Translations under genes and position numbers: made by a program
Notes under the pieces: model-generated
The model's database searches: none
What the model was told of the DNA's origin: nothing
What the model saw: only the letters and a program-made list of their open reading frames with translations
DNA from: Pseudomonas furukawaii
GTDB lineage: Bacteria; Pseudomonadota; Gammaproteobacteria; Pseudomonadales; Pseudomonadaceae
Assembly (NCBI RefSeq): GCF_002355475.1
Contig: NZ_AP014862.1
Coordinates: forward strand, 4,712,001-4,776,000
Length of the DNA: 64,000 nt
Reading direction: 5' to 3'
In this document: piece after piece, positions 1 to 64,000 of the stretch
Numbering within the stretch: the first letter of the stretch is position 1
How the letters are laid out: every line of letters begins with the position of its first letter

Positions 1-573
1 CTGGACGGCGTGGTGGACAAGCTCGAGGCCGGCGCCAAGGTCGCCGACGTCGGCTGCGGCCACGGCGCCTCCACGGTGATCCTGGCCCAGGCCTTTCCGG
101 CGTCGCGCTTCATCGGCTTCGACTACCACGGCCCCTCGATCGAGGTCGCGACCCGGCGGGCGACGGAGGCTGGCGTGGCGGATCGCGCGACCTTCGTCCA
201 GGCCAGCGCCAAGGACTACCCGGGCGACGGTTTCGACCTGATCTGCTACTTCGACTGCCTGCACGACATGGGCGACCCGGTGGGCGCCGCCCGGCACGCC
301 TGGGAGACCCTGAAGCCGGACGGCACCGTGCTGCTGGTGGAGCCCTTCGCCAACGACCGGCTCGACGACAACGCGACCCCGGTGGGCCGCCTGTTCTACT
401 CGGCCTCCACCTTCATCTGCACGCCCAACTCCCTGTCCCAGGAGGTGGGGCTCGGCCTCGGCGCCCAGGCCGGCGAGGCGCGCCTGCGCAAGGTCTTCGA
501 GGAAGCCGGGTTCACCCGCTTCCGCCGGGCCACCGAGACGCCGTTCAACCTGATCCTCGAAGCCCGCAAGTGA
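1..573 (+). CDS. SAM-dependent class I methyltransferase, 5' end cut off
   Basis: The reading frame is open from the first base of the window, so the N-terminus lies outside. The visible 190 residues begin with the SAM-binding glycine motif (VADVGCGHGAS) near residue 14, followed by an acidic strand end (IGFDYHG) and later strands typical of a class I Rossmann methyltransferase. The C-terminal part resembles methyltransferases that carry an N-terminal winged-helix dimerisation domain, which would be in the missing part; that is inference. The substrate cannot be told. No operon link to the next gene is evident, since 288 bp of apparently empty sequence follow. Confidence 0.75.
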   Translation: MDGVVDKLEAGAKVADVGCGHGASTVILAQAFPASRFIGFDYHGPSIEVATRRATEAGVADRATFVQASAKDYPGDGFDLICYFDCLHDMGDPVGAARHAWETLKPDGTVLLVEPFANDRLDDNATPVGRLFYSASTFICTPNSLSQEVGLGLGAQAGEARLRKVFEEAGFTRFRRATETPFNLILEARK

Positions 574-861
574 GGGACGACCGGTGGCGCTTCCGGGGCT
601 GAACCCGGCCGCGACACCGGCCCCCGGACGCGCGCAATGAATCGTCAGGGACGCCGCGCCTCGCCAAGAAAATCCTTGTCAGACGGGTACCAACCTCGCT
701 ATTACCTGAGCCAGCACCCGAACAGAACGCTCCACGACACGAATCCGCAACCTCGCGATGCCCTGACAGGAACGACCTCCGCTGTTTGCGCCCCACCCGG
801 CGCCCATTTCGCCCGAGGCCGGACGCCCCGGCCCGCCGGCAATGCTGTAAGGAAGTATCAC

Positions 862-2259
862 ATGCCAAAAAGACACGTCATCAATGCCCAGGTCGGCCCC
901 AAGGGCACCCTGGATACCCTCTCCCAACTGGAAGTGCAGCAGCTCAGCGAAGCCGGCTCCGGCCGCATGTACCGGCTGTTCCGCCAGTGCGCCCTGGCCA
1001 TCCTCAACACCGGCGCCCATATCGACAACGCCAAGACCATCCTCGACGCCTACAAGGACTTCGAGGTGCGCATCCACCAGCAGGACCGTGGCGTGCGCCT
1101 GGAGCTGATCAATGCCCCGGCCGACGCCTTCGTCGATGGCGAGATGATCGCCAGCACCCGCGAGATGCTGTTCAGCGCCCTGCGCGACATCGTCTACACC
1201 GAGAACGAACTGAAAAGCCGCCGATTCGACCTGGAGAGCTCGGAAGGCATCACCGACTACGTCTTCCACCTGCTGCGCAACGCCCGCACCCTGCGCGCCG
1301 GCGTGGAGCCGAAGATCGTCGTCTGCTGGGGCGGTCACTCCATCAGCACCGAGGAGTACAAGTACACCAAGAAGGTGGGGCACGAGCTGGGCCTGCGCCA
1401 GCTCGACGTCTGCACCGGCTGCGGCCCGGGCGTGATGAAGGGGCCGATGAAGGGCGCCACCATCGGCCATGCCAAGCAGCGCACCCACGGCGGCCGCTAC
1501 CTGGGCCTGACCGAGCCCGGCATCATCGCCGCCGAGGCGCCGAATCCCATCGTCAACGAGCTGGTGATCCTGCCGGACATCGAGAAGCGCCTGGAGGCCT
1601 TCGTGCGGGTGGGCCACGGCATCATCATCTTCCCGGGCGGCGTGGGCACGGCGGAGGAGTTCCTCTACCTGCTGGGCATCCTGATGCACCCCGACAACCG
1701 GGAGCTGCCCTTCCCCCTGGTGCTCAGCGGGCCGAAGAGCGCCGCCGCCTACTTCGAGCAATTGAACGCCTTCGTCGGCGCCACCCTGGGCGAGGCCGCC
1801 CAGGCCCGCTACAAGATCATCATCGACGACCCGGCCGCCGTGGCGATCGAAATGGCCGAGGGGCTCAAGGCGGTGAAGCAGTTCCGCCGCGAGCGCAACG
1901 ACGCCTTCCACTTCAACTGGCTGCTGAAGATCGACGAGCGCTTCCAGCACCCCTTCGAACCCACCCACGAGGCCATGGCGAGCCTGGACCTGCGCCGCGA
2001 GCTGCCCCCCCACGAACTGGCGGCGAACCTGCGTCGGGCGTTCTCCGGCATCGTCGCCGGCAACGTCAAGGACAAGGGCATCCGCCTGATCGAGGAGCAC
2101 GGCCCCTACGAGATCCATGGGGAAGCCGCCGTGATGCAACCCCTGGACGCCCTGCTCCAGGCCTTCGTCCGCCAGCACCGGATGAAGCTGCCGGGCGGCG
2201 CGGCCTACGTGCCCTGCTACCGGGTGGTGCAGAGCATCGCGGAGGAACTTGCCAGCTGA
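862..2259 (+). CDS. ppnN: Nucleotide 5'-monophosphate nucleosidase PpnN (YgdH, LOG family)
   Basis: The 465-residue protein matches E. coli PpnN (about 454 aa) in length and layout. It cleaves the N-glycosidic bond of purine and pyrimidine monophosphates to release base and ribose-5-phosphate; the E. coli enzyme is stimulated by (p)ppGpp. The LOG-domain motifs are present: GCGPGVMKG near residue 187 and the PGGVGTAEE signature near residue 259. The N- and C-terminal PpnN-specific extensions flank this core. The ATG at 862 was chosen because AAGGAAG lies just upstream and because the family N-terminus starts there. The open frame extends further upstream without homology. It is a monocistronic housekeeping gene. 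Confidence 0.92.
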   Translation: MPKRHVINAQVGPKGTLDTLSQLEVQQLSEAGSGRMYRLFRQCALAILNTGAHIDNAKTILDAYKDFEVRIHQQDRGVRLELINAPADAFVDGEMIASTREMLFSALRDIVYTENELKSRRFDLESSEGITDYVFHLLRNARTLRAGVEPKIVVCWGGHSISTEEYKYTKKVGHELGLRQLDVCTGCGPGVMKGPMKGATIGHAKQRTHGGRYLGLTEPGIIAAEAPNPIVNELVILPDIEKRLEAFVRVGHGIIIFPGGVGTAEEFLYLLGILMHPDNRELPFPLVLSGPKSAAAYFEQLNAFVGATLGEAAQARYKIIIDDPAAVAIEMAEGLKAVKQFRRERNDAFHFNWLLKIDERFQHPFEPTHEAMASLDLRRELPPHELAANLRRAFSGIVAGNVKDKGIRLIEEHGPYEIHGEAAVMQPLDALLQAFVRQHRMKLPGGAAYVPCYRVVQSIAEELAS

Positions 2260-2271
2260 GGCGAAGCGCCC

Positions 2272-2287
2272 TGGCATATCGCTTGCT
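2272..2287 (+). promoter_or_regulatory. Sigma-54 promoter of nasST
   Basis: TGGCATA-TCGC-TTGCT matches the -24/-12 consensus TGGCACG-N4-TTGCW, with GG at 2273-2274, ten bases, then GC at 2285-2286. It lies 13 bp past the ppnN stop and would start transcription near 2298, just ahead of the hairpin leader. Sigma-54 (NtrC-type) control is the known pattern for nitrate assimilation genes in Pseudomonas. Confidence 0.75.
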
Positions 2288-2308
2288 AACGCTCCCGCCC
2301 TAGAGCCC

Positions 2309-2390
2309 GCTCCAACGGCGGAGTCGGTTCACAGACGATGGCGTCGTTTCCCGCCACCACCTGCAGGGTGGCGGGAGCGGCGCCTTTTTC
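2309..2390 (+). promoter_or_regulatory. nasST leader: hexaloop hairpin(s) and overlapping terminator (putative NasT antitermination leader)
   Basis: Hairpin 1 is CTCC (2310-2313), loop AACGGC (2314-2319), GGAG (2320-2323), which fits the ANTAR hexaloop rule of A at loop position 1 and G at position 4. A second short hairpin, GAC-GATGGC-GTC (2334-2345), deviates at loop position 1. A strong terminator follows: CCCGCCACC (2350-2358) pairs with GGTGGCGGG (2367-2375), extended by 2340-2345 with 2379-2384, then five T. The terminator 5' arm overlaps hairpin 2. The terminator is clear. NasT autocontrol is inference, and the second hairpin is the weak point. Confidence 0.6.
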
Positions 2391-2412
2391 GTTCAGTGGT
2401 GGGACAAACGAC

Positions 2413-3636
2413 ATGACCGACACGAGTTGCACCCGTAACGACAACCTCGCCTGGGTCGCGGGCAGCGATGCCCCGGAAAAGGGCAGGGTGAACCTGGGCT
2501 TCATGCCCCTCTCCGACGCCGCCTCGCTGATCGTCGCGGCCACCCAGGGCTTCGCCCAGCCCTACGGCCTGACCCTGGAACTGAAACGGCAGACCTCCTG
2601 GGCCGGCCTGCGCGACCGGCTGCAGAGCGGTGAGCTGGACGCCGCGCACGCCCTCTACGGCCAGGTCTACGGCACCCACCTGGGCCTGGGCGGCGCCCCC
2701 ACCGAAATGGCGATCCTCATGGGGCTGTGCCAGAACGGCCAGGCGATCAACCTGTGCGAGCCCCTGCGCCGCGCCGGCGTGACGAACGCCGACGCGCTCG
2801 TCGCCCAGGTGCGCCAACGGGGTGCGAAGCTGACCTTCGCCCAGACCTTTCCCACCGGCACCCACGCCATGTGGCTCAACTACTGGCTGGCGGCCCACGG
2901 CATCCACCCGCTGGAAGAGGTCAACACCCTGGTGCTGCCCCCGGCGCAGATGGTCCGGCACCTGCGCAGCGGCCAGATCGACGGTTTCTGCGCCGGAGGT
3001 CCCTGGGGCGCGCTGGCGGTGGACGAGAAGCAGGGGTTCACCCTGGCCACCAGCCAGATGATCTGGCCCGACCATCCGGAGAAGGTCCTCGCCTGCACCC
3101 GCGCCTTCGCCGAGCGCTACCCCAACACCGCCCGCGCCCTGACCATGGCGGTGCTGGAAGCCAGCCGTTTCATCGATGCCAGCGACGAGAACCGGCGCGG
3201 CACCGCCCGGCTCATCAGCGGCGGCGAATACCTCGACGCGCCGCTGTCGGCCATCGAGCCGCGCTTCCTCGGGCTCTACGAGGACGGCCTCGGCTACGCC
3301 TGGCGCGACGCCCATCCGCTGCGCTTCTTCGCCGGTGGCGAGGCGACCATGCCCTGGCTGTCGGACGGCATCTGGTTCATGACCCAATTCCGCCGCTGGG
3401 GGCTGCTCAAGGAGGACCCGGACTACCTCGGCGTGGCCCGCCAGGTGCACCAGCTCGAAGGCTACCGGGAAGCGGCCGAGGCCCTGGGCATCGAGGTTCC
3501 GGCACGGCCCATGCGCAGCTCCCGGCTGTTCGACGGCCGGGTCTGGGACGGCAGCGACCCGGCCGGCTACGCCCGCAGCTTCGCCGTCCACGCCCACCCC
3601 TCGCTCACTCCCCTTGCCGCCGACGCCAGGAGTTGA
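2413..3636 (+). CDS. nasS: NasS nitrate/nitrite sensor of the NasST system
   Basis: This 407-residue protein belongs to the NrtA/CmpA nitrate-binding family and is strongly similar over its length to the NrtA encoded at 4575-5858. It lacks a Tat or Sec signal, so it should stay in the cytoplasm. NasS is known to bind NasT when nitrate is absent and to release it when nitrate or nitrite binds. Family signatures include SDAPEKG near residue 20, TFPTGTHAMW near residue 143 and WPDHPEKVL in the middle. The start at 2413 (ATG after GGTGGGA) avoids the upstream open frame that runs back into the leader. nasT follows 4 bp after the stop. Confidence 0.9.
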   Translation: MTDTSCTRNDNLAWVAGSDAPEKGRVNLGFMPLSDAASLIVAATQGFAQPYGLTLELKRQTSWAGLRDRLQSGELDAAHALYGQVYGTHLGLGGAPTEMAILMGLCQNGQAINLCEPLRRAGVTNADALVAQVRQRGAKLTFAQTFPTGTHAMWLNYWLAAHGIHPLEEVNTLVLPPAQMVRHLRSGQIDGFCAGGPWGALAVDEKQGFTLATSQMIWPDHPEKVLACTRAFAERYPNTARALTMAVLEASRFIDASDENRRGTARLISGGEYLDAPLSAIEPRFLGLYEDGLGYAWRDAHPLRFFAGGEATMPWLSDGIWFMTQFRRWGLLKEDPDYLGVARQVHQLEGYREAAEALGIEVPARPMRSSRLFDGRVWDGSDPAGYARSFAVHAHPSLTPLAADARS

Positions 3637-3640
3637 CCCC

Positions 3641-4219
3641 ATGCTTCGCATCTTCCTGATCAACGACACACCGAAGACCGCCGGCCGCCTGGCCGATGCC
3701 CTGGTCGAGGCGGGCTTCGCCGTCGTCGAAGAGACCGGCCTGACCCTCGACCTGGCCGAGCGCATCCTGGCCGCGAGCGCCGACGTGGTGCTGATCGACA
3801 CCGAATCCGCCGGCCGCGACATGATGGAACAGGTGGTGATGGTGAGCCGCGACCAGCCCCGTCCCATCGTCATGTTCACCAACGACCACGACCCCGGCCT
3901 GATGCGCCAGGCGATTCGCGCCGGGGTCAGCGCCTACGTGGTCGAAGGCATCCAGGCCGAGCGCCTGCGACCGATCCTCGAGGTGGCGATGGCCCGCTTC
4001 GAGGCCGACCAGGCCCTGCATGCGCGGCTGCTGGAACGGGACAGCCAGCTGGCCGAGCGCAAGCGCATCGAACAGGCCAAGGGCGTGCTGATGAAGATGA
4101 AGAATTGCGACGAGGAGGCGGCCTACACCCTGATGCGTCGCCAGGCCATGGGGCGTCAGCAGCGACTGATCCAGGTGGCCGAGCAGATCATCGCCACCCA
4201 CGAGATGCTCGGCGCCTGA
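3641..4219 (+). CDS. nasT: NasT, ANTAR-domain response regulator/antiterminator
   Basis: The 192-residue protein has an N-terminal receiver-like domain (residues 1-120, with Asp53 in LIDTES) and a C-terminal ANTAR RNA-binding domain beginning near residue 139 (RKRIEQAKGVLM, then EEAAYTLMRRQAM). ANTAR proteins bind a pair of hairpins with hexanucleotide loops and stop a downstream terminator from forming. Candidate targets are the leaders at 2309-2390, 4455-4552 and 7853-7941. It is cotranscribed with nasS, which holds it inactive without nitrate. The ATG at 3641 is preceded by CAGGAG. It is about the usual NasT length and looks intact. Confidence 0.93.
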   Translation: MLRIFLINDTPKTAGRLADALVEAGFAVVEETGLTLDLAERILAASADVVLIDTESAGRDMMEQVVMVSRDQPRPIVMFTNDHDPGLMRQAIRAGVSAYVVEGIQAERLRPILEVAMARFEADQALHARLLERDSQLAERKRIEQAKGVLMKMKNCDEEAAYTLMRRQAMGRQQRLIQVAEQIIATHEMLGA

Positions 4220-4414
4220 CCTGCGCCTGCGGGGCACAGGCCAGCGGCGGCCAGCGAACCAAAACCGCTCAGGCGGCGCGCCCTTCGCACAGATATCGCC
4301 CACCCCCGCCGGCCGCACCTGTGTCCGCATCCGGCGGGCAACTGCTTGATTCAGAAGGCGATAACCACCGAATCGAAGGCACATCGGGGCGACCCGCGGG
4401 CGGGCGGCGAAAAC

Positions 4415-4430
4415 TGGCAAGACCTTTGCA
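4415..4430 (+). promoter_or_regulatory. Sigma-54 promoter of nrtABC
   Basis: TGGCAAG-ACCT-TTGCA is a near-perfect -24/-12 element (GG at 4416-4417, GC at 4428-4429). It sits 145 bp before the nrtA start and directly ahead of the hexaloop leader, so transcription would begin near 4441. I could not identify convincing NtrC sites upstream in 4220-4414. Confidence 0.85.
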
Positions 4431-4454
4431 AAACCACCTGCGGATTCCTGCGTA

Positions 4455-4552
4455 GCGCACCAACGGCGGTGGGCCGCGGATCACGGACAACGGCGTCCGT
4501 CAGAGCTCCATCCCCTTGTGCGGGAGCTCTGGCGTACGCCGTTTTTGTTTTT
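4455..4552 (+). promoter_or_regulatory. nrtA leader: tandem hexaloop hairpins overlapping an intrinsic terminator (NasT target)
   Basis: Hairpin 1 is CACC-AACGGC-GGTG (4458-4471), with two more pairs after a G.G mismatch. Hairpin 2 is ACGGAC-AACGGC-GTCCGT (4483-4500). The two loops are identical and obey the ANTAR rule (A1, G4). The terminator uses ACGGCGT (4490-4496) with ACGCCGT (4536-4542) and CAGAGCTCC (4501-4509) with GGAGCTCTG (4523-4531), followed by TTTTTGTTTTTG. Its 5' arm lies inside hairpin 2, so the two folds exclude each other: NasT bound to the hexaloops would prevent termination. This is the textbook layout of NasT-type attenuators. Confidence 0.88.
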
Positions 4553-4574
4553 GCCCTCCCATCAGGACAGCACC

Positions 4575-5858
4575 ATGAGCGAACGTGATTCCAAAGACCC
4601 GATCAACAACAGCCGCCGCAACTTCCTCAAGCACTCCATCGCCATCGCCGGCACCGTCGGCGGCGTCGCCGCCCTCGGGCTCTCGGCCCCCGGCTTCCTG
4701 CGCAGCGCCGCCTGGGCCGCCGGCTCCGATGCACCGGAAAAGGCCGCCCTCAAGGTCGGTTTCATTCCGCTGACCGACTGCGCGTCGGTGGTGGTGGCCG
4801 CCACCCAGGGTTTCGCCGCCAAGTACGGCCTCAGCATCACCCCCAGCAAGGAAGCCTCCTGGGCGGGCGTGCGCGACAAGCTCAACACCGGCGAGCTGGA
4901 TGCCTCCCATGTGCTCTACGGCATGATGTACGGCAGCCAGCTCGGCGTGGCCGGCCCGCAGAAGGACATGGCGGTGCTCATGGGCCTGAACCAGAACGGC
5001 CAGGCCATCACCCTGTCCCGCCAGCTCCGGGAAGCCGGAGTGACCAACGGCGAACAGCTCGCCGCCCACGTCAAACAGTCCGCCAAACCCCTGACCTTCG
5101 CCCAGACCTTCCCCACCGGCACCCACGCCATGTGGCTCTACTACTGGCTGGCCAGCCACGGCATCAACCCCATGACCGACGTCAAGACCATCACCGTGCC
5201 GCCGCCGCAGATGGTCGCCAACATGCGCGTGGGCAACATGGACGGCTTCTGCGTCGGCGAACCCTGGGGCGCACGGGCCATCTTCGACAAGATCGGCTTC
5301 ACCGCCACCACCTCCCAGCAGATCTGGGCGGACCACCCGGAGAAGGTGCTGGGCTGTTCCCGCGCCTTCGTCGAACAGAACCCCAACACCGCCCGCGCCC
5401 TGGTGATGGCCCTGCTGGACGCCAGCCGCTTCATCGAGGCCAGCGAGGAGAACAAGAAGGCCACCGCCAAGCTGATCGCCGGCAAGGCCTACGTGAACGC
5501 CCCGGTGCAGGTGATCGAGCAACGCTTCCTCGGCAACTACGAGGACGGCCTCGGCAACAGCTGGCAGGACAAGCACGCCATGGCCTTCTGCAAGGACTGC
5601 CAGGTGAACTTCCCTTACCTCTCCGACGGCATGTGGTTCATGACCCAGTTCAAGCGCTGGGGCCTGATCAAGCAGGACCCTGACTACGCCGCCGTGGCCG
5701 CCCAGGTGAACCAGACCAAGCTGTTCAGCGAAGCGGCCAGTGCCCTCGGCCTGCCGGTTCCGGCCAGCCAGATGCGCGGCAGCACCCTGATGGACGGCAC
5801 GCTGTGGGACGGCTCCAACCCGGCCGCCTACGCCCAATCCTTCGCCATCAAGGCCTGA
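4575..5858 (+). CDS. nrtA: NrtA periplasmic nitrate-binding protein of the ABC nitrate transporter
   Basis: The 427-residue protein has a Tat signal (twin Arg 14-15 in SRRNFLKHS, hydrophobic stretch, AWA near residue 48) followed by the NrtA/CmpA substrate-binding fold. It captures nitrate in the periplasm and hands it to NrtB. It shares with NasS the SDAPEK, TFPTGTHAMW and ADHPEKVL segments. It is the first gene of nrtABC, behind a sigma-54 promoter and the NasT-type leader, so it should be expressed under nitrogen limitation with nitrate present. The start ATG at 4575 follows AGGACAG. Cyanate or bicarbonate binding is possible in the family, but the nasST context argues for nitrate. Confidence 0.92.
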   Translation: MSERDSKDPINNSRRNFLKHSIAIAGTVGGVAALGLSAPGFLRSAAWAAGSDAPEKAALKVGFIPLTDCASVVVAATQGFAAKYGLSITPSKEASWAGVRDKLNTGELDASHVLYGMMYGSQLGVAGPQKDMAVLMGLNQNGQAITLSRQLREAGVTNGEQLAAHVKQSAKPLTFAQTFPTGTHAMWLYYWLASHGINPMTDVKTITVPPPQMVANMRVGNMDGFCVGEPWGARAIFDKIGFTATTSQQIWADHPEKVLGCSRAFVEQNPNTARALVMALLDASRFIEASEENKKATAKLIAGKAYVNAPVQVIEQRFLGNYEDGLGNSWQDKHAMAFCKDCQVNFPYLSDGMWFMTQFKRWGLIKQDPDYAAVAAQVNQTKLFSEAASALGLPVPASQMRGSTLMDGTLWDGSNPAAYAQSFAIKA

Positions 5859-5872
5859 GCCAGGAGACCGCC

Positions 5873-6730
5873 ATGAATGCTCCCCTGAACACGCCATTGC
5901 CGGCAGCCTCCAGCCAGGTCCCCGACAGCGCCCGACGCCAGCCCCTGCCTGGCGCGGAGTTCCTGCGCAACCTGGCTCGCGCGCTGGTTCCACCGGCGCT
6001 CGGACTGCTGCTGTTCATCGGCCTCTGGGCCCTGGTGGCGGCACGCAGCGAAGGCCTGCCGGGGCCCGTGTCGACCTGGCACTCGGCGCTGGAACTCTTC
6101 GCCGACCCCTTCTACGACAACGGCCCCAACGACATGGGCATCGGCTGGAACATCCTGCATTCGCTGGGGCGGGTCGGCCTGGGCTTCGGCATGGCCGCGC
6201 TGGTGGGCATTCCGCTGGGCTTCGCCATCGGCCGCTTCGCCTTCCTGGCCGGCATGCTCTCGCCCATCATCAGCCTGCTGCGCCCGGTCTCGCCGCTGGC
6301 CTGGCTGCCCATCGGCCTGCTGGTGTTCGAGGCCGCCGGCCCGGCCTCGATCTGGGTGATCTTCATCAGCTCGATCTGGCCCATCATCCTCAACACCGCC
6401 GCCGGCGTGGCCAGCGTGCCGCAGGACTACATCAACGTGGCGCGGGTGCTGAAGCTCTCGGAGTTCAAGGTGCTCACGCGCATCCTCTTCCCCGCCGTGC
6501 TGCCGCACCTGATGACCGGCATCCGCCTGGCCATAGGCGTGGCCTGGCTGGTGATAGTCGCCGCCGAGATGCTCACCGGCGGCACCGGCCTCGGCTTCTG
6601 GGTGTGGGACGAATGGAACAACCTCAACGTCGAGCACATCCTCATCGCCATCATCATTGTCGGCCTGGTGGGCCTGGCCCTGGAACAGGGCCTGCTGTGG
6701 CTGGCCAAACGTTTCGACTACAGCAACTGA
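5873..6730 (+). CDS. nrtB: NrtB nitrate ABC transporter permease
   Basis: The 285-residue inner-membrane protein has a cytoplasmic proline-rich N-terminus, about six hydrophobic segments and the binding-protein-dependent permease loop in the region VPQDYINVARVLKLS, where it contacts the ATPase. Its family (NrtB/SsuC/TauC) forms a homodimeric channel. It starts 14 bp after the nrtA stop (CAGGAG before ATG 5873) and is cotranscribed with it. Length and motifs are normal. It should form the complex NrtA-NrtB2-NrtC2. Confidence 0.92.
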   Translation: MNAPLNTPLPAASSQVPDSARRQPLPGAEFLRNLARALVPPALGLLLFIGLWALVAARSEGLPGPVSTWHSALELFADPFYDNGPNDMGIGWNILHSLGRVGLGFGMAALVGIPLGFAIGRFAFLAGMLSPIISLLRPVSPLAWLPIGLLVFEAAGPASIWVIFISSIWPIILNTAAGVASVPQDYINVARVLKLSEFKVLTRILFPAVLPHLMTGIRLAIGVAWLVIVAAEMLTGGTGLGFWVWDEWNNLNVEHILIAIIIVGLVGLALEQGLLWLAKRFDYSN

Positions 6731-6738
6731 ACATTCCC

Positions 6739-6793
6739 GTGGAGCGAGCGAGCTCGCTCGCGAATGCGCTTCGCGCGCTGGGCTCGCTCCTAC
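6739..6793. repeat. REP element inside the nrtB-nrtC gap
   Basis: GGAGCGAGCGAGCTCGCTCGCGAA followed by an inverted GGGCTCGCTCCTAC forms the usual Pseudomonas REP inverted pair. It fills most of the 82-bp gap between nrtB and nrtC. Within a transcript it would fold into a strong hairpin, which may affect mRNA stability or the NrtB:NrtC ratio; that effect is inference. Confidence 0.75.
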
Positions 6794-6812
6794 CAGGAAC
6801 AGGAGAAACCTG

Positions 6813-7604
6813 ATGGACAAGTTCGTCGAGCTGACCGGCGTCAGCAAGCACTTCGATACCCGCAAGGGCCGCTTCCAGGCCCTCAGCGACGTCAACCTGC
6901 GCATCGCCCGAGGCGAGTTCGTCTCGCTGATCGGCCATTCCGGCTGTGGCAAGTCCACCGTGCTCAACCTCATCGCCGGCCTGCTCTCCCCCAGCGAGGG
7001 CGGGCTGATCTGCAACGGCCGGGAGATCGACGGTCCCGGCCCGGATCGCGCCGTGGTGTTCCAGAACCACAGCCTGCTGCCCTGGATGACCTGCTTCGGC
7101 AATGTCCACCTGGCGGTGGAAAAGGTCTTCGGCGGCCGCGAGAACAAGGCGCGGCTCAAGGAGCGCACGGCGGCGGCGCTGCAGATGGTCGGCCTGGACC
7201 ACGCGGCGCACAAGCATCCCGGCGAGATCTCCGGCGGCATGAAGCAGCGTGTGGGCATCGCCCGCGCCCTGGCCATGGAACCCAAGGTGCTGCTGATGGA
7301 CGAGCCCTTCGGCGCCCTCGACGCCCTGACCCGCGCGCACCTCCAGGACGAGCTGCTGCGCATCGTCGGCCAGACCCGGAGCACCGTGGTGATGGTCACC
7401 CATGACGTGGACGAGGCGGTGCTGCTCTCCGACCGCATCGTGATGATGACCAACGGCCCGGCCGCCACCGTCGGCGACATCCTGCGGGTGGAGCTGCCAC
7501 GCCCACGGGACCGCCTGGCCCTGGCCAACGACGCCCGCTACCACGAGTACCGCACCGCCGTGCTGGAGTTCCTCTACCAGCGCCAGCGTCGCCCGGCGGC
7601 CTGA
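6813..7604 (+). CDS. nrtC: Nitrate ABC transporter ATP-binding subunit (NrtC/NrtD type)
   Basis: The 263-residue ATPase has Walker A GHSGCGKST (41-49), the ABC signature ISGGMKQR (about 139-146), Walker B VLLMDEPFGALD (about 160-171) and the switch His in THD (about 196). It lacks the C-terminal nitrate-binding domain that cyanobacterial NrtC carries, so by architecture it is closer to NrtD. It energises nitrate uptake with NrtA and NrtB. It starts 82 bp after nrtB, the gap being occupied by a REP element, with AGGAG ahead of the ATG. A weak terminator follows at 7633. Confidence 0.9.
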   Translation: MDKFVELTGVSKHFDTRKGRFQALSDVNLRIARGEFVSLIGHSGCGKSTVLNLIAGLLSPSEGGLICNGREIDGPGPDRAVVFQNHSLLPWMTCFGNVHLAVEKVFGGRENKARLKERTAAALQMVGLDHAAHKHPGEISGGMKQRVGIARALAMEPKVLLMDEPFGALDALTRAHLQDELLRIVGQTRSTVVMVTHDVDEAVLLSDRIVMMTNGPAATVGDILRVELPRPRDRLALANDARYHEYRTAVLEFLYQRQRRPAA

Positions 7605-7632
7605 TCCCTTCCCCTCCCCGCCCCTTGCAACA

Positions 7633-7660
7633 GCCCGGCCTCCGCGCCGGGCTTCTGCTT
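7633..7660 (+). terminator. Intrinsic terminator after nrtC
   Basis: GCCCGGC (7633-7639) pairs with GCCGGGC (7646-7652) around a six-base loop, followed by TTCTGCTTT. The stem is strong and the U-tract imperfect. It separates nrtABC from the porin unit, which has its own promoter. Confidence 0.6.
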
Positions 7661-7821
7661 TCCAGGGGGCATCTCTCGCCTGCCTCCATGCCCCATGCAG
7701 GGGCTCTTTCCGGCGGCTTCGCACCCTGCCAATGCAAGCGGCGACGGCAAGGTCCGGGGCGCTGCCACACAAACGCCATCGATCCAATAAAAGCCCACTA
7801 AAATCAAAGGCTTGAGCATTC

Positions 7822-7838
7822 TGGCACAGTGCCTGCTT
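7822..7838 (+). promoter_or_regulatory. Sigma-54 promoter of the porin gene
   Basis: TGGCACAGTGCCTGCTT has GG at 7823-7824 and GC at 7835-7836, ten bases apart as required, and TGGCAC matches the -24 box exactly. Transcription would begin near 7848, just before the hexaloop leader. Confidence 0.75.
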
Positions 7839-7852
7839 GGACCCTCCCCGGT

Positions 7853-7941
7853 CAGCACAACGGCGTGTCTGCCACCCAACCGACAACGACGTCGCGAAGC
7901 CCCCTCGCCATCATGAGCACGGGGCCGCGACGTTTTTTTTT
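7853..7941 (+). promoter_or_regulatory. Porin leader: tandem hexaloop hairpins overlapping an intrinsic terminator (NasT target)
   Basis: Hairpin 1 is CAC-AACGGC-GTG (7856-7867), extended by CAG/CTG past a bulged T. Hairpin 2 is CGAC-AACGAC-GTCG (7881-7894). Both loops have A1 and G4. The terminator pairs ACGTCGCG (7889-7896) with CGCGACGT (7926-7933) and GCCCC (7899-7903) with GGGGC (7921-7925), followed by nine T. Its 5' arm overlaps hairpin 2, as in the nrtA leader. The same design and the same first loop place the porin in the NasT regulon. Confidence 0.85.
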
Positions 7942-7968
7942 GCGCTTTCCACACTAAGGAAGACCGCT

Positions 7969-9216
7969 ATGCACCCGCTCAAGCCCGCCCTGCTGTCGCT
8001 GGCCGTTGCCGCTACCAGTCACGCCGCCCTGGCCGAAGAGGCTCCCAGCACGCTGTTCACCGAGGGCAAGCCCATCCTCGACGCCCGCTACCGCTACGAA
8101 CACGTCGACCAGGACAACAACCTGCGCCACGCCAACGCCCAGACCCTGCGTACCCGCGTCGGCTTCCAGAGCGGCAAGTGGTACGGCCTCTCGGGCCTGG
8201 TGGAGGTGGACAACGTCAGCCGCCTGGGCGACGCCGCCTACAACAGCAGCCGCAACGGCCAGACCGATTACGCCATGGTGGTCGACCCCGACGGCACGGA
8301 AGTCAACCAGGCCCTGCTGCGCTACGACCAGGCCTTCGGCAGCGCCGTGCTGGGGCGCCAGCGCATCAACCTGGACAACCAGCGCTTCGTCGGCGGTGTC
8401 GCCTGGCGCCAGAACGAGCAGACCTACGACGCCGCCCTCGGCCAGCTCAAGCCCCTCGACGGCCTGACCCTGACCTACGCCTACCTGGACAACATCAACA
8501 CCATCTTCGGCCCGGACAACGGCCGCTTCGACAACCGCACCAACCCGGCCAACATCGAAGGCCACAGCCACCTGTTCAACGCCCAGTACCAGGTCATGCC
8601 GGCACTCACGGTGACCGCCTACGGCTACCTGCTCGGCCTGGACAATATCGCCGTGACCGCCGCCTCCCCCCTGGGCAGCCTCTCCAGCGCCACTCGCGGG
8701 CTGCGCCTGAACGGTGCGCTGGGAGGCTTCAGCTATGCGCTGGAGTACGCCCGCCAGCAGGACTACGCCGACAACCCCCAGGACCTGGACAGCGAGTACT
8801 ACCTGGCGGAACTGGGCTATGTCCTCAAGGGCGTGCAGCTCAAGGGCGGCTACGAGGTGCTGGGGGGCGACAGCGGCCCGGGCAACCGTGCGTTCCAGAC
8901 GCCGCTGGCGACCAAGCACCTGTTCCAGGGCTGGGCCGACCAGTTCCTCACCACGCCGGCCGACGGCATCGAGGACGCCTACCTGGGCTTCACCGCGCCC
9001 CTGGCCGGCGGCAGCCTGCAGGCCTGGTACCACGACTTCGCCAGCGAGCGGGGCGGCGACCGCTACGGCGACGAGATCGACCTGTCCTATACCCGGCCGA
9101 TCCCCGGGGTGAAGGGCCTGGTCGGCATGCTCAAGTACGCGCACTACGACTCGGCTGACCGGACCCGTACCCTGGACACCGAGAAGTTCTGGGCGCAACT
9201 GCAGTACAGCTACTGA
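7969..9216 (+). CDS. Outer-membrane porin (alginate-export-like beta-barrel), probable nitrate-regulon porin
   Basis: The 415-residue protein starts with a Sec signal peptide ending near ALA-EE (residue 23). The mature part is rich in alternating aromatic/polar beta-strand segments and ends in LQYSY, with a C-terminal aromatic residue as needed for barrel assembly. The strand pattern resembles the alginate-export (AlgE-like) porin family common in Pseudomonas. Function is inferred from control: it has a sigma-54 promoter and a NasT-type leader like nrtABC, so it may carry nitrate, or another nitrogen source, across the outer membrane. The AGGAAG before ATG 7969 supports the start. Confidence 0.8.
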
Positions 9217-9314
9217 GTGAACCCGGCCCGCAACGGGCCGGCCTCCGGCGCGGCGCCACGTCGCGCCCGGAGGACAGTTGCACGGAACGGAAAGGCGCGG
9301 ACGGGGAGCCGACC

Positions 9315-10448
9315 ATGAACGAGATCCACCCTCAAGAGAAGCACCGCCTCGGGCGGCTGTTCGAGCCGGGCATCGCCTTGCTGGCGGCCACCGGCGCCGG
9401 CCTCTGGCTGCCCCTGGGCCTGGCCCTCTGCGCGACCGCCAGCGCCAGCGACGGAGCGCAGCCGGTCGCCCTCGGGCTGCTGGCCTGCAGCCTCTACCTG
9501 GCCGTGGCCCTGAGGCTGCTGGAACAGCGGCAGCGGCACCTGGAAAGGTTCTGGCTCGATGAGCTGGCCCACCTGCTGGGCCGCTCGCCAGGTTGCGATC
9601 CGGCCACCCTGCTGGTGACCTGCGACCAGCAATTGCGCGCAGCCGAGCGGTTGCAGAGCGAGGTCCGGTTCTCCAGCCAGGCCCTCGAACAACTGGCGCA
9701 GACGGCCCATGTCCAGGGCTGCGAACAGAACCAGCGGGTCAACATGATCGCCGCCGCCAGCGAACAGATCGAACGCAGCCTCTCCGGCGTCGACGAACTG
9801 GCCGGCAACGCCCGCGTCGCCTTCGCCGCCGCCCTGGGCCAGGGCGAGGACGGCTGCCGCGCGGCGGAGAAGCTGGGCCAGGGCATGGGCGCCATTCACG
9901 ACAGCCTCGGCGATACGGCCGACGCCGTGAAACACCTGCTGCACAGCACGGCCCTGGTGGAGCAATCGGTGCAGGGCATCCAGAACCTGGCCAAGCAGAC
10001 CCAGTTGCTGGCCCTCAATGCCTCCATCGAAGCGGCCCGCGCCGGCGAACAGGGACGGGGCTTCGCCGTGGTGGCCGACGAGGTCCGGCGCATGGCCGGC
10101 GCCACCGATGAAACCACCCGCGGCATCACCGCCGCGGCCACGGCGATCGCGGCGGCGGTCGGCCAGGTGGAGCGCGAGGTCAGCCATCACCGCGAGTTGC
10201 TGGAGCAGGGCAGCGAAGAAAGCGGCCGGCTGGCGGAGAGCCTGGACCAGCTGGCGCGCAAGAGCCGGGACAACCTGCAGCGCTTCGGCAGCATGCAGCA
10301 GGCCCTGGGTGAACATCACCAGGCGAACCAGGCCCTGTGCGAGCAGCTGCAACAGATCAGCGACAGCCTGGAGACCCAGAGCGGCCAGACCCGCAGCCTG
10401 CACGACCTGACCCGCTACCTGTCCCGCCTCGCCGGGGAGGTGGCGTGA
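9315..10448 (+). CDS. Methyl-accepting chemotaxis-type signalling protein without a periplasmic ligand domain
   Basis: The 377-residue protein has two hydrophobic segments close together near the N-terminus (about residues 15-35 and 50-65), leaving almost no periplasmic loop. A cytoplasmic coiled coil follows with the MCP hairpin tip, [20 protein letters not shown], starting near residue 229. The tip is conserved, so it should contact CheA/CheW. There is no PAS or HAMP domain that I can see. Input may come through the gene downstream, whose start codon overlaps this stop by one base. The location beside the nitrate genes is suggestive but not proof of a nitrogen signal. Confidence 0.8.
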
Positions 10449-11119
10449 TGTTCCTGTCGCTCTCGCTGATCGTCGCCGGGCTCCTGGCCGCCTGCACGCT
10501 CGCCTGGGGCCTCACCCGGCGCCGGCGGCAGCGCCTGCTGCGGACCCTGGGCCAGGAGCTGCTGCTGGGACTCGAACTGATGCAGGGCGTCCAGCGCCAC
10601 CGTGCCCTGGGCGGCCAGGACGGGCCGGGGGCGGCGCAGGACCGCCGGCAGTTGGCCGAGCGCCTGGCCCCGGCCTGGCAGGCCTGGCCGGAGGCCAGCC
10701 ACCTGAGGATCTGGACGAGCCTGCGGCAATCCCCGGCGGACTTCGACGGCCACTGCCGCCTCGTGGAAAACCTGCTGGCCCGCATCCGCTTCCTGGAGCT
10801 GCATCTGTGCCGGTTGCGGCTGCGCGCGCCCGCCATCGCCGATCGCGGCTGGCAGGTGGAAGACCTGGGCCGCCTGCGTGGCCTGTCGATCCGCGCCGCC
10901 GCGCGGCAGGAGTGCCCACTGGAACTGCGCATCCAGCTGCAGTACCTGCACGACCGCTTGCTCGAAGGCGCCGATGGCGAACTGCGCGACGCCCTGGGGC
11001 GACTGGCGCCCGACCTCTTCAGCACGCGCGGCCTGAGCGTCCCGCCCGAGCAGCTCTACGCGCTGTTCACCCCCCTGATCGACCAGCGCATCGAAGCCTT
11101 GCGCAGCAGCCTGGGCTGA
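10448..11119 (+). CDS. Membrane-anchored helical protein of unknown function, coupled to the MCP gene
   Basis: The 223-residue protein has one N-terminal transmembrane segment (about residues 3-22), then RRRRQR, then an almost wholly helical domain rich in Leu, Arg and Gln. The segment LMQGVQRHRALGG is faintly reminiscent of the first helix of NIT (nitrate/nitrite sensing) domains, but I cannot establish homology. Its ATG (10448) overlaps the TGA of the upstream MCP, implying translational coupling and probably a joint complex. It could be the sensory partner of that MCP. The family is not recognised with certainty. Confidence 0.7.
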   Translation: MFLSLSLIVAGLLAACTLAWGLTRRRRQRLLRTLGQELLLGLELMQGVQRHRALGGQDGPGAAQDRRQLAERLAPAWQAWPEASHLRIWTSLRQSPADFDGHCRLVENLLARIRFLELHLCRLRLRAPAIADRGWQVEDLGRLRGLSIRAAARQECPLELRIQLQYLHDRLLEGADGELRDALGRLAPDLFSTRGLSVPPEQLYALFTPLIDQRIEALRSSLG

Positions 11120-11232
11120 GCGAGGACGGGCCGGGCGGCGGCATTCCGGAAGCGCCCGACGGGCCCCCGGTTCGCGGATTGACCGGCACCGGGCTAGGCT
11201 CAGGCCATCGTTCAAGCAGGGGGACAAGCACA

Positions 11233-12504
11233 ATGCGATCCAGCCTCGCCTCCGGCGTGAGACGCCGGGAAATCTGGGCCTGGGCGATGTTCGACTTCGC
11301 CAATTCCGGCTACACCACCGTCATCATCACCGCCGTCTTCAACGCCTACTTCGTGGCCGTGGTGGCCGAGGGCAAGCCCTGGGGCACCCTGGCCTGGACC
11401 AGCACCCTCGCGGTCTCCTACGCCCTGGTCATCCTCACTGCGCCGCTGATCGGCGCCTATGCCGACGCCACCGCCCGCAAGAAGCGCCTGCTGCTGTTCA
11501 GCACCCTCGGCTGCGTCGCCTGCACCGCCGCCCTGGCGCTGGCCGGCCCCGGCGCCCTGGCGCTGACGGTGCTGTTCCTGGTGCTGTCGAACTTCTGCTT
11601 CGGCACCGGGGAGAACCTGATCGCCGCCTTCCTCCCGGAACTGGCGCGGGACGATGCCCTGGGGCGGGTGTCCGGCTGGGGCTGGGGGCTGGGCTACATC
11701 GGCGGCCTGGTGAGCCTGGGGGCCTGCCTGGCCTATGTCAGCTGGGCCCAGGCCCAGGGCCAGACGGCGGCGCAGTTCGTGCCGGTGTGCGTCCTCATCA
11801 CCGCCCTGCTCTTCGCCATCGCCAGCACCCCCACCTTCCTCCTCCTCAAGGAACGCAGCCAACCCCAGCCCGCCAGCGAACAGGGAGCTTGGGCACGCTT
11901 CAGCCGCACGCTGCGGGACGCCGGCCGCTACCGCGACCTGATGCGCTTCCTCGCCTGCACCGTCTGCTACCAGGCGGGCATCGCCGCGGTGATCAGCCTG
12001 GCGGCCATCTACGCCGACCAGGTGATGGGATTCAGCACCCAGGACACCCTGATGCTGATCTTCATCGTCAACATCACCGCCTCCCTCGGCGCGGTGGCCT
12101 TCGGCTGGCTGCAGGACCGCATCGGCCACCGCCCCACCCTGGCCCTGACCCTGCTGGGGTGGTTGGCCATGGTGGGGATGATCTGGCTTGCCAGCGGCCC
12201 GGCGCTGTTCTGGGCTGCGGCCAACATCGCCGGCCTGTGCATGGGCGCGAGCCAGTCGGCGGGCCGCGCCATCGTCGGCCTGCTGGCACCGCCCACGCGG
12301 CTGGGAGAATTCTTCGGCCTCTGGGGCCAGGCGGTGAAGCTCTCGGCCATCCTCGGCCCCATGACCTACGGCCTGGCCAACTGGCTCTCCGGGGGCGACC
12401 ACCGCCTGGCGATGCTGATCACCGGCAGCTACTTCGTGCTGGGCCTGCTGCTGCTCGCCAGCGTGCGCCTGGAGCGCGGCCGGCGCGCGGCGCTGGCGTC
12501 GTAG
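11233..12504 (+). CDS. MFS transporter, UMF1 (Atg22-like) family
   Basis: The 423-residue protein has about twelve hydrophobic segments and opens with REIWAWAMFDFANSGYTTVI, the signature start of the UMF1/Atg22-like MFS branch. The loop DATARKKRLLL after TM2 is the usual basic MFS motif. Substrates of bacterial UMF1 proteins are largely unknown; yeast Atg22 exports amino acids from the vacuole. Length is normal. The ATG at 11233 follows AGGGGGAC. It is followed by a repeat-rich gap, so it is probably monocistronic. Confidence 0.85.
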   Translation: MRSSLASGVRRREIWAWAMFDFANSGYTTVIITAVFNAYFVAVVAEGKPWGTLAWTSTLAVSYALVILTAPLIGAYADATARKKRLLLFSTLGCVACTAALALAGPGALALTVLFLVLSNFCFGTGENLIAAFLPELARDDALGRVSGWGWGLGYIGGLVSLGACLAYVSWAQAQGQTAAQFVPVCVLITALLFAIASTPTFLLLKERSQPQPASEQGAWARFSRTLRDAGRYRDLMRFLACTVCYQAGIAAVISLAAIYADQVMGFSTQDTLMLIFIVNITASLGAVAFGWLQDRIGHRPTLALTLLGWLAMVGMIWLASGPALFWAAANIAGLCMGASQSAGRAIVGLLAPPTRLGEFFGLWGQAVKLSAILGPMTYGLANWLSGGDHRLAMLITGSYFVLGLLLLASVRLERGRRAALAS

Positions 12505-12700
12505 GAGCCGGCTTGCCGGCGAATGCCGTGGGGCACGCCTCACCGACCCACCGGCGAGGTCCGCTGCGGGCACGTCGATGGGTTTCGCTGCGCTCTACGC
12601 CATCCTACGGATGCGCGGTGCGGCGTCCGGCTTTCGTAGGAGCCGGCTTGCCGGCGAATCGTGCGGGGCCTTTCGCGAGCTCGCTCCTACAGGACCCGGC
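12503..12700. repeat. Composite repeat cluster: REPs plus one 107-bp-type unit in reverse orientation
   Basis: REP copies (GTAGGAGCCGGCTTGCCGGC) start at about 12503 and 12636. Between them (12534-12607) lies a single reverse-orientation copy of the unit that forms the tandem array at 14060-14998. An inverted REP (GCGAGCTCGCTCCTAC) ends the cluster near 12690. The DUF4010 gene therefore has related repeats on both sides, in opposite orientation. Confidence 0.8.
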
Positions 12701-12768
12701 TCGCCGACGAAAGGAATGCCGCCCGGGCAGGGTCTAGACTGCTTCCATCCCCCTCGAAAGGAAGCCCC

Positions 12769-14025
12769 ATGCCCGACGCCACGGAGGTCCTGCTCGACTT
12801 CGCCAGCGCCCTGGCCGCTGGCCTGCTGATCGGCGCCGAGCGCGGTTGGCGAGACCGCAACAAGGAAGCCCTGCGGCTGGTGGCCGGCATCCGCTCCTTC
12901 GGCCTCACCGCCCTGCTCGGCGGGATGGCGGCCTTCCTCGGCGAACAGTTCGGCATCGCCGTCTGGGTGACGATCTTCGCCTGCTTCGCGGTGCTGGTGA
13001 TCGCCTCCTACTTCGGCGAGCTGGTCTATGTCGGCGACCTGGGCCTCTCCAGCGAACTGGCCCTGCTGCTCACCTTCCTCCTCGGCAGCCTGGCGGTGGC
13101 CGGCTACCACGTGCTGTCCGCCGCCGGCGCGGTGGTGGTCGCCCTGCTGCTGAGCCTCAAGGACCCCCTGCACCATGCCCTGGAGCGCCTCAGCGAGGAG
13201 GAGCTGCTGGCGACGCTGAAACTGCTGTTCATCTCGGTGGTGTTGCTGCCGATCCTGCCGGACAGGGGCTTCGGTCCCTGGGACCTGTTCAACCCCTACG
13301 CCACCTGGTGGATGGTGGTGCTGATCGCCGGCCTGGGTTTTGCCGCCTACTTCGCCATCCGCCTGGTAGGCACCCAGCGCGGCCTGCTGCTGACGGCGCT
13401 GCTGGGCGGAACGGTTTCCTCCACCGCCATGACCATCACCCTCTCCCACCTGGCCGAGCACCGGGCCCTGCGCCCGCTGCTGGCCGCGGGGCTGCTGGCG
13501 ACCTCGGCGCTGATGTTCCCCCGGGTGCTGCTGGAGGTGGGCCTGGTGAACCCGGGCCTGTTGCCGCACCTGTCCGTGCCCCTGGGTATCGCTGGCCTGA
13601 CCTACGCGGCGGGTGCCCTGTTCTTCTGGCGCCTGGCGGCCAAGGATGAATCGCCCAACGCCGAACCACCGCTGAAGAACCCCTTCGAGCTGGGGCCGGC
13701 GCTGCGTTTCGCGGTGATGCTGGCGGTGATCCTGTTCCTGGTGGAGGCGGCGCGGCGGTACCTGGGGGATATCGGCGTCTACCTGGTCGCGCTGCTCTCG
13801 GGCCTGACCGACGTGGACGCCATCACCCTCTCCCTGTCCCGGGGCGCCAACCGCGGGCTGGATACCGAGGTGGCGGTGCGCGGCATCTTCCTCGCCGTGC
13901 TGAGCAATAGCCTGGTGAAGGCCGGGCTGATCGCGGTGATCGGCGGCAAGGGGCTGGCGCTGCATACCTTCCCCTTCATCGCCGGTGGCCTGCTGGCGGG
14001 TGCCGCCGTGCTGCTGATGTTCTGA
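12769..14025 (+). CDS. MgtC/SapB N-terminal domain plus DUF4010 inner-membrane protein
   Basis: The 418-residue protein starts with an MgtC-like domain (LLIGAERGWRDR near residue 20, then RSFGLTALLGG near residue 43). It continues into a DUF4010 region with about eight further hydrophobic segments, including SLSRGANRGLDTEVAVRG. Function of this family is not established; MgtC proteins act in magnesium stress and ATPase regulation. RBS AAAGGAAG precedes ATG 12769. The gene stands alone, bracketed by repeat clusters. About a dozen membrane spans suggest a transporter-like protein rather than a stand-alone regulator. Confidence 0.85.
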   Translation: MPDATEVLLDFASALAAGLLIGAERGWRDRNKEALRLVAGIRSFGLTALLGGMAAFLGEQFGIAVWVTIFACFAVLVIASYFGELVYVGDLGLSSELALLLTFLLGSLAVAGYHVLSAAGAVVVALLLSLKDPLHHALERLSEEELLATLKLLFISVVLLPILPDRGFGPWDLFNPYATWWMVVLIAGLGFAAYFAIRLVGTQRGLLLTALLGGTVSSTAMTITLSHLAEHRALRPLLAAGLLATSALMFPRVLLEVGLVNPGLLPHLSVPLGIAGLTYAAGALFFWRLAAKDESPNAEPPLKNPFELGPALRFAVMLAVILFLVEAARRYLGDIGVYLVALLSGLTDVDAITLSLSRGANRGLDTEVAVRGIFLAVLSNSLVKAGLIAVIGGKGLALHTFPFIAGGLLAGAAVLLMF

Positions 14026-14059
14026 GCCTCGGCGCGCGGGCGCGCGCCGGCGCCCACCC

Positions 14060-14998
14060 GTAGGATGGCGTAGAGCGCAGCGAAACCCATCAACGTGCCC
14101 GCAACGGACCTCGCCGGTGGGTCGGTGAAACGTGACCCACCCTACAAGCGTGCCGGCGAGCGGCCCGTAGGATGGCGTAGAGCGCAGCGAAACCCATCGA
14201 CGTGCCCGCAGCGGACCTCGCCGGTGGGTCGGTGGAGCGTGACCCACCCTACAAGCGTGCCGGCGAGCGGCCCGTAGGATGGCGTGGAGCGCAGCGAACC
14301 CCATCGACGTGCCCGCATCGGACCTCGCCGGTGGGTCGGTGAAGCGTGCCCCACCCTTGCAAGCGTGCCGGCGAGCGGCCCGTAGGATGGCGTAGAGCGC
14401 AGCGAAACCCATCGCCGTGCCCGAACCGGACCTCGCCGGTGGGTCGGTGGAGCGTGACCCACCCTACAAGCGTGCCGGCGAGCGGCCCGTAGGATGGCGT
14501 GGAGCGCAGCGAAACCCATCGACGTGCCCGCAGCGGACCTCGCCGGTGGGTCGGTGGAGCGTGACCCACCCTACAAGCGTGCCGGCGAGCAGACCGTAGG
14601 ATGGCGTAGAGCGCAGCGAAACCCATCGACGTGACCGCACCCGACCCCGCCGGTGGGTCGGTGGAGCGTGACCCACCCTACAAGCGTGCCGGCGAGCGGT
14701 TCGTAGGATGGCGTAGAGCGCAGCGAAACCCATCAACGTGCCCGCAGCGGACCTCGCCGGTGGGTCGGTGGAGCGTGACTCACCCTACAAGCGTGCCGGC
14801 GAGCAGACCGTAGGATGGCGTAGAGCGCAGCGAAACCCATCGACGTGCCCGAACCGGACCTCGCCGGTGGGTCGGTGGAGCGTGACCCACCCTACAAGCG
14901 TGCCGGCGAGCGGTTCGTAGGATGGCGTAGAGCGCAGCGAAACCCATCAACGTGCCCGCAGCGGACCCCGCCGGTGGGTCGGTGGAGCGTGACCCACG
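14060..14998. repeat. Tandem array of nine ~107-bp units, each with two imperfect palindromes
   Basis: Units begin with GTAGGATGGCGT at 14060, 14167, 14274, 14382, 14489, 14596, 14703, 14810 and 14917. The period is 107 bp, with one 108-bp unit. Each unit contains one palindrome running from GATGG to CCATC and a second running from GTGGGTCGG to GTGACCCAC. Units differ at a few positions (for example GCAGCGGAC versus GAACCGGAC). The last unit is truncated and runs into a REP. Open frames across the array are repeat artefacts. It fills most of the 1,024 bp between the DUF4010 gene and rmuC. Confidence 0.92.
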
Positions 14999-15028
14999 CC
15001 ATTCGCCGGCAAGCCGGCTCCTACGAAA
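14999..15028 (-). repeat. REP element at the end of the 107-bp array
   Basis: ATTCGCCGGCAAGCCGGCTC followed by CTACGAAAG is the inverted form of the REP found at 12503 and 12636. It caps the array 21 bp from the rmuC stop codon, so it may also serve as a transcript end for rmuC. Confidence 0.8.
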
Positions 15029-15049
15029 GCAGGCAGGTGGGCCGCGCGA

Positions 15050-16528
15050 TCAGTCTTCCAGCGACTCGTCCAGCAGCGGCAGGCCGGCGGCGCGTTCCAG
15101 CAGGTCGTTGGGCAGGCTCTTGCTGGCGCGGGCACCGAGCAGCTTGAGGTTCTCCACCCGGCCGATCAGGTTGCCGCGACCCTCCACCAGCTTGTTGCGG
15201 GCGTTGGCGTAGGCCTTGTCCAGCTGCTGCAGGCGACTGCCCACCTCGTCCAGGTCCTGGACGAAGGCCACGAACTTGTCGTACAGCGCCCCGGCGCGCT
15301 CGGCGATCTCCCGGGCGTTCTGGTTCTGCCGTTCCTGGCGCCAGAGGCTGTCGATCACCCGCAGGGTGGCCAGCAGCGTGGTGGGGCTGACGATCACGAT
15401 GTGTTGCTCGAAGGCCTCCTGGAACAAACCCGGGTCGGCCTGCAGGGCGGCGGCGAAGGCGGCTTCGATGGGCACGAAGAGCAGCACGAAATCCAGGCTG
15501 TGGAGCCCTTCCAGGCGCTGGTAGTCCTTGACCGACAAACCCTTCAGGTGACTGCGCAGGGACAGCACGTGCTGCTTCAGCGCCTGGCTGCGGGTCGCCT
15601 CGTCCTCGGCGGCGACCAGCGCCTGGTAGGCGGTGAGGCTGACCTTGGCGTCCACCACCACCTGGCGGTCTCCCGGCAACCGCACCAGCACGTCGGGCTG
15701 AAAGCGCTCGCCCTCGGCACTCTTCAGGCTGACCTGGGTCTGGTACTCGCGGCCCTTCTCCAGGCCGGCGTGCTCCAGCACCCGCTCCAGCACCAGCTCG
15801 CCCCAGTTGCCCTGGGTCTTCTGCCCCTTGAGGGCGCGCGTGAGCTGGGTGGCTTCGTCGCCCAGACGCTGGTTGAGCTGTTGCAGGCGTTCCAGTTCCT
15901 TGCCCAGGGAGAAGCGTTCGCGGGCTTCCTGCTGGTAGCTCTCCTCCACCCGCTTCTCGAAAGCCTGGATGCGCTCCTTGAGCGGGTCGAGCAACTGGCC
16001 CAGGCGCTGCTGGCTGTTCTCGGCGAAGCGCTGCTCGCGCTCATCGAAGATCTTCCCCGCCAGTTCGGCGAACTGGGCACGGAGGTCGTCGCGGGCCGCC
16101 TGCAGGTCGGCAAGGCGCTGCTCGTGTGCCTCGCGCTGTTCCCGCAGCTCGGCTTCCAGTCCGGCGCGGTCGGCGTCCAGCCGGCGCAGCTCGGCGTCCT
16201 TGCGCTCCCGCTCCTGGTTCCAGGCCAGCAGGGCCTCGCGGGCGCTCTGGCGCTCAACGCCCAGCAGCTCGGCCTCCCGTCCCAGGGCGGCGAGCTCCGC
16301 CTGCTGGGCGGCATTCATCTGGCTGAGTTCGCGCGCTTCCTCGCGACTGTCCTCCAGTTGCACGGCGAGCCCGTCCTGGGCCAGCTGGGCGTTGGCCAGG
16401 CGTTCTTCGAGCAGGGTGCGTTCGGTCTGCAGGGCGCCGATCCGGCGTTGTAGTTGCCAGGCGACGCCCAGCAGGGGAATGGCGCCGGCCAGGAGGCCAG
16501 CCAGAAGCGTGGGGATATCGAAAGGCAT
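15050..16528 (-). CDS. rmuC: RmuC-family DNA recombination protein
   Basis: The 492-residue protein has an N-terminal membrane anchor (about residues 8-25), a long Gln/Glu/Arg-rich coiled coil (about 25-220) and the RmuC domain with GNWGELVLERVLEHAGL, VVVDAKVSLTAY and VFVPIEAAF-like segments. RmuC is thought to limit inversions at short inverted repeats and to act as a nuclease-like protein. The DAKVSL segment resembles the active-site strand of the restriction-endonuclease fold. Length is normal. It is transcribed leftward, ending 20 bp before the repeat array, whose inverted repeats are the kind of sequence RmuC is reported to act on. Confidence 0.92.
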   Translation of the reverse strand: MPFDIPTLLAGLLAGAIPLLGVAWQLQRRIGALQTERTLLEERLANAQLAQDGLAVQLEDSREEARELSQMNAAQQAELAALGREAELLGVERQSAREALLAWNQERERKDAELRRLDADRAGLEAELREQREAHEQRLADLQAARDDLRAQFAELAGKIFDEREQRFAENSQQRLGQLLDPLKERIQAFEKRVEESYQQEARERFSLGKELERLQQLNQRLGDEATQLTRALKGQKTQGNWGELVLERVLEHAGLEKGREYQTQVSLKSAEGERFQPDVLVRLPGDRQVVVDAKVSLTAYQALVAAEDEATRSQALKQHVLSLRSHLKGLSVKDYQRLEGLHSLDFVLLFVPIEAAFAAALQADPGLFQEAFEQHIVIVSPTTLLATLRVIDSLWRQERQNQNAREIAERAGALYDKFVAFVQDLDEVGSRLQQLDKAYANARNKLVEGRGNLIGRVENLKLLGARASKSLPNDLLERAAGLPLLDESLED

Positions 16529-16579
16529 GAGCGGCTCCGCGCTGGAATGCCGGGAGTATACCCAGCCTCGAAGCCGTGA

Positions 16580-16981
16580 TCAGGCGTGCGGCGCGAGCCG
16601 GCTGAGCAGTCGGGCGGCCTCGTGGGAACCCTGGGCGGCGGCCAGCTCCAGCCAGTGGCGGGCCTGCTCCGGTTCATGGTGGCGCGGCAGGCTGTACAGG
16701 CGCCCGAGTTCCAGTTGGGCACGGCGGTCGCCAGCGCGGGCGGCCTGTCGCAGCAGGTCCAGGCCGATACGGCGATCCCGGGGGTTGCCGCAGTCCCGGC
16801 ACAGCATCTGGCCCAGGCGGCTCTGTGCCTCCACCTCGCCATCCAGGGCCGGCTGCTTGAGCAGGTTGCCGGCCAGGCGCTTGACGCTGTTGGCCTGGCC
16901 CAGGCGCGGGCTGTCCAGCAGCCAGAGGGCGACACGGGTGGGCAAGGTGGACGAGGTGGCGGCGGGGACGCGGTACTTCAT
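16580..16981 (-). CDS. Small Sel1/TPR-repeat protein
   Basis: The 133-residue protein carries about two to three Sel1-like repeats: AQSRLGQMLCRDCGNPRDRR, DRRAQLELGRLYSLPRH and the final AAAQGSHEAARLLSRL. Such repeats mediate protein contacts. The start at 16981 (MKYRVPA) was preferred because the upstream open frame has no coding look; AAGGGG-like bases precede it poorly. No signal peptide is evident. It lies 51 bp upstream of rmuC on the same strand, so the two may be cotranscribed. No specific function can be given. Confidence 0.75.
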   Translation of the reverse strand: MKYRVPAATSSTLPTRVALWLLDSPRLGQANSVKRLAGNLLKQPALDGEVEAQSRLGQMLCRDCGNPRDRRIGLDLLRQAARAGDRRAQLELGRLYSLPRHHEPEQARHWLELAAAQGSHEAARLLSRLAPHA

Positions 16982-17554
16982 GGGAAGGGGGTGGTGACCG
17001 GAAAGGCGCGCAACTCTACTCCTTTTTTTTGGCAGGTAAAGTCTTGCAATTGTCGCAGGGCGCGTTCTAGAGCAAGTGCTCGGGACAATCCACAGAAGCT
17101 GTGGATAACTCTGTGAAGAAGATGCTCGAAACGTCACCGAGCGCTCATGGATCCTGGCCTCCAGTCAAACTGGCGATTTTTTCACCAATAAAAAAATACT
17201 ATATTTTTCAATGACTTACAAAACAGTCATGGGGAATCAAGCGCTTAGGCCCGAATTCGACAGCCTTTTGCGAGGCTGCCTCGCCACTGTGCACAACTCA
17301 ACTCTGTCAATACCCTCTTCGCCCTGTTGCGGGGCATTTTCCTCGGAAATGCGTCTGGGACCGGTGTTGCACGGTCGTTCCAAGTGACGACGAATGGCAG
17401 GAAAACAGGGGGCCGGCGTCCCGCCTGTTTCGGGTACGGACATACGCCTGCGCCAAAGCTGTGCACAGATTGGCCACAGGGTTGTATCGACCCGACTACC
17501 GCCAGGCCGGTGCGCCCCCTAGAATGCCGACTCCCCCTCCACGATCGCCTCCCC
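16982..17554. other. 573-bp intergenic region with opposed DnaA boxes and an AT-rich stretch
   Basis: No convincing gene is present. At 17088-17106 a perfect inverted repeat, ATCCACAG-AAG-CTGTGGAT, overlaps TGTGGATAA (17100-17108), the complement of the consensus DnaA box TTATCCACA. About 60 bp downstream comes a strongly AT-rich tract (17176-17228), unlike the GC-rich surroundings. The region separates the leftward Sel1 gene from the rightward Gre-like gene, so it also holds their promoters. Replication or DnaA-linked control is possible but unproven. Confidence 0.5.
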
Positions 17555-18037
17555 ATGGACAAAGCCCGCATCCACCGACTGATCCTCGACAGGCTCGCCG
17601 CCGACCTGGAACTGCTGCAGCGGGCCGCGCAGACCGCCTACGAGGCCGCGACCCACGAGGAGAACGTCGCCGAGAACAAGTACGACACCCTTGGCCTGGA
17701 AGCCTCTTACCTGGCCACCGGGCAAGCCCGCCGCGCCGCCGAGATCAAGCATTCCATCGGCCTGTTCCAGACCCTCAACCTGCGTCCGTTCGACCCGCAG
17801 CGAGGTATCCAGCTCAGCGCCCTGGTGGTGCTGGCCGCCGAGGATGGCAGCGAGCAATGGCTGTTCCTCGGCCCCGAAGCGGCCGGTCTCAAGGTGCAGC
17901 TCGAAGGGGAGGAAATCACCGTGATCACGCCCCGCTCTCCCCTCGGCCAGGCGCTGCTGGGCAAGGCAGAAGGCGCGGAGATCACACTGAACATCGGCAA
18001 GGGGCACCAGCATTTCGAGGTGCTGCAGGTACACTGA
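17555..18037 (+). CDS. GreA/GreB-type C-terminal domain protein (Gre-like)
   Basis: The 160-residue protein has an N-terminal helical part with ENVAENKYDTLGLEASYLATGQ, resembling the Gre coiled coil. Its C-terminal half (about 90-160: ALVVLAAEDGSEQWLFLGPEAAG, TPRSPLGQALLGKAEG) matches the FKBP-like domain by which GreA binds RNA polymerase. The N-terminal acidic tip of real GreA is not clearly conserved, so transcript cleavage cannot be assumed. It may act as a secondary-channel regulator. ATG 17555 is the family start. The next gene begins 28 bp downstream. Confidence 0.75.
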   Translation: MDKARIHRLILDRLAADLELLQRAAQTAYEAATHEENVAENKYDTLGLEASYLATGQARRAAEIKHSIGLFQTLNLRPFDPQRGIQLSALVVLAAEDGSEQWLFLGPEAAGLKVQLEGEEITVITPRSPLGQALLGKAEGAEITLNIGKGHQHFEVLQVH

Positions 18038-18065
18038 ACCGGCCGCCCACCGCTCCGGAGGCCCC

Positions 18066-18473
18066 ATGACTCGCCCACGCCGCATCCTGCGCATCAGCTT
18101 CAGCCCCCTCGCCCTGACCCTGAGCGTGGCCCTCGGGGTGTGGCTGGGGTTCATCGCCATCGGCCTGACTGGCTACCTCGGCTATCGCCTCTACCTGGCC
18201 GGCGGCGCCCCGGTGGCCCAGGTCGTGCCGCCGCCTCCGGCCATCGCCACCCCGGCCCCCGCCCCGCCCGCAGTGGCGCCGGGCAGCGCCGAAGAGCGGC
18301 TGAAACGCTACGAGGACAACTACAACGCTGCCGTGCGGGCGGATAACGAGCGCGTGGAGCGCCTCGAGGAACAGCGCCGCCTCAGCAACGCCAGGTGCCA
18401 GTTCTGGACCGAGCAATACCGCAACGCCCCCACCGACCGGGCCAAGCGCAGCATGGAGCAGGCCTGCCAGTAG
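18066..18473 (+). CDS. Hypothetical single-pass membrane protein
   Basis: The 135-residue protein has a basic N-terminus, one long hydrophobic segment (about residues 14-46), a Pro/Ala-rich linker (PPPPAIATPAPAPPA) and a charged helical C-terminal domain with two cysteines (about residues 110 and 134) that could pair in the periplasm. The linker and topology suggest an inner-membrane protein with a periplasmic domain. I do not recognise the family. GGAGG lies just before the ATG at 18066. It is probably cotranscribed with the Gre-like gene upstream. Confidence 0.7.
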   Translation: MTRPRRILRISFSPLALTLSVALGVWLGFIAIGLTGYLGYRLYLAGGAPVAQVVPPPPAIATPAPAPPAVAPGSAEERLKRYEDNYNAAVRADNERVERLEEQRRLSNARCQFWTEQYRNAPTDRAKRSMEQACQ

Positions 18474-18618
18474 CCGGCGACCGGACGGATCGAATCGCCA
18501 CCCGGTCTGATTTCCGTTCTCACCCGACCAAAGGCGCCACTCCTGCATCGGACCGTCACAGGAGGCGGACTAGACTCTAACCGTGCGCCCTCCACTTTGG
18601 CGCCAGAGGCGGTTTGCA

Positions 18619-18807
18619 ATGGGTCCCGAAATCTTCATAGCCCTGATGATCATGGGCTGGCTGCTGGCAGCGGTGGCGCTGCTGTGGGCCATGCTCAGGA
18701 TTTCCCATCATCACCATCACCCTCATCACCACCGGCCATCGCCGCCCCACTCCAGCCGTTCCTTCCGCAGGAACAAGGCCAAGGGCACACCGGCCACCCC
18801 CCACTGA
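18619..18807 (+). CDS. Small His-rich membrane protein (hypothetical)
   Basis: The 62-residue frame starts at ATG 18619 after GAGGCGG. It encodes one hydrophobic helix (about residues 5-26), then SHHHHHPHHHRP and a basic tail. The His cluster could bind metal (nickel, zinc or copper). Support is only the RBS, the good transmembrane helix and codon position. It could be a spurious frame; homologues in other Pseudomonas would decide. Confidence 0.5.
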   Translation: MGPEIFIALMIMGWLLAAVALLWAMLRISHHHHHPHHHRPSPPHSSRSFRRNKAKGTPATPH

Positions 18808-18974
18808 CAGCCGAGCCGGCAGCCTCCTTTCCCCGTGGCGCGCGAATCGCCCAGGGTGAAAGGCGGCCAGGCTCGCCCTTTCGTCGGGGTCGACTCGATA
18901 ACGCGAAATCGCTGCATCCTCGCGGCCATTGATTGACCGTTCGCGGACGATCTCTACAGCGAGCGAACCCATGT

Positions 18975-19245
18975 TTCCCTCTCCCCAGCCCTCTCCCGGA
19001 GGGAGAGGGGGTGTTCGAGCGAGCCCGCGCTTCCCTCTCCCCAGCCCTCTCCCGGAGGGAGAGGGGGTTGTTCGAGCGAGGCCGCGCTTCCCTCTCCCCA
19101 GCCCTCTCCCGGAGGGAGAGGGGGTTGTTCGAGCAAGCCCGCGCTTCCCTCTCCCCAGCCCTCTCCCGGAGGGAGAGGGGGTTGACCGAGCGAGCCCGCG
19201 CTTCCCTCTGCCCAGCCCTCTCCCGGAGGGAGAGGGGGTTGGCCG
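18975..19245. repeat. Array of five ~57-bp units with a CCCTCTCCC hairpin
   Basis: Units starting TTCCCTCTCC lie at 18975, 19031, 19088, 19145 and 19202 (period 56-57 bp). Each holds CCCTCTCCC-GGA-GGGAGAGGG, a 9-bp hairpin, followed by a GC-rich linker of about 20 bp. The array fills the end of the 450-bp gap between 18807 and dnaE2 and stops about 13 bp before the dnaE2 stop codon. It may stop or stabilise transcripts from both sides. Similar hairpin repeats are common in proteobacterial genomes. The remainder of the gap (18808-18974) shows nothing I can name. Confidence 0.88.
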
Positions 19246-19257
19246 GGTGCAGGTCGC

Positions 19258-22200
19258 TCAATGGAAATCCCGGCTCCTGATATCCAGCCCGTCCAGCAAT
19301 GGCGTCAGGTCCTGCAGGCGCCGGGCGATCAGGTGGCGCACGCCGTCCACCGACTCCAGCCGTCCGTCCACCTGCAGCAGTTGCGAGCCCACCAGCACGC
19401 GCCGCTGGCGCTCCGCCAGGTCATGCCAGACCACCACGTTGACCATGCCGAACTCGTCTTCCAGGGTGACGAAGATCACCCCGCTGGCGGTTTGCGGGCG
19501 TTGGCGGCCCACCACCAGGCCGGCGACGCTGAGGGAGCGCCCGTGCTCCGTGCCCTGTACCTCCCGCGAGCTGCGGCAGCGGCGTTTGCGCAGGGCCGCA
19601 CGCAGCAGGCTCAGGGGATGGGGGCCCAGGGTGGTGCCCAGGGTGGCGTAGTCGGTGAGCATGTCCTCGGCGACGTTGGGCAGGGGCAGCGCCACCTGGA
19701 CCTCCCGCGACTCCGGCAGGCCGGCGAACAGCGGCGCCTGCACCTCCACCCCGGCCACCGCCCAGCGGGCCTTGTGCCGGTGTCCGGCCAGGCCGCGCAA
19801 GGCGCCGGCGTCCGCCAGCCGCTCGCGGGCGCCGGCATCCAGACGGGCGCGCTGCACCAGGTCGGCCACGCTGGTGAAGGCCGCGCCGCTCCGGGCCGCC
19901 TCGATGCGCCGGGCATCGTCCTCGCGAAAGCCTCGCACCATGCGCAGGCCCAGGCGGATGGCAAGGTCGTCGCCCCGCCCCGCCGGTTCCAGGGAGCAGT
20001 CCCAGTCCGAATGGCGCACATCCACCGGATGCACCGGGATGCGGTGGCGGCGGGCGTCCTGCAGCACCTGGTCGGGGGAGTAGAAACCCATGGGCCAGCT
20101 GTTGATCAGGGCGCAGGCGAAGGCCGCCGGCTCATGGCATTTCAGCCAGCTGCTGGCGTAGGTGAGCAAGGCGAAGCTGGCGGCGTGGGACTCGGGAAAC
20201 CCGTAGCTGCCGAAGCCCTTGATCTGCTCGAAGATGCGCGCGATGAACGCCGGCTCGTAACCCTTGGCGAGCATCCGCGAGGTCAGCCGCTGGCGGTGGT
20301 GCTCCAGACCGCCGTGGCGCTTCCAGGCGGCCATGTTGCGGCGCAGTTCGTCCGCCTCGCCGGGGGTGTAGTCGGCGGCCACCATGGCCAGTTGCATCAC
20401 CTGCTCCTGGAACAGCGGCACCCCCAGGGTGCGCCGGAACACCGGGACCAGCTCTTCCCTGGGGTAGCTCACCTTCTCCTCGCCATTACGCCGCCGCAGG
20501 TAGGGGTGAACCATGTTGCCCTGGATCGGCCCCGGCCGGACGATGGCCACCTGGATCACCAGGTCGTAGAAGGTCCGGGGCCGCAGGCGCGGCAGCATGG
20601 ACATCTGCGCCCGCGACTCGATCTGGAACACGCCGATGGTGTCGGCGCGGCTGATCATGTCGTAGGTGGCGCGGTCCTCCTTCGGCAGGCTGGCCAGGGT
20701 CCAGCGCCGGCCGCGATAGCGTTCGATCAGGTCGAAGCAGCGGCGCAGGGCGCTGAGCATCCCCAGGGCCAGCACGTCCACCTTGAGCAGGCCCACCAGG
20801 TCGAGGTCGTCCTTGTCCCACTGGATCACGGTGCGCTCGGCCATGGTGGCGTTTTCCACAGGCACCAGGCTGTCCAGGGGCGCCTCGGAAATCACGAAGC
20901 CCCCCGGGTGCTGGGACAGGTGCCGGGGAAAGCCGATCAGCTCGCGGGTCAGCGCCAGCACCGGGCGCAGCACCGGGCTCTCGGGGTCGAACCCCGCCTC
21001 CCGCAGACGCTCCGCCGAGGGGGCCGAATCGCTCCAGCCACCGCAGCACTCGGCCAGGGCGTTCACCTGGTCCGGCGGCAGGCCGAGGGCCTTGGCCACA
21101 TCGCGGATGGCGCCGGCGCCGTGGTAGGTGTTGACCACCGCGGTGAGGGCCGCGCGGCGGCGGCCGTAGCGGCGGAAGATGTACTGGATGACCTCTTCGC
21201 GGCGTTCGTGCTCGAAGTCCACGTCGATGTCCGGTGGCTCGTTGCGCTCCTTCGATATGAAGCGTTCGAAGAGCAGCTCGCTGTCGCCACAGGGGTCCAG
21301 CTCGGTGATCCCCAGGGCGAAGCACACCACCGAATTGGCCGCCGACCCCCGCCCCTGGCAGAGGATGCGCTCCTGGCGGGCGAAGCTGACGATATCCGCC
21401 ACCGTGAGGAAATAGCTCTCGTAGCCCAGCTCGGCGATCAACGCGAGTTCCTTCTCCACCAGCGCCCGGGCCTTGTCCGGCGGCCCCTCCGGCCAACGGT
21501 TGCACAGCCCCCGCTCGGTCAGTCGGCGCAGCCAGCTGGTGGGCGTCTCGCCCGCCGGCACCAGCTCGCGCGGGTACTGGTACTGGAGTTCATCGAGGCT
21601 GAAGCGGCAGCGCCGGGCGATGCGCACCGACTCTTCGAGCAGCGCCGGGGGATAGAGCGCGGCCAGCACCTCGCGCCGCCGCAGGTGACGCTCGCCGTTG
21701 GCGAAGAGCCGATGGCCCGCCTCCGCCACCGTGCAGTGGTGGCGCACGGCGGTCATGCAATCCTGCAGCGCGCGGCGGCCACGGGCGTGCATGTGGACAT
21801 CGCCGCAGGCCACCGCCGGAATGCCCAGGTCGTCGGCCAGGGCCAGCCGCTGCGCCAGCCGGGCCGCGTCGTCCGCGCCCCGGTGCAGTTCCACCGCCAG
21901 CCACAGGCGCTCGGGAAAGTGGCGGCGCAGCCAGTCCGCCTCACGCACGTCGTCCTCCATCACCCAGAGCGCCAGCAGGCCATCGGTGGGATCGGCGAAG
22001 TCTTCCCGCAAGAGCCGATAGCTGCCCTTCCGCGCCCGCCGCCGCGCCTCGGTGATCAAGCGGCACAGGCGCTGGTAGCCCGCCAGGTTCTCCACCAGCA
22101 GCACCAGCTTGGGACCGCCTTCCAGCCGCACCTCGCTGCCGATCACCAGGGGCAGGCCGTTGTCCCTCGACGCCTGCCAGGCGCGTACGATGCCGGCCAG

Positions 22201-22332
22201 GGTGCATTCATCGGTAATGGCCAGGGCCTCGTAGCCATGCTCGCGGGCACGCTGGAACAGCTCGGCGGCGCTGGAGGCCCCGCGCTGGAAGCTGAAGTTG
22301 GACAGGCAGTGCAGCTCGGCGTAGGCACTCAT
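19258..22332 (-). CDS. dnaE2: Error-prone DNA polymerase DnaE2 (ImuC)
   Basis: The 1,024-residue protein is the usual size of DnaE2. It has an N-terminal PHP domain ([37 protein letters not shown]), the C-family palm with [13 protein letters not shown] near residue 366, helix-hairpin-helix segments and a C-terminal OB fold ending LDIRSRDFH. With ImuB and ImuA it makes the SOS-induced mutagenic translesion polymerase. The ATG at 22332 overlaps the imuB stop by 4 bp. The open frame runs further upstream only because it reads through imuB. Control is by the LexA box at 24470. Confidence 0.94.
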
Positions 22333-23744
22333 GCGAACCAGCCCTGGAGCCACAGCGGCCCCGCCTCCCCCACGGCACGGAAGGCCCAGCCCCGCTGGCC
22401 GCTGCGGGTTTCCACGAGGAAGTAATCGCGACGCACATCGCCCCCGTCCCACCAGCCGGACTCGATGCGCTCCGGTCCCGACAGGATGCGCACGCTGCCC
22501 TCCCGCAAGGGCTGGGGTTCCCGCAGCAGCCAGCCGGGGCGTGGCGGACCGGGCGGCAGGTGCAGCGCCGGGGCCTCGGCGTCCAGCCGCCAGGCGCATT
22601 CCGGGCGGTGGTCGGCGCGGGCGGCCAGGCTGTGCACGGCCTCGTCCCCCAGGCGGGCCCGCAGGCGCTCGCGCAACTGCTCCCAGGGCAGGGATTGCTG
22701 GGGGCGCTCGTCGAACAGCTCGCGCCGCTCCGGCACGAAGGCCGGCAGGTCCCGCGCCAGCAGGCGAAAGGCCCGCACCGGCGCCGGCACCTGCAACTGC
22801 TCCAGGCGTCCCCGGGCCAGCTCGAAGAGTATGGCGGCCTCCCGCTCGGCGCTGAGCAGGCCCACGGGCACCTGGGTATCGGGACGGTCGCGGTGCTCCA
22901 GCAACAGGCTGAAACGCTGCACGCCGCTGTCGCGCCCGGCGAGGAAGGCCGCCAGGTCGGCGGTCAGGCGGCGCAGGGGAAAGAGCAGCGCCTGGTGGGA
23001 CTCCACCTCGAAATTCAGTTCGAGGCGCACATCGAACTCATCCGGCGGCCGGTAGAACTCCAGGGCCAGGGGGCGCTCGCCCAGCAGGCAATCCAGGTGC
23101 CGCAGCACCTCGGCGGGAAAGCGCCGGGCCAGGGTCTGCCGGGGCATCGCCAGCACCTGTCCCAAGGCTCGCAGGCCCATGCGCTGGAAGGCGGTGGCGA
23201 CGTCACGATCCAGGCCGGCGCGCTCCACCGGCAGGCGCCCCAGGGCCTTGCGCAGCTCCGCCGGGGTCGCCAGCGCCAGGCCGTCCGCGGCATTGGCCAG
23301 CACCCGCGCCGCCGCCGGGTTGGGCGCGGCGACGATGCGATGACGAAAGCCCAGCCCTTCCAGCTCCCGGCGCAAGCGCGCCTCGAAGCGCGGCCAGGGC
23401 CCGAACAGGCCGAGACTGGATTCCACCTCCAGCAGCAGGCAGCGCGGGTAGCGCCGGCTGACCTGGGAACTGAAGCCATAGCCCCAGGCCGCCAGCAGCT
23501 GTTCGGCCCGCTCGACCTGGGCCGGGTCGTACTCCACCTGGGCGAAATCGCGGGTCAGCGCATGGGCGGCGGTGAGGGACTGGCCAGGGCGCAGCCCCAA
23601 GCTTCGGGCCGCCGGATTCAGCGCCCGCAGCACCCGCCGCTGGGGCGTGCCGGTGACCAGCGCCAGGGGCGCCTCGGGGTCGGGATGCCCTCGCAGCACG
23701 CTATCCAGCGCCAACTGCGGGAGCAGTATGCAAGCCCAGCGCAT
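22329..23744 (-). CDS. imuB: ImuB, catalytically inactive Y-family polymerase subunit
   Basis: The 471-residue protein has the Y-family fold, but the N-terminal metal-binding Asp motif of active Y polymerases is replaced by [14 protein letters not shown], as expected for ImuB. ImuB is an adaptor that brings DnaE2 to the beta clamp. The C-terminal part ([16 protein letters not shown]) is the usual ImuB tail. It lies 7 bp after imuA and overlaps dnaE2 by 4 bp, so the three genes form one operon. Length is normal. Confidence 0.92.
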
Positions 23745-23751
23745 GGGGGAT

Positions 23752-24366
23752 TCACCGGGCCAGCGCGATGGGCCTGGCGGGCGGCAGGCCGCCCCGGCAC
23801 TTGAGCACCCTCAGGCGCGCCGGCGCCCCCTCCACGGCAATGCGCAAGGCCGCCGGCGAAGGGTTCAGGGACGCCTCCAGGGGGCGAAAGGCAAAGGCCA
23901 GGGTCTGTCCGGTCTCGGCGGCCACCTGCAAGCGCCGCAGGGCCCGGTCGTCGGCCTGCTGCGGCCAGCAGAGCACCGCGCCACAACTGCCGGAACGCAG
24001 GCACTGCTCCGCCGCCCAAAGGGCGTCGCGGCCACTGGCCTGCACCAGGGCCAGGGCGCGCAGGTCCACCCCCGCCGCCTGCCAGGCCTGTGGATAAGGG
24101 ATATGCGGCGGCGCCACCAGCACCACCCGCTCGCCGCTGCCGGTGAGCCGCGCCAGGGTCGGCCAGAGCAGGCTCAGCTCACCCAGCCCGACGGCGGCGG
24201 CGAGGATCTCGCTCAGGGCCGCCTCGGGCCAGCCGCCACCGGGCAGCGCCCGATCCAGCTCGGCCAGACCGGTGGGCTGGTCGCTGCCGCCCGGCTGCGA
24301 TACGGGCTGGCCTTTCCACACCCGCCGCTCGTTGAGCAGGGCGTCGAGGGCGACCACCGCGCCCAT
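23752..24366 (-). CDS. imuA: ImuA, RecA/SulA-like accessory protein of the mutasome
   Basis: The 204-residue product from ATG 24366 (MGAVVALDALL) shows the ImuA pattern: GLAELDRALPGGGWPEAALSEIL, a RecA-like fold with a degenerate P-loop, and ALRRLQVAAETGQTLAFAFRP. ImuA binds ImuB and RecA in the SOS mutasome. An in-frame extension up to 24507 runs through the LexA box and terminator-like hairpin and is rejected as a start. The RBS is weak (GGGCGGG). It is first in imuA-imuB-dnaE2. Confidence 0.87.
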   Translation of the reverse strand: MGAVVALDALLNERRVWKGQPVSQPGGSDQPTGLAELDRALPGGGWPEAALSEILAAAVGLGELSLLWPTLARLTGSGERVVLVAPPHIPYPQAWQAAGVDLRALALVQASGRDALWAAEQCLRSGSCGAVLCWPQQADDRALRRLQVAAETGQTLAFAFRPLEASLNPSPAALRIAVEGAPARLRVLKCRGGLPPARPIALAR

Positions 24367-24392
24367 CAGGCCCGCCCATCGCCAGAGAAGAA

Positions 24393-24418
24393 AAACGGCA
24401 GCCCCCGAAGGGGACTGC
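24393..24418 (-). terminator. Terminator-like hairpin between the LexA-box promoter and imuA
   Basis: On the minus strand CGGCAGTCCCC-TTC-GGGGGCTGCCG is followed by TTTTTCTTC, a full intrinsic terminator shape. It could end transcripts from the upstream fusion gene (stop at 24532). But it lies downstream of the imu LexA-box promoter and 27 bp before the imuA ATG, so it must also be crossed by imu transcripts. Confidence 0.75.
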
Positions 24419-24469
24419 CGAAAGGGCCAGGAACAATCATCAAGGCCATTGGGGGAAATCCTACGAATA

Positions 24470-24485
24470 CTGTATTTATATACAG
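24470..24485 (-). promoter_or_regulatory. LexA box for imuA-imuB-dnaE2
   Basis: CTGTATTTATATACAG is a perfect CTGT-N8-ACAG SOS box with an AT-rich core. On the minus strand TTGACG lies about 17 bases upstream of the TTTACTG around the box, so the box overlaps a plausible -10 region. LexA control of imuABC cassettes is established knowledge. Confidence 0.92.
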
Positions 24486-24531
24486 TAAATATCAGTGCAT
24501 TCCCCACGTCAATTCGGACTGGACTGACGGC

Positions 24532-27363
24532 TCAGCCCAAGACCCTTTCGGCCTCCTGCAACTGCGCCAGCAATGCCGCACGCGCCTCGTCCCGCAACCT
24601 GATGGCCGCCGACCAGTCCCTGCCGCCCGCCTGAAGCGGGTCGCAGACATGGACCTGCACGGCCCCGCGATGGGGGAACCACTGGCCGTCACGCAGGATC
24701 TCGCGGGTGCCGCGAATGGCCACCGGCAAGAGCGGTACGCCGGTGTTCGCGGCCAGCACGAAGGCGCCCATGCGGAAAGGCCGCAAGCCAGGCTCGCGGG
24801 TGAAGGTGCCCTCCGGGAAGAACACCAGGGACTGGCCGGCGCGCAACGCCTCGCCCAGGGCGTCGCTGTCGGCGACGCTGCGCTCGAGGTCGAAGCGCTC
24901 GACGAACCGGGCTCCCAGCCGGCGCAGGAACAGGCCGGCGAACCACTGGCCGGCCAACTCGCGCTTGGCGACGAAGGCGAAGTGCGACGGCAGGACCGCG
25001 CAGAGGACCACGCCATCCAGGTAACTGGCATGGTTGACGGCCAGCACGCTCGCCCCCCTGGCCGACAAGCGGTCCCGCCCCTCGACGCCGAGGGGAATGC
25101 CGGCCAGGCGCAGGAAGGTCCTCGCGGCCTGCCGGGTGATGGCGCGGCAGCCGCGCTGGCTCGGACACAGGACGACAGCCAGCCAGGTCAGGGACGCGAA
25201 GGGCCAGAACAGCAGGGCGGCATAGAGCGCGTAGCACCAGCCCCCGAGGCTGCGCCAGGCCCGTCCCAGATAGCCGCGCAACGCCTGCAGGGACAGCCGC
25301 AGCAGTTGTCGCCAGGGCGCCAGGTGCGGCCGTCCCACCTCGCCCCGCTCATAGAGATCGCGACAGGCGGCGCGGCGGATCTTGCCACTGGAGGTCTTCA
25401 GCACGCTGCGGGGCGGCGCCAGGACTATGTCATCGGGCGGTATGCCGGTCAGTTCCACCACGATGCGATTGATCTCCTGGCGCAGGCTTCGCTGGCTGTC
25501 GCGGTCACGCACCGCGCACTCCGCCATCACCACCAGGCGATCGGTTCCGCTGGCCGCGTCACGGCTGCCGAATGCCGCGATGCAGCCCTTGCGCAGGCCG
25601 GGCAGCCTACCCACCGCCGCCTCCACGTCGTAGGGGTAGATATTGCGCCCGGCTCGAATGATCAGGTCCTTGACCCGTCCGGTGAGGTAGACCTCGCCGC
25701 CGGCCATGTAGGCGAGATCGAGGGAATCCATCCAGCCGTCCCGCAGCACCCGGCGGGTTTCCTCCGGCGCATGGAAATAACCCGAGGTGGTGGAAGGGCC
25801 GCTGAACTGCAGGTGGCCCTCCCGGCGCTCGGGTAGTTCGACGCCATTGCCATCGACGATGCGGACCTGATGCCACGGCAGCGGCCTTCCGCAGGAGACG
25901 AAGCGCAGCGTGGCCGGATCGTCGTCCCTGGCGGGCACGGCCTCGCCTCGGGTCTGGAAGGCGTCGCGCTGAACCCGGTCCACCAGCGGCCCGCGTCCCG
26001 GCGGCGGGAAGGCCACGCCCAGGGTGGCCTCGGCCAGGCCATAGACCGGCGCCAATGCACCGGGCGCCAGGCCACAGGGCGCGAAGCGCTCGGCGAAACG
26101 CTTCAGCGTGTCGGGATTGACCGGCTCGGCACCATTGAAGGCCAGGCGCCAGTGGCTGAGGTCCAGGCCCTCCAGGTCACTGTCGGAGAGCTTGTTCAGG
26201 CACAGCTCGTAGGCGAAGTTGGGGGCCGCCGAAAGCGTTCCCTGGAAGCGGTGGAGGGTCCACAGCCAGCTCTTCGGCCGGGCGAGGAACGCCAGGGGCG
26301 ACATCAGCACCAGGTTGAAGCCGTAGTAGAGACTGCCCAGCCAGGCGCCGATCAGCCCCATGTCGTGGTACATCGGCAGCCAGCTGACGAAGACGTCCCG
26401 CGAATCGACCCGTAGCGCGGCCCCCATCGCCCGCAGGTTGGCCAGCAGGTTGGCATGGCTGACCATCACGCCCTTGGGCTGGCCGGTGCTGCCCGAGGTG
26501 TACTGGAGGAAGGCGATGTCCTCCGGGCGCCGCACGGCCGGCAGGTCCGGCCCGGGGTCCCGGCTCAACTCCGCCACGCTGGCGATACGCTCCAGGCCCG
26601 GCACCCGGGGCTGGAGCAGGCGCGCGAGCAGCTTCGCCTCCGTCACCGTGATCAGGACCCGGGCCCCAGCGTTGCACAGCACGCCGGCCTGGCGCTGCAG
26701 GTGTTCCTCGATCTGGGTCAGGCGCATCGGTGGGTAGATCGGCACCGGCACGCCACCGGCCAGGAGGATGCCGAAGAAACCCAGGAGAAAGTCCCGCCCG
26801 GTGGGCAGCATCAGCGCCACGGACTGGCCCGCCCGCAGGCCACCCTCGAGCAGGCCGCCAGCGACCTCCCGCGCACCGCGGTAAAGGGCCTCATAGCTGA
26901 TGTCCTCGGTGGCCTCATCCTCGCCCAGCAGGCGCACATGGATATGGCCCGGATGCTGCCGGGCATGCCACTCCAGCACCTCGATCAGGGTGCCTGCACG
27001 CTCCGGGACCTGCAGCTCGCCCTCTGCAGACGGCGCCACGATGGCGCGCTCGGTCCTCTCGACCCGCCCGCCGGGGTCGCCACGGCGCAGCACCTTCAGC
27101 ACATCCGCTGGCGTATTGGCCGACGCGAACAGCTGCTGCGGGAGGCGCACCCCGAACTCCCGCTCGATACGCGACCAGAGTTCGACACGAACCAGGCTGT
27201 CCACGCCCAGGTCATGTTCCAGCGAGCTGTCCAGCTCGACGCGCAGCCTGTCGGCTGTATCCGGCCGCAATTCGGCCACCGTGCGCCGGACGATCTCCAG
27301 CAATTGTTCGGCGTCCTTGTCGAAAGGGGAGGATTGACGGACTTCCTGAGGTGGATGGGACAT
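24532..27363 (-). CDS. Three-domain ACP / fatty-acyl-AMP ligase / lysophospholipid acyltransferase fusion
   Basis: The 943-residue protein reads as three enzymes in one chain. Residues about 15-95 form an acyl carrier domain with the phosphopantetheine Ser56 in GVDSLVRVEL. Residues about 105-690 form an AMP-forming ligase with YTSGSTGQPKG (near 290), GYFHAPEETR, YLTGRVKDLIIRAGRNIYP and a C-terminal KTSSGKIRR. Residues about 740-943 form a PlsC-type acyltransferase with NHASYLDG (near 777) and FFPEGTFTRE (near 849). It should activate a fatty acid, load it on its own ACP and acylate a lipid acceptor; the acceptor is unknown. It is monocistronic, leftward, upstream of imuA. No frameshift is seen. 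Confidence 0.88.
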   Translation of the reverse strand: MSHPPQEVRQSSPFDKDAEQLLEIVRRTVAELRPDTADRLRVELDSSLEHDLGVDSLVRVELWSRIEREFGVRLPQQLFASANTPADVLKVLRRGDPGGRVERTERAIVAPSAEGELQVPERAGTLIEVLEWHARQHPGHIHVRLLGEDEATEDISYEALYRGAREVAGGLLEGGLRAGQSVALMLPTGRDFLLGFFGILLAGGVPVPIYPPMRLTQIEEHLQRQAGVLCNAGARVLITVTEAKLLARLLQPRVPGLERIASVAELSRDPGPDLPAVRRPEDIAFLQYTSGSTGQPKGVMVSHANLLANLRAMGAALRVDSRDVFVSWLPMYHDMGLIGAWLGSLYYGFNLVLMSPLAFLARPKSWLWTLHRFQGTLSAAPNFAYELCLNKLSDSDLEGLDLSHWRLAFNGAEPVNPDTLKRFAERFAPCGLAPGALAPVYGLAEATLGVAFPPPGRGPLVDRVQRDAFQTRGEAVPARDDDPATLRFVSCGRPLPWHQVRIVDGNGVELPERREGHLQFSGPSTTSGYFHAPEETRRVLRDGWMDSLDLAYMAGGEVYLTGRVKDLIIRAGRNIYPYDVEAAVGRLPGLRKGCIAAFGSRDAASGTDRLVVMAECAVRDRDSQRSLRQEINRIVVELTGIPPDDIVLAPPRSVLKTSSGKIRRAACRDLYERGEVGRPHLAPWRQLLRLSLQALRGYLGRAWRSLGGWCYALYAALLFWPFASLTWLAVVLCPSQRGCRAITRQAARTFLRLAGIPLGVEGRDRLSARGASVLAVNHASYLDGVVLCAVLPSHFAFVAKRELAGQWFAGLFLRRLGARFVERFDLERSVADSDALGEALRAGQSLVFFPEGTFTREPGLRPFRMGAFVLAANTGVPLLPVAIRGTREILRDGQWFPHRGAVQVHVCDPLQAGGRDWSAAIRLRDEARAALLAQLQEAERVLG

Positions 27364-27604
27364 GGACGCCCCTCACGGCCTGGGTATTGGCTTCTGTCCA
27401 GTATGGGCCGCTGCCGGCTTTCCGGTGCCATTCGGCCCTCCGCCAACCCGCCCCGTCGCGGCAAGGCTCCCGTAAGCCCATGACTTCAGGGGCGGGGCTT
27501 GCCACCCTGTCATCTGCTGAAACAGTTCCCCCCGCCCGGCCGCCGTGCCGTCACCCTTGCGCCAACCTCTATGCTGGAATCATCGACGCCATCAGGAGCC
27601 CAGC

Positions 27605-28300
27605 ATGTGCGGCAGGTACGTCAGCCCCTCCCAGCGAGCCATCGAGGATTACTGGCACATAGGCGCCCGTGAATCCGGCGGCTGGGTGGAACGCTTCAAT
27701 GTGGCCCCCACCACCCAGGTGCCGATCCTGCGCCTGGACCGGCAGGGCGAGCTGGAACTGCTGTCCGCCCGCTGGGGCCTGATCCCGTTCTGGTGGAAGG
27801 ACGCCAAACCGCCGGCCCACGCCTTCTTCGCCCGCAGCGAGGAAGCCCAGCACAAGCCGATGTGGCGCCAGGGACTGCGCAGCCAGCGTTGCCTGATGCC
27901 CCTGCGCGGCTGGTACGAGTGGAACGCGAGCGAGTCGGTGCGCAACGCCTCCGGCCGCCTCGTCCACCAGCCCTACTACCTCCACAGCCCCAACGACCCG
28001 GTGCTGGCCATGGCAGCCCTCTGGTCCACCTGGACCGCACCGGATGGCCACCCCGTCACCTCCTGCGCCCTTCTCACCCGCCCCGCCGCCCCCGCCATCA
28101 GCGACATCAACCCCCGCATGCCGGTGCTGCTCCATCCCGGGCAGTTCTCGCTCTGGCTGGCCTCCGACACGAAAGGCGAAGCCCTGCAACGGGCCATGGA
28201 ACAGGCCCGCGAGGACGTCGTCGCCCACCCGGTGTCCACCCGGGTGAACGATGTGCGGAACGAGGGGGAAGACCTGCTGGAGGCGGTGGAAACGGGCTGA
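27605..28300 (+). CDS. SRAP/YedK-family abasic-site protein with altered catalytic residues
   Basis: The 231-residue protein starts MCGRY, with the Cys2 that forms the thiazolidine crosslink to abasic sites in ssDNA. RFNVAPT (30-36), RWGLIPFWWKD (56-66) and GWYEW with Glu105 are conserved. Compared with E. coli YedK, the Asn of the NAR motif is Phe75 (FFARSEE) and the active-site His of IHDRRP is Asn169 (INPRMPV). Crosslinking through Cys2 may remain, but the chemistry of ring formation or reversal is likely altered. It lies near the SOS cassette but is not in the same operon. Confidence 0.87.
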   Translation: MCGRYVSPSQRAIEDYWHIGARESGGWVERFNVAPTTQVPILRLDRQGELELLSARWGLIPFWWKDAKPPAHAFFARSEEAQHKPMWRQGLRSQRCLMPLRGWYEWNASESVRNASGRLVHQPYYLHSPNDPVLAMAALWSTWTAPDGHPVTSCALLTRPAAPAISDINPRMPVLLHPGQFSLWLASDTKGEALQRAMEQAREDVVAHPVSTRVNDVRNEGEDLLEAVETG

Positions 28301-28521
28301 GGATGGCCGCTGGAGCGGAAGCCGGCGTGCGGGGGTGACCGTTTCTCCGATTCTCCCGATCGATGAAAAAACGGGCCTAGACTTTTTCTCCACAGGCAGC
28401 GGCCAACTTGGGGAAAGGTGCATTCCCCGATTGTCGACGGCCTTCTCCAGGCGCCCTGCCCCCAACCGGCTCGCCGGCGAGATGCCGGGGTAGCCAAATG
28501 CCTCAGCCTGGAGAAACCGCC

Positions 28522-28908
28522 ATGAATCCTTCGTTCCCTGGCACCCCTTCAGCCTTCCTGCCCGGCGGCCGCGCCTGGCTGCTCGGCGCCCTGCTGCTCG
28601 CCACGGGCTGCGCCCATGATCCCGATATCAGGGCCAGCCGGGACGGTACTTCCGGCATGACCACCAGGCCGGCTGCCGAGTACCTGAGTTGCGTGAAGGA
28701 AGACGTCGGATACCGCACCGATACCTTCACCGAGGAAGAAGACGGCAAGACCCTGCTGTATGTCGGCAGCACCGACCCCAACCGGGCAAGCGGTCTGGTC
28801 GAACTGTCCAGCGCCCAGGGCGGGAACCATTTCTCGGTACGCCAGCGCAGCGCCTGGCAGGACAAGGGACGCCTGATCAATGTGGCCCTGATGTGCTCGA
28901 AGGCCTGA
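28522..28908 (+). CDS. Hypothetical lipoprotein
   Basis: The 128-residue protein has a signal segment ending in the lipobox-like LLATGC, giving Cys at about residue 30, followed by a small domain with two further Cys (in YLSCVKED and the C-terminal ALMCSKA) that may form a disulphide. The N-terminus before the hydrophobic core is rather long (about 15 residues), so a later start is possible, but CTGGAG precedes the ATG at 28522. It is probably anchored in the outer or inner membrane. Family not recognised. Confidence 0.72.
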   Translation: MNPSFPGTPSAFLPGGRAWLLGALLLATGCAHDPDIRASRDGTSGMTTRPAAEYLSCVKEDVGYRTDTFTEEEDGKTLLYVGSTDPNRASGLVELSSAQGGNHFSVRQRSAWQDKGRLINVALMCSKA

Positions 28909-29054
28909 CCCGTAGCGCCCCGATGCGCACGGCATCGGCGGCGTCCCCTCAGCTCATCGGCCCGGACCTCGGAGGTTCGGGCCGTGGCTGACACCCCTCC
29001 AACGGCGCAAGGCGCTAGGCTACCCTGGCGTGTCCATCCATAAGGCGAGCGCCG

Positions 29055-29291
29055 ATGATCACCCTGAAGATCCACCTGACCGACGACCTCCGACGCTTCG
29101 TGGATGAGCAGGTCAGCCGGCAGGGTCATGACTCCCCCAGCGAGTACCTGGGCGGACTGATCCGCAAGGAGCGGGATCGCCAACACCTGCGCCAGCTGTT
29201 GATGGACGGCGCCGCCTCCGCAACGGCCAACGAGACCGACGAGCACGAATTCGCAGGGCTGCGCGAGCGGGTGCGCAAAGACACCGAATGA
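29055..29291 (+). CDS. ParD-like antitoxin without an intact partner
   Basis: The 78-residue protein is a ribbon-helix-helix ParD-type antitoxin: ITLKIHLTDDLRRFVDEQV at the N-terminus, then SPSEYLGGLIRKERDR and a disordered C-terminal tail that normally binds ParE. It is similar along its length to the ParD at 30239 (shared pattern SEY..LIRK..DR..LR.LL..GAAS). The ATGA overlap at the stop is where parE would start, but only a short frame follows and a GNAT gene begins within 40 bp. It is an orphan antitoxin outside the island. Confidence 0.8.
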   Translation: MITLKIHLTDDLRRFVDEQVSRQGHDSPSEYLGGLIRKERDRQHLRQLLMDGAASATANETDEHEFAGLRERVRKDTE

Positions 29292-29336
29292 AGCCCCGGC
29301 GCCTCCATCGTCTCGCCCAGTATCGAAGTGAACAGC
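29288..29336 (+). pseudogene. Possible N-terminal stub of a lost parE
   Basis: ATG 29288 overlaps the stop of the orphan parD in the ATGA arrangement usual for parDE. It encodes MKPRRLHRLAQYRSEQ before the frame becomes unlike ParE and runs into the GNAT gene. The resemblance to a ParE N-terminus is weak, so this is a guess from position. Confidence 0.3.
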
Positions 29337-29888
29337 ATGCATCACACCCACGACATCATCATCAGCAGCGTCACGGATACCGACGCCACCCTGGACTTCG
29401 TCTTCACCTTCGAAAGAAGACAGGTGGTGGACCGGGTCCTCCGGCGGCGGCACGGCAGGGTGGTGGAGGATTCGGACCCCTTCGTCGACGACTGGACCGA
29501 GGCCGAACGGCAACAGGTGAAAGACGACCTGCTGGGCTGCCTGGCACGTAACGGCATCCTCTGCCTGGCCAGCAGCAACGACCGGGTGGTCGGCTTCGCC
29601 TGCATGGACGGCCAGCCCGTCGATGACGCGGGCCGCTACCACCCACTGAAGGAGTTCCACGTCGAAGCCTCGGCAAGAGGCCGAGGCATCGGCAAGCGCC
29701 TCTTCGCCCACTGCGTCGACGCGGCCCGCAGCCGAGGCTTCAAGCGCCTGTACATCTCATCGCACTCGGCCAGGGAAACCGTGCTGTTCTACAAGAGCCA
29801 GGGCTGCCGGGACGCCGCCTGGCTGTTCAAGGAGCAGATCGAGCGCGAGCCCTTCGATTACCAGATGGAGTACGTGGTGGGGGATTGA
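29328..29888 (+). CDS. GNAT-family N-acetyltransferase
   Basis: The 186-residue protein shows the GNAT acetyl-CoA loop ASARGRGIGKRLF (about residues 111-123), preceded by the beta-4 strand EFHVEA and followed by the C-terminal YKSQGC pattern. The substrate is unknown. The N-terminal 80 residues are less typical. Two starts are possible: GTG 29328 and ATG 29337. It follows the orphan parD closely and may be cotranscribed with it. It lies just outside the left border of the tRNA-Ser island. Confidence 0.82.
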   Translation: MNSMHHTHDIIISSVTDTDATLDFVFTFERRQVVDRVLRRRHGRVVEDSDPFVDDWTEAERQQVKDDLLGCLARNGILCLASSNDRVVGFACMDGQPVDDAGRYHPLKEFHVEASARGRGIGKRLFAHCVDAARSRGFKRLYISSHSARETVLFYKSQGCRDAAWLFKEQIEREPFDYQMEYVVGD

Positions 29889-29984
29889 GCGGTAAGGCCC
29901 GGAGCGATATTTCCGGAAGATGGTCGGTGGGTCAGGCGATAGCTCCCGCATAACCTTCTCGCGCATTTCTACACATGGCGTAAA

Positions 29985-30064
29985 CCAGAAAGCAAAAGCC
30001 CCTGAAACTCCAGGAGTTTCAGGGGCTTAGGCTATGAGCTATGGCGGGAAGATGGGGGTTTGAA
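29985..30064. repeat. Left direct repeat (attL-like) of the tRNA-Ser island
   Basis: This 80-bp stretch matches 35023-35102 at about 77 of 80 positions. It contains the CCCCTGAAACTCCAGGAGTTTC terminator hairpin region and the last 23 bases of tRNA-Ser with three changes. It marks the left edge of the inserted element. The rest of the gene-free stretch 29889-30238 holds island-end sequence and the parD operator. Confidence 0.9.
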
Positions 30065-30160
30065 TTATCCCGGTGGCTGGCTCAGTACGTCGCAACCCTA
30101 CTCAATTCAGGGTTTCTAGCCATCCCCGCGTGTCGATATTCGAAAGTTCGTGCCTGTGAT

Positions 30161-30180
30161 TTCGACACTTTTTCGACACC
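30161..30180. repeat. TCGACAC pair near the left island end (candidate integrase arm site)
   Basis: TTCGACACTTTTTCGACACC sits just inside the left repeat. A near copy, TTCGACACTT followed by CTCGACACTT (34995-35014), sits just inside the right repeat. Paired short direct repeats at both ends are typical of tyrosine-integrase arm sites; the role here is inferred from position only. Confidence 0.5.
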
Positions 30181-30207
30181 TGCCACGGGAACCAGGTGCT
30201 AAGATGC

Positions 30208-30226
30208 TTTGGCAAATTTTGCCAAA
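30208..30226. promoter_or_regulatory. Palindromic operator before parD
   Basis: TTTGGCAAA-T-TTTGCCAAA is a perfect inverted repeat with 9-bp arms, ending 12 bp before the parD ATG and next to its RBS (AAGGTGG). ParD proteins are known to repress their own operon at such palindromes. Confidence 0.7.
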
Positions 30227-30238
30227 AGGTGGATTCCC

Positions 30239-30475
30239 ATGAGCACCATGAACATCTCCCTGCCCGACGCCCTCAAGAGCTTTGTCGATGACCAGGTCAA
30301 CCAGCGCGGCTACGGCACCAGTAGCGAGTATGTACGCGAACTGATCCGCAAGGACCAGGACCGCCAGCGCCTCCGCAACCTGCTCCTGGAAGGCGCCGCC
30401 TCCTCCCCTGCCGCCCCGGCCGATGACAACTACTTCGAAGCGCTGCGCAACCGGGTACGGAACGCCAAGACATGA
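30239..30475 (+). CDS. parD: ParD-type antitoxin
   Basis: The 78-residue ribbon-helix-helix protein (MNISLPDALKSFVDDQVNQRG, then SSEYVRELIRKDQDRQRLRNLL) has the disordered C-terminal tail that neutralises ParE. It forms a complete module with the next gene, whose ATG overlaps this stop (ATGA). A 19-bp palindrome upstream is the likely autoregulatory operator. It is the leftmost gene of the island, and TA modules of this type are known cargo of Pf prophages, where they help keep the element. Start ATG 30239 follows AAGGTGG. Confidence 0.9.
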   Translation: MSTMNISLPDALKSFVDDQVNQRGYGTSSEYVRELIRKDQDRQRLRNLLLEGAASSPAAPADDNYFEALRNRVRNAKT

Positions 30476-30801
30476 AGGCCAAGACCATCATCCCCCGAGC
30501 ACGCGCCAATCAGGATATCGACGACGCCGTCAGCTATTACCTGGAGGAAGGAGCCGAGCAGGCCGCACTCGGCTTCGTCCACGCCCTGGAGCGGGCCTAT
30601 AAATACATCAGCCGGCATCCCGAATTAGGTTCATCGCGATACGCCAACGAGCTCGATCTGCCGGGACTGCGCTTCTGGACGTTGAAGCGCTATCCCTACC
30701 TGATCCTCTATATCGAGCGTGAAGACCATATCGATGTGTGGCGGGTGTTGCATGGGATGAGGGATATCCCTGCCTGGATGCAGCGGAGCGACGAAAAATA
30801 A
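30472..30801 (+). CDS. parE: ParE-type toxin (RelE/ParE superfamily)
   Basis: The 109-residue protein carries the ParE signature: an N-terminal strand and helix (ANQDIDDAVSYYLEEGAEQAALGFVHALERAY), then SRHPELGSSRY, LPGLRFWTLKRYPYLILYIE and the C-terminal WRVLHGMRDIP. ParE toxins of this family poison DNA gyrase. It is intact, and translation is coupled to parD through the ATGA overlap. The operon ends 17 bp before the convergent AT-rich gene. Confidence 0.9.
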   Translation: MKAKTIIPRARANQDIDDAVSYYLEEGAEQAALGFVHALERAYKYISRHPELGSSRYANELDLPGLRFWTLKRYPYLILYIEREDHIDVWRVLHGMRDIPAWMQRSDEK

Positions 30802-30817
30802 ATCTGCCCCTTTACGT

Positions 30818-32278
30818 TCATTTAGCCCTTAGAAAGCTATAAATCTTTTCGACCTTAAAATCAGACTCACTTTCCACCTGCTTAATTTGAAAGTAGGCAA
30901 TACCAATTTGAACTAACGCAAGAAACAGAACAAGATAGGAATTTTTTTTCTGAAAAAGAAGATTTCTGTATTGAAGCTCGTCCCCCGAATGCAATCTCCG
31001 CTTTTCAATTGCCAACTGCAATTCATCTACTTTTTTAGCCTGCCACTTTATCACTCGCTTTGAATACTCGGCATATCTTCCATCACAAGCCCACCCAATT
31101 GAACCTTCTATCGCCTTTATATTCTCCCTCAGCGAATCCAACTTCACCTTTGAGTTCAATAAAATTTTATACCGTCGAGCCACCTCCTTCTTACTCCTAA
31201 GCAAGACTCCATTAGAAAACTCAGAAACACTGTCAAACTTCTTATCCACATCAATCAGCATAGAAGTAAATAAATGGGAATCATAAAGCGCCATCCCCGT
31301 ATTGCGAAAATCTTTAAACTGATCCACCGCATTATCATTTTGGCTTTTTATAAATATACGATCTACCCCTAATTCGCTGGAAAATCTTTGACGACAGGAG
31401 TTCTCATTTGGATCCGAACTAATTTCATCATTCATATACCCTCTATATCTTTCAATAATTACCCTATGCTTTTCCTCACCTCGCCTCTCGGACAGAGCAC
31501 CAACATCAGCCTCAACAAAATACGGAGCAACATCGTTCCTGCATATATCAGCCACAACAACTAAATCATCTACCTTTTTATGCAACCCCAACATCTCAAG
31601 AATATAGACAGACGATTGCTTTGCATCTTTCACAATCTTTTCTACATGCCCGTAAATATATCTTTCAATTCCATTATGCCTATCATGATGCTCAATAATT
31701 TTAAATCCCTTACTGAATGGATTTAGAGACTGAAAGCACCTATATTTTTCGATATGACGGACATCGCTACTGAATAGCTCTTTTTTAGCACTTTCAGACA
31801 AAAGCATATAAAGCGAAAGGTATGTGAATCCATGCGCAAGCTTTTGAATGCTCACATAACAATTACTGCAACAACTCTCTAGAATCTCTATACTCGCAAT
31901 AGCAGCAACACCTTTCTGCTTATTTATATTTATCCACCCCAAATTTCTATAACTCAGACCTCCGCTAAACTTCGTCTCAAAGACTTCTGAGTCCCGCTCC
32001 GGAGCGTACCACCCCGTTGACGCACTTCCCTTAATCCAGTTATGGATCGCCGATAGTTCATTGTGATCAATTTGAACGACTACGCCTATCGCTTTCCAGT
32101 CACAACTAAAATCAAAAAGACTGGCTGTCTCTGTCGGATCTTCGTCAAAGTCAAGCTCACCTTTGCTTTCCAATAGAAAATACTTCCCCGCCTCACTTAA
32201 CCTCCGCGAAAAAACTATAGGAGCTTTCCCTGCTGCAGAAAGAATACCTTCTGTGATACGCGCCTTTAATGGTTTCAA
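30818..32278 (-). CDS. AT-rich 486-aa protein of unknown family with a C-terminal membrane anchor
   Basis: The 486-residue protein starts at TTG 32278, supported by a perfect Shine-Dalgarno AAGGAGGT six bases upstream. Codons are A/T-rich, quite unlike every neighbour, so the gene was acquired from elsewhere. No known catalytic motif is evident. The N-terminal third is mixed alpha/beta (DWKAIGVVVQIDHNELSAIHNW). The middle has a Cys pair (ESCCSNCY) and a charged helical region. Residues about 330-440 look coiled-coil. One hydrophobic segment near the C-terminus (SYLVLFLALVQIGIAYF) suggests a tail anchor with a cytoplasmic body. As lone AT-rich prophage cargo it is a candidate defence or exclusion gene; that is inference. 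Confidence 0.85.
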   Translation of the reverse strand: MKPLKARITEGILSAAGKAPIVFSRRLSEAGKYFLLESKGELDFDEDPTETASLFDFSCDWKAIGVVVQIDHNELSAIHNWIKGSASTGWYAPERDSEVFETKFSGGLSYRNLGWININKQKGVAAIASIEILESCCSNCYVSIQKLAHGFTYLSLYMLLSESAKKELFSSDVRHIEKYRCFQSLNPFSKGFKIIEHHDRHNGIERYIYGHVEKIVKDAKQSSVYILEMLGLHKKVDDLVVVADICRNDVAPYFVEADVGALSERRGEEKHRVIIERYRGYMNDEISSDPNENSCRQRFSSELGVDRIFIKSQNDNAVDQFKDFRNTGMALYDSHLFTSMLIDVDKKFDSVSEFSNGVLLRSKKEVARRYKILLNSKVKLDSLRENIKAIEGSIGWACDGRYAEYSKRVIKWQAKKVDELQLAIEKRRLHSGDELQYRNLLFQKKNSYLVLFLALVQIGIAYFQIKQVESESDFKVEKIYSFLRAK

Positions 32279-32504
32279 TTCTTACCTCCTTAAAAATTTA
32301 AAAGATAAAGAGAAATGGATAACCTGGACCTTCTCAGTCAAAAATAAGCCAATAAGATCCTGCAATTTTGGATTTGAATCCCTGCCAATAGTTAATAGGT
32401 TGACCTCTCCTATCCTACCTTAGGAATCGCCCTAACTTATGTTTTGTCGCATATGCCCCCAACTCTTTGTGTTTTCCTCCCCAAAAACGCACGAGGAGAA
32501 CCCC

Positions 32505-32711
32505 ATGCAAGTGCACGAAGGCGAGTGCTGAATAGGTGATGTTCTGTCGCTGAACATCCTGAAAGGCAAGGCGGGTGAGGAGCTGATGCGGCTGTTGCTC
32601 ACTCACGGGATAAAGATCGAGGTTGCGTCGATCCAGGGCGACTCGGTGAGGCTGATTATTCGAGCGCCCGCGAAGATGCTGATCGTTGAGGAATTGGTGG
32701 CTCCGCCGTGA
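32505..32711 (+). pseudogene. RsmN/RsmF-like CsrA-family gene with an early in-frame stop
   Basis: After a strong RBS (AGGAGA) the ATG at 32505 gives MQVHEGEC, then TGA at 32529-32531. The same frame continues IGDVLSLNIL, then GEELMRLLLTHGIKIEV, SIQGDSVRLIIRAPAKML and IVEELVAPP to 32711. The inserted helix between the first strands and the ending RxxIxAP...IVxEEL match RsmN/RsmF, the Pseudomonas CsrA variant that binds GGA motifs in mRNA. The stop, and a shortened first strand, make an active protein unlikely unless translation restarts internally. Confidence 0.65.
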
Positions 32712-32787
32712 GGTGGCAGAGCGAGGTGATTTCAAGCGGTCCTGGTCCGCCGGGAGAACCAACGGGCCGCGACCGAGGCGATGATTT

Positions 32788-33057
32788 CTAATCCGTGCTG
32801 GGAGTCTGCAAGTTTGAATGAGCTTCGTCATAGGCAGGACTGGTTTGCCCCGCTTCCGGTGCGATTTGTCCTGTAGCCAGCCAAAGGCCATAGCTCGGAT
32901 AGAGCCGCACTAGGACCTCCATCTCTTCGGTGCTCATTCGGGCTTTTCTGTGGCGTAGGTTCTTCCACCGGCTGTAGTTGATCTCGGATTCCCGGACCAG
33001 GTTATCCAAGCCAGCCTTATAGATAAGCGCTATAGCCCTTTCCTGAATCGATTCCAT
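32788..33057 (-). CDS. Phage-type repressor/HTH protein (Pf repressor-like)
   Basis: The 89-residue protein has an N-terminal helical DNA-binding region (ESIQERAIALIYKAGLDNLVRESEINYSRWKNLRHRKARMSTEEMEVLVRLYP), where a HTH is formed around NLVRESEINYSRWKNLR, and a short disordered tail. Its size, leftward orientation and position opposite the HTH/excisionase-like gene match the immunity repressor of Pf-like prophages. The intergenic region to the right holds palindromic operators (33077-33163). It is intact, so immunity may still work. Confidence 0.72.
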   Translation of the reverse strand: MESIQERAIALIYKAGLDNLVRESEINYSRWKNLRHRKARMSTEEMEVLVRLYPSYGLWLATGQIAPEAGQTSPAYDEAHSNLQTPSTD

Positions 33058-33076
33058 ATTTCAATCGCGCCAGATG

Positions 33077-33163
33077 AGTTCAATAGTTGAACTCTTGATC
33101 TGAACTGCTACCCTGTGCTCGCAAGTTCAATATTTACACTCCAATTCTGAACCACCATTCAGA
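33077..33163. promoter_or_regulatory. Operator cluster between repressor and early genes
   Basis: AGTTCAATAGTTGAACT (33077-33093) is a perfect palindrome with 7-bp arms. A half-site AGTTCAAT lies at 33124-33131. TTCTGAA (about 33145) and TTCAGAA (about 33158) form a second inverted pair. Related TTGAAC/CTGAAC half-sites in a 157-bp divergent region are what a phage repressor switch would need. Which gene product binds is inferred. Confidence 0.65.
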
Positions 33164-33214
33164 ACCCGGGAAATACACAGAGAGTGCATCGGCACGAATA
33201 GTGAAGGAACGAGC

Positions 33215-33430
33215 ATGGAACTGGAAGACCTCTCACCGGCCAGCCTGGCCGGCCCCCAACAGGACGTTGAACCCATCGCCGCCTGGGCGGATCGCAACGG
33301 CGTTACCTGCGACACCGCCCGCGCCTGGGTGTATCGGGGAATCATCCCCTCGGTGAAGCTCGGCAAGCTGCGCATGGTCAACTGCGTCCTGTTCCGCCAA
33401 TGGCTTCTGGAACAGGAGTGGAACGCATGA
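33215..33430 (+). CDS. Small HTH protein, excisionase/activator-like
   Basis: The 71-residue protein has a MerR/excisionase-like winged helix: EPIAAWADRNGVTCDTARAWVYRGIIPSVKLGKLRMVN. In Pf prophages a gene at this position (XisF type) promotes excision and early expression. It is divergent from the repressor across the operator region and overlaps the next gene by 4 bp. With only a fragment of integrase left, it can no longer drive excision of this element on its own. Confidence 0.72.
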   Translation: MELEDLSPASLAGPQQDVEPIAAWADRNGVTCDTARAWVYRGIIPSVKLGKLRMVNCVLFRQWLLEQEWNA

Positions 33431-33675
33431 ACGGCCCCCATGTACGCCTCACCCGGGCCGCCCTGCCCTCCAGCGGCAACAGCGCCGTGATGAGCGCGGA
33501 AGCCTTCGCCGGGATGTGCGGCGTTTCCGTCGAAACCGTCGTGGACTGGATGGACAACGGCACCGTGCCTGCGGTGAGGGTCCAGGGCTCGCGCCTGATC
33601 GATCTGGAGTTGCTGTGCGAGGACCTGGAGCAAGGCAAGGACGCATTCGATAAGGGGGACTACGAGCATGCATAA
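33427..33675 (+). CDS. Small phage early protein with HTH
   Basis: The 82-residue protein contains MSAEAFAGMCGVSVETVVDWMDNGTVPAVRVQGSRLIDLELL, again an excisionase/MerR-like helix-turn-helix plus wing, and a charged C-terminal tail. Its ATG overlaps the previous stop (ATGA), and the next gene overlaps its end by 8 bp, so the three form a tight early operon. Likely a DNA-binding regulator of the prophage. Exact role unknown. Confidence 0.68.
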   Translation: MNGPHVRLTRAALPSSGNSAVMSAEAFAGMCGVSVETVVDWMDNGTVPAVRVQGSRLIDLELLCEDLEQGKDAFDKGDYEHA

Positions 33676-34105
33676 GCCCTGCGCCTTCAACGCCGCCCAG
33701 GCCATGGGCCTGATCGGCCAGACCGTGATGGTCGAACAGGTCTGGGAACAGGACCCGGAACCGATCTGGCACTGCTTCCATATCGTCGGCGTGGTGCTGC
33801 CCATCGAGGGGCTGGTGGAGGAAGGCTACTTCCTGGTCATCAACGCCCTCCAGGGAGCGCGCTACCCGCATGAGGTGTTCTGGTCGAGCATCCGCACCCT
33901 CAGGATCTTGCACCGCCGCAAATTGCCGGGCTCGAACCCGCCACCCCCGGTGCTCGGTGGCTTGATCCGGTCAGCCATCACAGGGGCTGCGGCCTTCCTT
34001 CGCCAGCCACTTCATCATGAAGGGCGGCGCTCTCCTGACCTTGCAGCGGATTCAGGGGCGTACGACAGAGGGGATGGCGATGCGTTATGCGCATCTGGCG
34101 CCTGA
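33668..34105 (+). CDS. Pf-like early protein, C-terminus replaced at a deletion junction
   Basis: The first ~90 residues (MHKPCAFNAAQAMGLIGQTVMVEQVWEQDPEPIWHCFHIVGVVLPIEGL... to SIRTLRILHRRK) look like a complete small protein that I associate with Pf-type prophages. The frame then continues for about 55 residues without any such character (PPPPVLGGLIRSAITG...). In another frame this stretch encodes integrase. The natural stop was probably lost in the deletion that joined early genes to the integrase end, near 33935-33990. The product may be a longer, non-native protein. Confidence 0.6.
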   Translation: MHKPCAFNAAQAMGLIGQTVMVEQVWEQDPEPIWHCFHIVGVVLPIEGLVEEGYFLVINALQGARYPHEVFWSSIRTLRILHRRKLPGSNPPPPVLGGLIRSAITGAAAFLRQPLHHEGRRSPDLAADSGAYDRGDGDALCASGA

Positions 34106-34190
34106 CCACTGGCTGGATGTGGTCAGGCTGGGGTCAAAGCTCGATCTGGATAAACTGTTTGGTCGCTCAGCCAGGTCAGATGGTGAGGCT
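33993..34190 (+). pseudogene. C-terminal remnant of a tyrosine-recombinase (phage integrase)
   Basis: In the frame of 34017, PSFASHFIMKGGALLTLQRIQGRTTEGMAMRYAHLAPDHW matches the C-terminal end of Pf-type integrases, including ASHF, LLTLQRI-G and the MRYAHLAP box with the Tyr that attacks DNA. The Arg-His box and everything upstream are missing, and no start is present. The open frame continues to 34364 only by reading antisense through the PLD gene. It marks the integrase end of the prophage, next to the right attachment repeat. Confidence 0.82.
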
Positions 34191-34868
34191 CTCGGGCCAA
34201 AGGAAGTAAGGACCAAACTTCGGGCTCATGCGGAACTCACCGCCGGCGTCCTTGCCCTTCTGCGTGATGTAGGGCTTGCCGTCCCGGTCCTCGAGGAATT
34301 CCTGGGCGATGAGCTTCTCGATCAGCTCGGAAGTCTTGAGCCCCAGCTTCTGGGCGAGCTTTGAAGAGGTGAGCTTGCCGGTAGCCTCTTCATTATCCTG
34401 CTTGCCCTCCCCCTCGGAGCTCACCCGCTCCATGGTTATCCGCACTTCATCGCTAATGCGGATGATTCGCTGAGCTTCTTCGTAGGCGTCCTTATAGAGC
34501 TCAGGATCGTCAGATCGACGGATGAGAACACCCATCTCGTTGTTGTTTACCTGGCTGAACTCATAGAGGTTCAGGCTGGTGATGATGCAGATGTCCTCGT
34601 TGAGGTAGCACTTGGCGTGCAGGTTCTTGCAGAAGCTGGTTCGAATGTAGGTCAGCTCCTTCAACCAGTTGATCTCTTCCGGCTGCAGTTCGCTCTTGCC
34701 GTAGACAATACGCACATCGATCTTGAGGCGATCCTTGTCGGCCAGCAGCTCCTTCATTCGATCATTGAGCTTGAGGAACGGGCTGATGAGTACCAGGCGA
34801 TCCTTGGCGTCCTTGATCATTTCTTCAAGGAAGTAATTGGTTGCGCTGGTGTTCAGGAACTTCGCCAT
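34176..34868 (-). CDS. PLD-like nuclease/phospholipase fold with C-terminal winged helix
   Basis: The 230-residue protein has a single phospholipase-D-like domain (about residues 10-135: DRLVLISPFLKL, then NLHAKCYLNEDICIITSLNLYEFS, an HxK motif with the Asn/Ser strand). A C-terminal winged-helix-like region follows (about 165-215: KLTSSKLAQKLGLKTSELIEKLIAQEFLEDRDGKPYITQKG). One HxK per chain implies a dimeric active site. PLD domains of this kind occur in nucleases of restriction and defence systems. RBS AAAGGAG precedes ATG 34868. The gene sits between the integrase stub and the tRNA, i.e. at a usual cargo position. Confidence 0.82.
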   Translation of the reverse strand: MAKFLNTSATNYFLEEMIKDAKDRLVLISPFLKLNDRMKELLADKDRLKIDVRIVYGKSELQPEEINWLKELTYIRTSFCKNLHAKCYLNEDICIITSLNLYEFSQVNNNEMGVLIRRSDDPELYKDAYEEAQRIIRISDEVRITMERVSSEGEGKQDNEEATGKLTSSKLAQKLGLKTSELIEKLIAQEFLEDRDGKPYITQKGKDAGGEFRMSPKFGPYFLWPESLTI

Positions 34869-35022
34869 ATCGACTCCTTTCGAGCATCCGTGTGATGTAC
34901 CAGGTCAGGCTCGACAGGAGCGCAGGCAGTGGCCATTGGCCTGACCGTTTGCGGCGCAGTTTAGCGAGTTCGGATGCCGTACTCACTCCTGCCCTTCGAC
35001 ACTTCTCGACACTTGGCTGGAG

Positions 35023-35102
35023 CCAGAAAGCAAAAGCCCCTGAAACTCCAGGAGTTTCAGGGGCTTAGGCTATGAGATATGGCGGGAAGATAGGGATTTG
35101 AA
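35023..35102. repeat. Right direct repeat (attR-like) at tRNA-Ser
   Basis: This is the partner of 29985-30064, differing at about three of 80 positions. It includes the last 23 bases of the intact tRNA-Ser gene (35080-35102) and 57 bp downstream of it with the tRNA terminator. The crossover presumably took place within this identity block, so the element restored the tRNA 3' end. Confidence 0.9.
35033..35067 (-). terminator. Terminator hairpin after tRNA-Ser
   Basis: AGCCCCTGAAACT pairs with AGTTTCAGGGGCT across a short loop, with T/A runs on the minus-strand exit (GCTTTTGC). It lies 13 bp past the tRNA 3' end. A copy of the hairpin is present in the left repeat. Confidence 0.8.
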
Positions 35103-35169
35103 CCCTAGGTGCCATTGCTGACACAACGGATTTCGAATCCGTCCCGTTCGGCCACTCCGGCATCTTCCC
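35080..35169 (-). tRNA. tRNA-Ser (CGA)
   Basis: On the minus strand the 90-base sequence folds with acceptor GGGAAGA/TCTTCCC, discriminator G and encoded CCA. The anticodon stem is ACGGA/TCCGT around TTCGAAA (anticodon CGA, reading UCG). A long variable arm typical of serine tRNAs follows, then the T-loop GTTCAAATC. It is the attachment site of the adjacent 5-kb island and remains intact. Confidence 0.95.
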
Positions 35170-35329
35170 GAACGGCGCGCATCATACCAGCTCATCGGCC
35201 GTTGGCGAAGCCTGTGGGGAGATTTTTTCGCGTGGTTTCAGTTGGTTGCGATGCGGGTAGGTCCGTCGCGCGATCGCAGGCGGGTGAATGCCTTGCCGTC
35301 GTCGACCGCAACATGCCGGGTGGCCGGCT

Positions 35330-36235
35330 CTACGCCATATCGCTTTGCCTGAACTCTTCGGCGAGAAAGTCGAGCAGGGTGCGCACCGATGGCAGCAGGC
35401 CGCGTCGTGACGGGAAGACGGCGTGAACGATGCCGCACTTCGGCGCCCAGCCCGGCAGCATCTCCACAAGCGTTCCGTTGGCCAGATCGTCGCGCACCGC
35501 GACGCGCGGCACGTGCGCAATGCCAACGCCCGCCAGGACGCCATTGCGCAGGGCCAGCAGGTCATCGGTGACCATCCGGGGGCGGTGGGGAATCAGCAGC
35601 TTGCCACCGTCAGGGCCGAACAATTCCCACTGGTACTCCCTTTGCGAGCCGCCCCAATGGAGGCTCGGCAGCCGGCCAAGTTCCACGGGGGCGAAGCCCT
35701 GGGGCAGTTGCGCCAGGAAGTCCGGTCGCCCCACCAGGCACTGAGTGCTCTCGCCCAGCACTTTCATCACCATGTCGGTGTTCTCCAGCGGCGGGAAACG
35801 CACCCGCAGCGCGACGTCGAAGCCTTCATGAAGCAGATCCACACGGCGGTTGGTGCTCTCGATGAACAGCTCCACCAGTGGGTATTCGAGCATGTAGCGG
35901 GTGAGCATGGGGCCGACCCAGGAATTGAGCAGTGTGGTGGGACAGGCCAGCCGCACCAGGCCCCTCGGTTCGCTGCGGTTGCGCTCGATCACTTCGGCTG
36001 CACTCTCCGCTTCCACTCGCATGGCCAGGCAACGCTGGTAGTACTCCTGGCCGATCTCGGTGAGCGTGCAGAGGCGGCTGGAGCGGTTCAACAGCCGTAC
36101 GCCGAGGCGGTCTTCCAGTTGGGCGATGCGACGGCTGAGTTTTGACTTGGGCATGTCCAGTGCCCGGCCAGCCGGGGCGAAACCGCCGTGCTCCACCACC
36201 TGTGTGAAGTAGTAGAGCGTGTTCAGATCTTCCAT
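35330..36235 (-). CDS. LysR-family transcriptional regulator
   Basis: The 301-residue protein has the LysR winged HTH at residues 1-60 (LNTLYYFTQVVEHGGFAPAGRALDMPKSKLSRRIAQLEDRLGVRLLNR) and a normal effector domain. It is divergent from the YcaC hydrolase gene at 36385, with a 149-bp shared promoter region, the usual arrangement for a regulator and its target. The inducer is unknown. Length is normal. ATG 36235 was used; the neighbouring start region (GGAA) is acceptable. Confidence 0.9.
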   Translation of the reverse strand: MEDLNTLYYFTQVVEHGGFAPAGRALDMPKSKLSRRIAQLEDRLGVRLLNRSSRLCTLTEIGQEYYQRCLAMRVEAESAAEVIERNRSEPRGLVRLACPTTLLNSWVGPMLTRYMLEYPLVELFIESTNRRVDLLHEGFDVALRVRFPPLENTDMVMKVLGESTQCLVGRPDFLAQLPQGFAPVELGRLPSLHWGGSQREYQWELFGPDGGKLLIPHRPRMVTDDLLALRNGVLAGVGIAHVPRVAVRDDLANGTLVEMLPGWAPKCGIVHAVFPSRRGLLPSVRTLLDFLAEEFRQSDMA

Positions 36236-36384
36236 TTCCGTTCCTCAAATAGAACGCTACAAGCAATTTTCGCAGTCTAGCGCAGCAAGGGTGTCATTTT
36301 TAATCTGTGTCCATGCAGTGACGCACTGCAACGACCCCACCAGCCGACTCACTCGGCACCCAACTGAAAAGCGAGGACCGCACC

Positions 36385-37017
36385 ATGACCACTTCCTACA
36401 CCTACAACCGTCTCGACAAGGACAACGCCGTGGTTCTGCTGGTTGACCACCAGGCCGGCCTGCTGTCGCTGGTGCGCGACATCGAGCCGGACAAGTTCAA
36501 GAACAACGTCCTGGCCCTGGCGGACCTCGCCAAGTTCTTCAAGCTGCCGACCATCCTCACCACCAGCTTCGAGACCGGCCCCAACGGCCCGCTGGTTCCC
36601 GAGCTGAAGGCGCTGTTCCCGGACGCGCCCTACATCGCCCGTCCCGGCCAGATCAACGCCTGGGACAACGAGGATTTCGTCAAGGCCATCAAGGCCACCG
36701 GCAAGAAGCAGCTGATCATCGCCGGTGTGGTCACCGAGGTGTGCGTGGCCTTCCCGGCGCTGTCGGCCCTGGAAGAAGGCTTCGAGGTGTTCGTGGTGGC
36801 CGACGCTTCCGGCACCTTCAACGAGATGACCCGCGACGCCGCCTGGCGCCGCATGGAAGCCGCCGGCGCCCAGTTGATGACCTGGTTCGGCGTGGCCTGT
36901 GAGCTGCATCGCGACTGGCGCAACGACGTCGAAGGCCTGGCGGCGCTGTGCTCCAACCACATACCGGACTACCGAAACCTGATCACCAGCTACAACGCCC
37001 TGAGTGGCAACCAGTAA
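36385..37017 (+). CDS. YcaC-like isochorismatase-family hydrolase
   Basis: The 210-residue protein is a cysteine hydrolase of the YcaC type: Asp21 in LLVDHQAG, the ARPGQINAWDNEDFVKAI loop and the nucleophile Cys120 in GVVTEVCVAF. YcaC proteins form octameric or larger rings; their natural substrate is uncertain. It is about 75% identical by eye to the protein at 38282-38902 on the other strand. It is divergent from the LysR gene, which probably controls it. GAGGACC-like RBS precedes ATG 36385. Confidence 0.9.
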   Translation: MTTSYTYNRLDKDNAVVLLVDHQAGLLSLVRDIEPDKFKNNVLALADLAKFFKLPTILTTSFETGPNGPLVPELKALFPDAPYIARPGQINAWDNEDFVKAIKATGKKQLIIAGVVTEVCVAFPALSALEEGFEVFVVADASGTFNEMTRDAAWRRMEAAGAQLMTWFGVACELHRDWRNDVEGLAALCSNHIPDYRNLITSYNALSGNQ

Positions 37018-37248
37018 CCAGACAGCGACACCGGGAGGGGGAGCCCCATGTGCTCCCCCATCCGGGACCAGGCCGCCAAGTGATATCCGTTCCAGATTTC
37101 AGAACCTGCAGGTGGAGTCCTGGCGCTTTGCCTGAGCCTTCGAACGTCCCTTGAAGCCGATCGGTAGAAAGGCAGCACGCCAGTGCAAGCCTCTCCAATA
37201 GGCCTGCAGCCATAGTAGGGACAAGACGGGCGATCCCGAGAGGCACTC

Positions 37249-37811
37249 ATGACTACCACCCTCGACACGAATGGCGTTGTCACGCTGGTGATCCAGCACA
37301 AAGTGCGTTCCGATGCGCTGTCAGGCTACGAAGACTGGCTCCAGCGGACGGTCAAGACCGCCAGCCTGCAACCCGGACACTTGGGCGCGAACATCATTCG
37401 CCCCGGTGGCGGAAGCCGGCTTTTCACGACGGTGGTGCGCTTTACCGAGGCTCACCTGCTGCAGGCCTGGATCGATTCGTCCGAACGCGCCGCACTGATT
37501 CATGAGGTGCTGCCGCTGCTGGAGGGCGGCGATCACACAGAGATTCAAGCCGGTGCGGAGTTCTGGTTCACCCCGCCCCATGCAGACACTCCCCCGCCGC
37601 CCAGGTGGAAACAAGCGGTGCTCACCTATCTGGTTATCTGTCCGATGACCCTGCTGGTTCCTTTTCTATTGTGCCGCTGTTTGAGCGCTACCCGGAGTTG
37701 GCTGGGGTGATCCTGGGCAACCTGATAATCAACTTCTTCGTCATCGTCCCGGTGGTATTCGTGATCATGCCCTGGGTGACCCGTCTTTCCGCCAATTGGC
37801 TCCGTAGGTAG
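37249..37811 (+). pseudogene. Antibiotic-biosynthesis-monooxygenase-like (ABM) membrane protein, frameshifted
   Basis: The first frame (37249-37710) encodes an ABM domain (about residues 8-105: VTLVIQHKVRSDALSGYEDWLQRTVK, FTTVVRFTEAHLLQAWIDS) and starts the C-terminal membrane part (RWKQAVLTYLVICPMTLLVPF). The natural continuation lies in another frame: IVPLFERYPELAGVILGNLI and then NFFVIVPVVFVIMPWVTRL, ending at 37811. A one-base loss in the CCTTTTC run near 37660 would explain it. Such two-part ABM-transmembrane proteins are common in Pseudomonas. It could be a real mutation, a phase-variable tract or a sequencing error. Confidence 0.7.
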
Positions 37812-37972
37812 AGACAAGGCGGTTCTTTTCGATGATCAGGAGGCACTTGTGAGCACGGTTACCTCCCGTGATGAGGAGCTGCTGGTGTTTCTTGCGAGCT
37901 GAGCCTTGCGGGTGTCCGCCTGGGCGGCCCTGAAAAGCAAAATGCCCGCACGGGTGCGTAATGCCCATAAAG

Positions 37973-38013
37973 AAAACGCCGCTTTTCCTTCAGCAGGAAA
38001 GCGGCGTTTTTTT
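37973..38013. terminator. Strong intrinsic terminator
   Basis: AAAACGCCGCTTTTCCT pairs with AGGAAAGCGGCGTTTT around a short loop, followed by TTTG on the plus strand. It lies at the downstream end of the rightward ABM gene region; the A-run on the left would let it work leftwards as well. The rest of 37812-37972 shows no gene I can support. Confidence 0.8.
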
Positions 38014-38027
38014 GATTCTGCGTGGTC

Positions 38028-38276
38028 GTAGGAGCGGGCTTGCTCGCGAACATTTCCGCACCCTTCGCCGGCAAGCCGGCTCCTACGAAATCCAACCCCG
38101 CCGTAGGAGCGGGCTTGCCCGCGAACATTTCCGCACCCTTCGCCGGCAAGCCGGCTCCTACGAAATCCAACCCCGCCGTAGGAGCGGGCTTGCTCGCGAA
38201 CATTTCCGCACCCTTCGCCGGCAAGCCGGCTCCTACAAAGGCGGCCCCGCCGTAGGAGCGGGCTTGCCCGCGAACA
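38028..38276. repeat. Tandem REP doublets, 75-bp period
   Basis: Units beginning GTAGGAGCGGGCTTG lie at 38028, 38103, 38178 and 38252 (the last partial). Each full unit joins a REP to an inverted REP (GCCGGCAAGCCGGCTCCTAC) through CGAACATTTCCGCACCC. Near-identity between units suggests recent tandem duplication. They abut the stop codon of the second YcaC gene. Confidence 0.88.
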
Positions 38277-38281
38277 CCTGC

Positions 38282-38902
38282 TTACTTGGCGTTGGAGGAG
38301 AAGCTCTGCATCAGGTTGGCGTAAGCCGGCAGGTGCCCGGCCAGCAGGCCGCCGAAGCCTTCGATGTCGTTGCGCCAGTCACGGTGCAGTTCGCACCCCA
38401 CAGCGAACCAGTTCATCAGTTGGGCACCGGCCTGGCTCATGCGGTTGAGGGCGGCATCGCGCACCACCGGGTTGAAGGTGCCGGAGGCGTCGGTCACCAC
38501 GAACACGTCGTAGCCCTCGGCCAGCGCGGACAGGGTCGGGAAGGCCACGCAGACGTCGGTCACCACGCCGGCGATGATCAGCTGCTTCTTGCCGGTGGCC
38601 TTGATGGCCTTGACGAAATCCTCGTTGTCCCAGGCGTTGATCTGGCCGGGACGGGCGATGTAGGGCGCGTCCGGGAACATGGCCTTCAGTTCGGGGACCA
38701 GCGGGCCGTTGGGCCCACTTTCAAAGCTGGTGGTGAGGATGGTGGGCAGGTTGAAGAACTTGGCAATGTCAGCCAGGGCCAGCACGTTGTTCTTGAACTC
38801 GTCGGGGGTGAAGTCCCGCACCAGCGACAGCAGGCCGGCCTGGTGGTCCACCAGCAGGACGGCGGCGTTGTTCTTGTCGAGACGCTTGTAGGGAGTAGCC
38901 AT
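38282..38902 (-). CDS. Second YcaC-like isochorismatase-family hydrolase
   Basis: The 206-residue protein is a close paralogue of the one at 36385-37017, sharing LLVDHQAGLLSLVRD, TILTTSFESGPNGPLVPELKA, YIARPGQINAWDNEDFVKA and the nucleophile Cys in GVVTDVCVAF. It lies on the opposite strand. Its start at 38902 follows GGAGAAC. It is downstream of the Tat amidohydrolase gene (39034-41013) on the same strand with a gap of about 130 bp, so the two may act together on amide or hydantoin-like substrates; this is inference. Confidence 0.9.
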   Translation of the reverse strand: MATPYKRLDKNNAAVLLVDHQAGLLSLVRDFTPDEFKNNVLALADIAKFFNLPTILTTSFESGPNGPLVPELKAMFPDAPYIARPGQINAWDNEDFVKAIKATGKKQLIIAGVVTDVCVAFPTLSALAEGYDVFVVTDASGTFNPVVRDAALNRMSQAGAQLMNWFAVGCELHRDWRNDIEGFGGLLAGHLPAYANLMQSFSSNAK

Positions 38903-39033
38903 GGAAGTTCTCCTTGCTTGGGTTTGGCGCCGGCCTTGTGGATCGGCGCCGGATCTTGCGAGACATGCGGATCGCATGCCTTGAGGGGCGCGAATTCATC
39001 TGCGATTGAATCGCTCCCACGGGAGGGGTGTCG

Positions 39034-41013
39034 TCAGAAGGCGAAACACGAACAGCCCAGTGCTCCCCAGAAGCCCTGGAAGTCGCTCACCGGCACACTG
39101 GACTGGCGTGCCCGCTCGTGGCTATGGGCATGCACGGCACAGGCGCCGACGCACTGGTGCACCTGGGCGGTGAGCGGCGCGGCGGGCTTCCAGTGGCCAG
39201 GCACCTTGGCCACCGGGGACCACTCGGGCAGCACCGGCAGCTGCGGCGGGCCGAGCTTGTCGAACTCGCCAGCGGCGTAGACCACCTTGCCGTCGACCAC
39301 CGTCAGCACCGATTCGATCCACTTGATGGCCTCTTCCTCGACGCTGAAGAAGTCCGCCGAGAGCGCCGCCAGGTCGGCCAGTTGGCCTACTTTGATCTGC
39401 CCCTTCCTGCCCTGTTCGCTGGAGAACCAGGCGCTGCCGTGGGTGAACAGCTGCAGCGCGGTATCGCGGGATAGCCCTTGCGGGTAGAGCTCCATCCCGC
39501 CGACGGTCTTGCCGCTGACCAGCCAGTAGAGCGAGGTCCAGGGGTTGTAGCTGGACACCCGGGTGGCGTCAGTGCCAGCGCCCACCGGTACGCCCTCGGC
39601 GAGCATTCGCTGTATCGGCGGGGTCTGTTCCGCCGCGCGGGCGCCGTAGCGGTCGACGAAGTACTCGCCCTGGAAGGCCATGCGGTCCTGAATGGCGATG
39701 CCGCCGCCGAGAGCCCGGACCCGCTCGATGTTCTTCGGCGAGATGGTCTCGGCGTGGTCGAAGAACCAGGGCAGACCGTTGAAGGGGATGTCGCGGTTGA
39801 CCTTCTCGAACACATCCAGCATGCGCGAGATGGACTCGTCGTAGGTGGCGTGCAGGCGGAACGGCCAGCGCTGCTCCACCAGGTGGCGCACGACCGGTTC
39901 CAGTTCCTGCTCCATGCTCGGTGCCAGGTCCGGGCGCGGTTCGAGGAAGTCCTCGAAGTCGGCGGCGGAGAAGACCAGCATCTCGCCGGCGCCGTTGTGG
40001 CGGAAGAAGTCGCTGCCGTCACCGGGCTTGACCTGCTTGCTCCAGTTCTGGAAGTCGGCGAGTTCTTCCTTGGGCTTCTGGGTGAACAGGTTGTAGGCGA
40101 TGCGCACGCTGAGCTGGCCCTGGCTGGCCAGTTGCTGGATCACCTGGTAGTCGTCCGGGTAGTTCTGATAGCCGCCACCGGCGTCGATGGCGCTGGTCAG
40201 GCCGAGCCGGTTGAGTTCGCGCATGAACTGGCGGGTGGAGTTGACCTGGTATTCCAGCGGCAGCTTGGGCCCCTTGGACAGGGTGGCGTAGAGGATCATC
40301 GCGTTGGGCCGGGCGATCAGCATGCCGGTGGGCTCGCCGCTGCTGTTGCGCTGAATCTCGCCGCCGGGCGGGTTGGGCGTGTCCCTGGTGTAGCCCACCG
40401 CTTTCAGCGCGGCGCGGTTGAGCAGCGCGCGGTCATAGAGGTGAAGGACGAATACCGGGGTGTCCGGCGCGGCCTTGTTCAGTTCGTCCAGGGTGGGCAT
40501 GCGCTTCTCGGCGAACTGGAACTCGTTCCAGCCACCCACCACCCGCACCCACTGCGGCGAAGGTGTGCGGTCAGCCTGCTCCTTGAGCATGCGCAGGGCA
40601 TCGGCCAGCGACGGAACGCCTTCCCAGCGAAGCTCCAGGTTGTAGTTGAGGCCGCCGCGGATCAGGTGCAGGTGCGAGTCGTTGAGGCCGGGAATGACAG
40701 TGCGCTGCTTGAGGTCGATGACCTGGGTGGCGTCGCCGCGATGAGCCATGGCTTCGGCGTCGCTGCCGACTGCGAGGAACTTGCCGTCCTTGATGGCCAC
40801 GGCGCTGGCGGTGGGTTTCTCGCGGTCGACCGTGTGGAAGCGGCCGTTGAACAGGATGAGATCGGCTTTCATGTCGTTCCTCGAAGGGCTGGCGTAGGAA
40901 GCACCGCCCTCGCCGATGAACGGCAAGGCGGACCAGAGGGCGCCGGCGGCGCTCAGCACCGAACCGGCGGCCAGGAACTGGCGGCGACTCTTGTCGGAGG
41001 GGTCTCGGTTCAT
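39034..41013 (-). CDS. Tat-exported metal-dependent amidohydrolase (YtcJ-like)
   Basis: The 659-residue protein begins with a Tat signal (SRRQFLAAG, residues 9-17, then a hydrophobic stretch). The mature part is an amidohydrolase-3/YtcJ-like TIM barrel with the metal-ligand motif NDSHLHLIRGG near residue 111, LHATYDES, FDHAETISPK and the late VGAGTDATRVSSYNPW. Substrates in this family are poorly known. The C-terminus ends in an unusual Cys/His-rich tail (HQCVGACAVHAHSHERA and LGCSCFAF), which may bind metal. It is upstream of the second YcaC gene and next to three regulators. Confidence 0.85.
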   Translation of the reverse strand: MNRDPSDKSRRQFLAAGSVLSAAGALWSALPFIGEGGASYASPSRNDMKADLILFNGRFHTVDREKPTASAVAIKDGKFLAVGSDAEAMAHRGDATQVIDLKQRTVIPGLNDSHLHLIRGGLNYNLELRWEGVPSLADALRMLKEQADRTPSPQWVRVVGGWNEFQFAEKRMPTLDELNKAAPDTPVFVLHLYDRALLNRAALKAVGYTRDTPNPPGGEIQRNSSGEPTGMLIARPNAMILYATLSKGPKLPLEYQVNSTRQFMRELNRLGLTSAIDAGGGYQNYPDDYQVIQQLASQGQLSVRIAYNLFTQKPKEELADFQNWSKQVKPGDGSDFFRHNGAGEMLVFSAADFEDFLEPRPDLAPSMEQELEPVVRHLVEQRWPFRLHATYDESISRMLDVFEKVNRDIPFNGLPWFFDHAETISPKNIERVRALGGGIAIQDRMAFQGEYFVDRYGARAAEQTPPIQRMLAEGVPVGAGTDATRVSSYNPWTSLYWLVSGKTVGGMELYPQGLSRDTALQLFTHGSAWFSSEQGRKGQIKVGQLADLAALSADFFSVEEEAIKWIESVLTVVDGKVVYAAGEFDKLGPPQLPVLPEWSPVAKVPGHWKPAAPLTAQVHQCVGACAVHAHSHERARQSSVPVSDFQGFWGALGCSCFAF

Positions 41014-41142
41014 GAAGGGCTCCTCGATCAGTGCGGCTGCCGGCTGGCGGCGGTTCAGGGTTCAGGTCGAAACCGGAGCATGCCCGCAGCCATCTCGGGG
41101 CGCTTGAACGAATGTGCTGTCCTCCATGATGGAACGGCCGTT

Positions 41143-42075
41143 CTAGACGGCTCCGATCACCCATTCAGCAAGCGGTCGGGACATGTGCTCGACCATCAGG
41201 TTGCGCAACCAACGCTCGCCGGGATCATTGTCGTGAACACCGCTCCAGACCATGCTCAGCTCCGCCGCGGTGATGGGGAACGGCGGATCTTCCGCCCGCA
41301 GGCTGGTGCCCTCTACCAGGGCGCAGGCGGCATAGTCGGGCACTGTGGCGATCAGTTCGGTGCGCGGCAGCACGGCCCGCAGACTGGAGAACTGGGGCAC
41401 CGCCACCATCACGTTGCGGGTGCGTCCGACCCGTTGCAGGTCCAGATCGATATTGCCGCAGAGGTCGCCTGAGAAGGACACCATGGCGTGGGGGCGTTCG
41501 CAGTAGTCATCCAGGGTCAGTGGCCCGGCCCCGTCGTCACCGCGCAGCACCTTGCAGGGAATGTCGCGCAGCTTGCGACGCTTGGCGTTAGCCGGGAGAT
41601 CCTGGGTGTAGCTGACCCCCACCGAGATCTCTCCCGAGGCCAGCAAGGAAGGGAGCAGCAGGTAGTTCACCCGCCGCACCACCACCTTGATCCCCGGCGC
41701 GTCCTCGCGCATGCGCCGCAGCAGGCCGGGAAAGAGGCCGAACTCGGCATCGTCGGACAGACCGATGCGGAAGATCTCGCGGCTGCTGACGGGATCGAAG
41801 TCCTTGACCCGACTCACCGCGCCGGAGATGGCGTCGAGGGCCGGACGCAGTTCCTGGAATATGGCCAGTGCCCGCGCAGTGGGCTCCATACCGCGCCCCT
41901 GACGGATCAGGATCGGGTCGTCGAACAGGTCGCGCAGCCGTGCCAGAGAAGCGCTCACCGCGGACTGGCCGAGAAAGAGCCTTTCGGCGACACGGGTGAC
42001 ATTGCGCTCGAACATCAGGGCCTCGAAGACCACCAGCAGATTGAGATCGACACGGCGCAGTTCATTTCGGTTCAT
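41143..42075 (-). CDS. LysR-family regulator (NodD/NahR-like)
   Basis: The 310-residue protein has the HTH start ELRRVDLNLLVVFEALMFERNVTRVAERLFLGQSAVSASLARLRDLFDDPIL, the type seen in the NodD/NahR/LinR subgroup, and a full effector domain. Its ATG at 42075 overlaps the stop of the AraC-type gene by 4 bp (ATGA), so the two are translated together, which is uncommon for two regulators. The amidohydrolase gene is downstream on the same strand. Inducer unknown. Confidence 0.9.
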   Translation of the reverse strand: MNRNELRRVDLNLLVVFEALMFERNVTRVAERLFLGQSAVSASLARLRDLFDDPILIRQGRGMEPTARALAIFQELRPALDAISGAVSRVKDFDPVSSREIFRIGLSDDAEFGLFPGLLRRMREDAPGIKVVVRRVNYLLLPSLLASGEISVGVSYTQDLPANAKRRKLRDIPCKVLRGDDGAGPLTLDDYCERPHAMVSFSGDLCGNIDLDLQRVGRTRNVMVAVPQFSSLRAVLPRTELIATVPDYAACALVEGTSLRAEDPPFPITAAELSMVWSGVHDNDPGERWLRNLMVEHMSRPLAEWVIGAV

Positions 42076-42614
42076 GGGGCTGTCCCGGTGACGGAATCGG
42101 CAGGCAGTGGAGCGTCGCGGACTACGCTGCGCCAGGCCAGGGGCGGCACGCCGACGCTGCGGGTGAAGCTGCGGCAGAAGTGCGCCTGGTCGCAGTAACC
42201 GCATTCGAGGCCGATCTGGATCAGGCTCAGCTCGGAATGGCGGATGAGTTCCTTGGCCCGGGCAATGCGCTGGCGGTGGATCCACTCCTGCGGCGAAACG
42301 CCGGTGCTGCACTTGAAGGCCCGGGAGAAATGGCTGCGGGATAGCGAGCAGGCATCGGCCAGGGCGGTGACTTCCAGGCTGCCTCCGAGGTTGGCCTGAA
42401 TCAGTTGCTTGACCAACCGCTCACGGCTGGCGCTGAGACCACCGGATTCACCGTTGTCCTGGCCCTCTCGTGGCACCGCTCCGGGGCTGCCAGAGGTGTA
42501 GGGGTCGAGTTGTGCCATCAGGAACTTCCATTGTCGCGGGGCTGACTGAAGGATGTCCTGCCCGATCGTGAAGCACTGCACACCCGAGTAGCGGGCAAGT
42601 GCGAGGGATTTCAT
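42072..42614 (-). CDS. AraC-family regulator with short N-terminus
   Basis: The 180-residue protein consists of a C-terminal AraC double HTH (about 70-170: LVKQLIQANLGGSLEVTALADACSLSRSHFSRAFKCSTGVSPQEWIHRQRI ... LIQIGLECGYCDQAHFCRSFTRSVGVPP) and only about 65 residues before it, with no cupin domain. A TTG start at 42644 is possible, but ATG 42614 follows GGAGG. It is coupled to the LysR gene downstream. It may be a short AraC of the SoxS/MarA kind or a truncated longer one. Confidence 0.82.
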   Translation of the reverse strand: MKSLALARYSGVQCFTIGQDILQSAPRQWKFLMAQLDPYTSGSPGAVPREGQDNGESGGLSASRERLVKQLIQANLGGSLEVTALADACSLSRSHFSRAFKCSTGVSPQEWIHRQRIARAKELIRHSELSLIQIGLECGYCDQAHFCRSFTRSVGVPPLAWRSVVRDAPLPADSVTGTAP

Positions 42615-42757
42615 CGACCTCCGGGGCTCAACAAGGGTAGGCAAGGTCGTCCACCTTGCCCCGGAAACCTCCCCGAAATATTGCCAGCGGCCCGACGAAC
42701 GGCAACCGTCACGAGGGACCGGTTACGGACATGAAAGTGCCAGATGCAGACACGGCC

Positions 42758-43708
42758 TCAGCCGAATTGCCGGCGGTACTGCAGGGGCGTGAGTCCGAGG
42801 CGCTCGACGAAGCGCTGGCGCATCAGGCGCACGCTTCCAAAGCCGCTGCGGAATGCGATGGTCTTCAGCGGCAGGTCACTGGATTCCAGCAGTCCCCGCG
42901 CATGGTCGATGCGGACGTTCTGCAGGAACTCCATCGGCGTCATGCCCACTTCACGGGCGAACAACCGGGCGAAATGGCGCGGGCTCATGGAAGCGATCTC
43001 CGCCATCTGCGCAATGCTGAAGGACTGGTCCAGGTGCTCTACGACATGGTTCTGCACCCGATTGATGGCCGTTTCCTGGGTGGTCAGGCTGGCCACCAGG
43101 GGACTGAACTGGGCCTGCCCACCCTGGCGGGTCATCACCACGAGCAGGACCTTGGCTACGTCCAGAGCCACCTTGCGGCCGTGGTCCAGCGCCACCATGG
43201 ACAGCGCAAGGTCGATGCCGGCTGTGACACCGCCGGAAGTCACCAGGCGCCGGTCCTCCAGGAAGATGTGATCGGTCTCCACCTGCGCCCGGGGAAAGGC
43301 CTTGGTCAGCCGTTCGGTGTAGTTCCAGTGAGTGGTCACTCGGTGACCGTCCAGCAGCCCCGCATGGCCGAGGATGAAGGCTCCGGTGCAGATGGAGCCG
43401 TAACGAGCCGACCGCTCGCAGGCGCCCGGCAGCCAGGCCACGAGGTCGGGATGACATTCGTGGTAGGCGCCAGGGCCACCCGGAACCAACAGCAGGTCAT
43501 AGGTCTCGTCGGCCCGCGCCAGGGTCAGCTCGGCCCGCATCATCAGGCCGTTGGATGCGCGGATGGTCCCGGATTCGGGGCCGATGGTGACGATGTGGTA
43601 GTGATGCTCCGGCCTCAGATAGCGATTGGCGATGGAGAAGACTTCCATGGGCCCTGCGATATCCAGGAGCAGGACGTCATGAAATAGAACGATTGCGATT
43701 TTCTTCAT
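42758..43708 (-). CDS. GlxA-type regulator: DJ-1/GATase1-like domain plus AraC HTH
   Basis: The 316-residue protein has an N-terminal DJ-1/PfpI-like domain (KIAIVLFHDVLLLDIAGPMEVF; YGSICTGAFILGHAGLL with the nucleophile-position Cys; TSGGVTAGID) and a C-terminal AraC HTH (residues about 215-315). Proteins of this type regulate catabolism of amines and amino-acid derivatives (GbdR, CdhR, ArgR in Pseudomonas). The start at 43708 is the family start. It sits between the AraC-LysR pair and the MFS gene. Confidence 0.9.
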   Translation of the reverse strand: MKKIAIVLFHDVLLLDIAGPMEVFSIANRYLRPEHHYHIVTIGPESGTIRASNGLMMRAELTLARADETYDLLLVPGGPGAYHECHPDLVAWLPGACERSARYGSICTGAFILGHAGLLDGHRVTTHWNYTERLTKAFPRAQVETDHIFLEDRRLVTSGGVTAGIDLALSMVALDHGRKVALDVAKVLLVVMTRQGGQAQFSPLVASLTTQETAINRVQNHVVEHLDQSFSIAQMAEIASMSPRHFARLFAREVGMTPMEFLQNVRIDHARGLLESSDLPLKTIAFRSGFGSVRLMRQRFVERLGLTPLQYRRQFG

Positions 43709-43889
43709 GGACTTACGAAACGCGAGCGCTGAGCACGCTCGTGGAGTTCTGAAGGAGTTGATGCGACCCAATCGATATTCGATTGGGTCGAGGCGTCAAG
43801 GGCCGTCGACACCACCAGTGGAAGCCCAGGCCAACGAAATCCCCATCGGTGAAATTGTGGTCGATTTCAGGCGGTGGGGATATTCGGTA

Positions 43890-45479
43890 TCAGGTTTTTT
43901 TCATACCTCCCACGTAATGACAGATGCGTATTTCCACACCCTCTGTTTGAAATTGGCGTACCGACGCTTCGATCCTGAGTTCCCCGCGAGTGACCCGACC
44001 GTGATGGCGCAGATGCTCCAGCCAGGACTCTTCAAAGAAGAACTCGAGCCACAAGCGCGGGTTGGAACTGTTCTGCATCAGCCCCCAAGACAGGGCGCCG
44101 TTGCGTTTACGCATGTGCTCCAGCTCCAGGGCGGCCGCCTTGAAAGCCGCGACTTTTTCGGGGGCGATGTCGTATTCGAGGGTCACCATCACCGGGCCGC
44201 CTTCCTGGTCCAGCTCGGCACTCAGTAGCGGTGCGGGCCAATGCAGCGAGGGCGCCAGGTCTTCCGCCTCGGTCGCCGGCAGCTTGACCTTGAGGGTTGC
44301 CAATGTACCTGCTGCCAGGCCGGCGGCAGCCAGGATCAATGCCAGGGAAATGGAGGCATGGCTGGCGATGCTCCCCCACAGCAGACCACCGGCTGCCATA
44401 CCGCCGAAGAAGATGAGGATGTAGACCGACAGCGCCCGGGCGCGCACCCAGGCCGGCACCGAGGTCTGGGCGGAAACCTGGAGGCTGGACAGCACCGCGA
44501 TCCAGGCGGCACCGCTGACGAACATGACGGGCATCAACAGGTGGAAGTTGCGCAGGAAAGCCAGGCCCAGCAGCACGGCAGCGTAGAGCAGGCTGGCGCC
44601 GGCCACCAGGTAATCGCGCTGGACCCGCTCCCGCAGGCGCGGCAAGAGCATGGCCCCGCAGACTGCCCCGATCCCCACGCTGGCCAACAGCAGGCCGAAG
44701 TCAGCTGCAGTGCCTTGTAGCTCCGTTCGCACGATCAGCGGCAACAGGGCCATGCCGGCACTGGCGCAGAGAAAGAATGCCAACGCCCGAACCAGGACTG
44801 CCTGGAGGGGACGGGAGCTCCGGGCGAAGCGGGCTCCGGTTCGAATGGCACCCAGGAATCGCTCAGCCGGGAGCAGGGGTTCGGCCACCTCGCGCTTCCA
44901 GAGCAGCAGCACCAGGATCACGCCGAAGAACGACACCGCATTGATGGCGAACGTCAGCCAGGGGCCCACCAGGCTGACCAGCACGCCGGCGAGAGCAGGT
45001 CCGATTGCACGGGAGAGGTTGATGCCAACGCTGGACAGCGCCACGGCAGAGGGAAGGTCGGCCTTATCCACCAGCTCAGGCGAAAGTGCGCTCCAGGCGG
45101 GCATCATCAGAGCGGTCCCGACACCCAGGCCAAGGGTCAGCAACAACAGCAAGGAAACCGTTATCGCGCCGCTGAGGCTGAGCAGCGCCAGTACGACTGC
45201 CACGGCGGACATCCAGAGCTGCACGACCAGCAGGTAGCGACGTTTGTCGACGATATCCGCCAGGGCGCCGGCCGGTAGCGCCAGGAAGAACATTGGCAGT
45301 GATGCGGCTACCTGGATCATTGCCACATGCAAGGGGCTGGCTGAAAGCGAAGTCATCAGCCAGCCGGCGCCTACTTCATGCATCCAGGTGCCGATGTTGG
45401 AGGCAATGCTGGCCAACCACAGCCATCGGAAGGTGGAGTGACGCAACGGACTCCAGGGGGAAGGAGAGGAATTGGTCAT
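43890..45479 (-). CDS. MFS transporter with C-terminal ABM-like domain
   Basis: The 529-residue protein has the MFS_3-type (enterobactin exporter-like) membrane region of about 400 residues (RWLWLASIASNIGTWMHEVGAGWLM; AGALADIVDKRRYLL). A cytoplasmic domain of about 100 residues follows (VMVTLEYDIAPEKVAAFKAAALELEHMRKRNGALSWGLMQ ... LWLEFFFEESWLEHLRHHGRVT), a dimeric alpha/beta-barrel fold. This is a known but unusual fusion. Substrate unknown, efflux likely. It is leftward, upstream of the GlxA-type regulator gene. Confidence 0.87.
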   Translation of the reverse strand: MTNSSPSPWSPLRHSTFRWLWLASIASNIGTWMHEVGAGWLMTSLSASPLHVAMIQVAASLPMFFLALPAGALADIVDKRRYLLVVQLWMSAVAVVLALLSLSGAITVSLLLLLTLGLGVGTALMMPAWSALSPELVDKADLPSAVALSSVGINLSRAIGPALAGVLVSLVGPWLTFAINAVSFFGVILVLLLWKREVAEPLLPAERFLGAIRTGARFARSSRPLQAVLVRALAFFLCASAGMALLPLIVRTELQGTAADFGLLLASVGIGAVCGAMLLPRLRERVQRDYLVAGASLLYAAVLLGLAFLRNFHLLMPVMFVSGAAWIAVLSSLQVSAQTSVPAWVRARALSVYILIFFGGMAAGGLLWGSIASHASISLALILAAAGLAAGTLATLKVKLPATEAEDLAPSLHWPAPLLSAELDQEGGPVMVTLEYDIAPEKVAAFKAAALELEHMRKRNGALSWGLMQNSSNPRLWLEFFFEESWLEHLRHHGRVTRGELRIEASVRQFQTEGVEIRICHYVGGMKKT

Positions 45480-46003
45480 GGCCGGCTCGGGTCCTTGGGT
45501 GGGTATTCGAGTATCGGATACAGGCGATCGATGCCGTCACCGGCTTGAGTGCCGTGACCATGCAGCCTTCCGTCGAAACCAAATGGTCACTATGGCCGAG
45601 TCCACACGACCGGATATTGCATGCATGTGCTCCATGGTGCAGGTCCAATCGGCTCGCTGGAACGACGCCACGGGCTCGGCGCCATCAAGTGCGTACCGAA
45701 TGAGCGGAGTGCCCCGGGTAATGGAGGGCCGTCAGCCTTGGGGACATGTCCTTTGGGCGCGGTGTACCGGGTCTCGGGTACACCTGTTGAGCGCCCCATT
45801 GCGATCGCGGGAGGTCGGGCCAGCCCGGATGCAATCCGGGGAGCGGGGTTCCGCCTTGGCTCCGGATCCGGGCTTTGCGCACCAGGAACACGGTGCCTTT
45901 GGCGCGATGCGCGCTACGGGGGATCAGGCGTGGGGATTGGTCAGGTGGGCAGGCGTCCTGAAACAGGGCTCCCCTCCCCCGGGAGGGAGAGGAGCCGCCG
46001 GGA
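45480..46003. other. 524-bp region without a supported gene
   Basis: Several open frames cross this stretch on both strands, but none has a convincing RBS, domain or composition. It must contain the promoter of the MFS gene on its left side. Near 45968-45997 a strong hairpin (GGGCTCCCCTCCCCC with its complement GGGAGGGAGAGGAGCC) may end the leftward purC transcript. It resembles the core of the 57-bp repeats at 18975-19245. Confidence 0.5.
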
Positions 46004-46873
46004 TCAGGCGGTGAGCTTGGTGAGGGCTTCGCGGTACTTGTCGGCGGTTTTCTGGGCGACGTCGGCGGGTACGGCGGGGGCCGGCGGTTCCTTGTTCCAG
46101 CCGGTGGACTCGAGCCAGTCGCGAACGAACTGCTTGTCGAAGCTGGGCGGGTTCTTGCCTTCGACGTAGCTTTCCACGGGCCAGAAGCGGCTGGAGTCGG
46201 GGGTGAGCACTTCGTCCATGAGGGTCAGGGTGCCGTCTTCGTCGATGCCGAACTCGAACTTGGTGTCGGCGATGATGATGCCGCGGGTGGCGGCGTATTC
46301 GACGGCGGTGCTGTACAGGGCGATGGCGGTGTCACGGACCTTGGCGGCCAGTTCCTTGCCGATGATGGCTTCGCACTGCTCGAAGGAGATGTTCTCGTCG
46401 TGGTCGCCGACGGCGGCCTTGGTGGAGGGGGTGAAGATGGGCTGGGGCAGCTTGGAGGCCTCCTTGAGGCCGGCCGGCAGCTGGATGCCGCAGACGGTGC
46501 CGCTCTTCTGGTACTCCTTCCAGCCGGAGCCGACGATGTAGCCACGGACGATGGCTTCGACGGCGACGGGCTTGAGGCGCTTGGCGACGACGGCGCGGCC
46601 TTCCACCAGGGGCAGTTCGGCGGCGGGCACCACGTCTTCCACCCGGTCGCCGGTGAAGTGGTTGGGGACGATGTCCTTGAGTTTGTCGAACCAGAAGTTG
46701 GAGATGGCGGTGAGGATCTTGCCTTTCTCCGGGATGGGCTGGTCGAGGATGACGTCGAACGCGGAAAGGCGGTCGGTGGCGACCATCAGCATGCGCTTGT
46801 CGTCGATTTCGTAGAGGTCACGGACCTTGCCCGAGTAGATCTTCTTCAAGCTGAGGGTGGTGGGTGTGCTCAT
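46004..46873 (-). CDS. purC: Phosphoribosylaminoimidazole-succinocarboxamide (SAICAR) synthase, long type
   Basis: The 289-residue enzyme joins CAIR and aspartate with ATP in purine synthesis. It has [33 protein letters not shown], the [17 protein letters not shown] loop, [19 protein letters not shown] and [13 protein letters not shown]. These belong to the ~290-300 residue type known from beta-proteobacteria and fungi, not to the 236-residue type I recall for purC at this spot in P. aeruginosa. RBS AAGGCGG precedes ATG 46873. It is downstream of dapA-bamC on the same strand, separated by a hairpin. Confidence 0.93.
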
Positions 46874-46900
46874 GTGATTTCCGCCTTTATCAAACGAAAC

Positions 46901-46924
46901 AGGCGAAACCCGGGGGTTTCGCCT
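46901..46924 (-). terminator. Hairpin between bamC and purC
   Basis: AGGCGAAACCC pairs with GGGTTTCGCCT (11 bp, two-base loop), followed on the minus strand by GTTTCGTTT. It lies in the 89-bp gap, so it may end part of the dapA-bamC transcript before purC. The U-tract is imperfect, and read-through is likely. Confidence 0.65.
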
Positions 46925-46962
46925 TGTTGTGTTCCACGTTCCGCCGCGTTGCGGCGAGTCGC

Positions 46963-48084
46963 TTAGCCGAGGTTTTCCTGGATCAGGGTCAGCACGCGGC
47001 GCGCCACGTCGGCGGGTGCCACGGTGTTGATGTCCTTCTCGACGGTGACCTGCACGGTGTCGCCGACGCGGGTCAGGCGAACCTGGAAGCGCTCGGCACG
47101 GGCTTCGATTTCTTCCTCGCTGGGGTCGCTGCCCCACAGGCGGCTGAAGAAGCCGGGTTTCTCGTCCTTCTTCTCGGCGCCTTCGGCCAGGTTGATGTAG
47201 TACACACCCAGGCTGCGGTTGAGGTCGTCGACGCGGACGTCGGCGGTTTCCAGGGCGCGGCCAACGCTGGACCAGGAGCGGTCGAAGTCGGCGCCGAGGC
47301 TCAGCAGCGGGTTGCCGTTGCCGTCTTCGGAGAGGGTCACGCGGCTGGGGGCGTCGAAGTCGCGGGCGGCGAGCAGGGAGACGGAGCCGCCCTGTTCGGC
47401 GCTGCGGGCCATGCTGGCGAGCATTTCGTCCAGCAGCGCGGCTTCGAGGCTCGGGCTGTCGGAGCGGCTCGGCCAGCCGGTGTCGGCGCTGCTGCCGGCC
47501 GGACGGGTCACGGTGGTGACGAAGATCTCGCTGGTGTTGCGCTGCACGCCCGGCTCGATGCGCACGCGGGCACGCAGTTCGCTGTCGGGCTCGACGCCAC
47601 TGACGCGGCTGCCGAGGCGGCGGGCCAAGGGGCCGGAGAGTTGGTCGAGGCGCTGCCAGTCGGTGGTGAATTCACCGGTCTGCGGGCGCTCGTCGACGAC
47701 GCGGAAGCCGCCGTCTTCGAAGAACTGGCGGGCCACCGGCCAGACTTCGGCCGGTACGCGCTGGGCGACGACCCAGCGGGAGTCGCCGCTCTTCTGCAGG
47801 CTGTAGTCGCTGACCTCGCCACGGGCCTGGAGGGCCTGCGGGCGGGGTACTTCGAACTCACCTTCGGTGGTGCGGGTGTCGGCGACGTTCATCGGCACCG
47901 GCAGCAGGGGGTCGAGGCGCTTGGCGTCGACGTCCTGCGGCAGTTGCATGGGAGCGGTCTGGCGCGCCTCGAGGTAGTCGCTGCCGCGGTCGCGGAAATA
48001 GCCATCTTTACCCCAGAGCCAGCCGCAACCGCTGGTGCTGGAAATGATCAGTGCGAGAGCGGAGAGTCCGGCCAGTCGCTTCAT
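46963..48084 (-). CDS. bamC: BamC (NlpB) lipoprotein of the BAM outer-membrane assembly complex
   Basis: The 373-residue protein has a lipoprotein signal with lipobox SSTSGC (Cys20), then the unstructured BamC N-terminal segment ([21 protein letters not shown]), which contacts BamD, and two helix-grip domains. BamC is an accessory of the BAM machine that folds outer-membrane proteins. It follows dapA by 18 bp, the same dapA-bamC pairing seen in E. coli. Length is normal for Pseudomonas. Confidence 0.92.
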
Positions 48085-48102
48085 GCGGGAGTTTTCCTTG
48101 GA

Positions 48103-48981
48103 TTAGGCGAGTACGCCGGACTGGCGCATTGCTTGACGCAGCGGTTCGTGGCAGCGCGGGCTGAGCCAGGTCAGCGGCAGGCGGATACCGTCGGGGATGA
48201 GGCCCATCTCGTGCAGGGCGAACTTCACCGGAATCGGGTTGGATTCGATGAACAGGGCCTTGTGCAAGGGCATCAGCTTGTCGTTGATGGCGCGGGCGGC
48301 GGCGGCATCGCCCGCCATGGCGGCGGCGCAGAGGTCGGCCATGGCGCGGGGGGCGACGTTGGCGGTGACGGAGATGTTGCCCTTGCCGCCCATGAGCATC
48401 AGCTCGACGGCGGTGGCGTCGTCACCGGAGTAGACGAGGAACTCCTTGCTGACGCGATCCAGGACTTCCTGGCCGCGCTGCAGGTCGCCGGTGGCTTCCT
48501 TGATGCCGATGATGTTGCTGATCTTGGACAGGCGCTCGACGGTTTCCGGGAGCATGTCGCAGACGGTACGGCCCGGCACGTTGTAGAGGATCTGCGGAAT
48601 GGCCACGGCTTCGGCGATGTGGCGGAAGTGCTGGTACAGGCCTTCCTGGGTCGGCTTGTTGTAATACGGGGTCACCAGCAGGCAGGCATCGGCGCCCACG
48701 CCCTTGGCGGCGGAGGTCAGCTCGACCGACTCACGGGTGGAGTTGCCACCGGTGCCGGCGATGACCGGGATGCGGCCGTTGACCTGGTCGACCACGCGAC
48801 GGATGACCTCGACGTGCTCCTTGACGTCCAGGGTCGCGGACTCGCCGGTGGTGCCGACGGCGACTATGGCGTTGGTACCCTCTTGAAGATGGAAGTCAAC
48901 GAGCTTGGAAAGGCTGTCCCAGTCCAATTGACCCTGCGCATCCATGGGCGTAACCAGTGCCACCATACTGCCCGCAATCAT
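48103..48981 (-). CDS. dapA: 4-Hydroxy-tetrahydrodipicolinate synthase
   Basis: The 292-residue TIM-barrel enzyme condenses pyruvate with aspartate semialdehyde in lysine and diaminopimelate synthesis. The Schiff-base Lys161 is in GIKEATGDL, the catalytic Tyr is in ILYNVPGRT, and the GTTGESATL loop (43-51) is intact. Start ATG 48981 gives the standard N-terminus [13 protein letters not shown]. It is divergent from gcvR with a gap of 178 bp and heads dapA-bamC. Confidence 0.96.
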
Positions 48982-49159
48982 GCAACCGCTCCTGCCGGAA
49001 AAAGAGAGCCGTAATGGTACTGTCGGCTCTGGCCTTGCACAAGGTGAACACAAGCGCCGTCAGGCGGTTGCGGCATTTCCCTCGGCGGCGCTTTTCGCTA
49101 ACCTTCCCCGTTTGAACCGCGCGGCCCCGGCCGCCCTCCCCTCGCTTTAGGAACGCTGC

Positions 49160-49717
49160 ATGTCCACCACCCCGCCTCGCGAACAATTCCTCCTGATCAG
49201 TGCCCTGGGCCGCAACCCGATGGAGCTGACCAATGTGCTGTGCCGCGCCAGCCAGGAAAGCCGCTGCGCCGTGGTCAGCAGCCGTGTGAGCCGTCACGGC
49301 GAGTTTTCCGCCCTGGTGTTCCAGGTGTCCGGCAGCTGGGATGGCCTCGCCCGACTGGAGGCCGGTCTGAATACCCTGGCCAAGCGCCACGACTTCACGG
49401 TGCACGTGACCCGCAGCAACGCCCAGGAAGTGCGTCCCCAGGCGCTGCCCTACGTCGCCTATGTGAGCGCGGCCTATCGCCCGGACGTGCTCGGCGAGTT
49501 GTGCCAGTTCTTCATCGACCACCGCGTGGAGCTGGAGAACATGACTTGCGATACCTATATGGCGCCGCAGACCGGCAGCATGATGCTCAACGCCACCATT
49601 ACCGTGACCCTGCCCGCCGGGACCCAGATCAGTTGGCTGCGCGACCAGTTCCTGGACTTCGCCGACGCCCTGAACCTGGACGCCCTGATCGAGCCCTGGC
49701 GCCCGCAGCATCCTTGA
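49160..49717 (+). CDS. gcvR: GcvR-like ACT-domain regulator of glycine cleavage
   Basis: The 185-residue protein has two ACT domains (about 8-85 and 95-175: FLLISALGRNPMELTNVLCRASQ; YVAYVSAAYRPDVLGELCQFFIDHRVELENM). GcvR binds glycine and controls GcvA in E. coli. In Pseudomonas the role is assumed by similarity. It lies between dapA and bcp as in other Pseudomonas, and bcp follows after 13 bp, suggesting one transcript. Confidence 0.88.
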   Translation: MSTTPPREQFLLISALGRNPMELTNVLCRASQESRCAVVSSRVSRHGEFSALVFQVSGSWDGLARLEAGLNTLAKRHDFTVHVTRSNAQEVRPQALPYVAYVSAAYRPDVLGELCQFFIDHRVELENMTCDTYMAPQTGSMMLNATITVTLPAGTQISWLRDQFLDFADALNLDALIEPWRPQHP

Positions 49718-49730
49718 GGAGCAAGCAGAC

Positions 49731-50204
49731 ATGGCCGTATCCCTGAACCAACCCGTCGCCGATTTCACCGTCCAGGCCACCAGCGGCCTGGAGGTCAGCC
49801 TGTCGGCGCTGAAGGGCAAGCAGGTGGTGCTGTATTTCTACCCGAAGGACAGCACGCCCGGCTGCACCACCGAGGGCCAGGACTTCCGCGACCGCCACGA
49901 CGCCTTCCTGGCGGCCAATACGGTGATTTTCGGGGTGTCCCGCGATGGCCTGAAGTCCCACGAGAACTTCAAGTGCAAGCAGGCCTTCCCCTTCGAGCTG
50001 ATCTCGGACAAGGACGAAGCCGTCTGCCAGCTGTTCGACGTGATCAAGCTGAAGAAGCTGTACGGCAAGGAGTACCTCGGGGTGGACCGCAGTACCTTCC
50101 TGATCGACAAGGACGGCGTGCTGCGCCAGGAATGGCGCGGTGTGAAGGTGCCGGGCCATGCCGACGCGGTGCTGGAAGCCGCCCAGGCGCTGAACAGGGG
50201 CTGA
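49731..50204 (+). CDS. bcp: Thiol peroxidase Bcp (peroxiredoxin Q)
   Basis: The 157-residue peroxiredoxin has the peroxidatic Cys45 in YPKDSTPGCTTEGQDF. The position of the E. coli resolving Cys (five residues later) is Gln50, so another cysteine or an external thiol must resolve the sulfenic acid. It reduces hydrogen and organic peroxides in the cytoplasm. RBS GAGGAGC precedes ATG 49731. A terminator follows at 50225. Confidence 0.93.
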   Translation: MAVSLNQPVADFTVQATSGLEVSLSALKGKQVVLYFYPKDSTPGCTTEGQDFRDRHDAFLAANTVIFGVSRDGLKSHENFKCKQAFPFELISDKDEAVCQLFDVIKLKKLYGKEYLGVDRSTFLIDKDGVLRQEWRGVKVPGHADAVLEAAQALNRG

Positions 50205-50224
50205 GTGCCCGCTGAAACGAACAA

Positions 50225-50245
50225 GGCCGCGAACGCGGCCTTTTT
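50225..50245. terminator. Intrinsic terminator after bcp
   Basis: GGCCGCG-AA-CGCGGCC is followed by TTTTT, ending 20 bp past the bcp stop. It separates bcp from the convergent perM gene. Confidence 0.88.
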
Positions 50246-50266
50246 CATGGACGGTACCTGGCCCGG

Positions 50267-51337
50267 CTAGGGGGTGCCGTACTCCCGAGGCGCGGCCTTG
50301 GGCCAGGCATCGAGTACGGCCTTGAACAAGGTGGCCAGGGGAATGGCGAAGAACACGCCCCAGAAGCCCCAGAGCCCGCCGAACAGCAGCACGGCGCAGA
50401 TGATGGCCACCGGATGCAGGTTCACCGCTTCGGAGAACAGCAGCGGCACCAGGACATTGCCGTCGAGGGTCTGGATGACGGTATAGACGACCATCAGGTA
50501 GATGAACTGGTCGCTCCAGCCCCACTGGAACAGCGCGATCAGCGCCACCGGCACCGTGACCACCACCGCACCGATGTAGGGCACCACCACGGAAAGTCCG
50601 ACGAGCAGGGCCAGCAGCGCCGCATAGTTGAGCCCGAGCCAGACGAAGGCGACGTAGGTGACGGCGCCGCAGATGACGATTTCGATGACCTTGCCACGGA
50701 TGTAGTTGGCGATCTGCTGGTGCACCTCTTGCCAGACTTCCTTCATCAGCCCCCGCTCGCTGGGCAGGTAGCCAACGATCCAGCGGCCGATGAGGTCCCG
50801 GTCCTTGAGGAAGAAGAACACCAGGATGGGCACCAGCACCAGGTAGATCATGAGGTTGACCAGCAGCGGCAGGCTGGACAGGGAGAAGGTCAGGGCCCAC
50901 TGGCCGAACTTGCCCACCTCGCTGCGGGTGACTTCGATGGCGTTCAGGACCTGCTCATCGGTGACCAGGTGCGGATAGCGCTCCGGCAACAGCAGCAACA
51001 GCGACTGCCATTCGCCGAGCATTCGCGGCAGCTCCTGGAACAGGGTGCTGACCTGCTGCCAGAGCAGCGGCATGAGCACGCCGAAGATCAGCCCCAGAGC
51101 CCCCAGGAAAAGCGCGAAAACCACCCAGACCGCCAGGCTGTGGGGCAGGCGCAGCCGTTCCAGCAGGTTGACCAGCCCCTGCATGAGGAAGGCCAGCACC
51201 AGGCCGGCGAGCACCGGGGCCAGCATGTTGCCGAGGGTGAGGACGGCGGTGAAGCCGAGTACGAGGACGACGGCCAGCACCACGGCTTCTTCATCGGAGA
51301 AGTAGCGTTGTACCCAGTCGCGAAGGACCTTGAGCAT
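50267..51337 (-). CDS. PerM/AI-2E-exporter family permease
   Basis: The 356-residue inner-membrane protein has about seven to eight hydrophobic segments, the family segment VVPYIGAVVVTVPVALIALFQ and the C-terminal PLLFSEAVNLHPVAIICAVLLFGGLWGFWGVFFAIPLATL. Family members include PerM and the AI-2 exporter TqsA; the substrate here is unknown. It follows the TusA-like gene by 31 bp on the same strand, so it may share its transcript. Start ATG 51337 is the family N-terminus. Confidence 0.87.
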   Translation of the reverse strand: MLKVLRDWVQRYFSDEEAVVLAVVLVLGFTAVLTLGNMLAPVLAGLVLAFLMQGLVNLLERLRLPHSLAVWVVFALFLGALGLIFGVLMPLLWQQVSTLFQELPRMLGEWQSLLLLLPERYPHLVTDEQVLNAIEVTRSEVGKFGQWALTFSLSSLPLLVNLMIYLVLVPILVFFFLKDRDLIGRWIVGYLPSERGLMKEVWQEVHQQIANYIRGKVIEIVICGAVTYVAFVWLGLNYAALLALLVGLSVVVPYIGAVVVTVPVALIALFQWGWSDQFIYLMVVYTVIQTLDGNVLVPLLFSEAVNLHPVAIICAVLLFGGLWGFWGVFFAIPLATLFKAVLDAWPKAAPREYGTP

Positions 51338-51368
51338 CGGAAATCCTTGATGGGGCCGCCAGGCGGGA

Positions 51369-51620
51369 TCAGGCCTTGCGCAGCCAATAGCGGAACACGC
51401 CGCCTTCGACCTCTTCATGGAGCAACTGGTGCCCTGCCAATTGCGCGAAGGCACGGAAATCGCGCTGGGAACCGGCGTCGGTGGCGATCACCTTGAGCAC
51501 CGCGCCGCTGGGCAGGCGGTTGAGCTCGAGCTTGGCCTTGAGCAACGGCAGCGGGCAGTTCAGGCCGCTGGCGTCCAGCTCCGCGTCGAACGCGTCGGGT
51601 CGACTGGCGATGTCGGTCAT
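51369..51620 (-). CDS. TusA-family sulfur carrier protein
   Basis: The 83-residue protein has the CPxP motif (LNCPLPLLKAK, Cys22) that carries persulfide sulfur in TusA-like proteins. The orthologue I recall at this site in P. aeruginosa (PA1006) is needed for molybdenum-cofactor enzymes and nitrate respiration. That would connect it with nitrate use, but this is recalled knowledge, not visible here. RBS GGAGGA precedes ATG 51620. Confidence 0.88.
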   Translation of the reverse strand: MTDIASRPDAFDAELDASGLNCPLPLLKAKLELNRLPSGAVLKVIATDAGSQRDFRAFAQLAGHQLLHEEVEGGVFRYWLRKA

Positions 51621-51774
51621 GGAAATCCTCCGGGGAAGATGCCTGGCGGTCCCGGGGAAGGTCGCGGGGCGTGATACTTGAGCGGGCGGTTAGGATACCG
51701 AAGGCGGCACGCCGCTGGCCAGTTGGGCAGCCCGGAAGCTACATTTAGGCCTTTGCCGCCAACGAGCCCAGTGC

Positions 51775-53208
51775 ATGACTTTTCTGCGCCCCACTCTGCT
51801 GACGCTTGCCTGCCTATTCGCGTCCCCCGCCATGGCTGACGACCTGCCATCCCTGGGGGACTCCAGCTCCTCGATCGTCTCCCCCGAACAGGAACACCAA
51901 CTGGGCCGCGCCTGGCTCGGCCTGCTACGCGGCCAGGTTCCGCAACTCAACGACCCACAGCTCAAGGACTACGTGGAAGCCAGCGTCTATCGCCTGGCGG
52001 AAACGAGCCAGTTACAGGATCGGCGCCTGGAATTCGTGCTGCTCAACAGCCCACAACTGAACGCCTTCGCCGCACCAGGCGGCATCATCGGCGTCAACGG
52101 CGGCCTCTTCCTTTACGCGCCGACCGAAGCCGAGTACGCCTCGGTGATGGCCCACGAACTGGCGCACCTGTCGCAACGCCACTTCGCCCGGGGCGTGGAG
52201 GCGCAGCAGCGCATGCAGATTCCGGTGATGGCGGCGATGCTGGCCGGTATCGTCGCGGCGGCGGCCGGAGCCGGGGATGCGGGTATCGCCGCGATCATGG
52301 GCACCCAGGCGGCGGCCATCCAGGAGCAGCGGCGCTTCTCGCGCCAGAACGAACAGGAAGCCGACCGCATCGGCCTGCTCAACCTGGAGAAGGCCGGCTA
52401 CGACCCCCGCGCCATGCCGCGGATGTTCGAGCGACTGATGCGGCAGTATCGCTACGACGCCAAGCCGCCGGAATTCCTCCTCACTCACCCGGTGACCGAA
52501 AACCGTATCGCCGATACCCGCAACCGCGCCGAGCAACTGCCGGCCGGCGGCGTGGAGAACAGCCTGCGCTATCAGTTGATGCGCGCCCGCGTGCAACTGA
52601 TGTTCGAGGAAACCCCGGGTATCGCCGCCAAGCGTTTCCGCGCCATGCTCGACGAAGACCCGAAGCTGGATGCCGCCCGCTATGGCCTGGCCATCGCCCA
52701 GATCAAGGGCGGACAACTGAACCAGGCCCGGGAGAACCTGACGCCGCTGCTGGCCAAGGCGCCCAACGACATCACCTACAACCTGGCCCAGGTGGACCTC
52801 GACATCACCGCCAACCGCGTGGCCGACGCCCAGAAGCGTGTCGATCGCCTATTGGGGGTCTACCCCAACAGCTACCCGCTGAAGCAGATGCGCAGCGAGC
52901 TGCTGATCAAGCTGAACAAGCCGAAGGACGCGGAAAGGGTACTGGACGGACTGCTCAAGGAGCGGCCCAACGACCCGGACATCTGGTACGAAATGGCGGA
53001 AGTGCGCGGCCTGGCCGGCAATACCATCGGCTTGCACCAGGCCCGCGCCGAGTTCTTCGCCCTGGTGGGCGATTTCGACCAGGCCATCGAGCAGCTGGAC
53101 TTCGCCAAGCGTCGTTCCAGTGGCAACTTCCCGCTGGCCGCGCGGATCGACGCCCGCCAGCAGCAGCTGATGGAGCAGCAGCGAATGGTGAAGCAGATGA
53201 TGCGCTGA
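51775..53208 (+). CDS. bepA: BepA-like periplasmic M48 metalloprotease with TPR domain
   Basis: The 477-residue protein has a Sec signal (cleavage near residue 22, AMA-DDL), the zinc site HELAH at residues 127-131 with the third ligand in NEQEADRIG, and a C-terminal TPR region (about 300-470). BepA degrades or helps mature LptD and BamA clients in the periplasm. Length matches E. coli BepA (487 aa). It is divergent from the tusA-like gene and convergent with nadA. Confidence 0.93.
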   Translation: MTFLRPTLLTLACLFASPAMADDLPSLGDSSSSIVSPEQEHQLGRAWLGLLRGQVPQLNDPQLKDYVEASVYRLAETSQLQDRRLEFVLLNSPQLNAFAAPGGIIGVNGGLFLYAPTEAEYASVMAHELAHLSQRHFARGVEAQQRMQIPVMAAMLAGIVAAAAGAGDAGIAAIMGTQAAAIQEQRRFSRQNEQEADRIGLLNLEKAGYDPRAMPRMFERLMRQYRYDAKPPEFLLTHPVTENRIADTRNRAEQLPAGGVENSLRYQLMRARVQLMFEETPGIAAKRFRAMLDEDPKLDAARYGLAIAQIKGGQLNQARENLTPLLAKAPNDITYNLAQVDLDITANRVADAQKRVDRLLGVYPNSYPLKQMRSELLIKLNKPKDAERVLDGLLKERPNDPDIWYEMAEVRGLAGNTIGLHQARAEFFALVGDFDQAIEQLDFAKRRSSGNFPLAARIDARQQQLMEQQRMVKQMMR

Positions 53209-53230
53209 GCACCGTCGGCGGAGACGAAAA

Positions 53231-53253
53231 AGCCCGGGAAACCGGGCTTTTTC
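53231..53253. terminator. Bidirectional terminator between bepA and nadA
   Basis: AGCCCGG-GAAA-CCGGGCT is flanked by AAAAA on the left and TTTTT on the right, so it can end both convergent transcripts. Confidence 0.9.
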
Positions 53254-53275
53254 ATGGGCGCTGGCGGAAGGCGGA

Positions 53276-54334
53276 TCAGGCGTTTCCGGCCTGCTTGAGG
53301 CGGGCGGCCTGGGTGAAGTCCAGCATGCGCTTGAGGGGCTTGACCGCCTTGGGGATCAGGGCCGGGTCGACGAAGATTTCATTGGTCCCCTGCTGCAGGC
53401 ATTGCAGGGTGCGCTCCAGTGTATTCATCGCCATCCAGGGGCAATGGGCACAGCTGCGGCACGCGGCGCCGTTGCCGGCGGTGGGGGCCTCGATGAACTG
53501 CTTGTCCGGGCAGAGCTGCTTCATCTTGTAGAAGATGCCGCGATCGGTGGCGACGATGAAGGTGGTGTTGGGCAGGGTCTGGGCGGCCTTGATCAACTGG
53601 CTGGTGGAGCCTACCGCGTCGGCCAGTTCGATGACCGCCTCGGGGGATTCCGGGTGTACCAGCACGGCGGCGTCCGGGTAGAGCGCCTTCATGTCCTGCA
53701 GCTGCTTGGCCTTGAACTCTTCGTGGACGATGCAGGCACCGTCCCAGAGCAGCATGTCAGCGCCGGTTTCGCGCTGGATATAGCGGCCCAGGTGCTGGTC
53801 CGGGGCCCAGATGATCTTCTCGCCGTTGTCCATCAGGCTCTCGACGATCTCGAGGGCGCAGCTGGAGGTCACGACCCAGTCGGCACGGGCCTTCACGGCG
53901 GCGGAGGTATTGGCGTAGACCACCACGGTGCGCTCGGGATGCTGGTCGCAGAAGGCCGAGAACTCGTCCACCGGGCAACCCAGGTCCAGGGAGCAGGTGG
54001 CTTCCAGGGTGGGCATCAGCACGCGCTTCTCGGGATTGAGGATCTTGGCGGTCTCGCCCATGAACTTCACGCCGGCGACCACGACCGTCCGTGCCGGATG
54101 CTGGTTGCCGAAGCGCGCCATTTCCAGGGAGTCGGAGACGCAGCCACCGGTTTCCTCGGCCAAGGCCTGGATGACCGGGTCGCAATAGTAGTGGGCAACC
54201 AGTACCGCATCCCGCGCCTTCAGTTCGGCGGCGATGGCGGCACGGTAGTGCGCCTCTTCCTCGGCCGTCAGCGGCTTGGGCTGCTTGGCGGCAAGGTGGG
54301 CCTGGACCAGGAAGCGTTCGGAAAGCTGAGTCAT
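53276..54334 (-). CDS. nadA: Quinolinate synthase NadA
   Basis: The 352-residue enzyme makes quinolinate from iminoaspartate and dihydroxyacetone phosphate with a [4Fe-4S] cluster. Visible parts include [26 protein letters not shown], the VNTSAAVKA-like [15 protein letters not shown] and the C-terminal [10 protein letters not shown]. Start ATG 54334 gives the usual Pseudomonas N-terminus. It lies next to tRNA-Lys with no inserted element. Confidence 0.95.
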
Positions 54335-54511
54335 AGAGGCTGAACCTGCATGCACGGTGACGCGTAGATAATTATAGCCCTGCCCCCTCCGACCTCTGGG
54401 CCGCGGAGCCTGGGGTCGCGGATGATAACGCAGATTTGACGGTGCGGGGACCACGGCAGCAGGCGCCGTCTGTCCTGCACCGGATCAAAAACCGGTCTCC
54501 GGAAACGACAA

Positions 54512-54536
54512 AGCCCGCCATGAAGGCGGGCTTTTG
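54512..54536. terminator. Terminator after tRNA-Lys
   Basis: AAAGCCCGCC-ATGAA-GGCGGGCTTTT is symmetrical with A/T ends. On the minus strand it ends the tRNA-Lys transcript, six bases past the tRNA 3' end. Confidence 0.85.
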
Positions 54537-54541
54537 AATGT

Positions 54542-54617
54542 TGGTGGGTCGTGTAGGATTCGAACCTACGACCAATTGGTTAAAAGCCAACTGCTCTACC
54601 GACTGAGCTAACGACCC
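54542..54617 (-). tRNA. tRNA-Lys (TTT)
   Basis: The minus-strand 76-base sequence has acceptor GGGTCGT/ACGACCC, encoded CCA, anticodon loop CTTTTAA (anticodon TTT) and T-loop GTTCGAATC. In P. aeruginosa the tRNA-Lys next to queC is a known insertion site for large integrative elements; here it is empty, with nadA directly beyond. Confidence 0.97.
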
Positions 54618-54675
54618 AACGCGAGGCGCATAATACTGATTTTATTCAGGAATTCAACACCCTCTTCGAAAAAAA

Positions 54676-55350
54676 TTACTGGTAGCGTGTCGGATCATTC
54701 AGACCGGCTGCCAGGAAGCCGGCAGCGCGCAACCGGCAACTGTCGCACTTGCCACAGGCGTGACCTTCATCATCGGCCTGATAGCAGGACACGGTCAGAC
54801 CGTAATCGACGCCAAGCCGGCTACCCGCCTGGACGATCTCGGCCTTGCTCATGTTCTGCAGCGGTGCCCGGATCCGGAAGCCGTCTCCCTCCACACCTGC
54901 CTTGGTCGCGAGGTTGGCCATGCGCTCGAAGGCCTCGACGAACTCAGGGCGACAATCCGGGTAGCCGGAGTAATCCACCGCATTCACACCGATGAAGATG
55001 TCGCGCGCCCCCAGCACCTCCGCCCAGCCCAGGGCCAACGAGAGGAAGACGGTGTTGCGCGCCGGCACGTAGGTGACCGGGATGCCCTCGGTAGGACTTT
55101 CCGGTACAGCGATACGGGTATCGGTCAGGGCGGAGCCGCCAATGCCGTTGAGGTTGAGACCGATGACCTTGTGCTCCACCACGCCCAATTGGCGGGCAAC
55201 CCGATTGGCTGCCTGGAGTTCTGCGCGGTGACGCTGGCCGTAGTCGAAACTCATGCTGTAGCAGGCATAGCCCTCGGCCTTGGCCAGGGCGATGACGGTG
55301 GCCGAGTCCAGGCCACCGGACAACAGGATGACCGCTTTCTTCTCGCTCAT
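54676..55350 (-). CDS. queC: 7-Cyano-7-deazaguanine synthase QueC
   Basis: The 224-residue protein has the PP-loop SGGLDSATV (11-19) and the C-terminal zinc cluster in [17 protein letters not shown]. It converts carboxy-deazaguanine to preQ0 in queuosine synthesis. It follows queE by 65 bp on the same strand and ends just before tRNA-Lys. Length is normal. Confidence 0.96.
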
Positions 55351-55415
55351 GGGATGTCCCTCGAATCGGCCCGCCCGACGCGGACGCCGGCAGGCAAGGT
55401 AGACAATCGAACCGG

Positions 55416-56063
55416 TCAGTGGCCGGGCTCGTCGTTCCAGAGAATCTTGTGCAGCTGCAATTGCAGGCGTACCGGCAGGTTGTCCGCCACTATCCAGTCA
55501 GCCAGGTCACGCGCATTCACCTGCTTGTGGCTGGGAGAGAACAACACTTCGCCGGCGCGCTTTTCGAGCCGGTACTCGATCAGCTTGGATACCGCCCAGT
55601 CGTAGTCTTCCCGGGAGCAGATGACGAACTTCACCTGGTCGTTGGGCGTGAGGTGGACGATGTTCTCGTAGCGGTTGCGCCCCACCTCGGCGGAGCCGGG
55701 TGTCTTGAGGTCCAGCACCTTGCTCACGCGCGGGTCGACGGAGGACACGTCAAGTGCGCCGCTGGTTTCGAGCGACACCTCGTAGCCGGCGTCACAGAGA
55801 CGCTGAAGCAGCGGGATGCAATTGGGCTGGGCCAGCGGCTCGCCGCCGGTAACGCAGACATACCGGGGCTTATAGGAGGCGACGCGCTCGAGGATGTCGT
55901 CGAGGGTGATCATGTCACCACCACTGAAGGCGTAGGCGGTGTCGCAGTACTGGCAGCGCAGGGGACAGCCGGTCAGGCGCACGAAGACCGTCGGCAGGCC
56001 GGCGGTACGTGTTTCCCCCTGCAACGAGTAGAAGATCTCGGTAATTCGCAGGGTTTGATGCAT
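55416..56063 (-). CDS. queE: 7-Carboxy-7-deazaguanine synthase QueE
   Basis: The 215-residue radical-SAM enzyme carries the CX3CX2C motif (Cys33, 37, 40 in [10 protein letters not shown]) and TGGEPLAQP. It makes the product used by QueC. ATG 56063 ([17 protein letters not shown]) was chosen by family length. Upstream open frame is not coding. It is downstream of cpoB, with a terminator between. Confidence 0.94.
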
Positions 56064-56146
56064 ATCAGCCACGGGCGTGACGGCTAAACAGGCCATCCGC
56101 CTCCGTTGCGGGAAGTTAGGGTGAAGGCCGGGGATTCTAACGAAAA

Positions 56147-56168
56147 AACCCGCGACAGGCGCGGGTTT
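56147..56168 (-). terminator. Intrinsic terminator after cpoB
   Basis: On the minus strand AACCCGCGCC-TGT-CGCGGGTT is followed by TTTTCG. It separates the tol-pal-cpoB operon from queE-queC. Confidence 0.85.
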
Positions 56169-56187
56169 TCGAAAGATGGCGGTCGAA

Positions 56188-57009
56188 TCAGGGCAGGCGC
56201 TGGAGGTCGCGCTGGGCCAGTTGGGCGGCCGAACTGCCCGGGTACTGGGCGATGACCTGCTGAAGCAGGGTCTTGGCCTTGGCGCCATTGCCGAGACGCT
56301 GCTCGACATCCGCGAGCTTGTACAGGGAATCCGGCACCTTGGCGTGCTGCGGATAGGCCTGGCTGACGCGGGCGAAAGCCTGGCTGGCACCTTGCAGGTC
56401 GCCCTTGGCCAGGTTCACCTCGCCAAGCCAGTACTGGGCGTTACCGGCGTACTGGCTGTTGGGATACTTGCGCAGGAAGGCGCTGAACGCTTGGCTGGCC
56501 TTGTCGAAGTCCTTGGCCTTGATCAGGTCGAAGGCGGCGTCGTAGTAGAGCTTTTCCTTCGCGGGATCGCCCGGCTCGCCGCTGCCTGCGGCAGGCTGCT
56601 GAGCGGGGGCGGTCGGTGCACCGTTGGCGGCGGGACCGCCAGCGGCTGGAGTATTCGGGGAAACGGGAGCTCCCGCGCCGGGGGCGCTGGAGAGGCGACG
56701 ATCGAGGTCCTGATAACGCTCCAGGCTTTCCTGTTTCAGGCGCTGGATTTCGTACTGCTGCTCCTCGAGGGCGCCGCGCAGGCGTGCGATCTCTTCCTGC
56801 ATCTGCTGGAGCTGCATGAACAGCTCACCCTGCGCCGTGACGGGGGCCGAGGAGGCCCCTGTCCCGGCGTAGGCGCCAGTCGTGCCGTAACCGGCAGGTG
56901 GGTAACTGCCGTATCCGGAGTTGTTATCCACCACGGGAACCTCGGCCAGCGCCGCCAACGGCAGGCTGGCGAGGGCCAAGAGGGTCAAAGCACGACGGCA
57001 CTTACGCAT
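56188..57009 (-). CDS. cpoB: CpoB (YbgF), Tol-Pal-associated cell-division coordinator
   Basis: The 273-residue periplasmic protein has a signal peptide (about 1-22), a coiled coil for trimerisation (about 55-100, LFMQLQQMQEEIARLRGALEEQQYEIQRLKQ), a Pro/Ala/Gly linker and a C-terminal TPR domain (about 150-270). CpoB links Tol-Pal constriction to peptidoglycan synthesis. It follows pal by 5 bp in the tol operon. Confidence 0.93.
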   Translation of the reverse strand: MRKCRRALTLLALASLPLAALAEVPVVDNNSGYGSYPPAGYGTTGAYAGTGASSAPVTAQGELFMQLQQMQEEIARLRGALEEQQYEIQRLKQESLERYQDLDRRLSSAPGAGAPVSPNTPAAGGPAANGAPTAPAQQPAAGSGEPGDPAKEKLYYDAAFDLIKAKDFDKASQAFSAFLRKYPNSQYAGNAQYWLGEVNLAKGDLQGASQAFARVSQAYPQHAKVPDSLYKLADVEQRLGNGAKAKTLLQQVIAQYPGSSAAQLAQRDLQRLP

Positions 57010-57014
57010 GGCAA

Positions 57015-57515
57015 TTACTTGCGCAGTTCAACGCGGCGGTTCTGGGCCCAGGACTGCTCGTCGTTACCGGTAGCAACCGGACGCTCTTCGCCGTAGGAAA
57101 CCAGTTCCGCCTGAGCCGGGGAAACGCCCTGCAGAACCAGGTAGCGTTGAACGGCCTTGGCACGACGCTCGCCCAGAGCCATGTTGTACTCGCGGGTACC
57201 ACGCTCGTCGGTGTGGCCTTCCAGGACAACGCGGTTGCCGTTGGCTTTCAGGTCCTTGGCATGTACGTCCAGAGCGCGCATGGCTTCCGGCTTCAGGTCG
57301 GAGCTGTCGTACTCGAAGTAGAAGGTGGTGATAGCGCGCAGAGCGGCTTCTTCGCTCATGCTGCCGTCTACACCGCTGCCACCGGCGTTGTAGCCAGCGT
57401 TCGGATCGACAGCGCCTTCGCCGGTGCCTTCGCCGCCTTTGGACGAGCAACCAACAGCTACGGCCATGGCCAGAGCCAGAGCGGCAAATTTGCCAAGTTT
57501 CAGCATTTCCATCAT
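57015..57515 (-). CDS. pal: Pal (OprL) peptidoglycan-associated lipoprotein
   Basis: The 166-residue protein has lipobox VAVGC near residue 23, a short Gly/Asp-rich linker and an OmpA-like domain that binds diaminopimelate ([36 protein letters not shown]). The alternative ATG at 57512 (MEMLK) is the start I recall for P. aeruginosa OprL; both ATGs follow AGGAG. It anchors the outer membrane to peptidoglycan with TolB. Confidence 0.96.
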
Positions 57516-57570
57516 GTAACTCCTAATGAACCCCAGGTGTGTTTAGCAAAGGTGTTTTTTTGTGACCGCT

Positions 57571-58875
57571 TCAGTTCAGGTACGGCGACCAGGAAGGTTC
57601 GCGAATGTCACCCTGAACGGTAGGAATCGGGACCCGCACGCGCCCGTTTGTAGACACGAGCATCAGTACGCCGCCCCCTTGCTGGCGAGTTGCGTAGATT
57701 AGCATGGCGCCATTGGGTGCAACAGTGGGCGAATCGTCCAGCGTGGTGCCGGAAAGGATGCGCGGAGCACTGCCGGCGCGGGTCAGATCCTGGGCGGCCA
57801 CCTTGAAGTTGGTGAAGCCGTCCTGACGGTGGATCATCACCAGCATCTTCTCGTCAGCCGAGAGCTTCGGGTTGGCGTTGTAGTTGCCCACGAAGGTCAC
57901 GCGCTGGGCTTCGCCGCCGTTGATGTTGGTCTTGTAGATCTGCGGTTTGCCGGCACGATCCGAGGTGAAGTAGATGGTCTGGCCGTCGGCTCCCCAGAAC
58001 GGCTCGGTGTCGATGGCCATGCTGTTGGTGACGCGACGGAGCTGGCGGCTGCCCAGATCCATCACGTAGATCTCCGGGTTGCCGTCCTTGGACAGCACGA
58101 AGGCCAGGCGATTGCCTTCCGGCGACCAGGCCGGAGCGCCGTTCAGGCCTTCGAAATTGGTGATCTGCTCGCGGCGCCCTGTGTCGATGTGCTGGATGAA
58201 GATGCGCGGACGCTTCTGCTCGAAGGACACATAGGCGATACGACGACCGTCAGGCGCGTAACGCGGCGACAGGATGGGTTCGCGGGACTGAAGGAGCGTC
58301 ACCGCACGCTGACCGTCATAGTCGGAGCGCTGCAGGGTGTAGCGGGTGTTGTTCACCGAGAAACGCTCGGCGGTGACGTAGAGCATGCGGGTGGAGAAGG
58401 CACCCTTGATGCCGGTGAGCTTCTCGAAGGACTGGTCGGCGATGTAATGCGCCATGTCCCGCAGCTGGTCGGTGGACCCGCTGACGTTGCCGGTCATCAC
58501 CTGTTGCTCGGTGGTGACGTTGAACAGGGCGAACTGCACCTGCAGGCGGCCACCGGCGGGAACGATGCTGCCGACCAGGACGTACTGGGCGCCCAGGGCC
58601 TTCCAGTCGCGATAGATCACTTCGCTGGCCTGGGTCGGCAGGCTGATCATGTTCTGCCGCGGAATCGGCTCGAAGTAGCCGGAGTTACGCAGGTCGTTGC
58701 CGACCACGTCGGAAATGTCGGTGGGCAGCACGGTGCCGCCCTGCCAACCAAAGGGAACCACGGCGATCGGGGTCGCCCGGTCGGTACCGCTGGTGATCAC
58801 CAGCGGGTCGGCGGCCTGGACCGAGCCGACCAGCATGGCCACCCCGATCAGGGCGATACGAATGAGGGTTTTCAC
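57571..58875 (-). CDS. tolB: TolB periplasmic beta-propeller
   Basis: The 434-residue protein has a Sec signal (cleavage near residue 22, VQA-ADP), an N-terminal alpha/beta domain and a six-bladed propeller built of repeats such as [21 protein letters not shown] and [16 protein letters not shown]. TolB shuttles between Pal and TolA. Its start overlaps tolA's stop by 4 bp. Confidence 0.96.
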
Positions 58876-59921
58876 AGACCTAAGTCCTCCGGTTTGAAGA
58901 TGACGCGACGCTGCCTGTACATCCGGTCAAAGGTAGCGCGATCCAGTTGTTGCATTTCGGGGATGCGTCCGACACTGCGGACCGCCGCCACGGCTGAGTT
59001 GTCGAAAACGCCGTCACCGCTGGAGCGGGAGACGCTGGCGTTGGTGATGGTGCCGTCCGGCAGCATCTGGATCAGCAACTCGACGCTGGCACCGGGCCGG
59101 ATGGTCACGGGTTTCTGCCAGTTCTCGCTGATCAGCTTGATGATCAGGTCATCGAGACTGCCCGCGACCTGGTCGCCCACTTCATCGGCGAGCGCCTGCT
59201 GATGCCCCACATCCTCGGACAGCAGCTCGGCCAGGGCCGCAGCCTTCTTGTCCTCGGCGGCCTTGCGCTTGGCCTCTTCCGCTGCTTTCTTCTTCGCGGC
59301 GTCGGCGGCGGCTTTTTTCTTCGCCTCCTCGGCAGCCTTCTTCTTCGCCGCTTCGGCAGCCGCCTTTTTCTTGGCGTCTTCCGCGGCCTTCTTCTTGGCC
59401 AGTTCAGCGGCTTTCTTCTTCGCCTCGTCGGCCGCCTTCTTCTTGGCTTCCTCTTCGGCTTTCTTCTTGGCGATGTCGGCCTGCTTCTTCTCTTCGACTT
59501 TCTTGGCCTCTTCAGCCTTCTTGGCTTCGGCGGCCTTCTTCGCCTCGGCCTGCTTGGCTTCCTCGACCTTCTTCTGCTCCTGGGCCTTTCGAGCGTCGTC
59601 GGCTTTCTTTTGTTCCGCCGCCTTGGCCGCCGCTACCTTCTGTTCCTCGGCCTTCTTCTGCTCCAGCTGCTCGGTTTCATACTGGGGCGCGCTGGTCTGC
59701 TTCTTCTCGCCGGCGATCTTCTGGTTGGTCTGGGTAGTGGCCTGGCTCTGGGACTTCAGCTGGTAGAGGGTGGCCTGGACGATCGGTCGGGCAGGCGGCA
59801 GCTCCGGCGTGAAGGCGAAGCTGACGAACAACATGCCGAACATGAGGGCGTGCAGCGCCACGGCCCATACCGTGGGCCAGAAGTAGCTTTCAGAAGGGGA
59901 GCGTTCGCTCTGCTGCTGCAT
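58872..59921 (-). CDS. tolA: TolA inner-membrane energy-coupling protein
   Basis: The 349-residue protein has one transmembrane helix (about 17-37), a long Ala/Lys/Glu helical domain (about 70-235, with repeated [11 protein letters not shown]-type units) and a C-terminal globular domain (about 240-349) that contacts TolB and Pal. It uses the proton-motive force via TolQR. It overlaps tolR and tolB at its ends. Confidence 0.96.
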
Positions 59922-60379
59922 CAGGGCGCCTCGGTGATCAGCCCGACATTACCTACGCCGGCCTGCTGCAGACCGCCCATGACGGCCATGACGGAACCGT
60001 AGTCGACAGCCTTGTCGCCACGGACGAAGACCTGGACCTTCTTACCCTGGCTGCTGTTCTGACTCATGATCGCCGTAACCGCCTGCACCAGTTCCGGCAG
60101 CGTGCTGGACGTCTCGCTGCTCCTGCCCTGGTCGGGCTCCACTTCCTCGCCCATGTTCCAGTAGTAACTCTTGTCGGCCTTGATGGAGATGGTCAGCACT
60201 CGGGAGTCGTTGTCCTGGGGCAGCGCCTCGCTGGACACCTTCGGCAGGTCGACCTTGACGCCCTGGTTGAGCATCGGCGCGGTCACCATGAAGATGACCA
60301 GCAGCACCAGCATCACGTCGATGTAGGGCACCACGTTCATCTCGGCGACGGGTTTGCGTTTTTGGCGAATTCTGGCCAT
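59921..60379 (-). CDS. tolR: TolR
   Basis: The 152-residue protein has a short basic N-terminus, one transmembrane helix with the conserved proton-pathway Asp21 (NVVPYIDVMLVLL) and a periplasmic domain. With TolQ it forms the motor that energises TolA. Its stop overlaps the tolA start by one base. Confidence 0.96.
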   Translation of the reverse strand: MARIRQKRKPVAEMNVVPYIDVMLVLLVIFMVTAPMLNQGVKVDLPKVSSEALPQDNDSRVLTISIKADKSYYWNMGEEVEPDQGRSSETSSTLPELVQAVTAIMSQNSSQGKKVQVFVRGDKAVDYGSVMAVMGGLQQAGVGNVGLITEAP

Positions 60380-60412
60380 GGCGTGAAACCTGTTCTCTAT
60401 TGAACCTGCGGC

Positions 60413-61108
60413 TTATTCGTCGCTGGTGTGCACCTTGCGGTGCAGGATGGCCTGGAACTCGTCGGCAAAGGTGTAGTAGCGACCGACCAGGGTTTCACCG
60501 CGGGCGGCGAAGCGGTTGTAGGCGATAACGGCCGGGATCGCAGCGAACAGGCCGATGGCGGTTGCGATCAGGGCTTCGGCGATGCCGGGGGCCACGGTGG
60601 CCAGGGTCGCCTGCTGGACCTGGGCCAGGCCACGGAAGGAGTTCATGATGCCCCAGACGGTACCGAACAGGCCGATGTAGGGACTGGTGGAGCCCACGGT
60701 GGCCAGGAACGGGAGGCTCTGCTCGAGCTTCTCTTCCTCGCGGGAAATGGCGACGCGCATCGCGCGGGCGACCCCTTCCATCACCGCATCCGGGTCGACG
60801 CCGGCCTGCTGGCGAAGGCGGGAGAACTCCTTGAAGCCGGCACGGAAGATCTGCTCGACGCCGCAGTCTGGGTCGGGGTTGCTGCCCGCCTGGCGGTAGA
60901 GCTTGGACAGGTCGATGCCGGACCAGAAACGCTCCTCGAAGCTCTCGAGGGACTTCTTCGCCGCGCGCAACATGTTGCTGCGCTGGAAAATCATGATCCA
61001 GGAGGTGACCGATGCGGCCACCAGGGTCAGCATGACCAGCTGCACCACGATACTGGCGTTGCTGATCAGGCTCCACATGGAGGTATGGTCGACGACGTTG
61101 GCTTCCAC
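60413..61108 (-). CDS. tolQ: TolQ
   Basis: The 231-residue protein has three transmembrane helices in the ExbB/MotA pattern (about 15-37, 135-160, 170-195), with SPYIGLFGTVWGIMNSF marking the conserved TM2 region. It forms the stator pentamer with TolR. It lies 2 bp after ybgC. Confidence 0.96.
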   Translation of the reverse strand: MEANVVDHTSMWSLISNASIVVQLVMLTLVAASVTSWIMIFQRSNMLRAAKKSLESFEERFWSGIDLSKLYRQAGSNPDPDCGVEQIFRAGFKEFSRLRQQAGVDPDAVMEGVARAMRVAISREEEKLEQSLPFLATVGSTSPYIGLFGTVWGIMNSFRGLAQVQQATLATVAPGIAEALIATAIGLFAAIPAVIAYNRFAARGETLVGRYYTFADEFQAILHRKVHTSDE

Positions 61109-61110
61109 GC

Positions 61111-61557
61111 TTAATCTCCTGCTGGGAATAGACCCGAGTCGGCGGCGAAGGCTTCTTTAAGCGCTTCGGGAATCGCCCGGGGTTTCAAACTGTCTGCACG
61201 TACACAGGCCACCAGGAACTGCCCTTCGCATAGCAAGGCGTCATCGGCGGCTCTTCTCACCTGTTGACGAAAACGCAGGCTGGCTCGGTTCAACTCCATC
61301 ACCTCGGCACTGACGTTCAGTTCGTCGTCCAGCTTCGCGGGCGCGTGATAGCGCGCTTCGGCCGAATGCACGACGAACAGCAGGTTCTCCCCGGCCAGCT
61401 GGGACTGGGCAAAGCCCAGGTTCCGCAGGCGCTCGGTTCGAGCCCGCTCCATGAACTTGAGGTAATTGACGTAGTAGACGATGCCGCCGGCATCGGTGTC
61501 CTCGTAATAGACACGACAACGATGCTGAAAAGGCTGGGCCCCATTTTGCGCGCGCAT
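61111..61557 (-). CDS. ybgC: YbgC acyl-CoA thioesterase of the tol locus
   Basis: The 148-residue hot-dog thioesterase has the motif [26 protein letters not shown] with the catalytic Asp22. Its role beside tolQ is unclear; acyl-CoA hydrolysis linked to phospholipid synthesis has been proposed. It heads the tol transcript, 93 bp after ruvB. Confidence 0.95.
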
Positions 61558-61650
61558 ACTCTAGTGCTTACTCCTAAGGTTGCCAATCCGGCCAGGCAAC
61601 AGATTTTTTCAAGGCGACATCCCAGCCGTCCGCTTCGACCGCGAAACCCG

Positions 61651-62703
61651 CTATTCGTCACCCGGTTCGAACAGATCGGCCGTCGGATTCTCCACCATGC
61701 GACGAGGCAGGTTGAGCCCGAAATGGAGGTAGGCATGCCGTGTCACCACCCGCCCCCTCGGCGTGCGCATGATGTAGCCCTGCTGGATCAGGTAGGGCTC
61801 GAGCACATCCTCGATGGTGTGACGCTCTTCACTGATGGCTGCGGCCAGGTTATCGACGCCGACCGGGCCGCCATCGAACTTGTCGATCATGGTGAGCAGT
61901 AGACGCCGGTCCTGGTGGTCGAAGCCACGCTCATCGACATCCAGCAGGTTCAGGGCCTTGTCGGCGATGAGCCGGGTGATCTGTCCCTGGCCGCGCACCT
62001 CGGCGAAATCCCGCACCCGACGCAACAGCCGATTGGCGATCCGCGGCGTTCCACGGGCCCGGCGGGCGATCTCGAATGCGCCTTCGGGCTCGATGGGCAG
62101 GCCGAGGATTCCGGCGGAGCGGGCGACGATGGTGGTCAGGTCCTGGGTGCTGTAGAACTCCAGGCGCTGGACGATGCCGAAACGGTCCCTGAGGGGGTTG
62201 GTCAGCATGCCCGCGCGGGTGGTGGCACCCACCAGGGTGAAAGGCGGCAGGTCCAGCTTGATGGAGCGGGCAGCCGGACCTTCACCGATCATGATGTCCA
62301 GCTGGAAATCCTCCATCGCCGGATAGAGCACCTCTTCCACGATGGGCGAAAGCCGGTGAATCTCGTCGACGAAGAGGACATCGCCCGCTTCCAGGTTGGT
62401 AAGGAGCGCAGCCAGATCGCCTGGGCGCTCCAGCACAGGACCCGAGGTGCTCTTGATGGACACCCCCATCTCGCTGGCGATGATGTTGGCCAGGGTGGTC
62501 TTGCCGAGTCCGGGCGGGCCGAAGATCAGGGTGTGGTCCAGTGCCTCGCCCCGCCCCTTGGCAGCCTGGATGAACAGTTCCATCTGCTCGCGGACCACGG
62601 GCTGGCCGATGTAGTCGGAGAGTTTCAGCGGGCGGATGGCCCGGTCCAGCTGTTCCTCGCGGTCGCGGCTGCTGGCGGCGATGAGGCGGTCGGCTTCGAT
62701 CAT
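61651..62703 (-). CDS. ruvB: RuvB Holliday-junction branch-migration ATPase
   Basis: The 350-residue AAA+ motor has Walker [11 protein letters not shown] (61-70), Walker [10 protein letters not shown], sensor 1 VGATTRAG and the C-terminal winged helix. It drives branch migration with RuvA. It starts 6 bp after ruvA, in the order ruvC-ruvA-ruvB. Length is normal. Confidence 0.97.
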
Positions 62704-62709
62704 CGGGGA

Positions 62710-63315
62710 TTACACCATTCCTTTCAGGGCGCGACGGATCATCTCTTCGCTGGACAACCCCTCTTCCCTGACTGCGGACACCGCGCGACTGGCCTCCTGG
62801 GGCTTGAAACCAAGGGCGACCAGGGCGGCCAGGGCGTCGTTCTCCGCACTGGGCGCCGCCGCGCCGGCGCGGGGTTCCACCACCAGCGTGGCGATGGTCG
62901 GCATGCTCTCCCAAGCCTTGAAGCGGTCTTTCAGCTCAACGAGCAGGCGCTCGGCGGTCTTCTTGCCCACGCCCGGGATCTTCACCAGGGTCGAGGTGTC
63001 CTGGGCCTGCACGCAACGCACCAGCTCATCCACTTCCAGCCCGGACATCAGCGCCAGGGCCAGCTTCGGCCCAACCCCGTTCAGCCGGATCAGCTCGCGA
63101 AACAGCTCGCGCTCGCGCTTCTCGAAGAAGCCATAGAGGAGATGGGCATCCTCGCGCACCACCAGGTGGGTATGCAGGGTGACCGGCTCGCCCACGGACG
63201 GCAGGCGATACAGGGTAGTCATCGGAACCTCCAGCTCGTAGCCGACGCCGTTGACGTCCAGGATCAGGTGCGGCGGCTGTTTCTCCGCCAAGTTGCCACG
63301 CAAACGTCCAATCAC
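62710..63315 (-). CDS. ruvA: RuvA Holliday-junction recognition protein
   Basis: The 201-residue protein has the N-terminal OB fold, two helix-hairpin-helix motifs ([28 protein letters not shown]) and the C-terminal domain that binds RuvB. It forms tetramers on four-way junctions. It is the middle gene of the ruvCAB operon. Confidence 0.97.
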
Positions 63316-63336
63316 GAAGAGCGTCCTTAAATCAGG

Positions 63337-63861
63337 TTACAAACGAAGCCGCCCGCCCCGCCGCTTGGCGGTCGCCAGGCCGTGGGGGATCAGGCTCTGG
63401 CGATGGTGGGCATGGCAAAGGGCGATGGCCAGGGCATCTGAGGCGTCGATCTGGGGTTTCTGCACCAGCTTGAGCAGGTGCATGACCATCATCTGCACCT
63501 GCTGCTTGTCGGCCCCACCGGTGCCGGCGATGGCCTGCTTGACCTGGCTGGCGGTGTATTCGGCAATCTCCAGTCCGGCCTCGGCGGCGGCCACGATGGC
63601 GGCACCACGGGCCTGGCCCAGCTTCAGCGCGGAATCGGCGTTGCGGGCCATGAACACCCGCTCGATGCCCATGGTGACCGGCTCGTAGGTCCGGATCACC
63701 TCACCCACGCCGCGAAAGACGATCTGCAGGCGCTCATGCAACTCGCCCGCACCCGTGCGGATGCATCCCGAAGCCACATACTCGCAGCCGCGCCCGGTAT
63801 CGCGCACCACGCCGTAGCCGGTGATTCGCGAACCAGGGTCGATACCAAGAATCAGGGTCAT
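63337..63861 (-). CDS. ruvC: RuvC Holliday-junction resolvase
   Basis: The 174-residue RNase-H-fold nuclease has the first catalytic Asp (Asp8 in [14 protein letters not shown]), the Glu in MGIERVF, and the late acidic cluster [15 protein letters not shown]. It cleaves Holliday junctions symmetrically. ATG 63861 is the standard start; the frame extends upstream without homology. No LexA box is seen upstream. Confidence 0.97.
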
Positions 63862-63943
63862 GCCGCCGCAAGCTCCACGTGCCGGCCGCGCCGACACACT
63901 GTCTATTTATCCAGCCGCGAGTATACGGAGGGGCCTCCAAACA

Positions 63944-63978
63944 AAAAAGCCGGAAGCGCGCGAGGCGACTTCCGGCTT
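63944..63978 (-). terminator. Intrinsic terminator upstream of ruvC
   Basis: On the minus strand GCCGGAAG pairs with CTTCCGGC and is followed by TTTTTTG. It ends a leftward gene beyond the window edge (yebC is the usual neighbour), isolating ruvCAB. A possible stop codon of that gene lies near 63991-63998. Confidence 0.8.
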
Positions 63979-64000
63979 CGGCATCGGGCCGGCTATCAGC

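Follow-up and report, generated by a model that had tools for sequence, protein, structure and literature searches.

A porin gene in Pseudomonas furukawaii is preceded by an RNA leader of the kind associated with ANTAR antitermination proteins. We consider it likely that this gene belongs to the NasT regulon and that its product is an outer-membrane nitrate channel, a judgement that is weighted towards the regulatory core of the proposal. The gene is located in a window of 64 kb (the whole stretch of DNA that was analysed) out of the 6.2-Mb genome, labelled G000, in which the gene order is ppnN, nasS, nasT, nrtA, nrtB, nrtC, porin, a gene for a protein with an MCP signalling domain, a gene for an all-helical protein and an MFS gene (Table 1).

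The crossing of the outer membrane by nitrate is usually ascribed to general porins. The porin described here is a candidate for this step of nitrate uptake, its gene being preceded in some lineages by the RNA switch known from nitrate assimilation and in others by an oxygen-type box beside nitrate-respiration genes. ANTAR antitermination would thereby reach an outer-membrane protein, which suggests a possible function for porins that Pfam labels as alginate exporters. The listings and passages of open papers that were surveyed describe neither an ANTAR- or NasT-controlled porin nor a nitrate porin.

Table 1. Features of the region around the porin gene, numbered from the first nucleotide of the window.
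Feature	Position	Strand	Remarks
nasS leader	2272-2391	+	Sigma-54 core, P1 hexaloop AACGGC, terminator
nasS	2413-3636	+	NMT1_2 family; named from position and pairing with nasT
nasT	3641-4219	+	Receiver plus ANTAR domain
nrtA leader	4415-4552	+	GG-N10-GC, two AACGGC hexaloops, terminator
nrtA	4575-5858	+	Part of nitrate ABC transporter (4575-7604)
nrtB	5873-6730	+	Part of nitrate ABC transporter
nrtC	6813-7604	+	Part of nitrate ABC transporter
Terminator-like hairpin 3' of nrtC	7632-7653	+	Separates nrtABC from the porin unit
Possible NtrC-type dyad (weak)	7690-7704		GCCCC-N5-GGGGC, 5' of the sigma-54 core
Sigma-54 core promoter	7822-7837	+	GG-N10-GC
Hairpin P1	7850-7873	+	Hexaloop AACGGC (7859-7864); none of the eight pairs varies among 27 sequences
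Hairpin P2	7881-7894	+	Hexaloop AACGAC (7885-7890); overlaps the 5' arm of the terminator
Intrinsic terminator	7888-7941	+	Stem 7888-7934, T-run 7933-7941; compensatory stem changes
Porin gene	7969-9216	+	Pfam Alginate_exp (PF13372); predicted 18-strand barrel
MCP signalling-domain protein	9315-10448	+	Adjoins porin; Pfam recognises no sensory domain
All-helical protein	10448-11119	+	NIT-like by fold match; no Pfam match, no profile match

Architecture of the porin leader

The initial annotation had assigned to the porin gene a sigma-54 promoter of its own, followed by two hexaloop hairpins and a terminator arranged as in the leader of nrtA, and all of these elements are present. The promoter core reads TGGCACAGTGCCTGCT, wherein ten nucleotides separate the GG at 7823-7824 from the GC at 7835-7836. 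The two loops are closed by the stems GCAC/GTGT and CGAC/GTCG, respectively, and the terminator, initially placed at 7889-7933 plus nine T residues, pairs over 7888-7934 and carries its nine T residues at 7933-7941. The nrtA leader has the same build. There are only two matches to the stricter promoter pattern TGGCAY-N5-YTGCT in the 64-kb window, at 2272 in the nasS leader and at 7822 in the porin leader, compared with a mean of 0.23 in shuffled windows, of which 4 in 100 reached two. A transcription start 12 bases past the GC, at about position 7848, would place hairpin 1 at the 5' end of the RNA.

Both hairpins form when nucleotides 7846-7898 are folded alone, and hairpin 2 is displaced once the terminator is included in the fold. 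Thus P2 and the terminator, which share the 5' arm of the latter, appear to be mutually exclusive. The folding of the whole leader is stronger than that of shuffled sequences (z -2.76, 4 of 200 equally good), and the two-hairpin part alone folds no better than its shuffles (z 0.30, 117 of 200 equally good). A simple terminator scan, which overlooks the porin terminator because its loop limit is 8, found three terminator-like sites in the region, including the one 3' of nrtC, compared with a shuffle mean of 1.7; the same scan found no such site on the + strand between the porin and MCP genes.

Hexaloops that are targets of ANTAR proteins obey an A1/G4 rule (A-N-N-G-N-N). The porin leader carries two adjacent hairpins with loops of this form, the second of which excludes an intrinsic terminator with a T-run, and this is the architecture by which ANTAR leaders are recognized.

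Dyads upstream of the promoter were scored against the NtrC consensus. A 17-bp dyad at -134 has 3 of 12 mismatches, a degree of resemblance that shuffled sequences often yield. With up to 4 of 12 mismatches allowed, dyads are present at 21 of 21 loci, compared with 9.7 expected from mononucleotide shuffles, which likewise often yield them, and such dyads recur within one base of -102 in 13 of the 21 loci and within one base of -82 in 18. These recurrences are only suggestive of an NtrC site upstream of the porin promoter.

Conservation and relatives of the leader

There are 27 distinct sequences of the porin leader, collected with a sequence-specific pattern over the porin loci of relatives, and they are found only 5' of the porin gene. 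All of them, including that of the window, were used to build a covariance model termed R1. The model gives 98.4 bits to the window leader, which is itself among its sequences, and at most 21.1 bits to 800 kb of arbitrary control sequence. It finds matches of at least 79 bits at 20 of 80 named porin loci (1.47 Mb including the window), each directly 5' of the porin. Because all 20 loci, or identical copies of them, contributed to the model, their scores are not independent, and it is their position that counts as independent evidence. Of 15 weaker matches with E-values up to 1, 10 correspond to leaders of nasS or nrtA (17-41 bits, highest before nrtA at L117), and five (E 0.25-0.88) do not.

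Under strict filters, R1 exceeds 80 bits in 12 of 119 genomes of the family, and in 11 of these it is located directly before the porin. The twelfth genome (G077) has no porin match. Its porin is largely deleted, leaving, between the leader and a PilJ gene, a 26-codon frame whose end matches the porin C-terminus. In G009, a second leader (68.8 bits) precedes a duplicate of the PilJ gene. The initial annotation had proposed a search for the leader upstream of orthologous porins, and had held that orthologues without a leader and far from nitrate genes would speak against its proposal. The search came out in favour of the proposal, since the leader is kept before orthologues that are 62-89% identical, also at loci whose available flanks show no nitrate marker gene.

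The leader is nearly invariant upstream of these orthologues. Hairpin 1 is identical at every pair in the 27 sequences, and among its unpaired positions only a base in the loop and another in a bulge differ, each in a single sequence. Because both hairpins are constant throughout the Pseudomonas set, pair counts cannot be informative for either; the outer pair of P2 is absent in 20 of the 27 sequences. There is evidence of compensatory change in the terminator stem, with 36 double-changed cells compared with 14.2 in shuffles. A sigma-54-like core precedes all 20 of the named leaders of the R1 type.

Eight additional leaders were called by eye. Six of these (L032-L037, before porins 48-52% identical) have a sigma-54 core, a terminator and a second hexaloop of the form GG[AG]C-AAAGGC-GTCC, and those of L036 and L037 have a clear first hexaloop as well (AACGGC and AATGGT). 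The remaining two, variants found at L021 and L030, lack the complete loop pair and depart from the two-hairpin rule. The Porticoccus-type loci L094, L099, L105, L109 and L110 carry sigma-54-like cores and terminators before porin-nasT-nasS/nrtA; they lack a clear first hexaloop, were rejected as leader loci and are classed as 'none' in the tree discussed below. A home-made grammar of hexaloops and terminators recovered both loops before just three named porins out of 80 (L045, L046 and L105) because it disallowed bulged terminators, and it was replaced by the covariance model.

Rfam provides a score for the porin leader from a model built without porin leaders. The narK RNA family (RF03032) matches nucleotides 7823-7895 with 43.5 bits, compared with a gathering score of 43.2 (E 6.7e-5 for the window). 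This cut-off is passed at three sites in the genome, namely the porin leader and the regions before a narK-type transporter and a nitrate-reductase-like frame, and there are sub-threshold matches at a second nasS, the window nasS and the window nrtA. The P11 family (RF00625) matches before nirB of P. furukawaii with 98.8 bits (L010:1481-1617). It also weakly matches the nrtA leader (window 4403-4540, 21.9 bits) and the porin leaders of L036 and L037 (28.6 and 27.2 bits, cut-off 70). The R1 model also recovers the nitrate-reductase leader (36.2 bits) and the nasS leader (29.9 bits), and its match to the nrtA leader is weak (21.6 bits, E 0.085). The narK RNA and P11 families are apparently two Rfam entries for one kind of leader. 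The P11 'sRNA' of Rfam is reportedly the RNA from work on learned avoidance in C. elegans. One account describes P11 as a regulator of a nitrogen assimilation operon (PMC12080996).

There are seven leaders of the porin-leader kind in the genome, found before the porin, nrtA, two nasS genes, the narK-type transporter, the nitrate reductase and nirB. All seven have the GG-N10-GC core and a P1 loop of the form A-N-N-G-N-N, and their P1 stems differ. Thus, the stems vary while the loop rule is kept, and variation of this form is not available from the porin leaders by themselves, since they are invariant. The rule for the second loop is kept in four leaders (porin, nrtA, transporter and nirB). In both nasS leaders the second loop is GATGGC, departing from the A-first rule, and in the nitrate-reductase leader the stem of the second hairpin is broken after one pair. 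The nasS leader of the window, which the initial annotation had not named, follows the build of the porin leader less fully. With a sigma-54 core and a NasT-type leader in front of nasS, the regulator pair probably controls its own expression.

Regulators and genomic neighbourhood

A NasT relative is encoded by 83 of the 119 genomes, including 25 of the 29 that bear the porin. Of the four porin-bearing genomes without NasT, three (G039, G046 and G105) encode a NasR-type NIT+ANTAR protein and have porins to which a leader was assigned, and the fourth (G074) lacks both an ANTAR match and a leader before its porin. Leader-scored porins of 18 other genomes are accompanied by NasT in 15 cases and by a NasR-type protein in three. 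Because NasT is common and NasR was sought in six genomes only, this co-occurrence indicates consistency and is not a strong test. There are two NasT genes in P. furukawaii (G000:C1:2157663-2158235 and the window nasT), which are 76% identical and are each located behind a nasS-type gene. The genomes with two NasT genes (G000, G011, G070, G078, G086 and G094) are those with NasT within about 5 kb of a leader-bearing porin. As judged from sequence, regulation of the porin by NasT or NasR is highly probable, and control by NasT is strongly supported.

A second mode of control is indicated by the FNR/ANR consensus TTGAY-N4-RTCAA. Allowing at most one mismatch within 250 bases 5' of the porin, a box of this type precedes 28 of 59 porins without an R1 leader (18 exact), compared with a mean of 1.3 and a maximum of 5 in 200 mononucleotide shuffles; L083, whose sequence begins inside the gene, was excluded from the count. 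The box precedes none of the 20 porins with an R1 leader (0.35 in shuffles). A quick tree built from 107 porin proteins, excluding three named loci shorter than 300 residues, contains 39 with the leader, 32 with the box, none with both and 36 with neither, the last being counted against our best explanation. The Pseudomonadaceae and Xanthomonadaceae part of the tree, in which three Moraxellaceae rows are also placed, requires at least seven changes between leader and box over 59 rows, counted after removal of its 11 'none' rows and of the 37 rows from the rest of the tree. A single record from Pseudomonas sp. 8AS holds both kinds, with a leader at L054 and a box at L057, the latter beside narG, narK and narXL.

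Nitrate marker genes, comprising assimilation, nar and nap genes with nirS, norB and nosZ outside the set, are located near 31 of the 80 named porins and in none of 40 arbitrary 20-kb stretches from eight family genomes, including that of the window. Thresholds were fixed, and flanks extended up to 10 kb, some being ended by the contig. No marker was found within the available flanks at the other 49 loci. Markers are present at 4 of the 20 R1-type leader loci and absent from the available flanks of 16, which argues that the leader travels with the porin and that linkage alone is not the explanation. Among the 60 named loci without an R1 leader, 27 carry a marker nearby, in the form of narG/narK/narXL, narGHJI, nasT-nasS-nrt, nrtABC or napA. 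The few annotated loci without markers include a Pseudoxanthomonas locus with anaerobic-metabolism genes, the arrangement DGC-porin-TauE-NnrS, a locus adjoining an arsenic gene and a leader-bearing locus whose neighbours are unrelated genes.

The order nrtABC-porin is also found in G028. Downstream of the leader, G105 and G046 have the series porin-nrtA-nrtB-nrtC. G039 has a relative of the MCP gene, then a NIT-like relative, the porin and a nitrate MFS transporter that is 84% identical to that of P. furukawaii. There is a separate narK RNA match for this transporter, with a sub-threshold score of 39.7 bits. Near P. alcaligenes-type porins, an assignment of neighbours to molybdate transport and nitrate reductase (25-38% identity) was dropped after NCBIfam annotation of L054. 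The neighbours there are an ornithine carbamoyltransferase, a PotA-like ATPase and PhzF, and a formate-dehydrogenase- or NasC-like protein falls below every NCBIfam cut-off. P. alcaligenes-type loci are therefore counted as being without nitrate markers.

The porin, its partners and its proposed function

The porin has 415 residues and matches PF13372 with 31.2 bits (cut-off 25.2), and all 15 of its examined homologues match this family at E 0.01. Among the named relatives found, the closest comes from Pseudomonas resinovorans (89% identity), and a sequence search of the PDB at E 0.001 yielded no relative. The structural model has 18 strands (mean pLDDT 73.7, pTM 0.74), and its best 50 PDB matches are mostly Occ channels, which rank at the top, followed by AlgE, with query TM-scores of 0.47-0.62. 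The porin shares the 18-strand barrel and the Pfam family with AlgE, but it scores only 31 bits whereas a separate AlgE-type gene of the genome scores 334.5 bits, and its identification as the AlgE orthologue was rejected. Many acidic residues and a number of arginines, such as R40, R42, R61, R63, R130, R132, R139, R147 and R246, are invariant in 15 aligned homologues, and these arginines would suit an anion pore.

The MCP-domain and helical-protein genes are found behind the porin in the window and in L045-L048, and relatives of both precede the porin in L021. The two best PDB fold matches of the helical protein are the two chains of NasR (Foldseek, probability 0.99), with E-values of 0.025 and 0.051 that alone are not significant, and profile comparison with NasR gave 0.5% probability. 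The modelled fold makes it possible that the helical protein is a sensory partner of the MCP protein. Perhaps this MCP and NIT-like pair (9315-11119) constitutes a split nitrate chemoreceptor.

At 20 of the 80 named loci, 13 with the leader and seven without, the porin is followed by a gene for a tandem PilJ protein, which has two PF13675 stretches and a signal-like N-terminus. Both copies of its PilJ motif resemble the N-box [IVL]-[ND]-x-A-G-x-Q-R-M-L-[ST]-Q reported for the nitrate chemoreceptor McpN (PMC6381276). The strict N-box is present in 7 of 33 PilJ rows (some loci being represented twice), always in the first copy, and the others differ from the published pattern in having S for A, or M first. 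Thus, the porin-linked protein shares with McpN the PilJ domain and a near-identical N-box, but unlike McpN as described in that source it is predicted to be secreted, tandem and without a signalling domain. Tandem PilJ genes with two near-N-box motifs are also located at L129:4629-6580 and L130:3315-4094.

A plausible course of regulation begins with NtrC-activated sigma-54 RNA polymerase, which, given the -24/-12 core, would start at about 7848 when ammonium is short. Sequence and folding predict that the terminator forms by default and that transcription would stop at the T-run, leaving the porin unread. Elsewhere, NasS is reported to hold NasT until nitrate or nitrite releases it, and NasT to bind leader RNA (PMC3795266, PMC6759348); for NasR, a two-hairpin rule and nitrate-dependent read-through have been described (PMC7496416). 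Here, nitrate or nitrite would free NasT from NasS, and the freed NasT would hold both hexaloop hairpins, block the terminator and allow read-through into the porin, perhaps reaching the two genes downstream of it. The porin would then pass nitrate, and probably nitrite, across the outer membrane toward NrtABC. Expression only with nitrate present and ammonium short, as initially proposed, would follow from the known logic of NasST and of sigma-54 with NtrC.

The ANTAR attenuators NasR-nasF, NasT-nasA and nosR, and EutV likewise combine a pair of A-N-N-G hexaloop hairpins, of which the second overlaps an intrinsic terminator, with a cognate ANTAR protein in the genome; P. furukawaii has two ANTAR/NasT genes. 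In contrast to these systems, the putative target here is an outer-membrane porin and not an enzyme, an inner-membrane transporter or a regulator. The match of the porin leader to narK RNA begins at the sigma-54 core and extends across hairpin 2, but the downstream gene is a porin, the score is barely above the cut-off and the Rfam entry line is silent on ANTAR control. The nirB leader of P. furukawaii ties P11 to the same kind of leader, whereas the P11 matches to porin leaders are just weak ones, at two relatives. OpdQ of P. aeruginosa is also a porin raised by nitrate, but it belongs to the OprD family and is induced through NarXL, and the abstract of that report does not mention antitermination (PMC4694141). 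In a Bradyrhizobium nasT mutant, one outer-membrane protein is listed among the raised, not the lowered, genes (PMC6759348).

We regard it as fairly likely that the porin is a pore serving nitrate or nitrite. A porin within the NasT regulon might instead handle another solute or direction, such as nitrite release, general anion entry or uptake of another oxyanion. Nitrate is indicated by regulation and neighbourhood only; part of the family adjoins arsenic, anaerobic or other genes, and Pfam groups the protein with alginate exporters. We nevertheless consider this reading unlikely, since the genes that recur beside the porin encode nitrate transporters, nitrate reductases, NarXL and PilJ proteins with motifs close to the nitrate-binding N-box. 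Nitrate is a small anion that may pass general porins, and a dedicated pore is therefore not obviously needed.

The remaining alternatives concern the leader. It might chiefly yield a short terminated RNA with a role of its own, as claimed for P11, with porin control being secondary. The invariance of hairpin 1 outside its pairs and the P11 matches to the nirB leader and, weakly, to two porin leaders would fit such an RNA, but we consider this quite improbable because every match above 80 bits in the 119 genomes is directly before a porin, except in G077. A leader that is part of the nas cluster, precedes the porin by placement only and has no function for it would agree with the porin adjoining nrtABC in the window. 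This is very improbable in view of the marker-free flanks of 16 of the 20 named leader loci, the compensatory changes in the terminator and the separate terminator-like hairpin after nrtC. A mere chance resemblance of the porin leader would accord with an Rfam score only 0.3 bits above the cut-off, but conservation at the same place in many relatives, and the control maximum given above for R1, make it negligible.

A broader interpretation can be entertained, which we hold only tentatively and at somewhat below even confidence. The porin family might provide dedicated nitrate entry together with a nitrate-binding partner, and might have been switched repeatedly between the control of assimilation and that of respiration. 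The partner would be the secreted tandem PilJ protein in many Pseudomonas and the MCP and NIT-like proteins in P. furukawaii. The switch would be between sigma-54 with NasT or NasR antitermination and an FNR/ANR box with narXL-narK-narG.

Two other structured RNAs were encountered near porin genes. A guanidine-I riboswitch (92.7 bits) is located at L037:3230-3330, about 0.6 kb before the porin start and on the opposite strand. There is also a TwoAYGGAY RNA match at L030:24-88 (46.1 bits, cut-off 43), near a porin that is scored as leader-bearing.
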